DNA from: an uncultured Pelagibacteraceae bacterium
GTDB lineage: Bacteria > Pseudomonadota > Alphaproteobacteria > Pelagibacterales > Pelagibacteraceae
DNA length: 64,000 nt
Assembly: GCA_902518835.1 (NCBI GenBank)
Contig: CABYHH010000004.1
Coordinates: forward strand, 1-64,000
Direction of reading: 5' to 3'
The notes beneath the pieces were generated by a model. The model worked only from the letters and a program-made list of their open reading frames with translations. It was not told the DNA's origin and ran no database searches. The position numbers and the translations under genes are program-made. Within the stretch, counting starts at the first letter, position 1. Each line of letters starts with the position of its first letter. Positions 1-64,000 of the stretch are shown here, piece after piece.

Positions 1-282
1 TCTTTTAATTTTTTTTTCGATGTTTGAAATTTCAATATCAGACCCTTTAATCTCTAAAGGCCTATTTTCATCTTTAGATGATTGTTCAATTTCTTCCCTT
101 GAAAGTTGGCCAGATATTATAGGATTGTAAGCTTTTATACCTTTGGCAACCTCACCGTCCGCAATACCTTGTACTTCAACTTCATGTAACTTGCAAAAAT
201 CTGCTATTTGTTTAAAAGTTAAAGTTGTGTTTTCAACAAGCCATACAGCTGTTGCCATTGGCATTAAAGGTGCATTAGACAT
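1..282 (-). CDS. DUF1013 family protein (TrcR-like cell-cycle transcriptional regulator), 3' part cut by window edge
   Basis: Minus-strand translation MSNAPLMPMATAVWLVENTTLTFKQIADFCKLHEVEVQGIADGEVAKGIKAYNPIISGQLSREEIEQ..., open to the window edge; recognised family motif. Confidence 0.75.
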   Translation of the reverse strand, partial: MSNAPLMPMATAVWLVENTTLTFKQIADFCKLHEVEVQGIADGEVAKGIKAYNPIISGQLSREEIEQSSKDENRPLEIKGSDIEISNIEKKIKR

Positions 283-513
283 TTAGTTTTTTTTATCTGT
301 TTTGAAATTTTGAAATTTTTTATTAAATTTACTTATTCTGCCTTTATCCATCAATTTTTGTTTACCACCTGTCCAAGCAGAATGCGATTTCGGATCTATT
401 TCTAATCTTAATAAATCCCCCTCAGAACCCCATGTTGATTTAGTCTCAAATTGAGTTCCATCAGTCATCTCGACTTTGATTTTGTGGTACTTAGGATGAA
501 TATTTTTTTTCAT
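283..513 (-). CDS. rpmE: 50S ribosomal protein L31
   Basis: [29 protein letters not shown]...; L31 N-terminal signature and size. Confidence 0.92.
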
Positions 514-548
514 TTCGAGATTTATAACAAAAGATTTTTTTAAAACAA

Positions 549-1289
549 TTAAAAGTTGATTACATTTTCCAGAAATTTATGGTTAATATCCTGATTGGAT
601 GCAATGACATTTATTTCATCGATTTTGTCTAAGTCAATCTCATTAATTATGCCTCCTGCCTCTTTGATTAAAATTATACCTGCAGCAATATCCCATAAAT
701 GAAGATTTTTTAAGAAACATCCATCGTATCTGCCAGAGGCGACATAGGCCATGTCGAGAGCAGCAACACCTGATTTTCTACTAGGAAAATCTGGTCTATT
801 TTTTAAATGATTGCCTATTGCAAACAAGCAATCGTTAATTTTATTTTTATTTGAAACTCTAATTCTTTGGTTATTATAGTAAGCACCATTATTTTTTTCA
901 GCAAAAAACATTTCATCTTTTATTGGATCATAAATTAAACCTGAAACGATCTCATCATTTGTTTTTAGCGCAATTGAAATTGCAAAATGAGGCACACCAT
1001 GGAGAAAATTTACAGTACCATCAATGGGGTCTATTATCCAAGTATTTTTTGTATCCTTATTTTTTTTGATACCTTTTTCTTCACTTATAAATGAGTAAGT
1101 TGGTCTAGCCTTTTCTAACTCATCTAAAATTATTTTTTCAACTCTTAAATCTGAGTTTGTCACAAAATCCTTTGGACTTTTTTTTGATACCTGTAATTTT
1201 TCAATTTCACCAAAATCTCTAATTAAAATTTTTGATGCCTTAATACCTGCTTTAATCATTACATTTAGATTTGGAGAAATAGATTTCAT
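549..1289 (-). CDS. suhB: Inositol monophosphatase family protein
   Basis: Motifs [48 protein letters not shown]. Confidence 0.88.
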
Positions 1290-1293
1290 TTAA

Positions 1294-1854
1294 TTAAATT
1301 TTTTTTACGTATTCTAAATTTCTAGTATCTAAAATAATATCATCTCCGGACTCTATAAACGGAGGAACCTGTATACTTAGCCCATTATCTAAAGTGGCTG
1401 GTTTGTAAGATGAAGATACTGTTTGACCTTTTAAAGCTGCGTCTGTTGTCTCAATTTTACAAGTTACTTGGTTTGGTAAATCTACCAAGATTGGGGACTC
1501 TTTGTAGAAACTAACTGAAACTTCTAAATTTTCACTTAATAATTTACCTTTTTCTCCGATTATCTCTTTTTTTATCTCTATTTGTTCAAAAGATTTAGGT
1601 TCCATAAAAAAATAATTGCTTTCATCTTCATATAAAAAATTGTATTTATTTTCATCTAAAGATGCTTTTTCGATGGCCTCACTTGATCTAAATCTCTCGT
1701 TTAATTTTGTATTCCTATTTACACTTTTCATTTCAACTTGTGCAAACGCACCACCTTTACCAGGTTTTACATGCTGAGTTTTAAGAACTTGCCATAAATC
1801 ATCTTTATGTTCCAGCAACATTCCAACTCTAATTTCACCAGCATTAATTTTCAT
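1294..1854 (-). CDS. efp: Elongation factor P
   Basis: MKINAGEIRVGMLLEHKDDLWQVLKTQHVKPGKGGAFAQVEMKS; full-length 186 aa. Confidence 0.95.
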   Translation of the reverse strand: MKINAGEIRVGMLLEHKDDLWQVLKTQHVKPGKGGAFAQVEMKSVNRNTKLNERFRSSEAIEKASLDENKYNFLYEDESNYFFMEPKSFEQIEIKKEIIGEKGKLLSENLEVSVSFYKESPILVDLPNQVTCKIETTDAALKGQTVSSSYKPATLDNGLSIQVPPFIESGDDIILDTRNLEYVKKI

Positions 1855-2465
1855 ATAAATTTTTTAATAGCGTTCTTTGGTTTAAGTTTTTTATTTTTCC
1901 AAATGTAGCCTGAAATAGCTAAAAAGTTTGCTTTATTCAACAAAAGATTCTTATAATTCTTTGAGTTAATGCCACCGATTACAACAATTGGGGTTTTTGT
2001 CATCATTCTCGCCTTTTTAAGTAGATTAATTGATGCTCTATATTTTACTTTTTTTGTTTTCGATGAATTAAATGCTCCAAAAGCTAAATAGTCTGCTTTA
2101 TTTTTTATCGCATTTTTTGCTAGTTGAATTGAATTGTGACATGTAATTCCAATTATTTTTTTTCCAATGATTTTTCTAGCTTCTAAAATATTCATATCTT
2201 TTTGACCAAGGTGACATCCATCAGCATTTAATTTTTTGGCAAGATACACATCATCGTTTATTAAAAATTTTACTTCAAATTTGTCACATATTTTTTGAAT
2301 TTTACGTCCAATTATTAATTTTTTTTTAAAACCTTCTTTTTTGAGTCTCAATTGAAAAAATTTTATTTTTTTTTGTTTTAAAACCTCATTCAAATCTTTG
2401 AAAAAATTTTTATTTATCTTCAGTGGTGAAATTAGGTAGATAAATTTTTTTCTATTATATTTCAA
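1851..2465 (-). CDS. thiE: Thiamine-phosphate synthase-like protein
   Basis: FFQLRLK, FLINDDVYLAKKLNADGCHLGQKD, VVIGGINSKNYKNLL; ThiE TIM-barrel motifs. Confidence 0.8.
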   Translation of the reverse strand: MKYNRKKFIYLISPLKINKNFFKDLNEVLKQKKIKFFQLRLKKEGFKKKLIIGRKIQKICDKFEVKFLINDDVYLAKKLNADGCHLGQKDMNILEARKIIGKKIIGITCHNSIQLAKNAIKNKADYLAFGAFNSSKTKKVKYRASINLLKKARMMTKTPIVVIGGINSKNYKNLLLNKANFLAISGYIWKNKKLKPKNAIKKFI

Positions 2466-3462
2466 GATCTTTTGACCATTTTCCTTGAGCAGCCAATGTA
2501 TTCATTTCAGCTCGATGGTTAAAAATCTTCTGGGTACCCTCAATATTATGAATATCTTTTGACCAATGCTTCAAGGCACTTTGTTGAAGAGCCCTTCCAT
2601 AAGAATAGCTCATTATAAAATTAGTATTATTGTGCTTGTTAATCAAATTCAAATTTTCTGTAGCTTCTACTTCAGATTGACCACCAGATAAAAAAGCTAT
2701 ACCTGGCACATCTGAGGGTACAGAGGTCTTTAAACATTCCAATGTTAATTTTGCGACTTCCTCATTAGAAATTTTTTCTTTGGATTTATCTCCTGCCAAA
2801 ATCATATTAGGCTTTAGTATAATTCCCTTTAAATCCACCTTTTGTATAATAAGTTCTTCAAAGCATTTTTTTATAACTTCAGAAGTTATTTTCAAACATT
2901 CTTTGGCAGAATGATAACCTTCCATTAAGACTTCAGGTTCAACTATCGGAACCATATTGCATTCTTGAACTAGCGAAGAGTATCTTGCCAACGCATGTGC
3001 ATTAGAATGGATTGAGAGTTTACTTGGATAATTTTTAGATATATTATAAACACCTCTCCATTTTGTAAATTTTGCACCTAATTTATGATATTCTTTAAGT
3101 CTATCTCTTAATCCATCAAGACCTTCGGTAACCTTTTCTTCTGGTGAGCCAGCTAAAACTTTTGCCCCTGTGTCTACCTTTATACCAGGAAATGAGCCCG
3201 TATTTGAAATTAATTCGGGAATTGTATTTTTTTTTGATGATGTTTGTCTAATTGTTTCATCATATAAAATTACACCTCCAATACATTCGTTCATTGAGGA
3301 TGAACTAAAAAGTGTTTCTCTGAACGACAATCTGTTTTCTGGGGTTGAAGGGACATTTACACTGTTCAATCTTTTAGTCATTGTTGCAGTACTTTCATCT
3401 GCAGCTAAAATTCCTTTGCCGTTTTCTAAAATTTTTAATGCTATATTATTTAGTTCTGACAT
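2455..3462 (-). CDS. fbaB: Class I fructose-bisphosphate aldolase
   Basis: GILAADESTATMTKRL, KWRGVYNI, VPIVEPEVLMEGYHS, LKPNMILAG, FLSGGQSEVEAT; aldolase class I signatures. Confidence 0.9.
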   Translation of the reverse strand: MSELNNIALKILENGKGILAADESTATMTKRLNSVNVPSTPENRLSFRETLFSSSSMNECIGGVILYDETIRQTSSKKNTIPELISNTGSFPGIKVDTGAKVLAGSPEEKVTEGLDGLRDRLKEYHKLGAKFTKWRGVYNISKNYPSKLSIHSNAHALARYSSLVQECNMVPIVEPEVLMEGYHSAKECLKITSEVIKKCFEELIIQKVDLKGIILKPNMILAGDKSKEKISNEEVAKLTLECLKTSVPSDVPGIAFLSGGQSEVEATENLNLINKHNNTNFIMSYSYGRALQQSALKHWSKDIHNIEGTQKIFNHRAEMNTLAAQGKWSKDLEI

Positions 3463-3463
3463 T

Positions 3464-4642
3464 TTAATTCAGAGCTTTTATACCAGGAAGTTCTTTTCCT
3501 TCAAGATATTCTAAAAAAGCACCACCAGCAGTTGAAACAAAATTAAAATTTTTGATTGCATTTAATTGATTGACGACCGCCACTGTATCTCCACCACCAA
3601 CCACAGAATAGATTGAATTGTCTTTATTCTTTCTAATAATTGTTTTTGCAATCTCAAAGCTACCTTTAGCAAAATTTGGATTTTCAAAATAACCAGCAGG
3701 ACCATTCCAAAGAACTGTTTTACTATTTTCAATAATATTCTTAATTTTTTTAAGTGTTTTTGGTCCTAAGTCTAAGATGAAATCATCATCTATTATGTCC
3801 CCAAGATCCTTCGTTTGAGCAACCCCATCTGTGCTTTTGCCAGTTAAGACATCTTCCGGATAAATAATTTCACAAAAATGATTTTTTGAAATCTCAAAAA
3901 TTTCTTTTATTATAATTTCACAATTATCTTCATTAATTGATTTTCCAATCTTATAACCTTTGAAGCTTAGAATATTGTTGGCCATACCCCCAACAAAAAT
4001 TATGTTGTTTAATTTAGGTATCAAATTTTTGATTACATCTATTTTTGTAGAAATTTTAGATCCACCAATTATGCAAGTAATTGGTTTTTTGATTTCAATA
4101 GTAACTTTTTTTAAAGCATTTACCTCAGTCTCTAATTGTAATCCAGCAAATGATGGTAGAAATTCTGTAATTTTGCACACAGAGGCATGAGTTCTGTGAG
4201 AGCAAGAAAAAGCATCATTTACAAATAAATCTGCAAAACTAGCTAGATGTTTTGAAAAATTTGAATCATTTTTCTCTTCTTCTGCATAAAATCTTATATT
4301 TTCAAAAAAGATAACTTTCTCCTTAGGTTCTTTAAATAAATCATCTCTTTTAATTTTTAGAATGTCTTCATTTATAAAGTTAATTTTTGTTTTAATCTTT
4401 TTTTCTAGGTACTCACAAATTGGTTTGAGAGAAAGATCTTTATTTAATTTGCCTTTAGGACGTCCGACGTGAGAAATTATTAAAATTTTTGAGTTTCTTT
4501 TTATTAAAAATTCTAGGATCGGAATAATTTTAATTATTCTTGTTTCATCAGTAATATCACCATTTCTCATAGGGACATTTAAATCTAATCTTAATAAAAC
4601 TCTCTTACTACCAAGATTTTCATGATCTTTAATACTGTTCAT
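3464..4642 (-). CDS. pgk: Phosphoglycerate kinase
   Basis: KRVLLRLDLNVPM, SHVGRPKG, GGSKISTKIDVI, VVGGGDTVAVV, STAGGAFLEYLEGKELPGI. Confidence 0.96.
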   Translation of the reverse strand: MNSIKDHENLGSKRVLLRLDLNVPMRNGDITDETRIIKIIPILEFLIKRNSKILIISHVGRPKGKLNKDLSLKPICEYLEKKIKTKINFINEDILKIKRDDLFKEPKEKVIFFENIRFYAEEEKNDSNFSKHLASFADLFVNDAFSCSHRTHASVCKITEFLPSFAGLQLETEVNALKKVTIEIKKPITCIIGGSKISTKIDVIKNLIPKLNNIIFVGGMANNILSFKGYKIGKSINEDNCEIIIKEIFEISKNHFCEIIYPEDVLTGKSTDGVAQTKDLGDIIDDDFILDLGPKTLKKIKNIIENSKTVLWNGPAGYFENPNFAKGSFEIAKTIIRKNKDNSIYSVVGGGDTVAVVNQLNAIKNFNFVSTAGGAFLEYLEGKELPGIKALN

Positions 4643-5643
4643 TAAGAATTCTTATGAAGATATTCTACAATATCACACATTCTATTTGAAAAACCCCATT
4701 CATTATCATACCAGGCAGAAATTTTACCCATATTTTTACCCACCACTTTTGTTAAGCTTTCATCTACTATTGAAGAGGCAGGATTATGATTAAAGTCAAT
4801 TGAAACAAGTTTTTCTTTTGTGCTTTCAAGAATTTTATTTTTTTTACTGAAGTTTTGGAATGCTAAATTAATCTTTTCAATAGTAATGTCTTTTTTTGTA
4901 CAAAAGACCAGTTCAATTAATGAGACATTCGGTGTAGGGACTCTCATTGCCACACCCTCTAGTTTACCTTTCAGCGAAGGGATAATCTTACCAATTGCTA
5001 TAGATGCACCTGACGAGGTTGGCACAATAGACTGGCTAGCTGATCTAGCTCTTCTCAGGTCTTTATGAGAATTGTCTAATATTCTTTGGTCGCTTGTAAA
5101 GGAATGTATAGTGGTCATAAACCCTTTTTCGATTTCAAAATTTTCGTTTAAAACATGAGCTACAGGAGCAAGACAATTTGTTGTGCAAGAAGCAGCAGAT
5201 ATAATCTTGTCCTCTGTTTTTAATTCAGTTTCATTTACTCCAAATACAATAGTTTTATCAGCATCTTTACACGGGGCAGAAACTAGAACTCTTTTTGCAC
5301 CATTATTAATATGTGTTAATAGTTTTTCTTTTGAGTTAAATTTACCTGTGCATTCTAAAACACAATCCACACCATATTTATTCCATTTGATATTCTTTAA
5401 ATCTGTTTCTTGGCCAAATGAAATTTTATTTTTATTGATAATAATATGATTTTCATCAAAATCTATTTCCGCATTAAATTTTCCATGAATAGAGTCATAT
5501 TTTAAAAGAGATGAGCACGTTTCAGAATTGGTTCTATTATTGATGTATTTAATTTCTATATTTTTATTTTTATTTTCGATAATTGATCGAACAATCATTC
5601 TTCCTATTCTACCCATTCCATTAATTCCTATTTTGATTGTCAT
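4642..5643 (-). CDS. gap: Glyceraldehyde-3-phosphate dehydrogenase, type I
   Basis: [65 protein letters not shown]. Confidence 0.96.
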
Positions 5644-7577
5644 AATTTTTTTTTAATTTTTTTTACTATAATCTCTGAACTTAATCCAAAGTGACTATAT
5701 ATATCTCTATAAGGTGCGCTTTTTCCAAAATCATCAATTCCAAAATTAAGTCCTTTGTTGCCAGTATATTTTTTCCAATAATCAGTTTCAGAGGCCTCTA
5801 TAGAAATTACAAGCTTGGTTTCATTCAAAATTTTATTTTTGTAGACTTCACTTTGTTGATCAAATAATTCCTGGCAAGGCATTGATATTACTTTTGAGTA
5901 AATGCCATCTGTGGCTAATTTATGACTAACATCTATTGCAAGACTAGTTTCGGATCCTGTTGCTATAATTGTTGCACTTATTTTACTACTCGTTCTTAAA
6001 ACCTCATAAGCGCCAGTAATAGAAAGATTTTTTAATGTTTTTTTTGTACGCACTGGATTTAAGCTTTGTCTTGTTAGAGCTAATACACTTGGTGAACTTT
6101 TACTCATTAATGCTAATTGCCAACACTCAAAAGTTTCTATTAAGTCTGAAGGTCTAAAAACATTTAAATTCGGTATTGACCGTAAACTAGTCAATTGTTC
6201 TATAGGTTGATGGGTTGGACCATCTTCTCCGAGACCGATTGAGTCATGTGTAAAAACATAAATAATTTTTTTTTTCATCATAGCTGCAAGTCTTATTGAT
6301 GGTTTACAGTAATCGCTAAATATCAAAAAAGTTCCACCGTAAGGAATAAGCTCACTATGAAGTGCGATACCATTCATTATACCACACATAGCGTGTTCTC
6401 TTACCCCGTAATGAATATAATTTCCTGAAAAATCATTTGATTGAATAATTTTATGATTTTTAGTTTTGGTATTATTTGATCCTGCTAAATCCGCTGATCC
6501 ACCAATTAAGTTTGGAAGTTTGGATGCAATTTCCAAAAATCTTTCTGAACATTTTCTAGTAGCTATTGGTTGTAAATTTTTTAAGTAATCTGATTTTGCT
6601 TTTTCTATCGCAGCGTTGATATTATTTCTGTTTTGATTAAATTTTAATGAAAATTTTTTTTTACTTTTTTCAGCTTTAATTGATGCTTTTTTACCTATTG
6701 ATCTCCATTCATCCATTAAGTTTTTTGGAATTTCAAAAGTATTGTGTGGCCAGTTTAATTTTTTTCTGACTAATCTTATTTCATCTTCGCCTAATGGACT
6801 GCCATGAGATGATGCATTGCCACTCTTATTTGGGGATCCATATCCAATTGTTGTTTTACAAGAGATTGCTACAGGTTTTTTTGATTTTTGTGCTTTGCCA
6901 AGAGCTTTTGATATTTCTTTATAATTATGTCCATTAATTTTAAAATAATTCCAACCATAACTTTTAAATCTTTTTTCATGATTATCAGATACTGCTAAGC
7001 TAGTTGGACCATCAATTGAAATTGAATTATTATCAAAAAGTAATATCAGGTTTTTAAGCTTTAGGTGTCCAGCAAGACTTAAAGCCTCATGACTTATGCC
7101 CTCCATTAAGCAACCATCACCTGCTAAAACATAAGTTTTATGATTGATAATATTCTTTCCAAATTTTTTTTTCAAAATTTCTTCTGAAATCGCAAAACCA
7201 ACCGCGTTAGAAATTCCTTGTCCTAAAGGACCTGTTGTAGTTTCAATACCAGTGTGGGGATGATATTCTGGGTGACCTGCACACATTGAATTTAGTTGTC
7301 TAAATTTTTTAATCTCTCTTAAAGAAATACTTTTATAACCTGTTAGATAGAGGAGCGAGTAAAGCAACATAGAACCGTGCCCTGCTGAGAGAACAAATCT
7401 ATCTCTATTAATCCAGTCTGGATTTTTAGGATTAAAGTTTAAAAAATCTTTAAAAAGGACAGTTGCAACATCAGCCATTCCCATAGGCATACCTGGATGT
7501 CCAGAATTAGCTTTTTGAACTGCATCTATAGACAAAAATCTAATACAATTCGCCAATTCTTTATAAAGTTTACTCAA
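5640..7577 (-). CDS. tkt: Transketolase
   Basis: [54 protein letters not shown]. Confidence 0.96.
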
Positions 7578-7632
7578 GCAATTATCCTGTCTAGACTAAG
7601 AAGATTCTATTTAATAATATAATAATATATAT

Positions 7633-7956
7633 ATGAATTCTTTAATCGAAAAAGAAAAAAAACTTAATTCAGCGTTAGCAAAATTAAAAAACTTAAATTT
7701 AAAAAACCCAGACATAAAAAAAAACATAGAGAATCTAAGTAACCAAAAAAATCAATTAGAAATTGAAAAACAAGATATAGAGGAAAAATATAAAAATTTA
7801 ATTAGCGATTACAACGATTTAAGTAAAAAATTGGATGAATTACAAAATCAACAAAAAGCTGAAAAAAAAAAACATATTGAGTTTTCTCAAAAAATTGATG
7901 AATTAAATCAAGAAACAGATATTTTACTAGAAGAGGTAGATAAATGGCAAACGTAA
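7633..7956 (+). CDS. Small coiled-coil protein immediately upstream of zapA
   Basis: 107 aa, heptad-rich, K/E/N-rich; overlaps zapA start. Confidence 0.7.
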   Translation: MNSLIEKEKKLNSALAKLKNLNLKNPDIKKNIENLSNQKNQLEIEKQDIEEKYKNLISDYNDLSKKLDELQNQQKAEKKKHIEFSQKIDELNQETDILLEEVDKWQT

Positions 7957-8390
7957 GTATAAAATTCAATGGTAAAGAATTTTTGTTATCTTGCGAAGAT
8001 GGCCAGGAAGAACAATTAGAAGAATTACTGATCCAAATTAATCAAAAATTTAATAATCTTAAAAATGATCTTGGAAATCTTGGGGAAAATAAACTTTTAC
8101 TAATTACTGCCGTAAAAGTAATGGATGAATATTATGAAACTAAAAAAAAAGTGGATCAAAAAAAAGACGAATTAAAAGATCTCTCTAATAAATTTAGAGA
8201 ACTTAAGTCTCTGATTTATGAGTATAGAGATGAGAAAGAACAGGAAATAAGTTTGTTAAACAAAAATCATCTTAAATTGAAAAACGAAATTGAAATAAAT
8301 AAAAAAAGCTATGAAAAATTAATTGATGAAGCTGCCGATGAAATTTCAAGTTTTGTTGAAAAAGCAAACTCACAAAATTTATCTAATTAA
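7944..8390 (+). CDS. zapA: Cell division protein ZapA-like
   Basis: VSIKFNGKEFLLSCEDGQEEQLEELLIQINQKF... LLLITAVKVMDEYYE; ZapA N-terminal domain plus coiled coil. Confidence 0.82.
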   Translation: MANVSIKFNGKEFLLSCEDGQEEQLEELLIQINQKFNNLKNDLGNLGENKLLLITAVKVMDEYYETKKKVDQKKDELKDLSNKFRELKSLIYEYRDEKEQEISLLNKNHLKLKNEIEINKKSYEKLIDEAADEISSFVEKANSQNLSN

Positions 8391-8396
8391 ATTATT

Positions 8397-8939
8397 GTGA
8401 ATAAATCAGTAATCAGAAAAAAATTATTAAAAGTTAGAAAACTAAATAATAATAAAAGTTTAAATATAAATTTTAGTTTTATTTTGAAAATTTTAGAAAA
8501 AGATAAAGTAAATAAAAAAATAATTGGTGGTTATTATCCATATAATTATGAAGTTGACACAATTAAAATTCTAAATAAACTTGAAAAACTTGGTTATCAA
8601 ATATCACTGCCAAAAATAAAAAAAAATAATGAAATGGATTTTTTATTCTGGTCAACCAAAGAGCCTCTTACGATAAATAGATATGGAATACCTGAACCTA
8701 CATCAAATCAAATTATCTATCCAAATATTCTTTTGATACCACTTGTAGCATTTGATAATCATTTAAATAGAATAGGTTATGGAGGTGGCTATTATGATAG
8801 ATATATAAAAAAAGTTAAAAAAAACAAAAAAATTATATTAATTGGGTTAGCTTATTCTTTTCAAAAAGTAAAAAAAATACCAACTAACAAATATGATATG
8901 AAACTAGATTATATTGTAACAGATAAAAATTTTATATGA
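8397..8939 (+). CDS. 5-formyltetrahydrofolate cyclo-ligase
   Basis: GTG start; IGGYYPYNYEVDT, LLIPLVAFDNHLNRIGYGGGYYDRYI motif. Confidence 0.9.
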   Translation: MNKSVIRKKLLKVRKLNNNKSLNINFSFILKILEKDKVNKKIIGGYYPYNYEVDTIKILNKLEKLGYQISLPKIKKNNEMDFLFWSTKEPLTINRYGIPEPTSNQIIYPNILLIPLVAFDNHLNRIGYGGGYYDRYIKKVKKNKKIILIGLAYSFQKVKKIPTNKYDMKLDYIVTDKNFI

Positions 8940-9739
8940 GAATTTTATTTTTAGGAGATGTGGTAGGCAATACGGGTTGTTCAAAAATATTAAATAGTCT
9001 TTTAAGCCAAAAAGAATTGAATAAAATTGATTTTATAATTGTAAATGGAGAAAATGCATCTGAAGCAGGTGTTGGATTAACAAAAGAAATCTGTGAGGAT
9101 TTTTTTAAATGTGGTGTTGATGTCATCACTACTGGTAATCACGTTTGGGATCAAAAAGATATCATGAACTTTATTGATAAAGAAAATAGGTTACTTCGCC
9201 CTAAAAATTTATTTGAGCCGGCACCAGGTAAAGGATTTGAAGTTTTTCAAAATGAAAAAAATTTAAAAATTGGTGTTTTAAATTTAATGGGAAATGTTTT
9301 TATGAAAAAATGTGATGATGTATTTGAGATTTCTGAAAAATTTTTAACTGAGCATAAACTTAAAGAAGATTATGATTTTCTAGTTGTTGATTTTCATGGA
9401 GAAATTACGAGTGAAAAAAATGCGATAGGGCATTTTTTTGATGGAAAAGCTACTCTAGTTGTTGGAACACATACACACATTCCTACAAATGATGCGAGAA
9501 TTTTGAAAAATGGGACAGCGTATCAAACAGATGCAGGTATGTGTGGTGATTATGATTCAGTTATCGGAATGAATAAAGATAACTCTTTAAACAGATTTAT
9601 GAAAAAGGAGTCGACCAAACATTATCCGGCAACTGGTGACGCTACTTTAAGTGGAGTTATTGTTGATTGTGATATAAAAACTGGTTTAGCAGATAAAATT
9701 GAAAGTTATGTTTTTGGAGGTCAGCTAAAAAATACTTAA
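8936..9739 (+). CDS. YmdB-family metallophosphoesterase
   Basis: MRILFLGDVVGNTGCSKIL, NGENASEAGVGLT, TTGNHVWDQKDI, VVGTHTHIPTNDARIL. Confidence 0.9.
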   Translation: MRILFLGDVVGNTGCSKILNSLLSQKELNKIDFIIVNGENASEAGVGLTKEICEDFFKCGVDVITTGNHVWDQKDIMNFIDKENRLLRPKNLFEPAPGKGFEVFQNEKNLKIGVLNLMGNVFMKKCDDVFEISEKFLTEHKLKEDYDFLVVDFHGEITSEKNAIGHFFDGKATLVVGTHTHIPTNDARILKNGTAYQTDAGMCGDYDSVIGMNKDNSLNRFMKKESTKHYPATGDATLSGVIVDCDIKTGLADKIESYVFGGQLKNT

Positions 9740-9746
9740 TTAGTTT

Positions 9747-10469
9747 ATGGCAGGGCATTCTCATTGGGCAGGAATAAAACATAAAAAAGGTAAAGCTGAT
9801 AAGAAAAGATCTAAAATTTTTTCAAAATTGTCAAAAGAAATTACTGTTGCAGCAAAACTTGGGGATAAAGATCCATCAATGAATCCAAGATTAAGATCTG
9901 CTGTTCAAGCTGCAAGATCAGCAAATATGCCCAAAGAAAATATAGAAAGAGCAATCAATAAATCTTCAGTCAATACCGAGTTAAATTTTGAAAATTTAAG
10001 ATATGAGGGCTTTGGACCAGAAAAAGTAGCAGTAATAATAGAAGCATTAACAGATAATAAAAATAGAACAGCATCAAATATTAGAACTATATTTCATAAA
10101 GCAGGTGGAAATCTAGGAACTCAAGGTTCTGCTTCTCATAATTTTAATCAATTAGGAATAATAAAGATCGATAAAAAAGAGATATCTGATAATCAAATTT
10201 TTGAACTAGCTACAAATGCTGGAGCTGACGAATGTAAATCGGAAAATGATTTTCACGAAATACAATGCCCTATCAATAAAATTTATGATGTTAAAAAAGA
10301 GTTAGAAAAAGAAATTATTAATTTCATATCAACAGAAATTGAATGGGTGCCAATAAATAGTGTAAAAATTTCCAAAGAAAAAAATGAAGATTTGTTAAAT
10401 TTTTTTGAGTTACTTGAAGACAATGATGATGTACAAAATGTTTATTCTAATGCTGAATTTGCAAATTAA
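9747..10469 (+). CDS. yebC: YebC/PmpR family transcriptional regulator/translation factor
   Basis: MAGHSHWAGIKHKKGKADKKRSKIFSKLSKEITVAAKLG. Confidence 0.95.
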   Translation: MAGHSHWAGIKHKKGKADKKRSKIFSKLSKEITVAAKLGDKDPSMNPRLRSAVQAARSANMPKENIERAINKSSVNTELNFENLRYEGFGPEKVAVIIEALTDNKNRTASNIRTIFHKAGGNLGTQGSASHNFNQLGIIKIDKKEISDNQIFELATNAGADECKSENDFHEIQCPINKIYDVKKELEKEIINFISTEIEWVPINSVKISKEKNEDLLNFFELLEDNDDVQNVYSNAEFAN

Positions 10470-10472
10470 ATT

Positions 10473-10967
10473 ATGTTAATAATAGGTATTGATCCTGGAA
10501 TTTCTGGTTCAATTTGTTTTTTAGATAATGGAAAAATCCTAGACGTTATTGAAATGCCTACAATGACAGATGGAAAAAAAAATAAAAAACAAGTAAATGG
10601 TTCTCAAGTTTATAATGAAATTATAAAAAGAATAAAACAATTTGAAAAAAATCAAATTAGAGTTGTGATTGAACACGTTTCTGCAATGCCTGGTCAAGGG
10701 GTTACTAGTATGTTTAATTTTGGACAATCATTTGGAATTTTAAAAGGTATTTGTACTGCGATGCAACTACCCATGTATTTTGTAAGGCCTGCAAAATGGA
10801 AAAAATATTTTAATCTTTTAAATTCTGAGAAAGATGCCAGTAGAACAAGAGCAATAGAAATATTTCCTTATTTTTCACCTCAATTATCAAGAAAGAAAGA
10901 TTCAAATAAAGCTGATGCGATCTTGATAGCAAGTTTTTATTATGAAACGTATAAAATTGATGAATAG
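10473..10967 (+). CDS. RuvC-like Holliday junction resolvase (phage-type variant)
   Basis: LIIGIDPGISGSICFLDNGKI, VVIEHVSAMPGQGVTSMFNFGQSFGILKGI, KKDSNKADAILIASFYYE; RNase H-fold resolvase. Confidence 0.75.
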   Translation: MLIIGIDPGISGSICFLDNGKILDVIEMPTMTDGKKNKKQVNGSQVYNEIIKRIKQFEKNQIRVVIEHVSAMPGQGVTSMFNFGQSFGILKGICTAMQLPMYFVRPAKWKKYFNLLNSEKDASRTRAIEIFPYFSPQLSRKKDSNKADAILIASFYYETYKIDE

Positions 10968-11017
10968 GTTAAAATATTAAGACAAAATCATGACACATTT
11001 AAGTGTGAGAAGACAAT

Positions 11018-11692
11018 ATGGAAGCTGATATCACGTCTCAAGCAGTAGGGCTAGCCTCAAGTGCTGATTTTTCTTTAATCAATTTATTTATTAGAGCCGA
11101 TATAGTAGTTAAGTCAGTGATCATTATGTTAATAGCTTGTTCTATATATTCATGGGCAGTAATAATTGAAAAATACAGATTGTTTAAAAAAATAGACCAA
11201 TCTACTGAAGAGTTTGAAACAAAGTTCTGGAATTCTAAATCTGCAGAGACTTTTTATAATAATTTACCAGCAAATGTTCAAGATCCAATGGCTTTAATAT
11301 TTAGAGATGCGATGCAAAATTTATTAAAGAGAAGATCTAGAACAGATTTAAACAATAGAATGACTACTATGTTAGAGACAGGAATTGAAAAGCAAATGTC
11401 TAAAATTAGCAAAGGTTTCACATTTTTAGCAACCGTGGGATCAACAGCCCCATTTATAGGTTTATTCGGTACAGTTTGGGGTATTATGAATTCTTTTCAA
11501 TCAATTGCAATTTCGAGAAATACTAGTTTAGCAATAGTTGCGCCTGGAATAGCAGAGGCACTTTTTGCAACTGCACTAGGTTTGTTGGCCGCCATACCAG
11601 CAGTAGTTGCTTATAATAAATTTAATAATGATTCGATAAAATATTCTCAAAAGTTAGAAAATTTTTCAAAAAGATTTTTAACCATAATTTAA
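11018..11692 (+). CDS. tolQ: Tol-Pal system proton channel TolQ
   Basis: FLATVGSTAPFIGLFGTVWGIMNSFQSIA; MotA/TolQ/ExbB family. Confidence 0.95.
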   Translation: MEADITSQAVGLASSADFSLINLFIRADIVVKSVIIMLIACSIYSWAVIIEKYRLFKKIDQSTEEFETKFWNSKSAETFYNNLPANVQDPMALIFRDAMQNLLKRRSRTDLNNRMTTMLETGIEKQMSKISKGFTFLATVGSTAPFIGLFGTVWGIMNSFQSIAISRNTSLAIVAPGIAEALFATALGLLAAIPAVVAYNKFNNDSIKYSQKLENFSKRFLTII

Positions 11693-11693
11693 T

Positions 11694-12110
11694 ATGGCAT
11701 TTAGATTAAATCGTTCCTCAAAAGAACCAATTAGCGAAATAAATGTTACTCCATTTGTGGATGTGATGTTGGTACTCTTGATTATTTTTATGGTCACTGC
11801 TCCTTTATTGACTGTGGGTGTACAAGTCGATTTACCAGAAAGTTCAGCAGACTCACTTCCCGAGGAAGCTGAACCATTAACTCTTACGATTAATTCAAAA
11901 GGTGAAATTTATATTCAAGAGTCAAAAGTAGAATATGAGAAAATTATTGCAAAAGTTTTAGCTGTTTCAAAAAATAGAACCGATACAAGAATTTATGTAA
12001 GGGGTGATAAAACTATCAATTACGGAAGAGTTCTAGAAATTATGGGTCTTTTATCTGGTTCTGGTTTCACAAAAGTAGCACTTATATCTGAGCCATATAA
12101 AGAAAGGTAA
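11694..12110 (+). CDS. tolR: TolR
   Basis: PISEINVTPFVDVMLVLLIIFMVTAPLL. Confidence 0.95.
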   Translation: MAFRLNRSSKEPISEINVTPFVDVMLVLLIIFMVTAPLLTVGVQVDLPESSADSLPEEAEPLTLTINSKGEIYIQESKVEYEKIIAKVLAVSKNRTDTRIYVRGDKTINYGRVLEIMGLLSGSGFTKVALISEPYKER

Positions 12111-12113
12111 AAA

Positions 12114-12923
12114 GTGAATAGAAGTATAATTATCTCTTCTGTGTCACATTTAATTTTAATTATGATTACAGCTTTTAGTTTACCTTTTTTAGCAAAAAAA
12201 CCAATTGATCTACCTCCAATAGTTTCAGTAGAATTAATACAGATCACAGATAAAACTAATATTCCATTTGCTCCTAAAGCAAAAAAAATTATTGAAAAAA
12301 TTAAAGAGAAAGAAAAAAAGTTGGTATCTGAACAAGCTCCCCCAAAAAAAGTAAAAAAAATTAAACCAGACGCAGTTCCTATGCCAGATGATAAGCCTAA
12401 AAAGGTTGAGAAAATAAAAAAAGATAAACAAAATCCAGAAAAAATTGATAATGAGGTTAAACAAGTTTCTGAATTTGAAAAAAAAGAGTTATTCGATCCA
12501 AATAACGTTGCAGCTTTAATTGATAAATCTAAAGTTGAAAGTGCTGAAACGATAAAAAAAAATAACAAAATTACACAAGATCAAAAAAAAAATGTTGAGA
12601 ACGTAGGTTTATCTTTAAGTGAAGAGGATGCTTTAAAAGCCCAAATATTTGGTTGTTGGAGTATTCCTTTAGGTCTACCTTACAATGAAAATTTATTAGT
12701 AAGAATTAAACTTCAACTGAATCCAGATGGAACAATTCAAGAGTCAGAGATTTTGGATCATGCGAGAATGAATAAACCTGGCCAAGGTTTTTATAAGGTT
12801 TTAGCAGAAAGTGCTTTAAGAGCAATAAAATTATGCCAGCCTTTAAGAGTTCCAACAACTGGTTATGAGAGATGGAAAGAATTACAACTAAATTTTGATG
12901 CAAGAGAAATGTTAGAGGGATAG
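12114..12923 (+). CDS. tolA: TolA
   Basis: GTG start; N-terminal TM, K/E/P-rich linker, C-terminal TolA/TonB-like domain; located between tolR and tolB. Confidence 0.88.
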   Translation: MNRSIIISSVSHLILIMITAFSLPFLAKKPIDLPPIVSVELIQITDKTNIPFAPKAKKIIEKIKEKEKKLVSEQAPPKKVKKIKPDAVPMPDDKPKKVEKIKKDKQNPEKIDNEVKQVSEFEKKELFDPNNVAALIDKSKVESAETIKKNNKITQDQKKNVENVGLSLSEEDALKAQIFGCWSIPLGLPYNENLLVRIKLQLNPDGTIQESEILDHARMNKPGQGFYKVLAESALRAIKLCQPLRVPTTGYERWKELQLNFDAREMLEG

Positions 12924-12932
12924 AATATCTTT

Positions 12933-14273
12933 ATGAAAAAACTTATCATTTTGTTTATCATATATATGATACCAACAACTGCACTTGCTTTGATCGAGGT
13001 AGATATTACGCGAGGAAATCTTAATCCACTTCCAATTGCTGTATCCCCTTTATCAATTGATGAAGACTCAAAAAAAAAATTTAAAAGTATTCTTAAAAAA
13101 GAAAATATTGGCTCAGAAATATCTTTAATCGTAGAAAAGAATTTAAAAACGTCTGGACTTTTCAATCCTCTTAATAAAGATGCTTTTTTACAGGCACCAG
13201 ATATTGCTAATTTAAAACCAAGATTTGAGGATTGGAATTTAATTAAAGCACAAGCACTAGTTACGGGAAAAGTTAAATTTCAAAATGATAAATTAAGAGT
13301 AGAATTTCGACTATGGGATGTTCTTGCAGGTAAAGAAATGATGGCTTTAGCTTTTACAACAGTTCCATCGAATTGGAGAAGAGTTGGACATATTATTACC
13401 GATAAAGTTTACGAACGTTTGACAGGGGAAAAAGGTTATTTTGATACAAGAATTATTTATGTAGCTGAGGAGGGACCAAAAACAAGACGGATAAAAAAAT
13501 TAGCTATTATGGATCAAGATGGTGCAAATAATAAATTTCTTACTTTAGGAAATGAGCTTGTTTTAACTCCGAGGTTTAATCCTACAAGTCAAATGGTTAC
13601 TTACTTGTCCTACTTTAGAAATTTACCTAGAGTTTATCTCTTAGATATAGAAACAGGAATGCAAGAAGTCGTAGGAGATTTTCCTGGTATGACGTTTGCA
13701 CCTAGATTTTCACCAGATGGTAAAAAGATAATTATGAGTTTTGCTAAAGATGGGAATTCGGAAATTTATACGATGGATTTGGAAAACAGAATTGTTGAAA
13801 AAATTACCAATCATCCATCAATTGATACATCACCATCCTATTCTCCAGATGGAAAATATATCTGTTTTAACTCAGACAGAAGTGGTTATCAGCAAATTTA
13901 TATAATGAAGAGTGATGGCACTAATGTTAAAAGAATTTCTTTTGGTAAAGGATTGTATGGTACTCCTGTTTGGTCTCCAAGAGGTGACTTGATTGCATTT
14001 ACAAAACTACACAAAGGAAAATTCTATATTGGTGTAATGAGAATTGATGGTAGTGGAGAGAGGCTTCTCACAGAAAATTTCTATCAGGAAGCACCGTCAT
14101 GGTCTCCCAATGGAAGGGTCTTAATTTTCTATAGAGAAACAAAAACAAATGATAAGGGAGAAGGTTTTTCTGCAAAATTATGGTCGATTGATTTGACGGG
14201 GTATAACGAAAGGCTAGTAACCACTACAACTGACGCATCAGACCCATCATGGTCATCATTATTGAGTAATTAG
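12933..14273 (+). CDS. tolB: Tol-Pal translocation protein TolB
   Basis: Signal peptide and repeated beta-propeller motifs ([48 protein letters not shown]). Confidence 0.96.
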
Positions 14274-14357
14274 ACACTATTATCTTGATTTTTTAACTTG
14301 AAACATCTAATTAGTTGTGAAAAAGTCAACCTAAGAAATATTTATCAAGGAGCAATA

Positions 14358-14837
14358 ATGAAATTAAACAAAATTCTAAAAAATGCTTTTTTAATAACCT
14401 TCGCTTGCCTTGCACTTTCAGCATGTGCAACTCAAAAAAAAACAACCGGTCAAATGCAAGGGGATGTTTATACTGGCACGGATACTGTTGAATATTTGGC
14501 TTCGGGAGTTCCTGATAGGGTATTTTTTGCAACAAATGAGTCTGTTCTTACTACTGCCTCAAGAGAAACTCTTAGAAAGCAAGCAGCTTGGTTAAGAAAA
14601 AATTCTGAAATTACAATTGTATTAGAAGGTCATGCCGATGAAAGAGGCACAAGAGAATACAATTTAGCTTTAGGTGAAAGAAGAGCAAATGCAGCAAAAG
14701 ATTATTTGATGACTTATGGAATCTCATCTGACAGAATTTCTGTTTTAAGTTATGGTAAGGAAAGACCGGTCGACTCTGGATCTAACCCTTTAGCTTGGTC
14801 GAAAAATAGAAGATCAGTTACTGTCAAGGCAAACTAA
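14358..14837 (+). CDS. pal: Peptidoglycan-associated lipoprotein Pal
   Basis: MKLNKILKNAFLITFACLALSACATQ lipobox; OmpA domain VLEGHADERGTREYNLALGERRANAAKDYL. Internal ATG preferred over the upstream ORF start at 14298. Confidence 0.95.
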   Translation: MKLNKILKNAFLITFACLALSACATQKKTTGQMQGDVYTGTDTVEYLASGVPDRVFFATNESVLTTASRETLRKQAAWLRKNSEITIVLEGHADERGTREYNLALGERRANAAKDYLMTYGISSDRISVLSYGKERPVDSGSNPLAWSKNRRSVTVKAN

Positions 14838-14848
14838 TTAAAATTTTA

Positions 14849-14887
14849 AAGACCCTCAATCAAAAAATCATTGAGGGTCTTTTTTTT
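14849..14887 (+). terminator. Rho-independent terminator after pal
   Basis: AGACCCTCAAT-caaaaaatc-ATTGAGGGTCT followed by TTTTTTT; perfect 11-bp stem plus U tract. Confidence 0.92.
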
Positions 14888-14914
14888 GCCATTATTTTAA
14901 CCATAAAATTAGCA

Positions 14915-15910
14915 ATGAGAGCGTCATTAAAAAAAATAATTATCATATTTAATTTATCAATTTATTTTTTTTTCTATACTTTTTTTCATGCAGTTGCTGA
15001 AAATCATAATATATATGAAACCTTGGAGACAATTCAAAAAGATTTAAAAACTCTTGAAAAAGCTGTCTACTCTACTTCATCTCAAACAAATAACCAGACT
15101 GATAGTGTTGCTTTAAAGGATAATAATTCTGAAGATGTTCTAACAAGACATCTTTTAAAACTCTCAGATATAGAAAATCAATTTCAAATGCTTACAAACA
15201 AATTTGAAGAAATAAACTTTAAGCTAGATAAGTTATCTAACAGATTATCAAAAATTCAAGCTGATAATCAAATTAGGTTCCAAATTCTTGAGGGAAACTT
15301 GTCAGCTGATGAAAACAAAAAGCTTAACATAATAAAACCTAAAGAAGATCAGATCGTGTCTCTTCCTGGAAGTTCAGAACCTCAAGATTTAGGATCAATA
15401 TCTTATAAAGACTCATTGACAAATGAAACATCGCAACAAACTCAATCTGTTGAGACTACAGCATCTATAGTAACTGAAAATTTTAAAACGGAGGAAAAAA
15501 TTCTTCCAAATGAAACTCCAAAAAAACAGTATGAATTTGCCACGAGTTTTTTAAAAATTGGTGATTACCCAACTGCTGAGAGAGCATTTAGAGAATTTGT
15601 AAAATCAAATCCAAATCATGATTTAGCAGGGAATGCACAATATTGGTACGCTGAAACTTTTAGGATAAGACAACTATATACGGATGCAGCTTCAGCATAC
15701 CTGGAGGGTTATCAAAAATATCCAAAAGGTGAAAAAGCCCCTATTAATTTATTGAAGCTTGGAGTGTCTATGGTTCAGATCGGGGAAAAAGACCAAGGTT
15801 GTAAAATGATCAACGGAGTGAAAGATCAATATCCTAAAGCTAAACAATCAGTGATACAAAAAGCTAAATATGAGTCTCAGAAATTTGAGTGTAAAAATAA
15901 AAATTCCTAA
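14915..15910 (+). CDS. cpoB: CpoB/YbgF-type TPR periplasmic protein
   Basis: Signal peptide, coiled coil, C-terminal TPR (QYEFATSFLKIGDYPTAERAFREFVKSNPNHDLAGNAQYWYAETF), tol-pal context. Confidence 0.88.
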   Translation: MRASLKKIIIIFNLSIYFFFYTFFHAVAENHNIYETLETIQKDLKTLEKAVYSTSSQTNNQTDSVALKDNNSEDVLTRHLLKLSDIENQFQMLTNKFEEINFKLDKLSNRLSKIQADNQIRFQILEGNLSADENKKLNIIKPKEDQIVSLPGSSEPQDLGSISYKDSLTNETSQQTQSVETTASIVTENFKTEEKILPNETPKKQYEFATSFLKIGDYPTAERAFREFVKSNPNHDLAGNAQYWYAETFRIRQLYTDAASAYLEGYQKYPKGEKAPINLLKLGVSMVQIGEKDQGCKMINGVKDQYPKAKQSVIQKAKYESQKFECKNKNS

Positions 15911-16898
15911 ACTTTTAGAAAATAAACTAAAAAATAAAAAGATTAAAAAAATATATCTAAAATTTGAAAAGTCCTTGGATATTAATGAAAATTTCATTGT
16001 TGCAGTATCTGGCGGTCCTGATAGTTTAGCTTTAGCTTTTTTGGCAAAAATTTATTCGCTAAAGAACAAATTAATCCCTAAATTTTTTATTGTCGACCAT
16101 AAATTGAGAAAAGAGTCATCTAAAGAGGCAAAATTAGTTCAAAAAGTTTTAAAAAAATATTCTATAAAGTCTGAAATTTTAACTTGGAAAGGAAAAAGAC
16201 CATTAAAAAATATACAATCATTTGCAAGAAAAATTAGATTTAAGTTACTATATGAAAAATGCGATAAATTAAAAATTAAGAACATTTTATTAGGACATCA
16301 CTCAGAAGATCTTATTGAAAATTTCTTTTTGAGAATGATAAGGGGCAGTGGACTAAAAGGCTTAGTCTCATTAAATAAAAAAGTAAAAATCAATGGAAAA
16401 GATTTATTTAGACCTCTATTAGATCAGAAAAAAGAGGATTTAATCTTTATATCAAGTTATTGTTTTGATTTTTTTATTAAAGATCCAACAAACCAAAATC
16501 AAAAATTTAAAAGAATAAAAGTGAGAAAATTAATTAAAGAACTAAAGATAGACGGCTTAGATGAAGATAAAATTCTAATGACAATTAAAAATCTCAAACT
16601 TTCAAATGATTTAGTAGAAAGTAATGTAAAAAATAATTTAAGAAAAAATACTTTTTTTTCAGTTAAAAAACATAAACTGTTCATTAACAAATTTTTTTTT
16701 GATCAACCTTATGAGGTGACGTTTAGATCTCTGTCTGAATCCATCAAGTTGATTGGACAAAAATATTATCATTCTAGAGGAAAGAAATTAGATAAAATTA
16801 TCAATGATGTTAAAGGTATTGACTCTTTTAAGCGGACACTTGGAGGATGTATTATCGAGAAGGTTCACCAAACTGTAATTTTGAGTAAGGAATCTTAG
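15870..16898 (+). CDS. tilS: tRNA(Ile)-lysidine synthase
   Basis: VAVSGGPDSLALAFLA PP-loop, GHHSEDLIENFFLRMIRGSGLKGL; exact start uncertain because of overlap with cpoB. Confidence 0.92.
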   Translation: MSLRNLSVKIKIPKLLENKLKNKKIKKIYLKFEKSLDINENFIVAVSGGPDSLALAFLAKIYSLKNKLIPKFFIVDHKLRKESSKEAKLVQKVLKKYSIKSEILTWKGKRPLKNIQSFARKIRFKLLYEKCDKLKIKNILLGHHSEDLIENFFLRMIRGSGLKGLVSLNKKVKINGKDLFRPLLDQKKEDLIFISSYCFDFFIKDPTNQNQKFKRIKVRKLIKELKIDGLDEDKILMTIKNLKLSNDLVESNVKNNLRKNTFFSVKKHKLFINKFFFDQPYEVTFRSLSESIKLIGQKYYHSRGKKLDKIINDVKGIDSFKRTLGGCIIEKVHQTVILSKES

Positions 16899-16906
16899 TT
16901 TATTGC

Positions 16907-16930
16907 GACAATATCTAATATTGTCTCTTG
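16907..16930 (+). terminator. Hairpin between tilS and ftsH, possible terminator
   Basis: GACAATAT-CTA-ATATTGTC perfect inverted repeat followed by T-rich TCTTGTTTATTTT. Confidence 0.5.
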
Positions 16931-16961
16931 TTTATTTTGAAATAATTCTTATTTTAAAGCT

Positions 16962-18851
16962 ATGAATATTAAAAATATTATAATGTGGGCGATAATAGTT
17001 TTCTTAACAATTGGCCTATATAATATGTTTAAAAATCCTCAATCTAATTTAAAAAGTGGTAACAAGGTTATATTTTCAGATTTCCTAACTTCAGTTGATA
17101 ATGGTGAAGTGTTAAAAGTTGAAATACAAGGCAATAACATTAAAGGAGTTTATTCAAATGGGAATAATTTTACTACTTATTCTCCAAATGATCCAAATTT
17201 AATCGAAAAACTTTCCGAAAAAGGTGTAAGTATTTCGGCTGCACCAATTGAGGAGAAAATGCCATCATTGTTTGGAGTTTTATTATCATGGTTCCCAATG
17301 TTATTGTTAATTGCTGTTTGGATTTTTTTTATGAGACAAATGCAAGGAGGTAAGGGTGGAGCAATGGGCTTTGGTAGATCAAAGGCTAAAATGATGAATG
17401 AATTAAAAGGTAAGGTTACATTTAATGATGTTGCTGGTGTAGAAGAAGCTAAAGAAGAGGTCGAAGAAATTGTTGAGTTTTTGAAAGACCCAAAAAAATT
17501 TAGTAGATTAGGTGGAAAAATTCCAAGAGGTGCTTTATTAGTCGGGCCTCCAGGCACTGGTAAAACTCTACTTGCAAGAGCAATCGCTGGTGAGGCTGGT
17601 GTTCCTTTTTTCACAATCTCAGGATCGGATTTCGTGGAGATGTTTGTTGGAGTTGGTGCTTCTAGAGTAAGAGATATGTTTGAACAAGGAAAAAAAAATT
17701 CACCATGTATAATTTTTATTGACGAAATTGATGCAGTTGGAAGAAGTAGAGGAGCTGGCTTAGGAGGTGGAAATGATGAAAGAGAGCAGACTCTAAACCA
17801 ATTGTTAGTAGAAATGGATGGATTTGACACTAACGAGGGAGTAATAATTATTGCTGCAACTAATAGGCCAGATGTTTTAGATCCTGCACTGCTAAGACCA
17901 GGAAGATTTGACAGACAGGTTGTAGTTTCTAACCCAGATATTATTGGTAGAGAAAAAATTTTAAAAGTTCATGTTAAAAAGATTAAGATGGCTCCAGATG
18001 TTAATTTGAGGACAGTCGCAAGAGGAACACCTGGATTTTCAGGTGCAGATTTAGCTAACTTAGTAAATGAGGCTGCATTACTAGCTGCAAGAAAGAATAA
18101 AAGAATCGTAACTTTGAATGAATTTGAGGATGCAAAAGACAAGGTCATGATGGGTGCAGAAAGGAGATCAATGGTGATGACAGAGGAAGAAAAAACTTTG
18201 ACAGCCTATCATGAGGCAGGTCATGCTATATGTACTTTAAATGAAAGCGCAGCTTATCCAATTCATAAGGCTACGATTGTACCAAGAGGTAGAGCACTAG
18301 GAATGGTTATGCAGTTACCAGAAAGAGATGAGCTATCTCAGACAAGAGAACAATTACACGCTCAAATAGCTATCGCAATGGGTGGTAGGGTTGCAGAGGA
18401 GATTATTTTTGGTCATGATAAAGTTACGACCGGAGCTGCTAGTGATATTGAGCAGGTAACTAAAAGAGCGAGAGCGATGGTAATGAGAGCTGGTTTAAGT
18501 AAAGAATTGGGTCCAGTCGCATATGGAGAAAATGAAGAAGAGGTATTCCTTGGTAGATCAGTTGCAAGACAACAAAATATGTCAGAGGAAACGGCAAAAA
18601 AAGTGGATTCAGAAATTAGAAAAATTGTTGATAAAGGCTATGAAAGAGCAAAAAAAGTTCTTTCAGATAAAATTGATGATTTGCATAAATTAGCTAAGGC
18701 TTTATTGACATACGAAACTTTAACGGGTGAGGAAATTGAAAATTTAATTAATAAGAATATTTATCCTGCAGATAAAGAGGATCTTAAAGTTGAAGATGAT
18801 AAAGGTTCTGCGCTAAGCGCTATGGGACTGAAACCAAAAATTGTTCATTAA
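16962..18851 (+). CDS. ftsH: ATP-dependent zinc metalloprotease FtsH
   Basis: [43 protein letters not shown] motif. Confidence 0.97.
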
Positions 18852-18856
18852 AATTA

Positions 18857-19903
18857 ATGCGAAGATATTACACTAAAGCGTGTAATTTCTACTACGGTTC
18901 GATTTCTAAAAATTTAATAAAAGAAAAGAAATCATATTCTTTAAATGGTAATAATGAAATATCTTTCGACGAAATAGAAATTTTTTCAAGAAAATTCAAA
19001 AAAAAAATTTCAATTAGTCAAATTCATAAACTTCCAAAACAGATTAGAAATAGTATTGATTTGGATTTAAAAGAAATAACAAAAAAAAAAAAATTTGAAA
19101 ACATTATTATTAAATCAACCCCAAAGATTATGGGTATATTAAATGTTACACCTGATAGTTTTTCTGATGGAGGAAAGTTTAACAAAACTGAAATTGCCAA
19201 AAAATACATAAATTATCTTTTTAAATGTGGCGCAGACATAGTTGATGTTGGTGGTGAGTCGACAAGGCCAGGCTCAAAATCAATAAGTTCAAAAATTGAG
19301 TGGAATAGAATAAAAAATGTTCTAAAAAATATTGATAAAAAAAAAATAATATCTATTGATACTAGAAAATCTGATATCATGGAAAACGCTATTAAACACG
19401 GTGTAAAAATTGTAAATGATGTCTCTGGTTTTAGTTATGATAAAAATTCAATAAACGTGATTAATAGGTATCAAATTCCATTTGTGATACATCACTCACT
19501 TGGAAACCCAGATGAAATGCAAAAAAATCCTAAATATAAAAATGTATTATTAGATATATATGATTTTTTTGAGAATAAGATTAAATTCTTAAGAAGCAAA
19601 GGTATTAATCATAACAATATTATATTAGATCCAGGAATTGGTTTTGGAAAAAATTTGAAACATAATATGACAATTTTAAAGAATATATCGATTTACCATT
19701 CTCTTGGTTTTCCTATATTACTAGGTATGTCTAGAAAGAAATTTATTAGTGAGCTATCTGGTACTAACGATAATAGTTTGAGATTAGGAGGCACAATAAG
19801 TTCAAGTATTTTTGCCATGATGCAGGGTGTCCAAATATTAAGAGTGCATGACGTAAATGAAATAATTCAAGGTATAAAAGTATTTAAAGAACTTATTAGA
19901 TAA
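18857..19903 (+). CDS. folP: Dihydropteroate synthase
   Basis: IMGILNVTPDSFSDGGKF, VDVGGESTRPGS, LDPGIGFGKN. Confidence 0.93.
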   Translation: MRRYYTKACNFYYGSISKNLIKEKKSYSLNGNNEISFDEIEIFSRKFKKKISISQIHKLPKQIRNSIDLDLKEITKKKKFENIIIKSTPKIMGILNVTPDSFSDGGKFNKTEIAKKYINYLFKCGADIVDVGGESTRPGSKSISSKIEWNRIKNVLKNIDKKKIISIDTRKSDIMENAIKHGVKIVNDVSGFSYDKNSINVINRYQIPFVIHHSLGNPDEMQKNPKYKNVLLDIYDFFENKIKFLRSKGINHNNIILDPGIGFGKNLKHNMTILKNISIYHSLGFPILLGMSRKKFISELSGTNDNSLRLGGTISSSIFAMMQGVQILRVHDVNEIIQGIKVFKELIR

Positions 19904-19905
19904 TT

Positions 19906-21231
19906 ATGAAATATTTTGGAACCGATGGAATAAGAGGCCATGTAAATAGTAAAAATATTAATGGTGATATGTTTTTTAAATTTGGTTTAGCAGCAGGAAA
20001 ATATTTTACGAACTTTAAAAAAAAAAAACAAACTGCTATAATTGCAAAAGATACTAGACTTTCTGGTTATGCTTTAGAGCCAGCTTTAGTATCGGGATTA
20101 GCATCTGCAGGGATGCATGTATTTACTTTAGGACCATTGCCGACAAATGGACTTGCAATGTTAACTAGGTCTATGAAAGCAAACCTTGGGATAATGATAA
20201 CAGCCTCTCACAATCTTTTTAATGATAATGGTTTAAAATTATTTGGGCCTGATGGATTAAAATTATCAGATAAATTTCAAAAAAATATTGAGAAATTAAT
20301 TGATAGTGATGTTCATAATCATTTGTCTAAATCAAAACTATTAGGTCGAGTAAAAAGACTCGAAACAGGAACAGATGACTATATTAAGATTCTTAAAAAA
20401 AAGATTTCTAAAAAATTTAGGATTCAAAATATGAAAATTGTTTTAGATTGTGCTAATGGTGCAGGATATAAATCTGCGCCTAAAATGATCAGATCCCTTG
20501 GAGCAAAATTAGTTGTTATTGGAAATAAACCAAATGGTACAAATATTAATAAAAATTGTGGTTCTATTTTTCCAAGAAAAATTCAAAAAAGTGTAAAAAA
20601 GAATAAAGCTCATTTAGGTATATCTTTAGATGGAGATGCAGATAGAGTGATAATGTGTGATGAAAACGGCACAATTATTGATGGGGACCAAATAATAGCT
20701 GCTTTAGCACTTCAATGGAAAAAAAAAAAGATTCTTAAAGGTGGTGTTGTAGGAACTCTAATGTCAAATTATGGCTTAGAAAAATTTTTAAAAAGTAAAA
20801 AAATAAAATTTATACGTGCAGATGTTGGTGATAGATTCGTAAAAGAGATCATGCAAAAAAAAAAATTTAATCTGGGTGGAGAACAATCTGGGCATATTAT
20901 TCTAGGTAAATTTGCAACAACAGGCGACGGTTTATTAGTTGCATTAGAAGTAATTAAAGCTTTAAACAAAAAGATTAAGGCGAGTAATTTTTTTAAAGTC
21001 TTTGAAAAAACTCCACAGATTTTGGATAATGTAAACGTAAAAAATCAAAATATACTTGAAAAAAGATCAGTTATTAAATCAATTAGGACAGCCAATAAAT
21101 TAATAAAAGGTCAAGGCAGAATTCTTGTAAGAAAGTCTGGAACAGAAAATAAAATAAGGATTATGGGTGAAAGCAAAAATATAGATCTGTTAAAAAAATG
21201 TTTAAAAATTATAAAAAAAAAAATCAATTAG
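19906..21231 (+). CDS. glmM: Phosphoglucosamine mutase
   Basis: MKYFGTDGIRGHVN, MITASHNLFNDNGLKLFG, LDGDADRVIMCDE. Confidence 0.95.
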   Translation: MKYFGTDGIRGHVNSKNINGDMFFKFGLAAGKYFTNFKKKKQTAIIAKDTRLSGYALEPALVSGLASAGMHVFTLGPLPTNGLAMLTRSMKANLGIMITASHNLFNDNGLKLFGPDGLKLSDKFQKNIEKLIDSDVHNHLSKSKLLGRVKRLETGTDDYIKILKKKISKKFRIQNMKIVLDCANGAGYKSAPKMIRSLGAKLVVIGNKPNGTNINKNCGSIFPRKIQKSVKKNKAHLGISLDGDADRVIMCDENGTIIDGDQIIAALALQWKKKKILKGGVVGTLMSNYGLEKFLKSKKIKFIRADVGDRFVKEIMQKKKFNLGGEQSGHIILGKFATTGDGLLVALEVIKALNKKIKASNFFKVFEKTPQILDNVNVKNQNILEKRSVIKSIRTANKLIKGQGRILVRKSGTENKIRIMGESKNIDLLKKCLKIIKKKIN

Positions 21232-21232
21232 C

Positions 21233-24227
<2,995 letters not shown>

Positions 24228-24267
24228 TGATAGTTTATCTAATTAATATTAAGAATTTTTCAACATT

Positions 24268-25248
24268 TTATTTCCCTATATTTCTTAGTGTTTTTAAGAT
24301 TATCCCAAGCTCATTTGGTAAAATTGAGTTAAAAATCATCTCTTTATTTTTTTTTGGATGTATAAATCCTAATGTTTTAGCGTGAAGAAATTGCCTGTTT
24401 AATTTCATTAAAATTTTTTCTAATGATGGTTCTATATCTTTAAGTTTTTTAAACCTTTTTTTATATTTATCATCACCAACTATACTGTTACCCAGATAAT
24501 TCATGTGAACTCTAATTTGGTGAGTTCGACCTGTTTCTAATTTACACTCTAACAAACTTAAAGTAGGTATATTTTTATTTTCAAAAATTTCTAAAGTTTT
24601 ATAATTTGTAATTGCTTTTTTTCCTTTACTGATACTAACCTCCATCATTTGCCTATTTTTTGAGCTTCTTGTAATAAAGGTTTCTATTTTACCTTTAGAT
24701 GGTCTAACTTTACCCCAGATTAATAATTGGTAAATTCTTTTAATTGTGTGTTTATTAAACTGATTAGAGAGGTGTTCATGAGTTTGATTATTTTTTGCAA
24801 TAACAATTAATCCAGATGTATTTTTATCGATTCTATGTACTATCCCAGGTCTTAGTTCTCCTCCAATATTAGAAAAAGAATTTTTATCATAATTCATAAG
24901 CGCATTTACAATTGTATTATCGAAATTACCAGCACCAGGATGTATTACTATTCCAGAAGGTTTGTTTAAAACAATTAAATCTTTATCTTCAAATAAAATA
25001 TCTAATTTAAACTTATAAGGTTTTAAGGAAGCTTTTTTTGGTTCAGGTATCACCAATTTTACTTCATCATTATAATAAATTTTTTTAGAGGGATCAGTTA
25101 TTAACTTATTATTTATTCTTAACTTATTATCTAGAATTAGATTTTTAATTCTTGTTCGACTGATAACATCCTCCCTCTTTTTAATAAAAATATCAACACG
25201 GAGTTCATTTTCGGTCTTATTAACTGTCAAATTTATTTTTTTTTCCAT
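24268..25248 (-). CDS. rluD: RluD-family 23S rRNA pseudouridine synthase
   Basis: VLNKPSGIVIHPGAGN, GIVHRIDKNTSGLIVIAK, LETGRTHQIRVHMNYLG; S4 domain at the N-terminus. Confidence 0.92.
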   Translation of the reverse strand: MEKKINLTVNKTENELRVDIFIKKREDVISRTRIKNLILDNKLRINNKLITDPSKKIYYNDEVKLVIPEPKKASLKPYKFKLDILFEDKDLIVLNKPSGIVIHPGAGNFDNTIVNALMNYDKNSFSNIGGELRPGIVHRIDKNTSGLIVIAKNNQTHEHLSNQFNKHTIKRIYQLLIWGKVRPSKGKIETFITRSSKNRQMMEVSISKGKKAITNYKTLEIFENKNIPTLSLLECKLETGRTHQIRVHMNYLGNSIVGDDKYKKRFKKLKDIEPSLEKILMKLNRQFLHAKTLGFIHPKKNKEMIFNSILPNELGIILKTLRNIGK

Positions 25249-25271
25249 AAAATGTTATATTAATATTATAT

Positions 25272-25348
25272 GCGCTTGTAGCTCAACTGGATAGAGCGCC
25301 TGACTTCGGATCAGGAGGTTCTGGGTTCAACTCCTAGCAGGCGCACCA
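25272..25348 (+). tRNA. tRNA-Arg (anticodon TCG), encoded CCA
   Basis: Cloverleaf gcgcttg...cctga-cttcgga-tcagg...ggttcaactcc...caggcgc-acca; acceptor stem pairs (one G-U). Confidence 0.95.
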
Positions 25349-25354
25349 AAAATA

Positions 25355-26041
25355 ATGAAAAAATACTCCATTATAGTTCCTATTCTAAATGAAGGTGATA
25401 ATATTTTGAATTTAGTAAAGGGTATATCTAGATCTTTGCATAAAAAGATTAAACATGAAATTATCATGATTGATGATAATTCAAATGACAGCAGTGAAAT
25501 CATTTTAAATAAAATCGCAAATAAAAAAAAAAATTTTAATTTTCTTATAAGGAAAGAAAAAAAAGACCTTTCAAAATCTGTAATATTGGGAATCGAAAAA
25601 ACTAAATTTGAAAATTTGATTATTATGGATGGGGACTTACAACATGATCCAAAATATTTACTTGCTTTAATCAAAAATTTTGAGAGAAAAAAACTTGATG
25701 TTCTTGTTGCTACAAGGAACTTTAATAAGAGACAGGGATTATCCATTTTGAGGTTTATAATGTCAAAATTATTAATTTTTTTTATTAATTTTATTTTTAA
25801 AAAACAAACGTCAGATCCAATGAGTGGGTTTTTTTTAATTAAAAAAAAAGTTTTCAATAAATCAAAAAAAAAATTGTATGGAAAGGGTTATAAAATCTTA
25901 TTTGATATTATAACTTCTTGTAAAATAAAAAAAATCTCAGACTATCAAATAAAGTTTAAGATTAGAAAAAAAAACAAAAGCAAAATGAATTTTTTTGTCT
26001 TAATGAATCTTATATCTCTGATTATCTCGAAATTAATTTAA
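25355..26041 (+). CDS. Family 2 glycosyltransferase (dolichol-phosphate mannosyltransferase-like)
   Basis: YSIIVPILNEGDNI, MIDDNSNDSSEI, IIMDGDLQHDPKYL. Confidence 0.87.
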   Translation: MKKYSIIVPILNEGDNILNLVKGISRSLHKKIKHEIIMIDDNSNDSSEIILNKIANKKKNFNFLIRKEKKDLSKSVILGIEKTKFENLIIMDGDLQHDPKYLLALIKNFERKKLDVLVATRNFNKRQGLSILRFIMSKLLIFFINFIFKKQTSDPMSGFFLIKKKVFNKSKKKLYGKGYKILFDIITSCKIKKISDYQIKFKIRKKNKSKMNFFVLMNLISLIISKLI

Positions 26042-27483
26042 TTTTTTTTGATAAATTTCCTTATATAAAAATCCTGTATATTAGAAATTTGAGGAAATTG
26101 TTCATAATAAATTTCACTAGTTCTAAAATTAGTACATTTTTTTTGAACCTTGGGATTTTTAGATATTAAACCTTTATCTCCAACGAAGTGTAAAACATTA
26201 TTCAAACACACAAACCAATATCTATCAAAATTCTCTGGAATATCTTCACCATATTTTATGATTTTAATTTTGTTATCTATTGATAATTTTTTTGTTCTTA
26301 AATAATTATTAAATACATCTGACTCAACTGTTACAATAATTTTTATTTTATTCTTTATTAATTCTTTAAGTACATCTTTCGTAGGTGGTCTATCAATTGG
26401 AGAATGATTTATATTTAAAATACAAAAGAATATTGTCACAATTATATAAAATTTTTCTAAAAAATTATATTTCGTTTTAGGTAATTCAATAAAACTCCAA
26501 ATTATTATTAATGGAATTATAAACATCACATATTTTGGTGACATTATGGAGGCTCTTGAGAAAGTATATAGAAGAGTTAAAAAATAAGAAGAAAAAATAA
26601 TGTAAAATAAAAGATTCGATAAACTATTTTTGAATATGATTTTTCTTAAATTTTTGATAGTCAGAAAAATAAAAGTTATCAAAAAAATCGCACCTAAAAT
26701 TTTAGATCCAAAAAAAGACCGAAAATGGTAATTATAAAAAAAACTTTCATACAAACTTGTATAATGAAAATCTCTACTTAAATTAAATTTTAAATAACTA
26801 AAATTGAGAAAAATATAAGAAATAAAAATAATAAAAAATAATATAAATATTTTATCGTATCTAAACTTATTGAATATAAAATATTTTGATAAATATATCA
26901 TTTTACCAAAAAAAATCGCACCAGTAATTGGCCATAATGATAGTATGAATAAAGAGGAGCAAAAATAACAAAATATAAGGAATGGTTTTTTTTTCTCTAG
27001 AATTTTATAAAATAAAATTATATTTAATAAAGAAAAAGCTACAAAAATACTATGAGCTCTAACTTCAATTGATTGCCATATTAAGAATAAGTTGAATGAA
27101 ACAACTATTCCTACTACAAAAATTTTTTTTCCTTTGTTAAGATATTCAGTTAGGTACATTGTAAGTGGAACCGTCAAGATTCCAAAAATCAAGGATAAAA
27201 TTCTCCCATTATCATCAATGTATCCAAAAACTTTAAAAAAAAACTTTAAGATAAATAGATATAAAGGTGGATAAAATTCTGTTAAAAATGAGTCACCTTT
27301 ATCTCCATAGTACCTAAGCATTGTTTCACTGTTTGATATATTTGGATCAGCAACATAGATAGAATGCCATTCATCATGCCATGAATTTCTATCCTCAAAA
27401 AGATAATAGCGTGTAAAAAAAGCGATAAGAATAAATATTAAATATATAAATAATTTTTTATTTAAAAATTTTATGTGATACAT
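26038..27483 (-). CDS. Polytopic membrane protein, GT39/ArnT-like glycosyltransferase
   Basis: DRNSWHDEWHSIYVADPN... FYPPLYLFILKFFFKVFG; multiple TM segments. Confidence 0.7.
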   Translation of the reverse strand: MYHIKFLNKKLFIYLIFILIAFFTRYYLFEDRNSWHDEWHSIYVADPNISNSETMLRYYGDKGDSFLTEFYPPLYLFILKFFFKVFGYIDDNGRILSLIFGILTVPLTMYLTEYLNKGKKIFVVGIVVSFNLFLIWQSIEVRAHSIFVAFSLLNIILFYKILEKKKPFLIFCYFCSSLFILSLWPITGAIFFGKMIYLSKYFIFNKFRYDKIFILFFIIFISYIFLNFSYLKFNLSRDFHYTSLYESFFYNYHFRSFFGSKILGAIFLITFIFLTIKNLRKIIFKNSLSNLLFYIIFSSYFLTLLYTFSRASIMSPKYVMFIIPLIIIWSFIELPKTKYNFLEKFYIIVTIFFCILNINHSPIDRPPTKDVLKELIKNKIKIIVTVESDVFNNYLRTKKLSIDNKIKIIKYGEDIPENFDRYWFVCLNNVLHFVGDKGLISKNPKVQKKCTNFRTSEIYYEQFPQISNIQDFYIRKFIKKN

Positions 27484-27492
27484 TAATTATAT

Positions 27493-28284
27493 TTATTCCC
27501 CCATATTAATTAAAGTGCCTTTAACTCTTGCTCTCGCGAATGAGAAATAAAATAGAAATAGCCCAAAAATCAAATAGATAAAATTTAAAAAATAAGCATG
27601 TTTTAAATTTTCATAATTTATTGATGAATTTATTAGAATATTTCTTGTTTCATCAAATATGTAAACCAAAGGTAAACCTTTTGCTATTATTTGAAAAAAA
27701 TTTGGAAGTATTTCTATCGGATAATATATACAACCTAGAGGAGCTAGCAAAAACAATGAAGACCAAGCAATATTCTCAAATGAGGGGCCAAATCTTAATA
27801 GACCAGCGCTAACAAATAATCCTAAAGTTATTCCAAATAAATACAGACTTAAGAATAATAGAAGAAGAGGAAGACCTAATTTTAAAATCGAGATACCAAA
27901 TAATGGTGAAGTTAAAATTATAGCTGGCACTAATCCAATTAATGTTCTTATTAGAGCAGTAAAAATAAGCGAAATAATAATTTCTTTTAGTTTTAGTGGG
28001 GCTATAAAAAGATTGGTAAAATTTCTACTCCAGATTTCCTCCAGAAAAAGCATGTTAAAACTAATGCTTGATCTAAAGAGAATATCATAAAGGATTGCAC
28101 ATGTAAGTATTACACCCAAAGTATTACTATAATATTGACTGTAAATAGAAAAAAATTTGGAAATAAATCCCCAAAGAATAATCTGAATTGTAGGCCAATA
28201 AATCAAATCTAAGATTCTTGGTAAGGAGCTTTTAATAAGATAAAAATGTCTTAAAAAAAGTCCATACATCTTATTTAAATTCAT
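27493..28284 (-). CDS. ABC-2 type transporter permease
   Basis: Six-TM ABC-2 pattern; LAPLGCIYYPIEILPNFFQIIAKGLPLVYIFDETRNIL; overlaps the ATPase gene. Confidence 0.85.
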   Translation of the reverse strand: MNLNKMYGLFLRHFYLIKSSLPRILDLIYWPTIQIILWGFISKFFSIYSQYYSNTLGVILTCAILYDILFRSSISFNMLFLEEIWSRNFTNLFIAPLKLKEIIISLIFTALIRTLIGLVPAIILTSPLFGISILKLGLPLLLLFLSLYLFGITLGLFVSAGLLRFGPSFENIAWSSLFLLAPLGCIYYPIEILPNFFQIIAKGLPLVYIFDETRNILINSSINYENLKHAYFLNFIYLIFGLFLFYFSFARARVKGTLINMGE

Positions 28285-29009
28285 ATTTTCTCTCTTGTAA
28301 GTTTCAAAAAAACCTCTTCCATATTTTTTCTACCATGTTTTTTTATTAGTTCTTTTGGGGGTCCCTTATCAATAATGGTTCCTCCATTCATCATCAGCAC
28401 AGATGAACACAATCTTTCAACTTCACTCATATTATGCGACGCAAGCAAAATCGAAGCTTTATTTTCTCTTTGGTATTCCTCTAGGAAACCTCTAACATAA
28501 TCTCCTGTTTCTGGATCAAGAGAAGCTGTGGGCTCATCTAACAGTAGTACAGTTGGATTATTGATGATTGATTTTGCAAGACTAACCCGATTTTTTTGAC
28601 CTGATGAGAGTTCCCCTGTAATTTTAGAAATAATTTTATCAAGTCTAAGCTTTTCACAAAGATAATCTATTTTATCTTTAAGTTTTTTAACATTATATAG
28701 TCTTCCATAAACTTCTAAATTTTGTCTGACAGTTAATCTTTTTGGTAATTCAATATATGGAGAAATAAAATTTAGATTTGTTAATAGCTTTACTCTATAT
28801 TTTTCAATTTCAAGACCATTAATCAAAACTTTGCCACTTGTTGGTTTAAGTAACCCTAAAATCATTCCAATTGTTGTAGTTTTTCCACAACCATTAGGAC
28901 CAAGTATTCCAATTATTTCATTTTTATTCACTTTAAAAGAAATATTCTTTACCGCCTGTTTAACATCATAAAATTTTGATAACTCAATCACTTCAAGTTG
29001 AGTACTCAT
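28281..29009 (-). CDS. ABC transporter ATP-binding protein
   Basis: ILGPNGCGKTTTIGMILGL Walker A, LSSGQKNRVSLAKSI, LLLDEPTASLDPETGD. Confidence 0.93.
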   Translation of the reverse strand: MSTQLEVIELSKFYDVKQAVKNISFKVNKNEIIGILGPNGCGKTTTIGMILGLLKPTSGKVLINGLEIEKYRVKLLTNLNFISPYIELPKRLTVRQNLEVYGRLYNVKKLKDKIDYLCEKLRLDKIISKITGELSSGQKNRVSLAKSIINNPTVLLLDEPTASLDPETGDYVRGFLEEYQRENKASILLASHNMSEVERLCSSVLMMNGGTIIDKGPPKELIKKHGRKNMEEVFLKLTREKI

Positions 29010-29941
29010 TAAAATTTTGACGCTCTCAAAAGGCGATCATTAATTGTTTTCCCTAGACCTTTATTAGGAATTTTACCAACAGCTATTGATTTATATTTAT
29101 AATCTTTAATTCTTCTTAATGTGCCGTATAGATTTCTGGCTGCTTCACTAAGGTTACCTTGTTTTGATAAAAAAAAATAATTTGGTTTATCTATTTTTCT
29201 TTTTTTAAACAACAAAAAGGCTTCATCTTTTCTCTTTATTTTTGCGTTGACTCTTAATGGTATACCTGGTGAATAATGAATTCTCGATTGTCCAGGTAAT
29301 AAATTTTTATTTTGGTTAATATTGAAAGATATTTTTTTTTTTAATAAATCTCTTATGGATGATATATCTAATGCACCTAATCTTAAAACTTTTGGTTTCT
29401 TTCTTACATCAATTATAGTTGATTCTACTCCAATCGAAGATTTTCCTCCGTCTAAGATATATTTTATTCCCCGCCCAAAATCCCTCTCCACATCTGATGA
29501 GCTAACTGAGCTAACTTTAGATGATTGATTTGCACTTGGTGCAGCAAGTGGAAAGTTTAAATCTTTTAATAAATTCCTCGTAATTAAATGTTTGGGGAAC
29601 CTTACTGCTAGAGTATTCTTATTATTGGTTGCAACTTTTGATATCTTGGAGTCTTTTTTAAGATCAAGAATAAACGTTAGAGGCCCAGGGCAAAACTTCT
29701 TATATAACTTAATAAAATCTTGATTAATGTAACAATCTTTTTTTAAATCTTTGTAACCGTAATAGTGAACTATAAGAGGGTTATTTCTTGGTCTTTTTTT
29801 TATTCTGAAAATTTTTTGACATGCTAGATTAGAATAAGCATTTCCTGCTAGTCCGTAAACTGTCTCTGTAGGAATAGCTACACACTCACTTTTATTGAGT
29901 AATTTTTTTGCTTTTTTGATATTTGAAAAATTTATTTTCAT
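29009..29941 (-). CDS. L-threonylcarbamoyladenylate synthase (Sua5/TsaC family)
   Basis: VAIPTETVYGLAGNAYS, KRPRNNPLIVH, LAAPSANQSSKVS, GQSRIHYSPGIPL. Confidence 0.93.
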   Translation of the reverse strand: MKINFSNIKKAKKLLNKSECVAIPTETVYGLAGNAYSNLACQKIFRIKKRPRNNPLIVHYYGYKDLKKDCYINQDFIKLYKKFCPGPLTFILDLKKDSKISKVATNNKNTLAVRFPKHLITRNLLKDLNFPLAAPSANQSSKVSSVSSSDVERDFGRGIKYILDGGKSSIGVESTIIDVRKKPKVLRLGALDISSIRDLLKKKISFNINQNKNLLPGQSRIHYSPGIPLRVNAKIKRKDEAFLLFKKRKIDKPNYFFLSKQGNLSEAARNLYGTLRRIKDYKYKSIAVGKIPNKGLGKTINDRLLRASKF

Positions 29942-29961
29942 GTATTATCTGAAAGTAATAT

Positions 29962-30219
29962 ATGAAAGATAAAAATTTACCAAATGATTATAATTCTCTC
30001 TCTCTAGAGGAATTAACAAATGAGGCAAATAGAATGATAGCAGATCTTGAAAGCCAAGAAGATTTGGAAAATTCTAAGGAAAAATATAGTGAACTATTAA
30101 AACTTAATAATATAATTGAAAAAAAATTTCAAATTAGTGTTAAAAATTTAAGTCAAAAAACAAAAGAAAATATCTTGAAACTTAAGTTGAAAAAAAATGA
30201 TCCAAAGAAAATTAAGTAA
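29962..30219 (+). CDS. xseB: Exodeoxyribonuclease VII small subunit
   Basis: LSLEELTNEANRMIADLESQEDLENSKEKYSEL; position upstream of ispA-dxs. Confidence 0.75.
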   Translation: MKDKNLPNDYNSLSLEELTNEANRMIADLESQEDLENSKEKYSELLKLNNIIEKKFQISVKNLSQKTKENILKLKLKKNDPKKIK

Positions 30220-31072
30220 AATCGCCAAAGATACAAATTTATTTTTAAAAAGATTCATTGTTAAACAAAAAAAATCAAATTTAATAGTCGCGATGAAATA
30301 TGGCCTATTTTCTGGAGGGAAAAAAATAAGATCAAAAATTTTAATCGATATTGGATCTCTATTCAAATTAGATTATAAAACACTTATCATTATCGGTGCT
30401 GCAGTTGAATGTATACATGCGTATTCGTTAATACATGATGATCTACCTTGTATGGATGATGACTCTATAAGAAGAGGAAAACCATCTGCACACATTAAAT
30501 TTGGAGAGGCCACGGCTGTTTTAGCTGGAAATTCACTTTTAACAATGGCTTTTGAAATTTTAAGTCATAAAGACTTGAGAATTAATGAAAAGGTTAAGAT
30601 TGATTTAATTAATAAAATTTCTGAAAGTTCGGGTCATCTTGGAATAGCAGGAGGACAATATTTAGATTTAAATTATGAACGTAAGAAAATTTCTCAAAAA
30701 AAAATTGAAGATATGGAAATTAAAAAAACTGGAAAACTTTTTAGTTTTTGCTGTGTGGCACCGTTGATTATTAAGAAAAAAAGTAAAAATGATATTAAGA
30801 AATTCGAAAATATTGGTGCTAATATAGGTTTATTATTTCAAGTTGCTGATGACCTAATTGATTATAAAGGAAGTTTGATTATTGCAGGAAAAAAAACTGG
30901 TAAGGATAAAAAAAAAGGAAAAGCAACTCTAATTAGTTTACTAGGATACAAAAATACTATTAGATATGCTGATAATTTAATTTTAAAAATAAATGGTAAA
31001 TTAAAAAAATATGGATCTAAATCAAGAAATTTGTCTGAAACATTAAATTATATTTTGAGTAGAAATAAATGA
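30197..31072 (+). CDS. ispA: Farnesyl/geranylgeranyl diphosphate synthase
   Basis: [48 protein letters not shown]. Confidence 0.92.
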
Positions 31073-32982
31073 AAAAGAAATATGAACTATTAGATGAGAT
31101 TAATTTTCCATCAGATTTAAAAAAAATACCTGAATCAAAATTACAGAAGGTCGCTGACGAATTAAGAGAGGAAATGATTGATGTTGTATCAGTGACTGGT
31201 GGTCATTTGGGAGCAAGTCTTGGAGTGGTAGAATTAACTGTTGCTCTACATTATATTTTTAATACACCTAATGATAAATTAATTTGGGATGTAGGTCATC
31301 AATGTTATCCACATAAAATTTTAACTGGGAGAAAAGATAGAATAAGAACTCTAAGACAAGGAAATGGTCTTTCTGGTTTTACAAAGAGGTCAGAGAGTGA
31401 GTATGATACCTTTGGTGCTGCACACAGCTCAACATCAATTTCATCAGCGTTAGGGATTGCAGAAGCAAATAAACTATCTAATAAATCTGACAATGTAATT
31501 GCAGTAATTGGTGATGGTGCAATCAGCGCAGGAATGGCTTATGAGGCTATGAATAATGCTGGTGCCTCAAAAACTAAGATGATCGTAATTCTAAATGATA
31601 ATGATATGTCAATTGCTCGACCAGTAGGGGCAATGAGCACTTATTTAGCAAAAATTTTTTCAGGAAAGATTTATTTTAGTCTAAGAGAGACTATTAAATT
31701 AATTATGTCAGCCTTTTCAAAAAGATTTAGCGCAAAAGCTGGTAAGGCAGAAGATTTACTTAGATCAGCTGTGACAGGTGGAACTTTGTTCAGCTCACTT
31801 GGATTTTATTATATTGGTCCAATAGATGGTCATGATTTGAATTCATTAGTTCCAATTTTAAAAAATGCTAAAGACTCTAAACATCAAGGACCAATTTTAA
31901 TTCACATTAAAACAAAAAAAGGAAAAGGCTATACTTTCGCTGAGGAAGCAAAGGATAATTATCATGGAGTATCAAAATTTAATGTTGAAACTGGTGAACA
32001 ATTAAAAAGCTCAAGCAAAATTCCCTCATATACAAAAGTTTTTGCAAATACCCTAATTCAACATGCTAAAAAGGATAGTAAAATTGTAGCTATCACAGCA
32101 GCAATGCCTGACGGTACTGGTCTAGATATTTTTCGTAAAGAATTTCCAGATAGGACTTTTGATGTTGGGATCGCAGAACAACATGCCGTTACATTTGCTG
32201 CAGGTTTAGCAACTGAAAATTTTAAGGCCTACGTAGCTATTTACTCTACTTTTCTTCAAAGAGCTTATGATCAAGTAGTTCACGATGTAGCAATACAAAG
32301 TTTACCTGTTAGATTCGCAATTGATAGAGCAGGACTTGTTGGTGCCGATGGACCAACACATGCTGGAAGTTTTGACATAACTTATCTAACCACTTTACCA
32401 AATTTTATTGTTATGGCAGCAAGTGACGAAGCTGAGCTTGTAAGAATGATTAATACCTCTACCGAGATTAATGATAGACCTTCAGCATTTAGATATCCAA
32501 GAGGAACAGGATTAGGTTCTATTCTACCTCCGATAAATGAAAAAATTGAGATAGGAAAGTCAAAAATTATTAAAGAGGGAAAAAAATTAGCAATCCTAAA
32601 TTTTGGAGCAAGATTGAATGAGACTTTGAAAGCTGCAGAAAATTTATCAAAAAAAGGCATACTAATAACTGTTGTTGATGCCAGATTTGCAAAACCTTTA
32701 GATGAAAACCTAATTTGGCAATTAGCTACAACTCATGAAGCGATAATGACAATTGAGGAAGGCTCAATTGGGGGTTTTGGATCTCATGTGGTGAATTTTT
32801 TGACCAAAAAAGGTTTAATGGATTCTAATTTAAAATTTAGATCATTAACATTACCAGATATTTTTATTGATCAAGATACTCCAGACAAAATGTATAAATT
32901 AGCAAATCTTGACTCAGTTTCAATTGAAGAGAAAGTTTTAGATTTACTAAATTCTAATATAGTTTTAAAAAAACAAAAATAA
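31069..32982 (+). CDS. dxs: 1-deoxy-D-xylulose-5-phosphate synthase
   Basis: [58 protein letters not shown]. Confidence 0.97.
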
Positions 32983-32988
32983 AAAAAA

Positions 32989-34071
32989 CTAACCACACTG
33001 AGCTTTATGTAGAAGATAATGATCTAATAAAACACACGACATCATTGCTTCACCTACAGGCACAGCTCTAATACCCACACATGGATCATGTCTACCTTTT
33101 ACTGATATACTTGTATTCTTACCAAACTTATTAATTGTTTTTCGACTTTTTAAAATTGATGAAGTTGGCTTCACAGCAAAAGAAACAATTATTTCTTGAC
33201 CTGAAGAAATGCCTCCCAGAATACCTCCAGCATTATTAGATTTAAATTTGGTCTTTTTTTTATTTCGAGAAATTTCATCTGAATTCTCCTCACCTGACAA
33301 TTGTGCTGAGTTCATACCTGAACCAATATTAACTCCTTTTACTGCATTTATACTCATCATAGCTGATGCTATGTCGGAGTCTAATTTTGAGTATATAGGT
33401 GCACCTAATCCAGCAGGAATACCATTTGCCCTTACTTCGATTATCGCCCCACACGACGAACCAGCTTTTCTAATACTTAATAAGTATTTTTCCCAAATTT
33501 TTAACATTGATTTATCTGGGCAAAAAAATGGATTTTTAGATATTACTTTATCATTCCATTTATTTGTATCACATCCTAATATTCCAAGTTGGGTTACAGC
33601 TCCGGAGATTTTAAATTTCTTTCCTAATTTATTTTCTAGAACTTTTTTTGCTACAGCACCTGCTGCTACTCTTGCAGCTGTTTCTCTGGCAGATGATCTA
33701 CCACCACCTCTGTGGTCTCTTATTCCATATTTCTTGAAATATGTGAAATCAGCATGTCCAGGTCTAAACTTATCTTTAATATCATTATAGTCTTTTGAAC
33801 GCATATCCTCATTGTAAATTATTAACGATATTGGGGTTCCTGTCGTTTTTCCCTCAAAAACTCCTGAAAGAATTTGAACTTTGTCACTTTCCTTCCTTTG
33901 AGTAGTAAATTTAGATTGGCCAGGTTTTCGTTTATTTAACTCTTTTTGAATATCTGCTTCTTTTAGTGTTATTAATGGTGGACACCCATCAATAATGCAA
34001 CCAATAGCTGGACCATGTGACTCTCCCCAAGTCGTGAAACGAAAAGTCTTTCCAAAAGTATTAAATGACAT
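32989..34071 (-). CDS. aroC: Chorismate synthase
   Basis: [60 protein letters not shown]. Confidence 0.97.
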
Positions 34072-34104
34072 TATTTATATTGTATAGATTATTTTGTTTA
34101 AATT

Positions 34105-34731
34105 ATGAATCAAAAAAACTCACTAGGGTTAAATAAATGCTTTTTAGATCTAAATAACCCTTTTGAATTATTTCAAAAGTGGTTTGAGGAGGCTAAAAAA
34201 AAAGAAATTAATGATCCAAATGCTTTAGCACTCGGTACCGCAAATAAAGAGGGAGTTCCCTCAGTAAGAATGGTACTTCTCAAAGGTCACAGCGAAAACG
34301 GATTTGTTTTTTATACAAATTTAAATAGTCAAAAAGGAAATGAAATCAAAGAAAATCCTAATGCTACAATGTGCTTTCATTGGAAAAGTTTACTAAGACA
34401 AATAAGAATAGTTGGTACATTGAAACAAGTAGATGATCAAACTGCTGATGAATACTATAACTCTAGAGCATATGATAGCAGGATAGGTGCCTGGGCCTCA
34501 AAACAAAGTAGCATTCTTCAAAATAGAGATGAACTTTTAGATGCCCTAGAGAATTACAAAAAAAAATATAACGATAAAGATAATGTACCTAGACCAAGCC
34601 ATTGGTCTGGTTGGAATTTGACACCTTCAACAATTGAATTTTGGTTAGACGGAGATAATAGAATTCATGAAAGATTAAAGTATTCTTTAGATAAAAGTGG
34701 CGCTTGGATAAAAACTCTCCTAAGTCCTTAA
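34105..34731 (+). CDS. pdxH: Pyridoxamine 5'-phosphate oxidase
   Basis: ALGTANKEGVPSVRMVLLKG, FVFYTNLNSQKG, EFWLDGDNRIHERLKY. Confidence 0.94.
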   Translation: MNQKNSLGLNKCFLDLNNPFELFQKWFEEAKKKEINDPNALALGTANKEGVPSVRMVLLKGHSENGFVFYTNLNSQKGNEIKENPNATMCFHWKSLLRQIRIVGTLKQVDDQTADEYYNSRAYDSRIGAWASKQSSILQNRDELLDALENYKKKYNDKDNVPRPSHWSGWNLTPSTIEFWLDGDNRIHERLKYSLDKSGAWIKTLLSP

Positions 34732-35741
34732 AAATCTCTCGACAAACTAAACGAAGTTAAATTTTCAAGAATATTTTTTTGATTACAATTTTTAAATATT
34801 GATAATGAGTTTGATGCTAAATTTATGTAATGATTTGCTTTTCGATAACATTCTTTTATGATTTCATATTGTTTGATTAAAGATAATGTATAATTAAAAT
34901 CAGCTTCACTTCTTTTCACTTTTAAAAATATATCTTTGAGGTTTCCTTTCTCTTTCAAATTCGCTCTTTGAAATAACAAAATTATTGGAAGAGTAATTTT
35001 TCCTTCATAAAAATCTTTTCCAATTTTTTTCCCAAATAATTTTGACTCTGAATTATAATCTAAAGTATCATCAGCTATTTGAAATGTTAAACCTAAATTC
35101 CTACCATAAAATTCTAAAGCCTCTTTTTCCTTTGTTTTTGTTTCGGATAAGATTGCCCCAACCTTGGTAGCAGCCGCAAATAATTCTGCAGTTTTTGCAG
35201 AGATAATTCTTAAATAAGTTTCTTCCAACATGTCTACCTCACCTCTATGTTGTAACTGAAGAACTTCACCCTGAGCAATTTTAGAAGAAGTTGAAGATAA
35301 TAATTTTAAGACTTCGATATTTCCATCATCTACCATCATTTCAAAACATCTACTAAGTAAATAATCTCCAACCAAAACAGAAGAATGATTATCCCAAACT
35401 TTGTTTAGAGTTTTTTTACCTCTTCTAATTGATCCATTATCTATAACATCATCATGCATTAAAGTTGCTGAGTGAATAAGTTCTACACAAGCAGCTAAAT
35501 TTATATCTCTAGTTCCTTTTGAATAACCACACAATTTTGCAGAGCCTAGAGTTAGTAAAGCTCTCAATCTTTTTCCACCTGTATCAAGATGATAGTTTGT
35601 CATTTTTTGAACTAATTCAATTTTGCTCTCTAATTTTGATTTAATTTTTTCCTCTACCAAAATCAATCTATCTTCAACAGAATTTTTAAGTTGAAAATAT
35701 GAATTATTTATTTTGTTTTTTAATTGTATGACACTTCCCAT
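34728..35741 (-). CDS. ispB: Polyprenyl (octaprenyl/decaprenyl) diphosphate synthase
   Basis: GGKRLRALLTLGSAKL, LMHDDVIDNGSIRRGKKT, FQIADDTLDYNSE. Confidence 0.9.
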   Translation of the reverse strand: MGSVIQLKNKINNSYFQLKNSVEDRLILVEEKIKSKLESKIELVQKMTNYHLDTGGKRLRALLTLGSAKLCGYSKGTRDINLAACVELIHSATLMHDDVIDNGSIRRGKKTLNKVWDNHSSVLVGDYLLSRCFEMMVDDGNIEVLKLLSSTSSKIAQGEVLQLQHRGEVDMLEETYLRIISAKTAELFAAATKVGAILSETKTKEKEALEFYGRNLGLTFQIADDTLDYNSESKLFGKKIGKDFYEGKITLPIILLFQRANLKEKGNLKDIFLKVKRSEADFNYTLSLIKQYEIIKECYRKANHYINLASNSLSIFKNCNQKNILENLTSFSLSRDF

Positions 35742-35855
35742 TTACTCAGCAAATTAGTATAATAGGTTGCTTTTGATACTTATCAATTGACGCACCTGAA
35801 TCTTCAATTATAAGGTGTCTTTAATTTCACAAAAAAATTCTATAAACATAAAAAA

Positions 35856-36662
35856 ATGTTCTCTTTTTTTAAAAAGAAAAAAATAATTCCACTTATTAAA
35901 TTAATTGGAGTAATTGGTAATGTAGGAAAATTTAAACAAGGTATAGATTTTGCTGGTCAAGAAGAGATTATTACAAAAGCTTTTTCATTTAAAAAAGCAC
36001 CATGTGTCGCTATTACGATAAACTCTCCTGGAGGTTCTCCTGTACAATCACACTTAATTTATAGCTTAATTAGACAACAGGCAAAAAAAAATAAAAAAAA
36101 AGTAATAGTTTTTGCCGAAGATGTAGCGGCCTCTGGAGGATATCTAATAGCATGTGCTGGGGATGAAATTTATGCAAACTCAAGTTCAATAATAGGCTCG
36201 ATAGGAGTTATCTACTCCTCTTTTGGTTTTACAGAATTGATTAAAAAGATAGGAGTTGAGAGAAGAGTGCATACTGCTGGGAAAAATAAAAGTACGTTAG
36301 ACCCATTTCTAGATGAGAAAAAGGAAGACATCGAGAGATTAAAAAACATTCAATTAGATTTACATAAAGATTTTATAGAGGTGGTCGAAAAAAGTAGGTT
36401 ATCAAAACTTAAAAAGAGTGAGGTAGAATTATTTTCAGGTGAATTTTGGTCAGGCAGAAAAGCGAAAGATCTTGGTTTGATAGATGAGATAGGAAATGCA
36501 AATCAGATATTAAGAGAAAAATTTGGAGAGGATGTTGTTATTAAAAAATTTGAGAGATCAAAAAGTTGGCTTAGCAAAAAATTATCATCTTCAAATGACC
36601 GAGTTGATCAATTGGCAAATATATTAGAGGAAAAATCAGTTTGGCAAAAATATGGCCTCTAA
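35856..36662 (+). CDS. S49 family peptidase (SppA/SohB-like)
   Basis: [47 protein letters not shown]. Confidence 0.9.
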
Positions 36663-37533
36663 AAAAAATAAAAAAAAACCAAAATTTCAAACTTTCCAAG
36701 ATACAATTATTAATCTACAAAAGTTTTGGAGTAAAAATGAATGTGTAATTTTACAACCTTATGATATGGAAGTCGGAGCTGGAACATTTCACCCAGCTAC
36801 TACTTTAAGATCACTTGGACCTAAGCCATGGAAAGCAGCTTACGTTCAACCTTCACGAAGACCTTCAGATGGAAGATATGGAGATAATCCAAATAGACTT
36901 CAGCATTATTATCAATTTCAAGTTATAATAAAACCCTCTCCATTAAATATTAAAAAACTTTATTTAAATAGTTTGTTTGTAATAGGAATTAATTATAAAG
37001 ACCATGATATTAGATTTGTTGAAGATGACTGGGAAAGCCCAACTTTAGGAGCTGCAGGTCTCGGATGGGAAGTGTGGTGTGATGGGATGGAAATATCCCA
37101 GTTTACATATTTTCAACAAATGGCAGGTTTTGAATGTAAACCAGTGTCAGTAGAGATAACTTATGGTCTTGAAAGAATTTGCATGTTTACCCAACAGAAA
37201 AAAAATGTTTATGATTTAGTTTGGAATGATGAAGGTATTAAGTATAGAGAGATTTTTCATCAATCAGAAAAAGAGTACTCAGCTTATAACTTTGATCATG
37301 CTAATACTGAAAATTTATTTAAAATATTTGATATGCATGAGAGTGAGGCAAAATCATTAGTTGAAAAAAATATATCTTTACCTGCATACGATCAATGTTT
37401 GAAAGCAAGCCATATATTTAATGTTTTAGATGCTCGTGGAGCTATTAGTGTTGCTCAAAGAGCAGAATATATTGGTCGAATAAGAGAAATTACAAAACAA
37501 GCTGCTGCAATTTGGGTTGAGTCGCAAACATAA
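36652..37533 (+). CDS. glyQ: Glycyl-tRNA synthetase alpha subunit
   Basis: [46 protein letters not shown]. Confidence 0.97.
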
Positions 37534-37534
37534 A

Positions 37535-39607
37535 ATGTCAGAATTTTTTTTAGAGCTATTTAGCGAAGAAATTCCTGCAGGTCTTCAAAAAAATTTACGT
37601 GAGAAACTTTTAGATCAATTTCAAAAATTTTTTTTAGAAAAATCTATAAAATCAAAAAAAAGTTTTTCGCTATCAACACCTAATAGATTGATCATAGTAT
37701 TTGATGGTTTGGATAAACAAATAAGAATATTATCTAAAGAAATAAGAGGGCCAAAAATAAATGCTCCTGATCAGGCCTTGGAGGGTTTTTTAAGGTCAAA
37801 CAAAATAGAAAAAAAAAATCTATTTAGAAAAAAAACTGAAAAAGGAGAGTTTTATTATTATAAAACAACATCTAAATTATTAAAAACAAATCATTTATTA
37901 ATGGAGTCTGTTCCAAGATTGCTTAAAAACTTTCAATGGAAAAAGTCTATGACATGGGGTTCATATGATCTTAATTGGGGAAGACCATTAAAATCAATTT
38001 TGTCAGTATTTGATAAGAAGGTAGTTAATTTTAAATTCCATCACTTAACTTCTTCAAATTCAACTTATATTGACAAAGATTTTGAAGAAAAAAAGAGGTT
38101 TTTCAAAGATTTCAGATCATATGAAAAATATTTTAAAAAACAAGGAATACTCATAAATCAGGAAAAAAGGAAGAAGTTAATACAAAGAGAATTTTCAAAA
38201 ATAATAAGTAAAAGAAAATTAATAATTCAAGATAATCCATTATTGATAGATGAGGTAGTAGATTTAGTTGACAATCCTAATGTTTTAATTTGTAGTTTTG
38301 ACAAAAAATTCTTACTTATCCCAAAAGAAATTTTAATCTTAACGATGCAATCTCATCAAAAATATTTTCCCACATTTAATAATAAAGGGGAAATTACAAA
38401 TGAATTTTTGATTGTTGCAAACAAAAAAGATCAAAAAGGATTGATAAAAATTGGCAATGAAAGAGTTATAGAGGCTAGGCTTAGTGACGCAGAATTTTTC
38501 TGGAATAAGGATAAAACTCAAAATCTAGTCAAAAAAGTATCTGAGTTAAAAATGATGAACTTTTTTAAGGGACTTGGAACTTATTTTGATAAAGTTCAGC
38601 GAATGAGAAAATTAGGTGGATTAATTTCTGACGAATTATTAATTAGTAAAGAAAAAGTAGAGTTATCAGCGTCAATTTGTAAAACTGATTTAACTTCAGA
38701 TTTAGTTGGAGAGTTTCCTGAGCTTCAGGGTGTTTTGGGTGGATATTTCTCAATACATCAAGGATTTGATAAAGATATTTCATTAGCAATAACTGAACAA
38801 TATCTGCCTATTGGTTTAGACTCTAAAACTCCAAAAAAACCTTTCAGTTTTGCATTATCTCTTACAGATAAAATTGATACTTTAGTTGGTTTTTTTGGAA
38901 TAAATGAAAAACCCACAAGTTCAAAAGACCCATTTGCATTAAGAAGAATTGCACTTGGAATTATAAGAACAATAATAGAAAATAAGAAAAATTTAAAAGT
39001 AAATGATTTATTAAGTTACTCTTCGAATCTATACCGAGATCAAGGACATATTTTTACTAACAATAATACACAAAAAGAATTACATAATTTTTTAAAAGAT
39101 AGATTTATTTATTATATGAAAGAGAAACAAATTCGTTTTGATATTATAGATGCTACGATTTCAACATTTTCACTTAATAAACTGTTTTCATCTTTTGATA
39201 AAGCTAATGAGCTAAATAAGATCATCAACAATCAAAGTGGGCTTGATATTATTTCAAGTTATAAAAGAGCAGCAAATATATTAGATAGCGAAATAAAAAA
39301 AAGTAAAATTGAAATAAGGAATACAACTGATCCCGGTATTTTTAAAACCGACTTTGAAAAAAACTTATATAATAAGATTAATGAGATTAAGAAGTATTAT
39401 TCTAGTATAAATAATGATGAAAATTTTGAAAAATCATTATCAATATTAGCAAGTACGAAAAAAGAGATTTTTGATTTTTTTGATAATGTTAAAGTTAATG
39501 AAGAAAATGAAACTTTAAGAAAAAACAGATTGGAACTTATAAATATGTTATGTAAAACCTTTCATAATTTTATAAATTTTCAGTTACTAAAAGCAAATAA
39601 TGAATAA
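37535..39607 (+). CDS. glyS: Glycyl-tRNA synthetase beta subunit
   Basis: MSEFFLELFSEEIPAGLQ; TMQSHQKYFPTFNNKG; start at internal ATG 37535. Confidence 0.95.
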   Translation: MSEFFLELFSEEIPAGLQKNLREKLLDQFQKFFLEKSIKSKKSFSLSTPNRLIIVFDGLDKQIRILSKEIRGPKINAPDQALEGFLRSNKIEKKNLFRKKTEKGEFYYYKTTSKLLKTNHLLMESVPRLLKNFQWKKSMTWGSYDLNWGRPLKSILSVFDKKVVNFKFHHLTSSNSTYIDKDFEEKKRFFKDFRSYEKYFKKQGILINQEKRKKLIQREFSKIISKRKLIIQDNPLLIDEVVDLVDNPNVLICSFDKKFLLIPKEILILTMQSHQKYFPTFNNKGEITNEFLIVANKKDQKGLIKIGNERVIEARLSDAEFFWNKDKTQNLVKKVSELKMMNFFKGLGTYFDKVQRMRKLGGLISDELLISKEKVELSASICKTDLTSDLVGEFPELQGVLGGYFSIHQGFDKDISLAITEQYLPIGLDSKTPKKPFSFALSLTDKIDTLVGFFGINEKPTSSKDPFALRRIALGIIRTIIENKKNLKVNDLLSYSSNLYRDQGHIFTNNNTQKELHNFLKDRFIYYMKEKQIRFDIIDATISTFSLNKLFSSFDKANELNKIINNQSGLDIISSYKRAANILDSEIKKSKIEIRNTTDPGIFKTDFEKNLYNKINEIKKYYSSINNDENFEKSLSILASTKKEIFDFFDNVKVNEENETLRKNRLELINMLCKTFHNFINFQLLKANNE

Positions 39608-42266
39608 ATTAGTTTTAAATTTTAAGTCGAAAGACTCAAAAAGATTAAAAAATCCTAAAAATTTTTTAGGTGGAAAAGGTGCTAATTTAGCTGAAATGGG
39701 AAGAATGGGTCTTCCTGTGCCACCTGGATTTACAATTTCAACTAAAGTTTGTGAAATTTTTTTTAAAGATAAAAAAAAATTAAATTCTAAATTGATCAGC
39801 CAAATTAAGAAAGAGCTAAAAGTTATTGAAAAAGATGTATCCAAAAAATTTGGGGATTTTAAAAACCCACTTTTGCTGTCTGTTAGATCCGGAGCTAGAG
39901 TGTCTATGCCAGGTATGATGGATACAATCCTTAATCTTGGGCTAAACGACTGTACTGTTATTGGCTTAGCAAAAAAAACTTTAAATGGTAGATTTGCTAA
40001 AGATAGTTACAGGAGATTTATACAAATGTACAGCAACGTTGTGTTGGGTATAGAAAATTATCATTTTGAGGAACTAATTGAAAACTATAAATTAACAAAA
40101 GGTGTTTTGTTAGATACAGATTTAGATGAGGATGATTGGAGTGGCTTAATAAATGATTTTAAAAAAGTTGTAAAAGAAAAAACTAAAAAAGAATTTCCTC
40201 AAGATGTTAATCAACAACTATTTGGGGCGATAAGTGCAGTATTTCTTTCTTGGGAAAGTAATAGAGCAAAAGTTTATAGAAAATTAAATAAAATTCCATC
40301 TGAGTGGGGAACTGCTGTGAATGTACAATCTATGGTATTTGGAAACATGGGTAATGATTGCGCAACTGGTGTTGTTTTTACAAGAAATCCCTCCGATGGG
40401 TCAAATGATATTTATGGTGAATATTTAATTAATGCTCAAGGGGAAGATGTTGTAGCTGGAACTAGAACTCCTCAGCACATAACTAAAAAATCAAAAAAAG
40501 AAGCCAAGGTTAAAGAACTTTCAATGGAAGAGTTTATGCCAAAAGTTTATGAGGAATTATTCAAGATTTTAAGAAAATTAGAAAAGCATTATAGAGATAT
40601 GCAGGATGTTGAGTTTACAGTTGAAAATAAAAAACTTTGGATATTACAAACTCGATCGGGTAAACGAACGTCAAAATCAGCTGTTAGAATTGCGGTTGAA
40701 ATGGTAAAAAAAAAGCTGATTAATAAAAATGAAGCTATTTTAAGAATAGATCCTAATTCTTTAGATACTTTACTACACCCTACTTTGGATGAGAAAAGTT
40801 CTTTTGAGGTGATTGCAAATGGACTACCAGCATCTCCAGGCGCTGCTAGTGGTAAAGTAGTTTTTACATCTGAAGATGCGGAAAGGCTAAACAATATGAT
40901 GCAGGACACAATTTTAGTGAGAGTAGAAACTTCCCCTGAAGATATTCAAGGTATGCATGCAGCTAAGGGAATTTTAACAGCACGAGGTGGTATGACTAGT
41001 CATGCTGCAGTAGTAGCAAGAGGAATGGGAAGACCTTGTGTATCTGGTTCTAGCGAGATTGATATCAATCATGAGAAAAAAATTTTCAAAACATCCTCAG
41101 TAGAGGTAAAGGAAGGTGATATAATTACAATTGATGGTTCAACAGGAAGAATAATTTTAGGTAATGTTCCAACAATAAAACCAGAAATTTCTGGTGACTT
41201 TTCGAAATTAATGGGATGGGCGGATAATATAAGAAAGTTAGAAGTTCGAACAAACTCTGAAACCCCATTAGATACTAAAACTGCAAGAGATTTTGGAGCT
41301 GAAGGAATAGGTCTATGTAGAACAGAGCATATGTTTTTTGATGAAGAAAGAATTTTATCTGTAAGAGAGATGATACTATCGAAAACACAAGAAGATAGAG
41401 CTAAAGCACTACAAAAACTTTTACCTCATCAAAAAAAGGATTTTATGGAAATATTTACTATCATGAGTGGTCTACCTGTAAATGTAAGATTACTCGATCC
41501 ACCATTACATGAATTTTTACCTAAATCTAAAAAAGAAATCTTTGAAGTGGCAAATGTTATTAGTGCTGACGTAAAAGAGGTGGAGTCTAGAATTGAAGAG
41601 CTTCATGAGCAAAATCCTATGTTAGGTCACAGAGGCTGTAGACTTGGTATTTCATTTCCAGAAATTTACGAAATGCAATGTCGTGCCATATTTGAAGCAT
41701 TATCAGAACTTCAAAAGAAAAAGCAAAAAACAGCCTTCCCAGAAATCATGATACCACTCGTTTCTACTGAAGCTGAAATTAAAATAATGAAAGATTTAGT
41801 AATTCGTGTCGCAAGACAAGTAGAAAAAGAAAATAAAATTAAAGTAAAATACTTAGTTGGTACAATGATTGAATTACCCAGGGCCGCAATTAAAGCGAAA
41901 GATATAGCTAAACATGCTGAATTTTTTAGTTTTGGAACAAATGATTTAACTCAAACAACATTTGGAATTAGTCGAGACGATAGTGGAAAATTTTTGAATG
42001 ATTATATAGATAATAAGATTTTTTCAATTGATCCCTTTATTTCAATTGATGAAGGTGTTGAGGATCTGATTGAAATAGCTGTTCAGCAAGGAAAAAAACA
42101 GAATAAAAAAATTAAATTAGGTATATGTGGTGAGCATGGAGGAGATCCAAAAAGTATTTTTTTCTGCTCTAGAGCTGGATTAAATTATGTATCTTGTTCA
42201 CCTTATAGAGTTCCGATAGCTCGATTAGCTTCAGCCCAGGCTGAACTACAAAAAAAAAAAAATTAA
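39600..42266 (+). CDS. ppdK: Pyruvate, phosphate dikinase
   Basis: LGGKGANLAEMGRMGLPVPPGFTIST, GGMTSHAAVVARGMGRPCVSG, GICGEHGGDPKSIFFCSRAGLNYVSCSPYRVPIARLA. Confidence 0.97.
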   Translation: MNKLVLNFKSKDSKRLKNPKNFLGGKGANLAEMGRMGLPVPPGFTISTKVCEIFFKDKKKLNSKLISQIKKELKVIEKDVSKKFGDFKNPLLLSVRSGARVSMPGMMDTILNLGLNDCTVIGLAKKTLNGRFAKDSYRRFIQMYSNVVLGIENYHFEELIENYKLTKGVLLDTDLDEDDWSGLINDFKKVVKEKTKKEFPQDVNQQLFGAISAVFLSWESNRAKVYRKLNKIPSEWGTAVNVQSMVFGNMGNDCATGVVFTRNPSDGSNDIYGEYLINAQGEDVVAGTRTPQHITKKSKKEAKVKELSMEEFMPKVYEELFKILRKLEKHYRDMQDVEFTVENKKLWILQTRSGKRTSKSAVRIAVEMVKKKLINKNEAILRIDPNSLDTLLHPTLDEKSSFEVIANGLPASPGAASGKVVFTSEDAERLNNMMQDTILVRVETSPEDIQGMHAAKGILTARGGMTSHAAVVARGMGRPCVSGSSEIDINHEKKIFKTSSVEVKEGDIITIDGSTGRIILGNVPTIKPEISGDFSKLMGWADNIRKLEVRTNSETPLDTKTARDFGAEGIGLCRTEHMFFDEERILSVREMILSKTQEDRAKALQKLLPHQKKDFMEIFTIMSGLPVNVRLLDPPLHEFLPKSKKEIFEVANVISADVKEVESRIEELHEQNPMLGHRGCRLGISFPEIYEMQCRAIFEALSELQKKKQKTAFPEIMIPLVSTEAEIKIMKDLVIRVARQVEKENKIKVKYLVGTMIELPRAAIKAKDIAKHAEFFSFGTNDLTQTTFGISRDDSGKFLNDYIDNKIFSIDPFISIDEGVEDLIEIAVQQGKKQNKKIKLGICGEHGGDPKSIFFCSRAGLNYVSCSPYRVPIARLASAQAELQKKKN

Positions 42267-42348
42267 AATAAAATGTAGAACTTCAACAGAATATTTGTGA
42301 TGTTCATTTTTTTTTGATATTTCTGTGGTATATTAAAGACTATAAGTT

Positions 42349-42376
42349 AAAAAAGGGGCGTTCTGTTGCCAGGTGC
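42349..42376. repeat. Direct repeat 1 (distal copy of tmRNA 3'-end motif; att-like)
   Basis: ttaaaaaaggggcgttctgttgccaggtgc; 22-bp GGGGCGTTCTGTTGCCAGGTGC identical to copy 3 at the tmRNA 3' end. Confidence 0.9.
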
Positions 42377-42383
42377 TATGATC

Positions 42384-42647
42384 TTACTTATATTTTATTT
42401 TATAAATTAGTATGAATAGGGATAATATTAACGTAACTGCGTTTGCTAAAATTATTGGTAAATCAGATATAGTAATTCCATAAATCAACCATGAAACTAC
42501 TCCTATAGTAAAGATAATAAACATATATAAAGAAATATCTCTTGTACTCTTTGTTCTCCAAACTTTTAATGCTTGAGGAAAAAAAGCAACAGTCGTACAA
42601 AATGCTGCTAAGAAACCAATATATTTTAATACAAAATTTAAAATCAT
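42384..42647 (-). CDS. SemiSWEET/PQ-loop transporter
   Basis: 87 aa, 3 TM; GFLAAFCTTVAFFPQALKVWRTKSTRDISLYMFIIFTIGVVSWLIYGI (PQ motif and SWEET-family pattern). Confidence 0.9.
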   Translation of the reverse strand: MILNFVLKYIGFLAAFCTTVAFFPQALKVWRTKSTRDISLYMFIIFTIGVVSWLIYGITISDLPIILANAVTLILSLFILIYKIKYK

Positions 42648-42655
42648 AATTTTTT

Positions 42656-42676
42656 AGGGCGTTCTGTTGCCCGGCA
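42656..42676. repeat. Direct repeat 2 (internal, degenerate copy)
   Basis: agggcgttctgttgcccggca; 15-bp core GGGCGTTCTGTTGCC shared with copies 1 and 3. Confidence 0.88.
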
Positions 42677-42685
42677 TTAGATTAG

Positions 42686-42713
42686 AAAATAGCATATTTG
42701 CTTACTTAATCAA
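42686..42713 (-). promoter_or_regulatory. Possible sigma-70-like promoter for the SemiSWEET gene
   Basis: Minus strand TTGATT-N16-TATTTT, predicted start near repeat 2; AT-rich background makes chance matches likely. Confidence 0.35.
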
Positions 42714-42716
42714 ATT

Positions 42717-42789
42717 ACTTCGTTGAAAACTTCGTTGAGAGAATTAGGAAATTTTTCCTTACTTTGTCCTTTTATATTCACTTCGTTGA
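42717..42789. repeat. Three copies of ACTTCGTTGA in the noncoding tail between the two cassette genes
   Basis: Exact decamer at 42717-42726, 42729-42738 and 42780-42789. Confidence 0.8.
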
Positions 42790-42802
42790 TTTTGATATTC
42801 TA

Positions 42803-44275
42803 TTAACCTAGTTTAATTATTTCATTCATTTTTTGGTTAATATTTTCATCATACTTAATTCTAAAGAGTTTAATTTTGTTTTTTTTTGCCCAATCATCTT
42901 TAATTTTGTCTTTTAATATCCTTTCATCAAGACCCTTTTTACCACCCCAAAAATCAATTGCCATAAAGTGTTGTTCACCATCATATTCTATAAGTATCTT
43001 TTTTTTTGTTAAATAAAAATCAAAAGGCATCGGAATTTTATATTTGCAAGAACTAAATCTTTTTTCAGTTTCAAAACTTATTTTATTTTTATCTAGAAAA
43101 TGATAAATTTTCTTGTTTCCCCATGACTTAGCACATAGTGGACAACCATGTACTTTTTTACCAATCAAATCACTAGGTACTGCTTTCCACATATATCCAC
43201 ATTTGTGCTTTACTAAAATTCTATCTCTGTGAGTTTTATATTTATCTATAGGAATTATTTCTCCAAAATGTACCTTTTTTAATTCACTATTGAATTCTTT
43301 ATAATCTTTTCTATTAGCACAACTATGACACCCATTTCTTAAAACATTTCTAGGTTCAGATTTATATTTTTTACCACATTTTAAGCATTTAAATTTAATC
43401 CTAGTTCTAGACATTTTATAATTTTCTAAAGGTATGATATTTCCATTATGTTCGTCTTTAAGTCGTTTTTTGAAAACTTTATTCGTCATTGTTTTTTTTA
43501 AGACTGAACATCTTCTGCATCCTTGTTTTCTTTTTATTAGATGATTGGGGGTTGTTAACCAAACATTTCCACATGTACATTGGACTTTTACTTTTAAAGT
43601 TTTATTCTTATATTTTGATAATAAAATGATTCTATCACTGTGAACATCTTTAAGTATTTCTTTAAACATTTCCTCTGATATAGGAATTTTTCCTGCACAG
43701 TGGACGCAACCAACCCCTCCCAAATGAGAACCTGGTCTTTGCATAAAAATATTTTTACATTTTTTACATATAATTTTTACTTTTGTATCAGTTGTGCGGT
43801 ATTTAACTTTTGAGTAGTTAAATCTATTTTTGTGAACTATGGTTGCTTTTTTAACGAAATCTTTTGTGTTCCAAACCTCTCCTTTATTACATTTTTTACA
43901 ACCCTGACCTTTTTGATGTTTTGATGGTTTTTGTTTAAAAGTACCATGAATAGGACAAATAATTTTTACAAAGTCATGGATGCTTTTAAATTCGACTAAA
44001 GAGTAATTGTAATGATTTCCATGATAAATTTTTGAGTCTTTAACAAATTGAGATTTTGATTTTCTTTGTCTCTCTATATTACATTGTCTACATCCACTAC
44101 CCTCAAGATGATGTGATGCCCTTAGTTTAAAAGCGCCGTGTTTTTTGCAAATAATATTTATTTGTTCTCTACTCCCTCTATAAACAGTCTTGGAATAATT
44201 AAATTTATTTTTGTGAATTTTTTTTGCCTTTTTAATCCAATTTTCAGAAGAGTATTTTAAATTTAAAGAATTCAT
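42803..44275 (-). CDS. Putative zinc-module DNA-binding protein with C-terminal Vsr/PD-(D/E)XK-like (homing) endonuclease domain
   Basis: Six tandem modules of roughly 50-60 aa with paired C-x-C/H motifs (e.g. HKNRFNYSKVKYRTTDTKVKIICKKC...HLGGVGCVHC), then FDFYLTKKKILIEYDGEQHF...DKIKDDWAKKNKIKLFRIKYDE. Confidence 0.75.
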   Translation of the reverse strand: MNSLNLKYSSENWIKKAKKIHKNKFNYSKTVYRGSREQINIICKKHGAFKLRASHHLEGSGCRQCNIERQRKSKSQFVKDSKIYHGNHYNYSLVEFKSIHDFVKIICPIHGTFKQKPSKHQKGQGCKKCNKGEVWNTKDFVKKATIVHKNRFNYSKVKYRTTDTKVKIICKKCKNIFMQRPGSHLGGVGCVHCAGKIPISEEMFKEILKDVHSDRIILLSKYKNKTLKVKVQCTCGNVWLTTPNHLIKRKQGCRRCSVLKKTMTNKVFKKRLKDEHNGNIIPLENYKMSRTRIKFKCLKCGKKYKSEPRNVLRNGCHSCANRKDYKEFNSELKKVHFGEIIPIDKYKTHRDRILVKHKCGYMWKAVPSDLIGKKVHGCPLCAKSWGNKKIYHFLDKNKISFETEKRFSSCKYKIPMPFDFYLTKKKILIEYDGEQHFMAIDFWGGKKGLDERILKDKIKDDWAKKNKIKLFRIKYDENINQKMNEIIKLG

Positions 44276-44278
44276 TTA

Positions 44279-44303
44279 AAAAGGGGCGTTCTGTTGCCAG
44301 GTG
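44279..44303. repeat. Direct repeat 3 (tmRNA-proximal copy, overlaps tmRNA coding-piece 3' end)
   Basis: aaaaaggggcgttctgttgccaggtgcc; matches repeat 1 over 22 bp plus A tract. Confidence 0.9.
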
Positions 44304-44307
44304 CCCC
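44283..44307 (-). terminator. Stem-loop plus T tract at the tmRNA 3' end (terminator or pseudoknot element; also the repeat)
   Basis: Minus strand GGGGC-AC-CTG-GCAA-CAG-AAC-GCCCC-TTTTT. Confidence 0.6.
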
Positions 44308-44449
44308 AAACCCCGTCTACTTAATTAACAAAGTTAATTATGCAGCAAGTGCGTAACTTTCGTTAGCAATTATAAATTAGCCCGTTACGGTGGAACAATC
44401 CCGAACGAAAGAATAGCTTTTAGTCACCCGTCGAATCTAGTTCACCCCC
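44283..44449 (-). ncRNA. ssrA: tmRNA coding piece of a permuted two-piece tmRNA; tag ANESYALAA, tag ORF 44367..44338
   Basis: Minus strand 5' GGGGGTGAACTAGATTCGACGGGTG tmRNA signature; GCT AAC GAA AGT TAC GCA CTT GCT GCA TAA tag reading frame; TTAATTAACTTTGTTAATTA hairpin at the stop. 3' boundary is approximate. Confidence 0.9.
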
Positions 44450-44461
44450 ATAAGTTGTAAA

Positions 44462-44541
44462 TGGTGGAGGTGGTGGGTACTGCCCCCACGTCCGCAATGG
44501 TTATTTCGAAATTCGTTTATCGTCGTAGTTGGCAAGCCAAC
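44462..44541 (-). ncRNA. ssrA: tmRNA acceptor piece (5' boundary approximate)
   Basis: Minus strand ...GCGGACGTGGGGGCAGTACCCACCACCTCCACCA; T-stem GTGGG/CCCAC; 3' CACCTCC pairs with the coding-piece 5' GGGGGTG across all 7 positions (one G-U). Confidence 0.88.
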
Positions 44542-44547
44542 AGTATT

Positions 44548-44575
44548 AATATAAAAGCAATCCTTAGAGATTCAA
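44548..44575 (-). promoter_or_regulatory. Candidate tmRNA promoter
   Basis: Minus strand TTGAAT (44575-44570) - 16 nt - TATATT (44553-44548), immediately upstream of the acceptor piece. Confidence 0.55.
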
Positions 44576-44583
44576 TAAAATTC

Positions 44584-45531
44584 ATGAAATTAACTAAAGA
44601 ACAATCAGAACAGATTAAAAATCAGCAATCTCAACAAAATTCAACCAAAAGAGTTACTGTCCCAGAGCTTGAAAAAGTTCTTTATGAAGCGATACCAGCA
44701 CTTGATCATGGTTTTGTAAGAGTAGTTGATTATATGGGTGACGATACATCAATAGTACAGTCTGCTAGAGTATCATATGGAAAAGGTACAAAACAAGTTT
44801 CAACAGACTCAGGCTTAATAAAATATTTAATGCGTCATTGGCATAGTACTCCATTTGAAATGTGTGAAATTAAATATCATGTAAAACTTCCAATATTTAT
44901 TGCACGCCAATGGATAAGACATCGAACTGCAAATGTTAACGAGTACTCTGCGAGATATTCAATTTTAGATAAAGAATTTTATTTGCCATCAACCAATAAT
45001 CTAGCTGCACAATCTACTAGTAATAGACAAGGAAGAGGTGAAATTTTAGAAGGTGAGCAAGCTAAAGATGTTTTAGAACTTTTAAAGAATGATGCTGAGA
45101 GAACATATGCTAATTATGAAACAATGTTAAATGAAAAATATGATGGTTCGACAATAAACGAGGGTAAAAAAGGTCTGGCGAGAGAACTGGCGAGAATGAA
45201 TTTAACTTTAAATACTTATACTCAATGGTATTGGAAAACAGACTTATTAAATTTAATGAATTTTTTGAGGTTAAGAGCGGATCGTCATGCACAATATGAA
45301 ATAAGGGTCTATGCAGACATAATGCTTGATACTTTAAAAAGATGGGTCCCAATTACTTATGATGCATTTATGGATTATAGAGTTGGAGGTACGGAAGTTT
45401 CCTCTAAGGGAAAAATTTTAATACAGAAGTTGATTGATGGGAAAAATATTTCATTAGATGAATCTGGTCTTTCAAAAAGAGAATGGAACGAGTTGATGCT
45501 CGCCTTTGAATTAAAAGACAAGATTATTTGA
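44584..45531 (+). CDS. thyX: FAD-dependent thymidylate synthase
   Basis: [22 protein letters not shown] (ThyX motif RHRxxSxNEYSxR-like), [12 protein letters not shown]; start at ATG 44584, because the upstream part of the ORF overlaps tmRNA. Confidence 0.94.
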
Positions 45532-45546
45532 TCCTAAATAAAAAAG

Positions 45547-47142
45547 ATGTTTTTTAAAAATTTAAATTTGAAAGAGCACTATTTATTTTCAATTATAATC
45601 ATTATATATTTTTTTTTAAATATCTATCAACTAAATTTCCAGCATTGGTCTGGAATGATGGACCATGACTTTTATATTTTGTATAATTCTTTATTGGTCA
45701 GCTCTGGTTTGGAGCAAGAAGGTAGAGATCATCCAGCATTTACAACTTTTTTTATACATGGATTTGTATTTAAAATTGTAAGTTTATTTCAAAATAGTTT
45801 TTCGTCTAATATAGATGAAATATTAAATTCAAATAAAATTGATGAAACATTACAATTTTATTTTAATGTATCTAGAGTAACTAATTTTTTTATAAATTTA
45901 TTTCTTTTTTTAGCCTTTTTGAAACTTTTGAATATTTTGAAGTTAAGTAGGAAAATTACCTTTTTTATTGGTTTATCTTTTTTGATATCAGGTTGGTATT
46001 CTTTATCTTTTTTTGCTCTAAGATCAGAAAATTTAAGTTTGCTATTTTTTATTTTAAGTATGATTTTTTTAGCTTTTGAAAGTGATATCAAAGAAAAAAA
46101 TTTTTTATTATCAGGAGTTTTTTTTCTGTTAGCGATGTTAACCAAAATACAAATAATTTTATTTTTCCCTTATCTTATATTTCTAATGAGCACTTTAAAT
46201 TATAAAAGTAATTTTCTTGAAAAGAAATTTTTATTTTTTAAAATAAAAAAAAGTTCCTTAATTTTTTTTTTATTTTTATTTTTTTTTGTTTATTTAGCTT
46301 TTCAAATTAAAATACAAGAATTTCCAAGATTTGAAAAAAATAAATATTTAGATTTATTTATATTTACAATGGCCATAATATCTATTTTTTTATATTTTTA
46401 TGTTTTATCAAAAAATAAAATAAATTTAGTAAGTGAAAAATTATATATATTTTCAATTTTTGTAATTGGTTTTGTTTTCTGTTTAAGTCTATTAATTTTA
46501 TTGGATATTTTAAATATAGTACCAGTTAATGACTATATTTATCTAAGAGTTTCAAATCCTATTCATTATCTGTCAGAATTCGAGGCAATATATGCTGATG
46601 GATCTATTAATTTAAAATTTATACTTTCTTTGATATACGAAATTTTTTCTGGCTATCGTCAAAATTTAGTTGAATTGATACTACTCATCATATTGATAAC
46701 TTTTATTTGGAAGGATCATTTCACAAAGAAAAAAATAGATTTAATTAAAGTTATTTCCTTATTTGTAATCTTTATTTTCATTACCCTTATTAATGGATTA
46801 CGTCCCATAATTTATTATCACTCATATTATACTTTCTGTTTCTTGTTGATATATGCTGTATCATTAGATTATTTTAGAGAAGGATATTTTAAATTTTTTT
46901 CTACAATTATAGTATTAATTTTTTTATCAAATAATTACTATTTAAAATCTTTAGTTCAATCCTCAAAAAATAGTTACATTAATATTTTTGAGAGAAAAAA
47001 CTTGATAGTTGAAACTTGTAAAGAATACAGGACTGGAATTAAATCAAAATTTAATGATGCATCTTTATTTTATTTGAAATATTGGCATAGCAAATTTGAT
47101 GACAAGACGATTAATTTACTGTGTAAAGAATTAGAAATTTGA
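45547..47142 (+). CDS. Polytopic membrane protein, glycosyltransferase-like
   Basis: 531 aa, many TM segments; MMDHDFYILYNSLLVSSGLEQEGRDHPAFTTFFIHG luminal loop. Confidence 0.6.
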   Translation: MFFKNLNLKEHYLFSIIIIIYFFLNIYQLNFQHWSGMMDHDFYILYNSLLVSSGLEQEGRDHPAFTTFFIHGFVFKIVSLFQNSFSSNIDEILNSNKIDETLQFYFNVSRVTNFFINLFLFLAFLKLLNILKLSRKITFFIGLSFLISGWYSLSFFALRSENLSLLFFILSMIFLAFESDIKEKNFLLSGVFFLLAMLTKIQIILFFPYLIFLMSTLNYKSNFLEKKFLFFKIKKSSLIFFLFLFFFVYLAFQIKIQEFPRFEKNKYLDLFIFTMAIISIFLYFYVLSKNKINLVSEKLYIFSIFVIGFVFCLSLLILLDILNIVPVNDYIYLRVSNPIHYLSEFEAIYADGSINLKFILSLIYEIFSGYRQNLVELILLIILITFIWKDHFTKKKIDLIKVISLFVIFIFITLINGLRPIIYYHSYYTFCFLLIYAVSLDYFREGYFKFFSTIIVLIFLSNNYYLKSLVQSSKNSYINIFERKNLIVETCKEYRTGIKSKFNDASLFYLKYWHSKFDDKTINLLCKELEI

Positions 47143-47173
47143 CATTAATTCAATTTCATTATTTAAAAGGAAT

Positions 47174-47836
47174 GTGAAAAATCTAACCTTAATTATCCCA
47201 GCAAAAAATGAGTCTGAGTGTTTGCCAATAGTTTTAGATGAAATTAAAATATTAGAATGTAAGAAAAAAATTATTTTAGAAGCGACTGACCATGAAACAA
47301 TTGACTCTATTAAAGATCACGAATGTGAAATAATTTATCAAAACCAAAAAGGATATGGAGATGCTTTAATAACTGGAATTAATAATGTTGAAACAGATTA
47401 TCTTTGTATTTTCAATGCAGATGGATCTTTTGATCCAAAATATTTGAGAGAAATGTTAATTAAATGTGAGAATTATGATTATGTGTTTGCCACAAGATAT
47501 TTAAAAGGAGGAGGGAGTGATGATGATACATTTTTGACAAAGTTTGGGAATTATTTTTTTTCAAATCTAGGAAAAATTTTATTTTCACTTAAATTAAGTG
47601 ATATATTATTCACATATATTTTAGGAAAAACTCATTCATTCAAATCTTTAAATTTATCTTGCAAAGATTTCTGCTTATGTGTTGAAATTCCAATTAAAGC
47701 AAAGAGAAATAATCAAAATTATTTTGAAATTTCACATCAAGAAAGAAAAAGAATCGCAGGAAAGAAAAAGGTAAATGAGTTTCAAGATGGATTTAAAATA
47801 TTAATTTATATGCTTAAAGAGTTTCTGAAATTTTAG
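47174..47836 (+). CDS. Family 2 glycosyltransferase
   Basis: GTG start; LTLIIPAKNESECLPIVLDEI, YLCIFNADGSFDPKYLREML. Confidence 0.85.
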   Translation: MKNLTLIIPAKNESECLPIVLDEIKILECKKKIILEATDHETIDSIKDHECEIIYQNQKGYGDALITGINNVETDYLCIFNADGSFDPKYLREMLIKCENYDYVFATRYLKGGGSDDDTFLTKFGNYFFSNLGKILFSLKLSDILFTYILGKTHSFKSLNLSCKDFCLCVEIPIKAKRNNQNYFEISHQERKRIAGKKKVNEFQDGFKILIYMLKEFLKF

Positions 47837-47851
47837 ATTACCGAAATATAA

Positions 47852-48700
47852 ATGAAAACCTACACAAAAATTCAAATTGCAAAATTTATATCTTCTACCT
47901 TGCGGTTTTTGAGATTTAAAAAAAAGATATTTGTTAAACGAAAATTAATTAACTGGTGCCTTGATTTATCTGAGGGCATTGATTTATCTATTTTTTTATT
48001 TGGATCATTTCAAGCAAATGTTACTGATTCAATATATAAAAATATAATTTTAAGCAAAGTTAAAAAAAAACAGTTAGTAAATATAATTGATGTTGGCTCA
48101 AATATTGGAGACAAATCTTTAAATCTCGCAAATAGACTTATAAACAAAAAAATTCTTAACTTTAAGATTTTTTCGATTGAGCCTACTGATTATGCCTTTA
48201 AGAAACAAATGATAAATATAAATTTAAATCCATCTTTAAAAAAAAAGATTTTTCCATCAAAATTTTTTATTTCCTACAAAAAAAAAACCCCAAAAAAAGT
48301 TTATTCTAGTTGGAAACTAGACACAAAAAAAAGGGCTCATAAAATACATAGAGGCTTTTTAATGAATATAGACAAAAAAACAAAATCTATTTCAATGGAT
48401 GAATTTATTAAAAAAAATAATATAAGTGATAAATTGATAATCAAAATTGACGTAGATGGTTTTGAGATGGGAGTATTGAAAAGTCTGATAAAAACACTTA
48501 AAAGAAGGAGCCCAATTATATATATGGAATATGCCCCTTATGCTTTAATGGAAAATGATTCATCTGTCGAAGAATTACAAAGATTTTTAAAAAAATACAA
48601 ATTAAAGATTTATGACCTAAGTTTTAAAAGACTTAATTCACTATCAATTTCTGAAGGCTCAAGCATTGATATTATACTAGCTAAAAATATGCTGACTTAA
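47852..48700 (+). CDS. FkbM family methyltransferase
   Basis: NIIDVGSNIGDKSLNLANRL, SISMDEFIKKNNISDKLIIKIDVDGFEMGVLKSL. Confidence 0.87.
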   Translation: MKTYTKIQIAKFISSTLRFLRFKKKIFVKRKLINWCLDLSEGIDLSIFLFGSFQANVTDSIYKNIILSKVKKKQLVNIIDVGSNIGDKSLNLANRLINKKILNFKIFSIEPTDYAFKKQMININLNPSLKKKIFPSKFFISYKKKTPKKVYSSWKLDTKKRAHKIHRGFLMNIDKKTKSISMDEFIKKNNISDKLIIKIDVDGFEMGVLKSLIKTLKRRSPIIYMEYAPYALMENDSSVEELQRFLKKYKLKIYDLSFKRLNSLSISEGSSIDIILAKNMLT

Positions 48701-49505
48701 TTTTTTTTGCTAGATTTAAATATATCTCACTAATTTCGTGATCTGGCTGAGATTCTACAATCGGTTTTCCTGCATCGCTCGTTTCTCCTATGACAGGATT
48801 AATAGGTATTTCTCCTAAAAACACTTTATTAAATTCTTCTGCAGTTTTTTTTACTCCTCCTTCTCCAAAAATTTTATATTTTTTACCATCATCTCCAATA
48901 AAAAAACTCATATTATCTATTAATCCTAAAATTTTTACCCCAAGTTTATCAAACATCTTAATTCCCCTTTTAACATCTAATAAGGCTACTTCTTGAGGAG
49001 TAGAAACTATAATTGCACCATCCATTTTAATTTCCTGTGAAAAAGTTAGTTGTGTGTCTCCTGTCCCTGGCGGCATATCAACAATTATAAAATCTAAATT
49101 TTTCCAATTTACTTTTTGAGTAAATGTTTTAATTGCACTAGTTACCATAGGTCCTCGCCAAATCATGGGAGTTTGTTGATCAGTTAAAAAACCAATAGAC
49201 ATGCATTGTATTTCATATTTTATTATTGGCTCTAATTTTTGACCATCACTTTTAGGTTTTTCATTAATATTAAACATTTTGGGAATTGAAGGGCCATAAA
49301 TATCAGCATCTAGCAAACCAACTTTACACCCAATATTTTTTAATGCTAAAGCAAGGTTGGTGGCAAAAGTCGACTTTCCAACTCCTCCTTTTGCACTAGA
49401 TATTGCTATAGTAAATCTTGTACCTTGAATGGAGTTTTTTTCAGGTCGCTTTCCACTCATTTTCTTAAGCATTGCGTCACTTAATTCTGGCTTTTCCTTT
49501 GGCAT
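48681..49505 (-). CDS. apbC: Mrp/NBP35 family Fe-S cluster carrier ATPase
   Basis: IAISSAKGGVGKSTFATNLALAL, GLLDADIYGPSIPKMF, DFIIVDMPPGTGDTQLT. Confidence 0.93.
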   Translation of the reverse strand: MPKEKPELSDAMLKKMSGKRPEKNSIQGTRFTIAISSAKGGVGKSTFATNLALALKNIGCKVGLLDADIYGPSIPKMFNINEKPKSDGQKLEPIIKYEIQCMSIGFLTDQQTPMIWRGPMVTSAIKTFTQKVNWKNLDFIIVDMPPGTGDTQLTFSQEIKMDGAIIVSTPQEVALLDVKRGIKMFDKLGVKILGLIDNMSFFIGDDGKKYKIFGEGGVKKTAEEFNKVFLGEIPINPVIGETSDAGKPIVESQPDHEISEIYLNLAKKIKSAYF

Positions 49506-49556
49506 AATTGGATCTTAACTTGTTTTTCCTCATAAAGACATTATATAGATTGCCAT

Positions 49557-50669
49557 ATGTCAGATGATTTTAAACAAAGAGGTGGTAGTCCATGGGGTAC
49601 TCCTCCCGGAGGCGGGGGCAGTGGAGGTGGTAACGGTTCAGGAAGAGGACCTAGACCGCCAGATATTGACAAAATTATAAGAGAATTTCAAGAAAAGATA
49701 AAAAAATTTCTACCTGGAGGAAGTTCTTCTGGGGGTAAACAAGCTATATTAGTTTTAATAGTCTTAGCTTTTGTATGGTTAGCAAGTGGTCTATATAGAG
49801 TTTTACCTGATGAACAGGGTGTAGTTCTAAGATTTGGAAAATTTGTTAAAACTACCCAACCAGGATTAAATTATCATATACCTTTTCCAGTTGAGTCAGT
49901 GCTTACTCCAAAAGTTACAAAGGTAAATAGGATTGATATTGGTTTTAGGTCAGAAAGAGATAGTGGATTTGTATCACAAGGTGGAGTAGCAGATGTTCCC
50001 CAAGAAAGTTTAATGTTAACGGGAGATGAAAATATTGTTAATATAGATTTTTCTGTTTTTTGGGTAATAAAAGACGCTGGAAACTTTTTATTTAAAATTC
50101 AGGATCCTGAAGGAACTGTTAAAGCTGCAGCTGAAACAGCCATGAGAGAAGTAATTGCTAGATCAGATATTCAGCCCATCTTAACAGAGGGAAGATCGCT
50201 GATAGAAACTGACACACAAGAAATCATTCAAAAAATATTAGATGAATACACTAGCGGTATACAAATCACTCAAGTACAAACTCAGAAAGCGGACCCGCCG
50301 GATCAGGTTATTGATGCCTTTAGAGATGTGCAAGCAGCAAGAGCAGATATGGAAAGATCAAAAAATGAGGCTGAAGCTTATGCTAACGATGTAATACCAA
50401 GAGCTCGAGGTGAAGCTGCAAAAATTTTACAAGCTGCTGAAGCGTATAAAAAAGAGGTTGTTGCAAAAGCTGAAGGTGAGGCAAGTAGATTTCTAGCCAT
50501 TTACAACGAATACAAATTAGCTAAATCTGTTACACAGGAAAGAATGTATTTAGAGACTATGGAAAAAGTTTTAGCAGATATTGATAAAGTAATTATAGAG
50601 AAAAATGCTGGATCAGGTGTAGTGCCATATTTACCATTACCTGAACTTAAAAAGAAAGTAACTAACTAA
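49557..50669 (+). CDS. hflK: FtsH protease activity modulator HflK
   Basis: Gly-rich N-terminus, TM, SPFH domain, RGEAAKILQAAEAYKKEVVAKAEGEASRFLAIYNEY. Confidence 0.94.
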   Translation: MSDDFKQRGGSPWGTPPGGGGSGGGNGSGRGPRPPDIDKIIREFQEKIKKFLPGGSSSGGKQAILVLIVLAFVWLASGLYRVLPDEQGVVLRFGKFVKTTQPGLNYHIPFPVESVLTPKVTKVNRIDIGFRSERDSGFVSQGGVADVPQESLMLTGDENIVNIDFSVFWVIKDAGNFLFKIQDPEGTVKAAAETAMREVIARSDIQPILTEGRSLIETDTQEIIQKILDEYTSGIQITQVQTQKADPPDQVIDAFRDVQAARADMERSKNEAEAYANDVIPRARGEAAKILQAAEAYKKEVVAKAEGEASRFLAIYNEYKLAKSVTQERMYLETMEKVLADIDKVIIEKNAGSGVVPYLPLPELKKKVTN

Positions 50670-50670
50670 A

Positions 50671-51540
50671 ATGAATATGGGAAAAATTATTGCTGGATTT
50701 ATAGTTGCACTCGCTGCAGTAGCATTTTTTTCAATCTTTATAGTTAAAGAAGTAAATCAAGCAATTGTTCTTCAGTTTGGTGATCCTAAAAGAATAATTT
50801 CAAAACCAGGTTTGAACTTTAAAATTCCTTTTATCCAAAACGTTGTTTTTTTAGATAAAAGAATTTTAAACTTGGATACACCACCAGAGGAAGTAATTGC
50901 ATCAGACCAAAAAAGATTAATTGTTGATGCGTTTGCAAGATTTCAAATAATTGATCCTTTAAAATTTTATATTTCTGTAGGGAATGAGAGAGTTGCAAGA
51001 TCAAGGTTAGCAACAATTATAAACTCAAGAATAAGAAATGTTTTAGGTCAGCAAGAACTTCAAACACTTTTATCTGAAGATAGAACGAAGCAAATGGCTT
51101 TGATACAAGAAGGGGTGAATAATGAAGCTGAAAACTTTGGTATAAAAATTAATGATGTTAGAATTAAAAGAGCAGATCTTCCACAAGCAAACAGTGATGC
51201 AATTTTTAGAAGAATGCAGACTGAAAGGGAAAGAGAAGCAAAAGAATTTAGAGCAAGAGGTGCTGAGATGGCAGTAACAATTACTTCAACTGCTGATAAG
51301 GAAGTAACAGTTATCTTAGCAGATGCTCAAAAAAAATCAGAGATTATGAAGGGTGAAGGAGATGGTAAAAGAAACAATATATTTGCTGGCGCTTTTGGAC
51401 AAGATCCAGAATTCTTTGCTTTTTACCGAGCAATGCAAGCTTATGAAAAAGCCTTAATTGGAGGCGAGACTTCTCTAATTTTATCACCCGACAGTGAGTT
51501 TTTTAAATTCTTTGGAAACATAAAACCTCAAACAAATTAA
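50671..51540 (+). CDS. hflC: HflC
   Basis: VKEVNQAIVLQFGDPKRIISKPGLNFKIPFIQNV, RMQTEREREAKEFRARG. Confidence 0.94.
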   Translation: MNMGKIIAGFIVALAAVAFFSIFIVKEVNQAIVLQFGDPKRIISKPGLNFKIPFIQNVVFLDKRILNLDTPPEEVIASDQKRLIVDAFARFQIIDPLKFYISVGNERVARSRLATIINSRIRNVLGQQELQTLLSEDRTKQMALIQEGVNNEAENFGIKINDVRIKRADLPQANSDAIFRRMQTEREREAKEFRARGAEMAVTITSTADKEVTVILADAQKKSEIMKGEGDGKRNNIFAGAFGQDPEFFAFYRAMQAYEKALIGGETSLILSPDSEFFKFFGNIKPQTN

Positions 51541-51546
51541 ACTCTA

Positions 51547-51732
51547 ATGAGGGAATTGATCATTGCTTTTGGTCTGTTCTTATTTATTGAAGGTTTATTA
51601 TATGCCATATTTCCATCAAAAATGAAAAATATGCTAAAAAAATTAGAACTTATAAAAGAAAGCCAGTTAAGAATTGGAGGTTTGATTTTTGCAATAATTG
51701 GATTTGTTATTATTTATTATATAAAAAATTGA
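51547..51732 (+). CDS. DUF2065 small membrane protein
   Basis: MRELIIAFGLFLFIEGLLYAIFPSKMKNML; position between hflC and degP. Confidence 0.82.
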   Translation: MRELIIAFGLFLFIEGLLYAIFPSKMKNMLKKLELIKESQLRIGGLIFAIIGFVIIYYIKN

Positions 51733-51733
51733 A

Positions 51734-53140
51734 ATGAAAAAATTTAGGACCTTTTTACTAAGCATATTTTTTATACTGAGTTTTGAAAAAATTTCTTTTT
51801 CAAAAAACACTCCAGAGTCTTTTGCTGACTTAGCAGAAAAATTAATGCCATCAGTAGTAAATATTTCTACAACCACAATAATAACAACTCAAAATAATCC
51901 ATTTCCTTTTCAATTTCCACCAGGTTCACCATTCGAAGATATGTTTAAGGAATTTGGAACGCCTCAGGAGAGAAAATCATCAGCTCTAGGTTCAGGATTT
52001 ATAATTGATGAAAAAGGAATAGTTGTCACCAATAATCACGTCATCCAAGACGCTGAGGATATAATTATCAGAGTGAATGGTGATAAAGAGTATAAAGCAA
52101 AGGTAATTGGATCGGATCCTTTATCAGACATAGCTGTTTTACAACTAGATACTAAAGAAAAATTTAAACCAGTTAAATTTGGTGATTCAGATAAGGCTAG
52201 GATTGGAGATTGGGTTATAGCTATCGGAAATCCTTTTGGTTTAGGAGGTACCGTAACTTCTGGAATTATATCAGCTAGAAACAGATCAATTGGACTTACA
52301 AGATACGAAGATTATATTCAAACTGATGCATCAATAAATTCTGGAAACTCAGGAGGACCATTGTTTGACATGAATGGAGATGTAATAGGAATAAATACAG
52401 CGATACTTGGTAGAAGTGGATCAATAGGTATTGGTTTTTCAATACCAGCTAATAGCGCAAAAATTGTAATTGATCAATTAATTGAATTTGGTGAAACAAA
52501 AAGAGGTTGGTTAGGAGTAAGGATACAAGATGTAACTAAAGAAATAGCTGATATAGAAAAATTAGATGAGCCGAGAGGAGCTTTAGTGGCAAGCGTTGCT
52601 CAAAATAGCCCTTCAGATAAAGCTGGAGTAAAGGCAGGAGATATAATTTTAGAATTTGATGGTCAGAGAATACAAGAAATGAAAGAACTTCCTATAATAG
52701 TAGCTCGAACAAAAGTTGGAAAGAAAGTAAATGTCAAAATATGGAGAAATAAAAACGAAATATTGAAAACTATAACACTTGGTAGGCTTGAAACCTCAGA
52801 AGATTTTAAAGTTGCAGAAAAGAAAAAAACTGTTGAAGAACTAAAAGTTGAAGATTTAAAAATAAGTGTAAGAAAAATTACAAGTGAGGATATAAAGAAT
52901 AGAAATTTACCTAATCAAACTTCAGGGTTAGTAATTACTAAAATTGAAAATGATAGTCCTCTCATCAACACAATTGAGGTGAATAGTATAATTTTAGAGG
53001 CTCAAAAGAAAAAAATTAGAGATATAGACGATCTAAACCAAGCTATTAAACAAGTTCTAAATAGTAATCAGAAAACTATTTTATTAGTTATTTATAATAG
53101 CCAAAATCAAAGAAGATATATTGGAGTTAAATTAGATTAA
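51734..53140 (+). CDS. degP: Do/DegP family periplasmic serine protease
   Basis: SALGSGFIIDEKGIVVTNNHVI, DASINSGNSGGPLFDMNGDVIGIN, two PDZ domains. Confidence 0.94.
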   Translation: MKKFRTFLLSIFFILSFEKISFSKNTPESFADLAEKLMPSVVNISTTTIITTQNNPFPFQFPPGSPFEDMFKEFGTPQERKSSALGSGFIIDEKGIVVTNNHVIQDAEDIIIRVNGDKEYKAKVIGSDPLSDIAVLQLDTKEKFKPVKFGDSDKARIGDWVIAIGNPFGLGGTVTSGIISARNRSIGLTRYEDYIQTDASINSGNSGGPLFDMNGDVIGINTAILGRSGSIGIGFSIPANSAKIVIDQLIEFGETKRGWLGVRIQDVTKEIADIEKLDEPRGALVASVAQNSPSDKAGVKAGDIILEFDGQRIQEMKELPIIVARTKVGKKVNVKIWRNKNEILKTITLGRLETSEDFKVAEKKKTVEELKVEDLKISVRKITSEDIKNRNLPNQTSGLVITKIENDSPLINTIEVNSIILEAQKKKIRDIDDLNQAIKQVLNSNQKTILLVIYNSQNQRRYIGVKLD

Positions 53141-53143
53141 TGT

Positions 53144-54052
53144 ATGGATTTAAGATCCAAAATTATCTTAATCTATGGACCAACAGCTTCAGGTAAATCG
53201 CAATTTGCAATTGAATTAGCAAAAAAAATAAATGGTGAAATAATTAATGCTGACAGTATGCAGATTTATAAAGAGTTAAAGATTCTTTCAGCTAGACCTT
53301 TCAAAAAAGATATTAAAGATATTAGACACCATTTATATGGATTTCAAACGGTAAAAAAAAATTTTTCTACTGGGGATTGGTTGAAATTAGCAAATCAAAA
53401 AATTTCAATATTAAAAAAAAAGAAAAAAATACCAATTTTAGTTGGTGGAACTGGTTTGTATTTTAAAGCTTTGGTTGATGGATTGGTAGATATTCCAAAA
53501 ATTCCAATTAAATATAGAAATGAAATTAGAGCTTTACATAAAAAAATTGGAGCTAAGAAATTTTTTTCTAACTTACTTCAAATAGACCCTCTTATTAAAA
53601 ATTACATAACTGAATTTGATACTCAGAGGTCAATTCGAGCTTATGAGATTAAAGTATTTACAAAAAAATCCATGCTTAAGTGGTTTAAAGATACAAAACC
53701 ATATTTTGATAAAAAAGATTTTTGTAAAATTTACGTTGATTTACCAAGGAACCAAATAATAAATCGAATTAATCTTAGAACACATCAAATGATCAAAAAT
53801 GGAGCTATTAAGGAGGTAAGAAATTTTTTAAAATTGAAAGTTCCAAAAATGAAAACTGCCAATAAAGCAATAGGTATTCTTGAAATAAGAGAATTTCTTG
53901 AGAAAAAAATTGATGAAAATAGATTAATCGAAAAAATATCAATAAAGACTAGACAATATGCAAAAAGACAATCTACTTGGGGGCGTGGAAAGATGTCAGA
54001 TTGGATGAAAATTAACCCAAAAAATTCAAATAAATTTCTAAAAAAAATTTAG
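53144..54052 (+). CDS. miaA: tRNA dimethylallyltransferase
   Basis: IILIYGPTASGKSQFAIELAKKINGEIINADSMQIYKEL. Confidence 0.95.
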   Translation: MDLRSKIILIYGPTASGKSQFAIELAKKINGEIINADSMQIYKELKILSARPFKKDIKDIRHHLYGFQTVKKNFSTGDWLKLANQKISILKKKKKIPILVGGTGLYFKALVDGLVDIPKIPIKYRNEIRALHKKIGAKKFFSNLLQIDPLIKNYITEFDTQRSIRAYEIKVFTKKSMLKWFKDTKPYFDKKDFCKIYVDLPRNQIINRINLRTHQMIKNGAIKEVRNFLKLKVPKMKTANKAIGILEIREFLEKKIDENRLIEKISIKTRQYAKRQSTWGRGKMSDWMKINPKNSNKFLKKI

Positions 54053-54105
54053 ATATCTCCTTCTTAGCCTTGACCAATCAGCACAACTTCAGCTAGATTG
54101 GATAA

Positions 54106-55872
54106 ATGTCTAAATTATATTCAGGTGCAGAAATAGTATTTAAATGTCTTGAAGACCAAGATGTTAAGTTTATTTTTGGATACCCAGGAGGTGCAGTATT
54201 ACCAATTTATGATGAGTTAAAAAACCATTCCACAATTAAACATATTTTAGTTAGACATGAACAAGGAGCAGGGCATGCTGCTGAGGGATATGCAAGATCA
54301 TCAGGTAAACCAGGTGTAGTTTTGGTTACATCAGGACCTGGAGCAACCAATGTTGTTACTGCTTTAACTGATGCGTATATGGACTCAGTTCCATTAGTAT
54401 GTATTTCAGGTCAAGTACCAACTCACTTAATCGGAACAGATGCATTCCAAGAATGTGATACCACAGGAATTACCAGACCGTGCACAAAGCATAACTGGTT
54501 AGTTAAAGATATAAAAGATTTACCTAAAATTTTACATGAGGCGTTTAAAGTTGCCACTACAGGTAGACCAGGCCCTGTTTTAGTCGATATTCCCAAAGAT
54601 ATTCAATTTGCTAAAACAAATTATTTTAAACAAAAAAAAGAAAAAAAAATTAAAGAAAAAATACATAGTAGATTTTCTGAGAAAGAGATTGATAATTTAA
54701 TAGAATTAATTTCAAAAGCAAAAAAACCTGTAGTCTATTCTGGAGGTGGTGTTATAAACTCTGGTCCAAAAGCAAGTGAAGCTCTAAGAGAATTCGTAAG
54801 ACTAATTGGTTTTCCAATCACCTCCACATTGCAAGGCCTTGGTGCATTTCCGGGTGATGATAATCAATTTATTGGGATGCTGGGTATGCATGGGACTTAT
54901 GAGGCAAATAATGCAATGCATGATTGTGATTTACTTATCAATATAGGAGCAAGATTTGACGATAGGATAACTGGTAAAATTGATGAATTCTCTCCTAAAT
55001 CAAAAAAAGTTCATATCGATATTGACCCATCATCAATTAATAAAATAATTAAAGTAGATTTAGCAATAGTAGGTGATGTGAATGAAGTTTTAGAGACTAC
55101 AATTAAAAAAATTAATAAAAAAAAGAACGGGTTTAAAAATTCTAACAAACAAAATACATCTAAATGGTGGGAACAGATACAAAAATGGCGTTTAAAAAAT
55201 TCATTAGGTTTTATCAACAGCGATCAAACTATAAAACCACAACATGCTGTTCAAAGATTATATGAACTTACAAAAAATCAGGATACTTTTATTACGACGG
55301 AAGTAGGTCAGCATCAAATGTGGGCTGCTCAACATTACAAATTTAATAAACCTAATAGGTGGATGACTTCAGGCGGACTTGGAACTATGGGGTACGGTCT
55401 TCCAGCTGCAGTAGGAGTACAAATAGCACATCCGGATAAACTAGTGATTGACATAGCTGGCGAAGCCTCAGTTTTAATGACAATGCAGGAAATGTCTACT
55501 GCAGTTCAGTATAATTTACCTATAAAAATTTTTGTTTTGAACAATCAATATATGGGAATGGTCAGACAATGGCAGGAATTACTTCATGAAAAAAATTATT
55601 CAGAGAGTTATTCTGAAGCTTTACCTGATTTTGTAAAATTGGCTGAAGCTTACGGATGTAAGGGAATAAAAGCTAATAATCCTAATGAATTAGACTCTAA
55701 AATAAAAGAGATGATTGATCATAATGGTCCAGTGATATTTGACTGCCAGGTAGATCCTAATGAAAATTGTTTTCCAATGATTCCTTCAGGAAAACCTCAT
55801 AATCAAATGATTTTAGGGCCAAACGACAAAGAGGAAAATAAGATTACTGGAAAAGGAAAAGCTTTAGTTTAA
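54106..55872 (+). CDS. ilvB: Acetolactate synthase large subunit
   Basis: FIFGYPGGAVLPIYDEL, RHEQGAGHAAEGYARSSGKPGVVLVTSGPGATNVVT. Confidence 0.96.
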   Translation: MSKLYSGAEIVFKCLEDQDVKFIFGYPGGAVLPIYDELKNHSTIKHILVRHEQGAGHAAEGYARSSGKPGVVLVTSGPGATNVVTALTDAYMDSVPLVCISGQVPTHLIGTDAFQECDTTGITRPCTKHNWLVKDIKDLPKILHEAFKVATTGRPGPVLVDIPKDIQFAKTNYFKQKKEKKIKEKIHSRFSEKEIDNLIELISKAKKPVVYSGGGVINSGPKASEALREFVRLIGFPITSTLQGLGAFPGDDNQFIGMLGMHGTYEANNAMHDCDLLINIGARFDDRITGKIDEFSPKSKKVHIDIDPSSINKIIKVDLAIVGDVNEVLETTIKKINKKKNGFKNSNKQNTSKWWEQIQKWRLKNSLGFINSDQTIKPQHAVQRLYELTKNQDTFITTEVGQHQMWAAQHYKFNKPNRWMTSGGLGTMGYGLPAAVGVQIAHPDKLVIDIAGEASVLMTMQEMSTAVQYNLPIKIFVLNNQYMGMVRQWQELLHEKNYSESYSEALPDFVKLAEAYGCKGIKANNPNELDSKIKEMIDHNGPVIFDCQVDPNENCFPMIPSGKPHNQMILGPNDKEENKITGKGKALV

Positions 55873-56420
55873 TGGCCAATCCCAAATCAGCTTATAGCAT
55901 TCCAACTAAAATTGGCAAATTTGATACTCATATCTTTGTTGTGTGGGTTGATAATGAAGCTGGTGTATTAGCTCGAGTAGTGGGATTATTTTCAGGTAGA
56001 GGCTACAATATCGAGTCTTTGGCTGTAGCAGAAGTTGATGCAACTAAGAATATTTCTAGAATAACTATTGTAACCACTGGTACTCCTCAAGTGATAGATC
56101 AGATAAAACTTCAATTGAAAAAATTAGTTCCTGTTCACAAAGTAGCAGACTTTAAAAGAGAGGATAAAAATGTGATATTTAAAGAAATGGCTTTATTAAA
56201 AGTTGTTGGAAATAAGAAAAAGATAGAAAAAACCCTTAAAGCCTGTAAAAGTTTTAATCCAGTAATACTGGACAAAACAAAACAATCTGTCGTTATTCAA
56301 ATAACTGCATTAAGAAGAGAAATTGATAAAATGAGTAAGAAATTAAAACCTCTTGGTTTAACAAGCACTTCTAGAACTGGAGCTATAGCAATGACCAGAG
56401 GTGCAGAAGTTTTTAAATAA
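55872..56420 (+). CDS. ilvH: Acetolactate synthase small subunit
   Basis: VVWVDNEAGVLARVVGLFSGRGYNIESLAVAEVD; ACT domain. Confidence 0.95.
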   Translation: MANPKSAYSIPTKIGKFDTHIFVVWVDNEAGVLARVVGLFSGRGYNIESLAVAEVDATKNISRITIVTTGTPQVIDQIKLQLKKLVPVHKVADFKREDKNVIFKEMALLKVVGNKKKIEKTLKACKSFNPVILDKTKQSVVIQITALRREIDKMSKKLKPLGLTSTSRTGAIAMTRGAEVFK

Positions 56421-56424
56421 ATAG

Positions 56425-57456
<1,032 letters not shown>

Positions 57457-57559
57457 TTTAAAATAAACCCAAAAAGATCGATTAAATTAACAAAAAACTG
57501 ACATTTATTTTGCAATATCACTTATAGATTGTATTATGCTTTTCTAAAAAAAACTAGCT

Positions 57560-60173
<2,614 letters not shown>

Positions 60174-60178
60174 GAGCG

Positions 60179-61408
60179 ATGGCTGAAAGCAGAGATGATT
60201 TTATTATTGCAATCAGATCTGCTTTTTTAAAAAAAAGTACAAAACAAAAATTCTCACTTTTAACACTAGCTTTATTTTCAGTTTTAATAATTTCATTATC
60301 AAGTTTTGATTTTAAAATCATAAGATATTTAAAAATTGGCATAAATGAATTTGTTTACAGATCATCATTCATAGTTTCTATTCCAGAAAATTTTATAAAA
60401 AATAGTTTTTTTGAAGTAAAAAGTTACACATCATTTTTTAAAGACTATAAGAAAAATAAAGACGAATTAGAAAGTTTAAAATCTAATTATATTTCCAATG
60501 AAATTATTCAGTTTGAAAATATAGAATTAAAGGAGTTAATAAATGACTATGTATCTAGCTCAGACAAAATATTGGCAAAGATTATAGTTGATCATGATAG
60601 TCCATATTTGAAAAGTATTATCATTAATAAAGGCAGCAAAGATAATATAAGAATTGGAACCCCTATATATGACCAATCATACTTAGTAGGAAGAGTAATT
60701 GAAGTTAATTATAAAACATCACGAGTTTTATTATTATCAGACTTAAATTCTAATGTTCCAGCAACTATTGCGCCTCAAAATATTCAGGCAATTATCACTG
60801 GATCAGGTGATTACTACGGGGAAATTAAATATACCAAGGAAAAAATTGATCATGAATTTAGTGATAAAAGCATCATTTACACATCAGGCACAGGAGCAAT
60901 TTTTAAAAGTGGTATTCCAATAGGTAAATTAAAGACAAAAGAAAATGTGACAAACAAAAATTTTGTAGAATTTTTTTCAGATTTTTCACAACTTAAATAT
61001 GTTTTTGCTGAAATTGAGACAAGGTCTCCTGTAATTAATTTAGATAAAGAGTTAAATGAAATAAATTTTAGCAATTTAGATACTACTTTGGAAACCAAGT
61101 TAAATATTCTTGAAGATGAAATTAAGATTATAGACGAAAGTAATCTGAAATTTAAAGAAGAAAATGAAAAATTAAAAGGTGAGTTAAATTTTCTTAAATC
61201 GAATATTTCTAGAATGAAAAATAAGATTTTTATTCAAAAAAAAAAGATTGATCAATTCGATGTAGATAAAGATGAAATAATTTTTTTAAAACTTAATTTA
61301 GAACACGGTCATAAGTGTAGAAAAAGTTTTCTTAACAATAAGGGTTTTGAAATTAACACACCTGAATATAGAAATTGTGTAATAAGTAAGGAAATCAATA
61401 ATGAGTAA
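60179..61408 (+). CDS. mreC: Rod shape-determining protein MreC
   Basis: N-terminal TM, coiled coil, AKIIVDHDSPYLKSIIINKGSKDNIRIGTPIYDQSYLVGRVIEV. Confidence 0.92.
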   Translation: MAESRDDFIIAIRSAFLKKSTKQKFSLLTLALFSVLIISLSSFDFKIIRYLKIGINEFVYRSSFIVSIPENFIKNSFFEVKSYTSFFKDYKKNKDELESLKSNYISNEIIQFENIELKELINDYVSSSDKILAKIIVDHDSPYLKSIIINKGSKDNIRIGTPIYDQSYLVGRVIEVNYKTSRVLLLSDLNSNVPATIAPQNIQAIITGSGDYYGEIKYTKEKIDHEFSDKSIIYTSGTGAIFKSGIPIGKLKTKENVTNKNFVEFFSDFSQLKYVFAEIETRSPVINLDKELNEINFSNLDTTLETKLNILEDEIKIIDESNLKFKEENEKLKGELNFLKSNISRMKNKIFIQKKKIDQFDVDKDEIIFLKLNLEHGHKCRKSFLNNKGFEINTPEYRNCVISKEINNE

Positions 61409-61907
61409 ATTGAAATCAAAAAGCTTACTATTTAAATTATATGGTTTGATGCCACTGATTATTTTGTTTATATCAGTCTTAAATGAATTTGATTTTAACT
61501 ATTTAAATCTTAAGTATTTTTCCTTTAATTTTCCTTTTATCTTAATTTTTTTCTTCACTTTAAAGGATTTTAAACATTTTGATTATCTATTGGTATTCAT
61601 TGCAGGGTTAATTAATGACACGGTTGTTGGTTTGCCTCTAGGTATCAGCAGTCTGTCATATATATTAATATGTATTGCAACGTCTTATATAAGGAATATT
61701 ACAATTAGACCAAATCCGATTAAGGATTGGTTTTATTTTTTATTTATCATTTGCTTAATCAGCTCAATTAATTATTCCATATTATCATTATTTTTTTCTT
61801 ATAATCTTGAACTAAACAGTTTTTTAATAAATATTTTTTTTACTTTCATATTTTACATAGCCTTTGTTTCAATTTTTAAATATTATATAAAAAGTTTAAA
61901 TGATTAG
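61401..61907 (+). CDS. mreD: Rod shape-determining protein MreD
   Basis: 168 aa polytopic membrane protein between mreC and mrdA; GLINDTVVGLPLGISSLSYIL. Confidence 0.85.
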   Translation: MSKLKSKSLLFKLYGLMPLIILFISVLNEFDFNYLNLKYFSFNFPFILIFFFTLKDFKHFDYLLVFIAGLINDTVVGLPLGISSLSYILICIATSYIRNITIRPNPIKDWFYFLFIICLISSINYSILSLFFSYNLELNSFLINIFFTFIFYIAFVSIFKYYIKSLND

Positions 61908-63771
61908 TTCTTCTAGTGATAATGTTACAAGACTTAATTCGATAAATAGAAGAATGTTTATTACAAGCTCACTTAAATTTTTTATAATGGTGGGTATAGT
62001 AAGTAGATTATTTTTTTTACAGGTCAAAGAAAACAAAAAGTATTTAACTCTTTCAGATAAAAATCGAATTCGTGAATGGAAACTTGCTCCGGTAAGAGGA
62101 GAATTTCGTGATTATTTTGGTAATGTGATTGCTGGTAACTTTGAAGCTTATCAGTTACATGTGATTCCTGAACAAGTAGAGGATTTTAGATATGTTATTT
62201 ATCGACTAAAAGATTTGCTAGAGTTGTCAGACAAACAATTCAATAAAATATTAAAAAGAAAGAGGGAAAATAAACCTTGGGAAACTTTAATTGTTTCTGA
62301 TAATTTGAGTTGGGAAAAATTTTCAAAAATAAATAACCATTTGTATGATTTAAATGGTGTTAAACCTGTCATCTCAATTTCTAGAAACTATCCTTATAAA
62401 GAGGATTTTACTCATGTTATTGGTTATGTCAGTCAAGCTAATGAAGTAGATATTGAAAATACCAGCATAATAAAGAAAAATTTTGTGCCAGGTCTCAAAG
62501 TCGGAAAAATTGGCTTAGAAAAAACTTTTGAGGAAAAACTAATTGGTTCAAATGATATAGAAAGATATGAAGTAAATGCCTATGGAAGAAGAATAAGTCA
62601 ATTAGAGTTTCAAAAAGGTGAAAGAGGCAAAACCTTAAAATTAACTATTGATACAAAAGTCCAACAACTAGCTAATGAATTATTAAAAGACCAAGCTGGT
62701 TCTATTTGTGTCATGGACATTTATACGGGATCCATAATTGCTATGCATTCTTCACCGTCTTTTGATCCAAATTTATTTGTTTTTGGAATAAGTCAAGACG
62801 AGTGGCAAATGATTAGAAACAACCCTATGAAGCCTCTGTTAAATAAAACTTTACAAGGAAACTATTCTCCTGGATCGACAATTAAACCAATTGTTGCACT
62901 TTCTGCTTTAGAAAACGGGATCATAAATCCAAATTTTACTGTTAGGTGTACAGGAAAAACAGAAATGTATGACCAAACATATCACTGTTGGAAAAAGGAG
63001 GGCCACGGTTATATGAACTTGAGAAATGCAATGAAACAGTCATGTGATACTTATTTTTATGAGATTGCAAGAAAACTTGGTGTAGATAAATTAAGTGAAA
63101 CAGCAAAAAAATTTGGCTTAGGTAAAAAGGTTTTTGGAAATCTATTTGAAATTGAAAAAGACGGCTTAATACCAAATACTCAATGGAAAAAAAATGTTCT
63201 AGGCAAAGGCTGGCTGTTAGGAGAAACCATGATTACAGGTATTGGCCAAGGTTATATCCAAACAACACCAATTCAATTATGCTTAATGACTGCTCAAATA
63301 GCTAATGGAGGATATAAAATTTATCCTAATCTTGTAATTAATGAAGATAATTCAGAAAAATTAGATAAATTTATCCCATTATATAAAAATTCAAAAAATA
63401 TGAGAATTATACAAGATGCAATGTTCAGTTCAACGAATGAAGTCATGGGTACTTCTTATCGTTCAAGAATAGATAATATAAGATATCAATTTGCTGGCAA
63501 AACAGGAACTGCACAAGTAAAAAAGATAACCGAAAAAGATAGAGAGTTAGATTTAAAGACTTTTCAAATTCCTTACGAGGAAAGAGATCACGCTTTATAT
63601 GTTGCTTTTGGTCCTTACAAACAACCAAGATATGCACTCAGTATATTGGTAGAACATGGTGGAAATGGAAGTACCACTGCTGCACCAATGGCTAAAAGAT
63701 TATTTAAACTAGTTATTGATAGACATGAATTAAGAGAATCTATTAAAAATAAAAGATATATGGATATTTAA
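61900..63771 (+). CDS. mrdA: Penicillin-binding protein 2
   Basis: APVRGEFRDYFGNVIAGN, NYSPGSTIKPIVALSALE, MKQSCDTYFYEIARKLG, FAGKTGTAQV. Confidence 0.95.
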   Translation: MISSSSDNVTRLNSINRRMFITSSLKFFIMVGIVSRLFFLQVKENKKYLTLSDKNRIREWKLAPVRGEFRDYFGNVIAGNFEAYQLHVIPEQVEDFRYVIYRLKDLLELSDKQFNKILKRKRENKPWETLIVSDNLSWEKFSKINNHLYDLNGVKPVISISRNYPYKEDFTHVIGYVSQANEVDIENTSIIKKNFVPGLKVGKIGLEKTFEEKLIGSNDIERYEVNAYGRRISQLEFQKGERGKTLKLTIDTKVQQLANELLKDQAGSICVMDIYTGSIIAMHSSPSFDPNLFVFGISQDEWQMIRNNPMKPLLNKTLQGNYSPGSTIKPIVALSALENGIINPNFTVRCTGKTEMYDQTYHCWKKEGHGYMNLRNAMKQSCDTYFYEIARKLGVDKLSETAKKFGLGKKVFGNLFEIEKDGLIPNTQWKKNVLGKGWLLGETMITGIGQGYIQTTPIQLCLMTAQIANGGYKIYPNLVINEDNSEKLDKFIPLYKNSKNMRIIQDAMFSSTNEVMGTSYRSRIDNIRYQFAGKTGTAQVKKITEKDRELDLKTFQIPYEERDHALYVAFGPYKQPRYALSILVEHGGNGSTTAAPMAKRLFKLVIDRHELRESIKNKRYMDI

Positions 63772-64000
63772 TGTACCAACATTCAAGACTTAATAAAAAT
63801 AATTTGGATATATTACAGAAAGTTAAAAACTTTGATTACATATTATTGATTTGCATTTTGTTACTTGGCTTCATTAGTCTTGCCACAATGTATTCTACTG
63901 ATGGTGGTCAGATATTATTTCACACAAAAAGTCATTTTATAAAATTGACTGTTTTCACAGTGATGATGATATTTTTTTCATTTATAAATATTAAATATTG
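63771..64000 (+). CDS. rodA: Rod shape-determining protein RodA, N-terminal part (cut by window edge)
   Basis: MYQHSRLNKNNLDILQKVKNFDYILLICILLLGFISLATMYSTDGGQ...; SEDS N-terminus after mrdA. Confidence 0.85.
   Translation, partial: MYQHSRLNKNNLDILQKVKNFDYILLICILLLGFISLATMYSTDGGQILFHTKSHFIKLTVFTVMMIFFSFINIKY

Follow-up and report, generated by a model that had tools for sequence, protein, structure and literature searches.

A gene for a six-module nuclease lies directly behind the tmRNA gene in a 64,000-nucleotide stretch (the window, below) of a contig from an uncultured Pelagibacteraceae bacterium, and its position raises the question of whether the nuclease moves the DNA segment in which it lies or is itself carried as cargo. 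An initial annotation of the window favored the first possibility, proposing that the modular array recognizes a long site, plausibly the tmRNA 3' end, and that the cassette is thereby self-spreading with no need of an integrase.

The tmRNA gene is of the permuted (two-piece) alphaproteobacterial type (44280-44579, reverse strand; Rfam, 222 bits) and serves as the anchor of a short array. Its last 21 bp (CACCTGGCAACAGAACGCCCC, 44283-44303, reverse strand) recur as direct copies that split the interval reaching to ppdK, the conserved gene on the far side (39600-42266, forward strand), into two units. The first unit contains the nuclease gene and has as its right border a diverged tail copy (TGCCGGGCAACAGAACGCCCT, 42656-42676, reverse strand), situated in a right-end sequence (42650-42742, reverse strand) that is shared at 87-90% with other cassettes. 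The second contains a gene for a PQ-loop (SemiSWEET-like) membrane protein (42384-42647, reverse strand) and ends in an exact tail copy (42355-42375, reverse strand). These two copies bear out the earlier description of the nuclease as part of a unit bounded by tmRNA 3'-end repeats. Neither unit encodes an integrase, as judged from the ORF list and from Pfam searches.

The nuclease ORF (42803-44275, reverse strand; 490 amino acids) begins with an ATG positioned 7 nt beyond the final C of the 3' tail of the tmRNA. We note that cargo genes oriented in the tmRNA direction, at 44275 and 42647 in the window and in two other loci (L060 and L104), start only 7-16 nt past a tail, a spacing suggestive of read-through expression from the tmRNA promoter. 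On the other side of the tmRNA gene, the first ATG of the thyX frame (44461-45531) falls inside the tmRNA gene on the opposite strand, and thyX probably begins in reality about 41 codons further on (MKLTKEQ), near 44584.

The nuclease protein consists of six Cys/His modules of treble-clef-like character (residues about 9-383; 43127-44251, reverse strand) followed by a Vsr/PD-(D/E)XK-like nuclease domain (residues about 384-490; 42806-43126, reverse strand). The Cys/His sets, with cysteine positions computed and histidine positions read off the sequence, are C43/H46/C62/C65 in module 1, C107/H110/C126/C129 in module 2, C170/C173/C190/C193 in module 3, C233/C235/C253/C256 in module 4, C297/C300/C316/C319 in module 5, and C359/C378/C381, perhaps together with H357, in module 6; they are of the treble-clef or zinc-ribbon type and would be expected to bind zinc. 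Modules 1-3 form an NYS subtype with the motif (F/Y)NYS, and modules 4-6 an IIPxxYK subtype with the motif II(P/L)xxYK, such that the six consecutive modules, their 3+3 order and both motifs are as first described. Pfam identifies DUF4379 in five stretches of the ORF (3.2e-16) and DUF723 above the cutoff (2e-4), with CapR just below it (2.3e-4). The best PHROGs match is PHROG 559, 'HNH endonuclease' (3.5e-97), and PHROG 681, 'endonuclease' (5.3e-57), and PHROG 9084, 'homing endonuclease' (1.8e-23), also match. By their E-values these Pfam and PHROG similarities are far above chance. An NCBIfam search of the protein returned nothing significant, and a sequence search of the PDB gave chance matches only.

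Within the nuclease domain, residues D419, E430, D432, G433, H436, D456, K459 and R472 are invariant in an alignment of 49 sequences, and the conserved acidic residues together with the histidine and lysine constitute a predicted active site. An AlphaFold2 model of the whole protein made with this alignment (mean pLDDT 90.0, pTM 0.45) has every module as helices around a pair of strands, and the low pTM is as expected if the modules are independent beads. Because a whole-protein Foldseek search is of limited use for such a beads-on-a-string model, the nuclease domain was folded alone (pLDDT 90.8, pTM 0.81), giving a predicted element order of alpha-beta-beta-beta-alpha-beta-alpha. The top Foldseek ranks for this domain are occupied by mitoribosomal proteins, which we take to be RAP-domain proteins, and by E. 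coli Vsr (PDB 1vsr), the best nuclease match (probability 0.98, TM 0.54/0.49, E 0.11); R2-retrotransposon proteins and TnsA appear at lower ranks, and zero matches for the domain were returned at E 0.001. Vsr resembles the nuclease domain in fold but has only 12% identity to it, and is a mismatch-repair nickase that lacks a module array. Structure prediction, at a pLDDT of about 90 for both the whole protein and the nuclease domain, thus points to a Vsr-like fold, and the C-terminal nuclease assignment of the initial annotation gains support at the level of the fold and of the invariant residues, with modest statistics.

Proteins similar to the six-module nuclease are encoded in 950 records of a phage collection, all at less than 60% identity, and the homologues as a whole are mostly from phage genomes, in which relatives are either intron-encoded or free-standing. 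Relatives are located between the pieces of a split terminase gene in Staphylococcus phage St14.GH, flanked by terminase and portal genes in Javan389, and among the tail genes, between them, in SB28; homing endonuclease genes are typically found in such positions. Scanning viral contigs and genome contigs with a pattern of the entire nuclease protein identified no relative, and the nuclease-domain alignment drew 80 viral and 60 cellular loci. No tmRNA is present in the 120 homologue loci that were scanned.

The architecture itself has been published. Endonucleases of phage group II introns combine three to five domains resembling CapR, DUF4379 or DUF723 with an EDxHD/Vsr-like domain at the C-terminus (PMC12350094), and have been termed a large unrecognised outgroup of the EDxHD/Vsr homing endonucleases (PMC12350094, NAR 2025). 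Like them, the window protein has tandem modules of about 60 amino acids that belong to the same Pfam kinds, and it ends in a Vsr-like nuclease domain of about 100 amino acids. It differs in having six modules rather than three to five, and in being chromosomal, behind a tmRNA gene and in a unit bounded by tmRNA-tail repeats; unlike the published endonucleases, it has no recognizable intron around it. We regard it as a new member of this recently described homing-endonuclease-type family, and the earlier view of the modular array and nuclease as being of the homing-endonuclease kind agrees with the DUF4379 and PHROG matches, the predicted fold and the published family.

The closest relative by far is a 491-amino acid protein in a Polynucleobacter MAG, with 49% identity over 488 aligned residues and all six modules arranged in the 3+3 order of the window protein; in a FastTree tree the two proteins are sisters with a support of 0.97. 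A full-length homologue with this order in another bacterial class implies that the two subtypes predate the split of both proteins. The initial annotation had suggested duplication and divergence within the array; the two subtypes are indeed present, whereas local duplication is not upheld. The Polynucleobacter gene is about 520 bp from a tRNA-Ser gene and not at a tmRNA gene. A duplicated tRNA-Ser 3' end was looked for at this locus and not found, and an empty-site search of 101 Polynucleobacter genomes recovered a neighboring hydrolase gene with no syntenic junction.

Arrays of the type seen in the window are found throughout the family. We surveyed up to 10 kb behind the tmRNA gene in 80 further loci from 11 genera, in a sample comprising one genome per species, many of them drafts, with an incomplete survey of cargo. 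Extra tails are present in 38 of these 80 loci, and hence with the window in 39 of 81, at one to seven per locus, the highest number (seven) being in L092 and L111. The 69 tail copies (≤4 mismatches) are all in the tmRNA orientation, with 0.003 expected from base composition, and a backward-read control pattern gave no match in 20 genomes. Natural empty sites also occur, in which the tmRNA tail is separated from ppdK by about 8, 11 or 20 bp. The cassette units range from 225 to 6291 bp, with a median of 997 bp, and hold 119 predicted ORFs in 76 clusters, 93 of them oriented against the tmRNA. Cargo includes restriction-modification genes, methyltransferases, a superoxide dismutase, a carbamoyltransferase, an acyltransferase and many unknowns, and a few right-end sequence families recur among the units.

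We also note that single tail copies occur away from the tmRNA gene (L339-L351), many of them flanked by the 3' ends of convergent genes, and part of the tail pattern might therefore reflect a terminator role or a wider dispersal. The genome to which the window belongs has a weaker tail copy between RNase-HI-like and peroxiredoxin-like genes (G000:C8:3935-3955), and a tail-linked superoxide dismutase gene is found in a tmRNA array (L111) as well as at a second locus (L340).

The six-module nuclease was recovered from a single genome in each of two overlapping samples, of 247 family genomes and 397 order genomes. The other order-level match (G301) is a different protein, with a match of 104 residues and no modules, and there is no tRNA or tmRNA in the 3.3-kb stretch around it. 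DUF4379 proteins in three other family genomes are at sites without a tmRNA tail. One genome (G056; L133:5520-7097) encodes a different DUF4379 protein of 525 amino acids with a Vsr-like segment, located between tRNA-Asn and tRNA-Cys.

The right end of the nuclease unit has a distribution of its own. The sequence of about 90 bp at 42650-42742 is present at 87-90% identity in three loci from two other genera, where the cargo behind it is a methyltransferase gene (L106), a 114-amino acid ORF (L092) or a 110-amino acid ORF (L097), and it recurs with yet another ORF at a non-tmRNA site (L346, in G051). That cassettes with different genes have this right end in common indicates that the nuclease is exchangeable cargo. 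The right end joins a diverged half of the tail (TGCCGGGC) to a host-type other half, the structure that a crossover inside the tail should leave at an attachment site. Gene ends repeated in tandem and in direct orientation are what site-specific recombination usually leaves behind, and are not the usual mark of homing.

These observations bear directly on the proposal that the nuclease is what makes the cassette mobile, cutting an intact tmRNA 3' end so that repair from the occupied allele copies the cassette in without an integrase. Such a role would fit the homing-endonuclease-type architecture, the start of the gene 7 nt behind the tail, and the lack of a recognized integrase among the 25 listed of the 66 Pfam cargo families. 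Nuclease- or restriction-type cargo is moreover encoded in other arrays (L068:1379-3115, L040:1776-2747, L103:8082-9203, L098:8656-9222 and L105:2199-3566, with GIY-YIG in L068, HNH in L103 and L040, and Mrr in L098), raising a possible link between nucleases and the tmRNA-tail site. However, arrays occur family-wide without the nuclease, which is present in one genome; the right end travels with other genes; the Polynucleobacter relative and the other family DUF4379 proteins are not at a tmRNA tail; and homing alone leaves the tandem direct copies of the gene end unexplained. We therefore consider self-spreading by the nuclease quite unlikely, and conclude that it is most probably a homing-endonuclease-like passenger in a tmRNA-anchored array.

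The cargo of neighboring arrays suggests a different role, in which the nuclease is a defence or restriction-like enzyme that cuts invading phage DNA, comparable to the restriction-modification genes of the sister arrays; type I restriction-modification, Mrr, MrcB-HNH and SRA-domain genes are all represented there. We think this unlikely, since the nuclease has no PADLOC match, its unit lacks a methyltransferase or other partner gene, and its homologues are mostly phage-borne. A further alternative is that the unit is a recent and possibly silent arrival, or an assembly join, and thus an isolated insertion without function in the lineage. It is known from one draft genome only (42 contigs, 86% complete), and the start codon of its gene follows the tmRNA end so closely that there is no space for a separate promoter. 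Nonetheless, the full-length frame retains its module and active-site residues, the composition is close to that of the host (27% GC for the unit versus 29.6% for the window), and the unit borders match those of independent genomes; of the readings weighed here this is the one to which we attach least probability.

The reading we favor, and hold to be reasonably probable, is that the window gene encodes a free-standing homing-endonuclease-like protein of the CapR/DUF4379/DUF723 plus EDxHD/Vsr family, carried as cargo in a tmRNA-anchored cassette array. Its basis is the architecture, the homology, the predicted fold, the repeats, the shared right end and the arrays that lack the nuclease. Six zinc-binding-type modules, arranged as beads on a string, would recognize a long DNA site for cleavage by the C-terminal Vsr-like domain, and the homing-type target would be elsewhere, probably in a phage. 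The gene sits immediately after the tmRNA 3' end, within one unit of an array whose units have as their borders direct copies of the final 21-25 bp or so of the tmRNA and exchangeable right ends, and it may be expressed by read-through from the tmRNA. Insertion of units would most likely proceed through site-specific recombination in the tail of the tmRNA gene, catalyzed by an enzyme presumably encoded outside the array. As a counterpoint, the 25 of 66 Pfam cargo families that are listed include no recombinase, and an integrase in some unit could be overlooked.

Where might such an enzyme be encoded? Most of the Pelagibacteraceae-level relatives searched have one tyrosine recombinase, and the sister family mostly has two. 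The genome of the window encodes a tyrosine recombinase on another contig (L292:2671-3576; G000:C1:14170-15075), which scores below the XerC, XerD and integron-integrase cutoffs (about 30 bits versus a cutoff of 265 for the integron-integrase model); it is a candidate either for a trans-acting cassette recombinase or for the sole Xer-like enzyme of the cell. A phage attachment site (attP) was also considered, and an exact tail search of viral contigs yielded only phage tmRNA genes. These genes (L136-L143) are of the permuted type and have a tail identical to that of SAR11-type hosts, such that a phage tmRNA could serve as a recombination partner. Inspection by eye of their neighbors revealed none resembling an integrase or the window nuclease.

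The closest known system to the array is that of the Dehalococcoides ssrA islands, in which tandem units lie behind the tmRNA gene with direct copies of about 20 bp of the ssrA 3' end, a motif not derived from ssrA is found beside the repeat, and many islands encode a serine recombinase module, DsiB/DsiA (PMC3146451). The window array likewise has tmRNA-end direct repeats at its unit borders and an element-specific sequence beside the distal repeat (42650-42742, shared at 87-90%). The Dehalococcoides islands are larger, however, the units here having a median of 1 kb, and in our array no recombinase is recognized and the tmRNA belongs to the permuted class. Integron gene-cassette arrays offer a second comparison, with small exchangeable units, heterogeneous cargo and shared border sequences, but the array here is anchored on a tmRNA gene; the ORF list has no intI beside it in the window. 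A broader interpretation, which we advance tentatively and rate at somewhat under an even chance, is that SAR11-type bacteria possess an integron-like, tmRNA-anchored cassette system with tail sites of about 25 bp, a few end families of 40-90 bp, heterogeneous cargo and a recombinase acting in trans, perhaps the resident tyrosine recombinase, in which homing-type nucleases would be picked up as cargo and may lend drive to the cassettes holding them.

The nuclease unit is a useful marker of interchangeable array cargo, and a six-module chromosomal member with an intact predicted active site extends a little-studied family that possibly binds long DNA sites. The cassette array is more novel than the nuclease it holds. 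Gene gain by such arrays in the streamlined genomes of the SAR11 type is not described in the literature we searched, and the array is present in numerous members of a bacterial group that ranks among the most abundant in the ocean.
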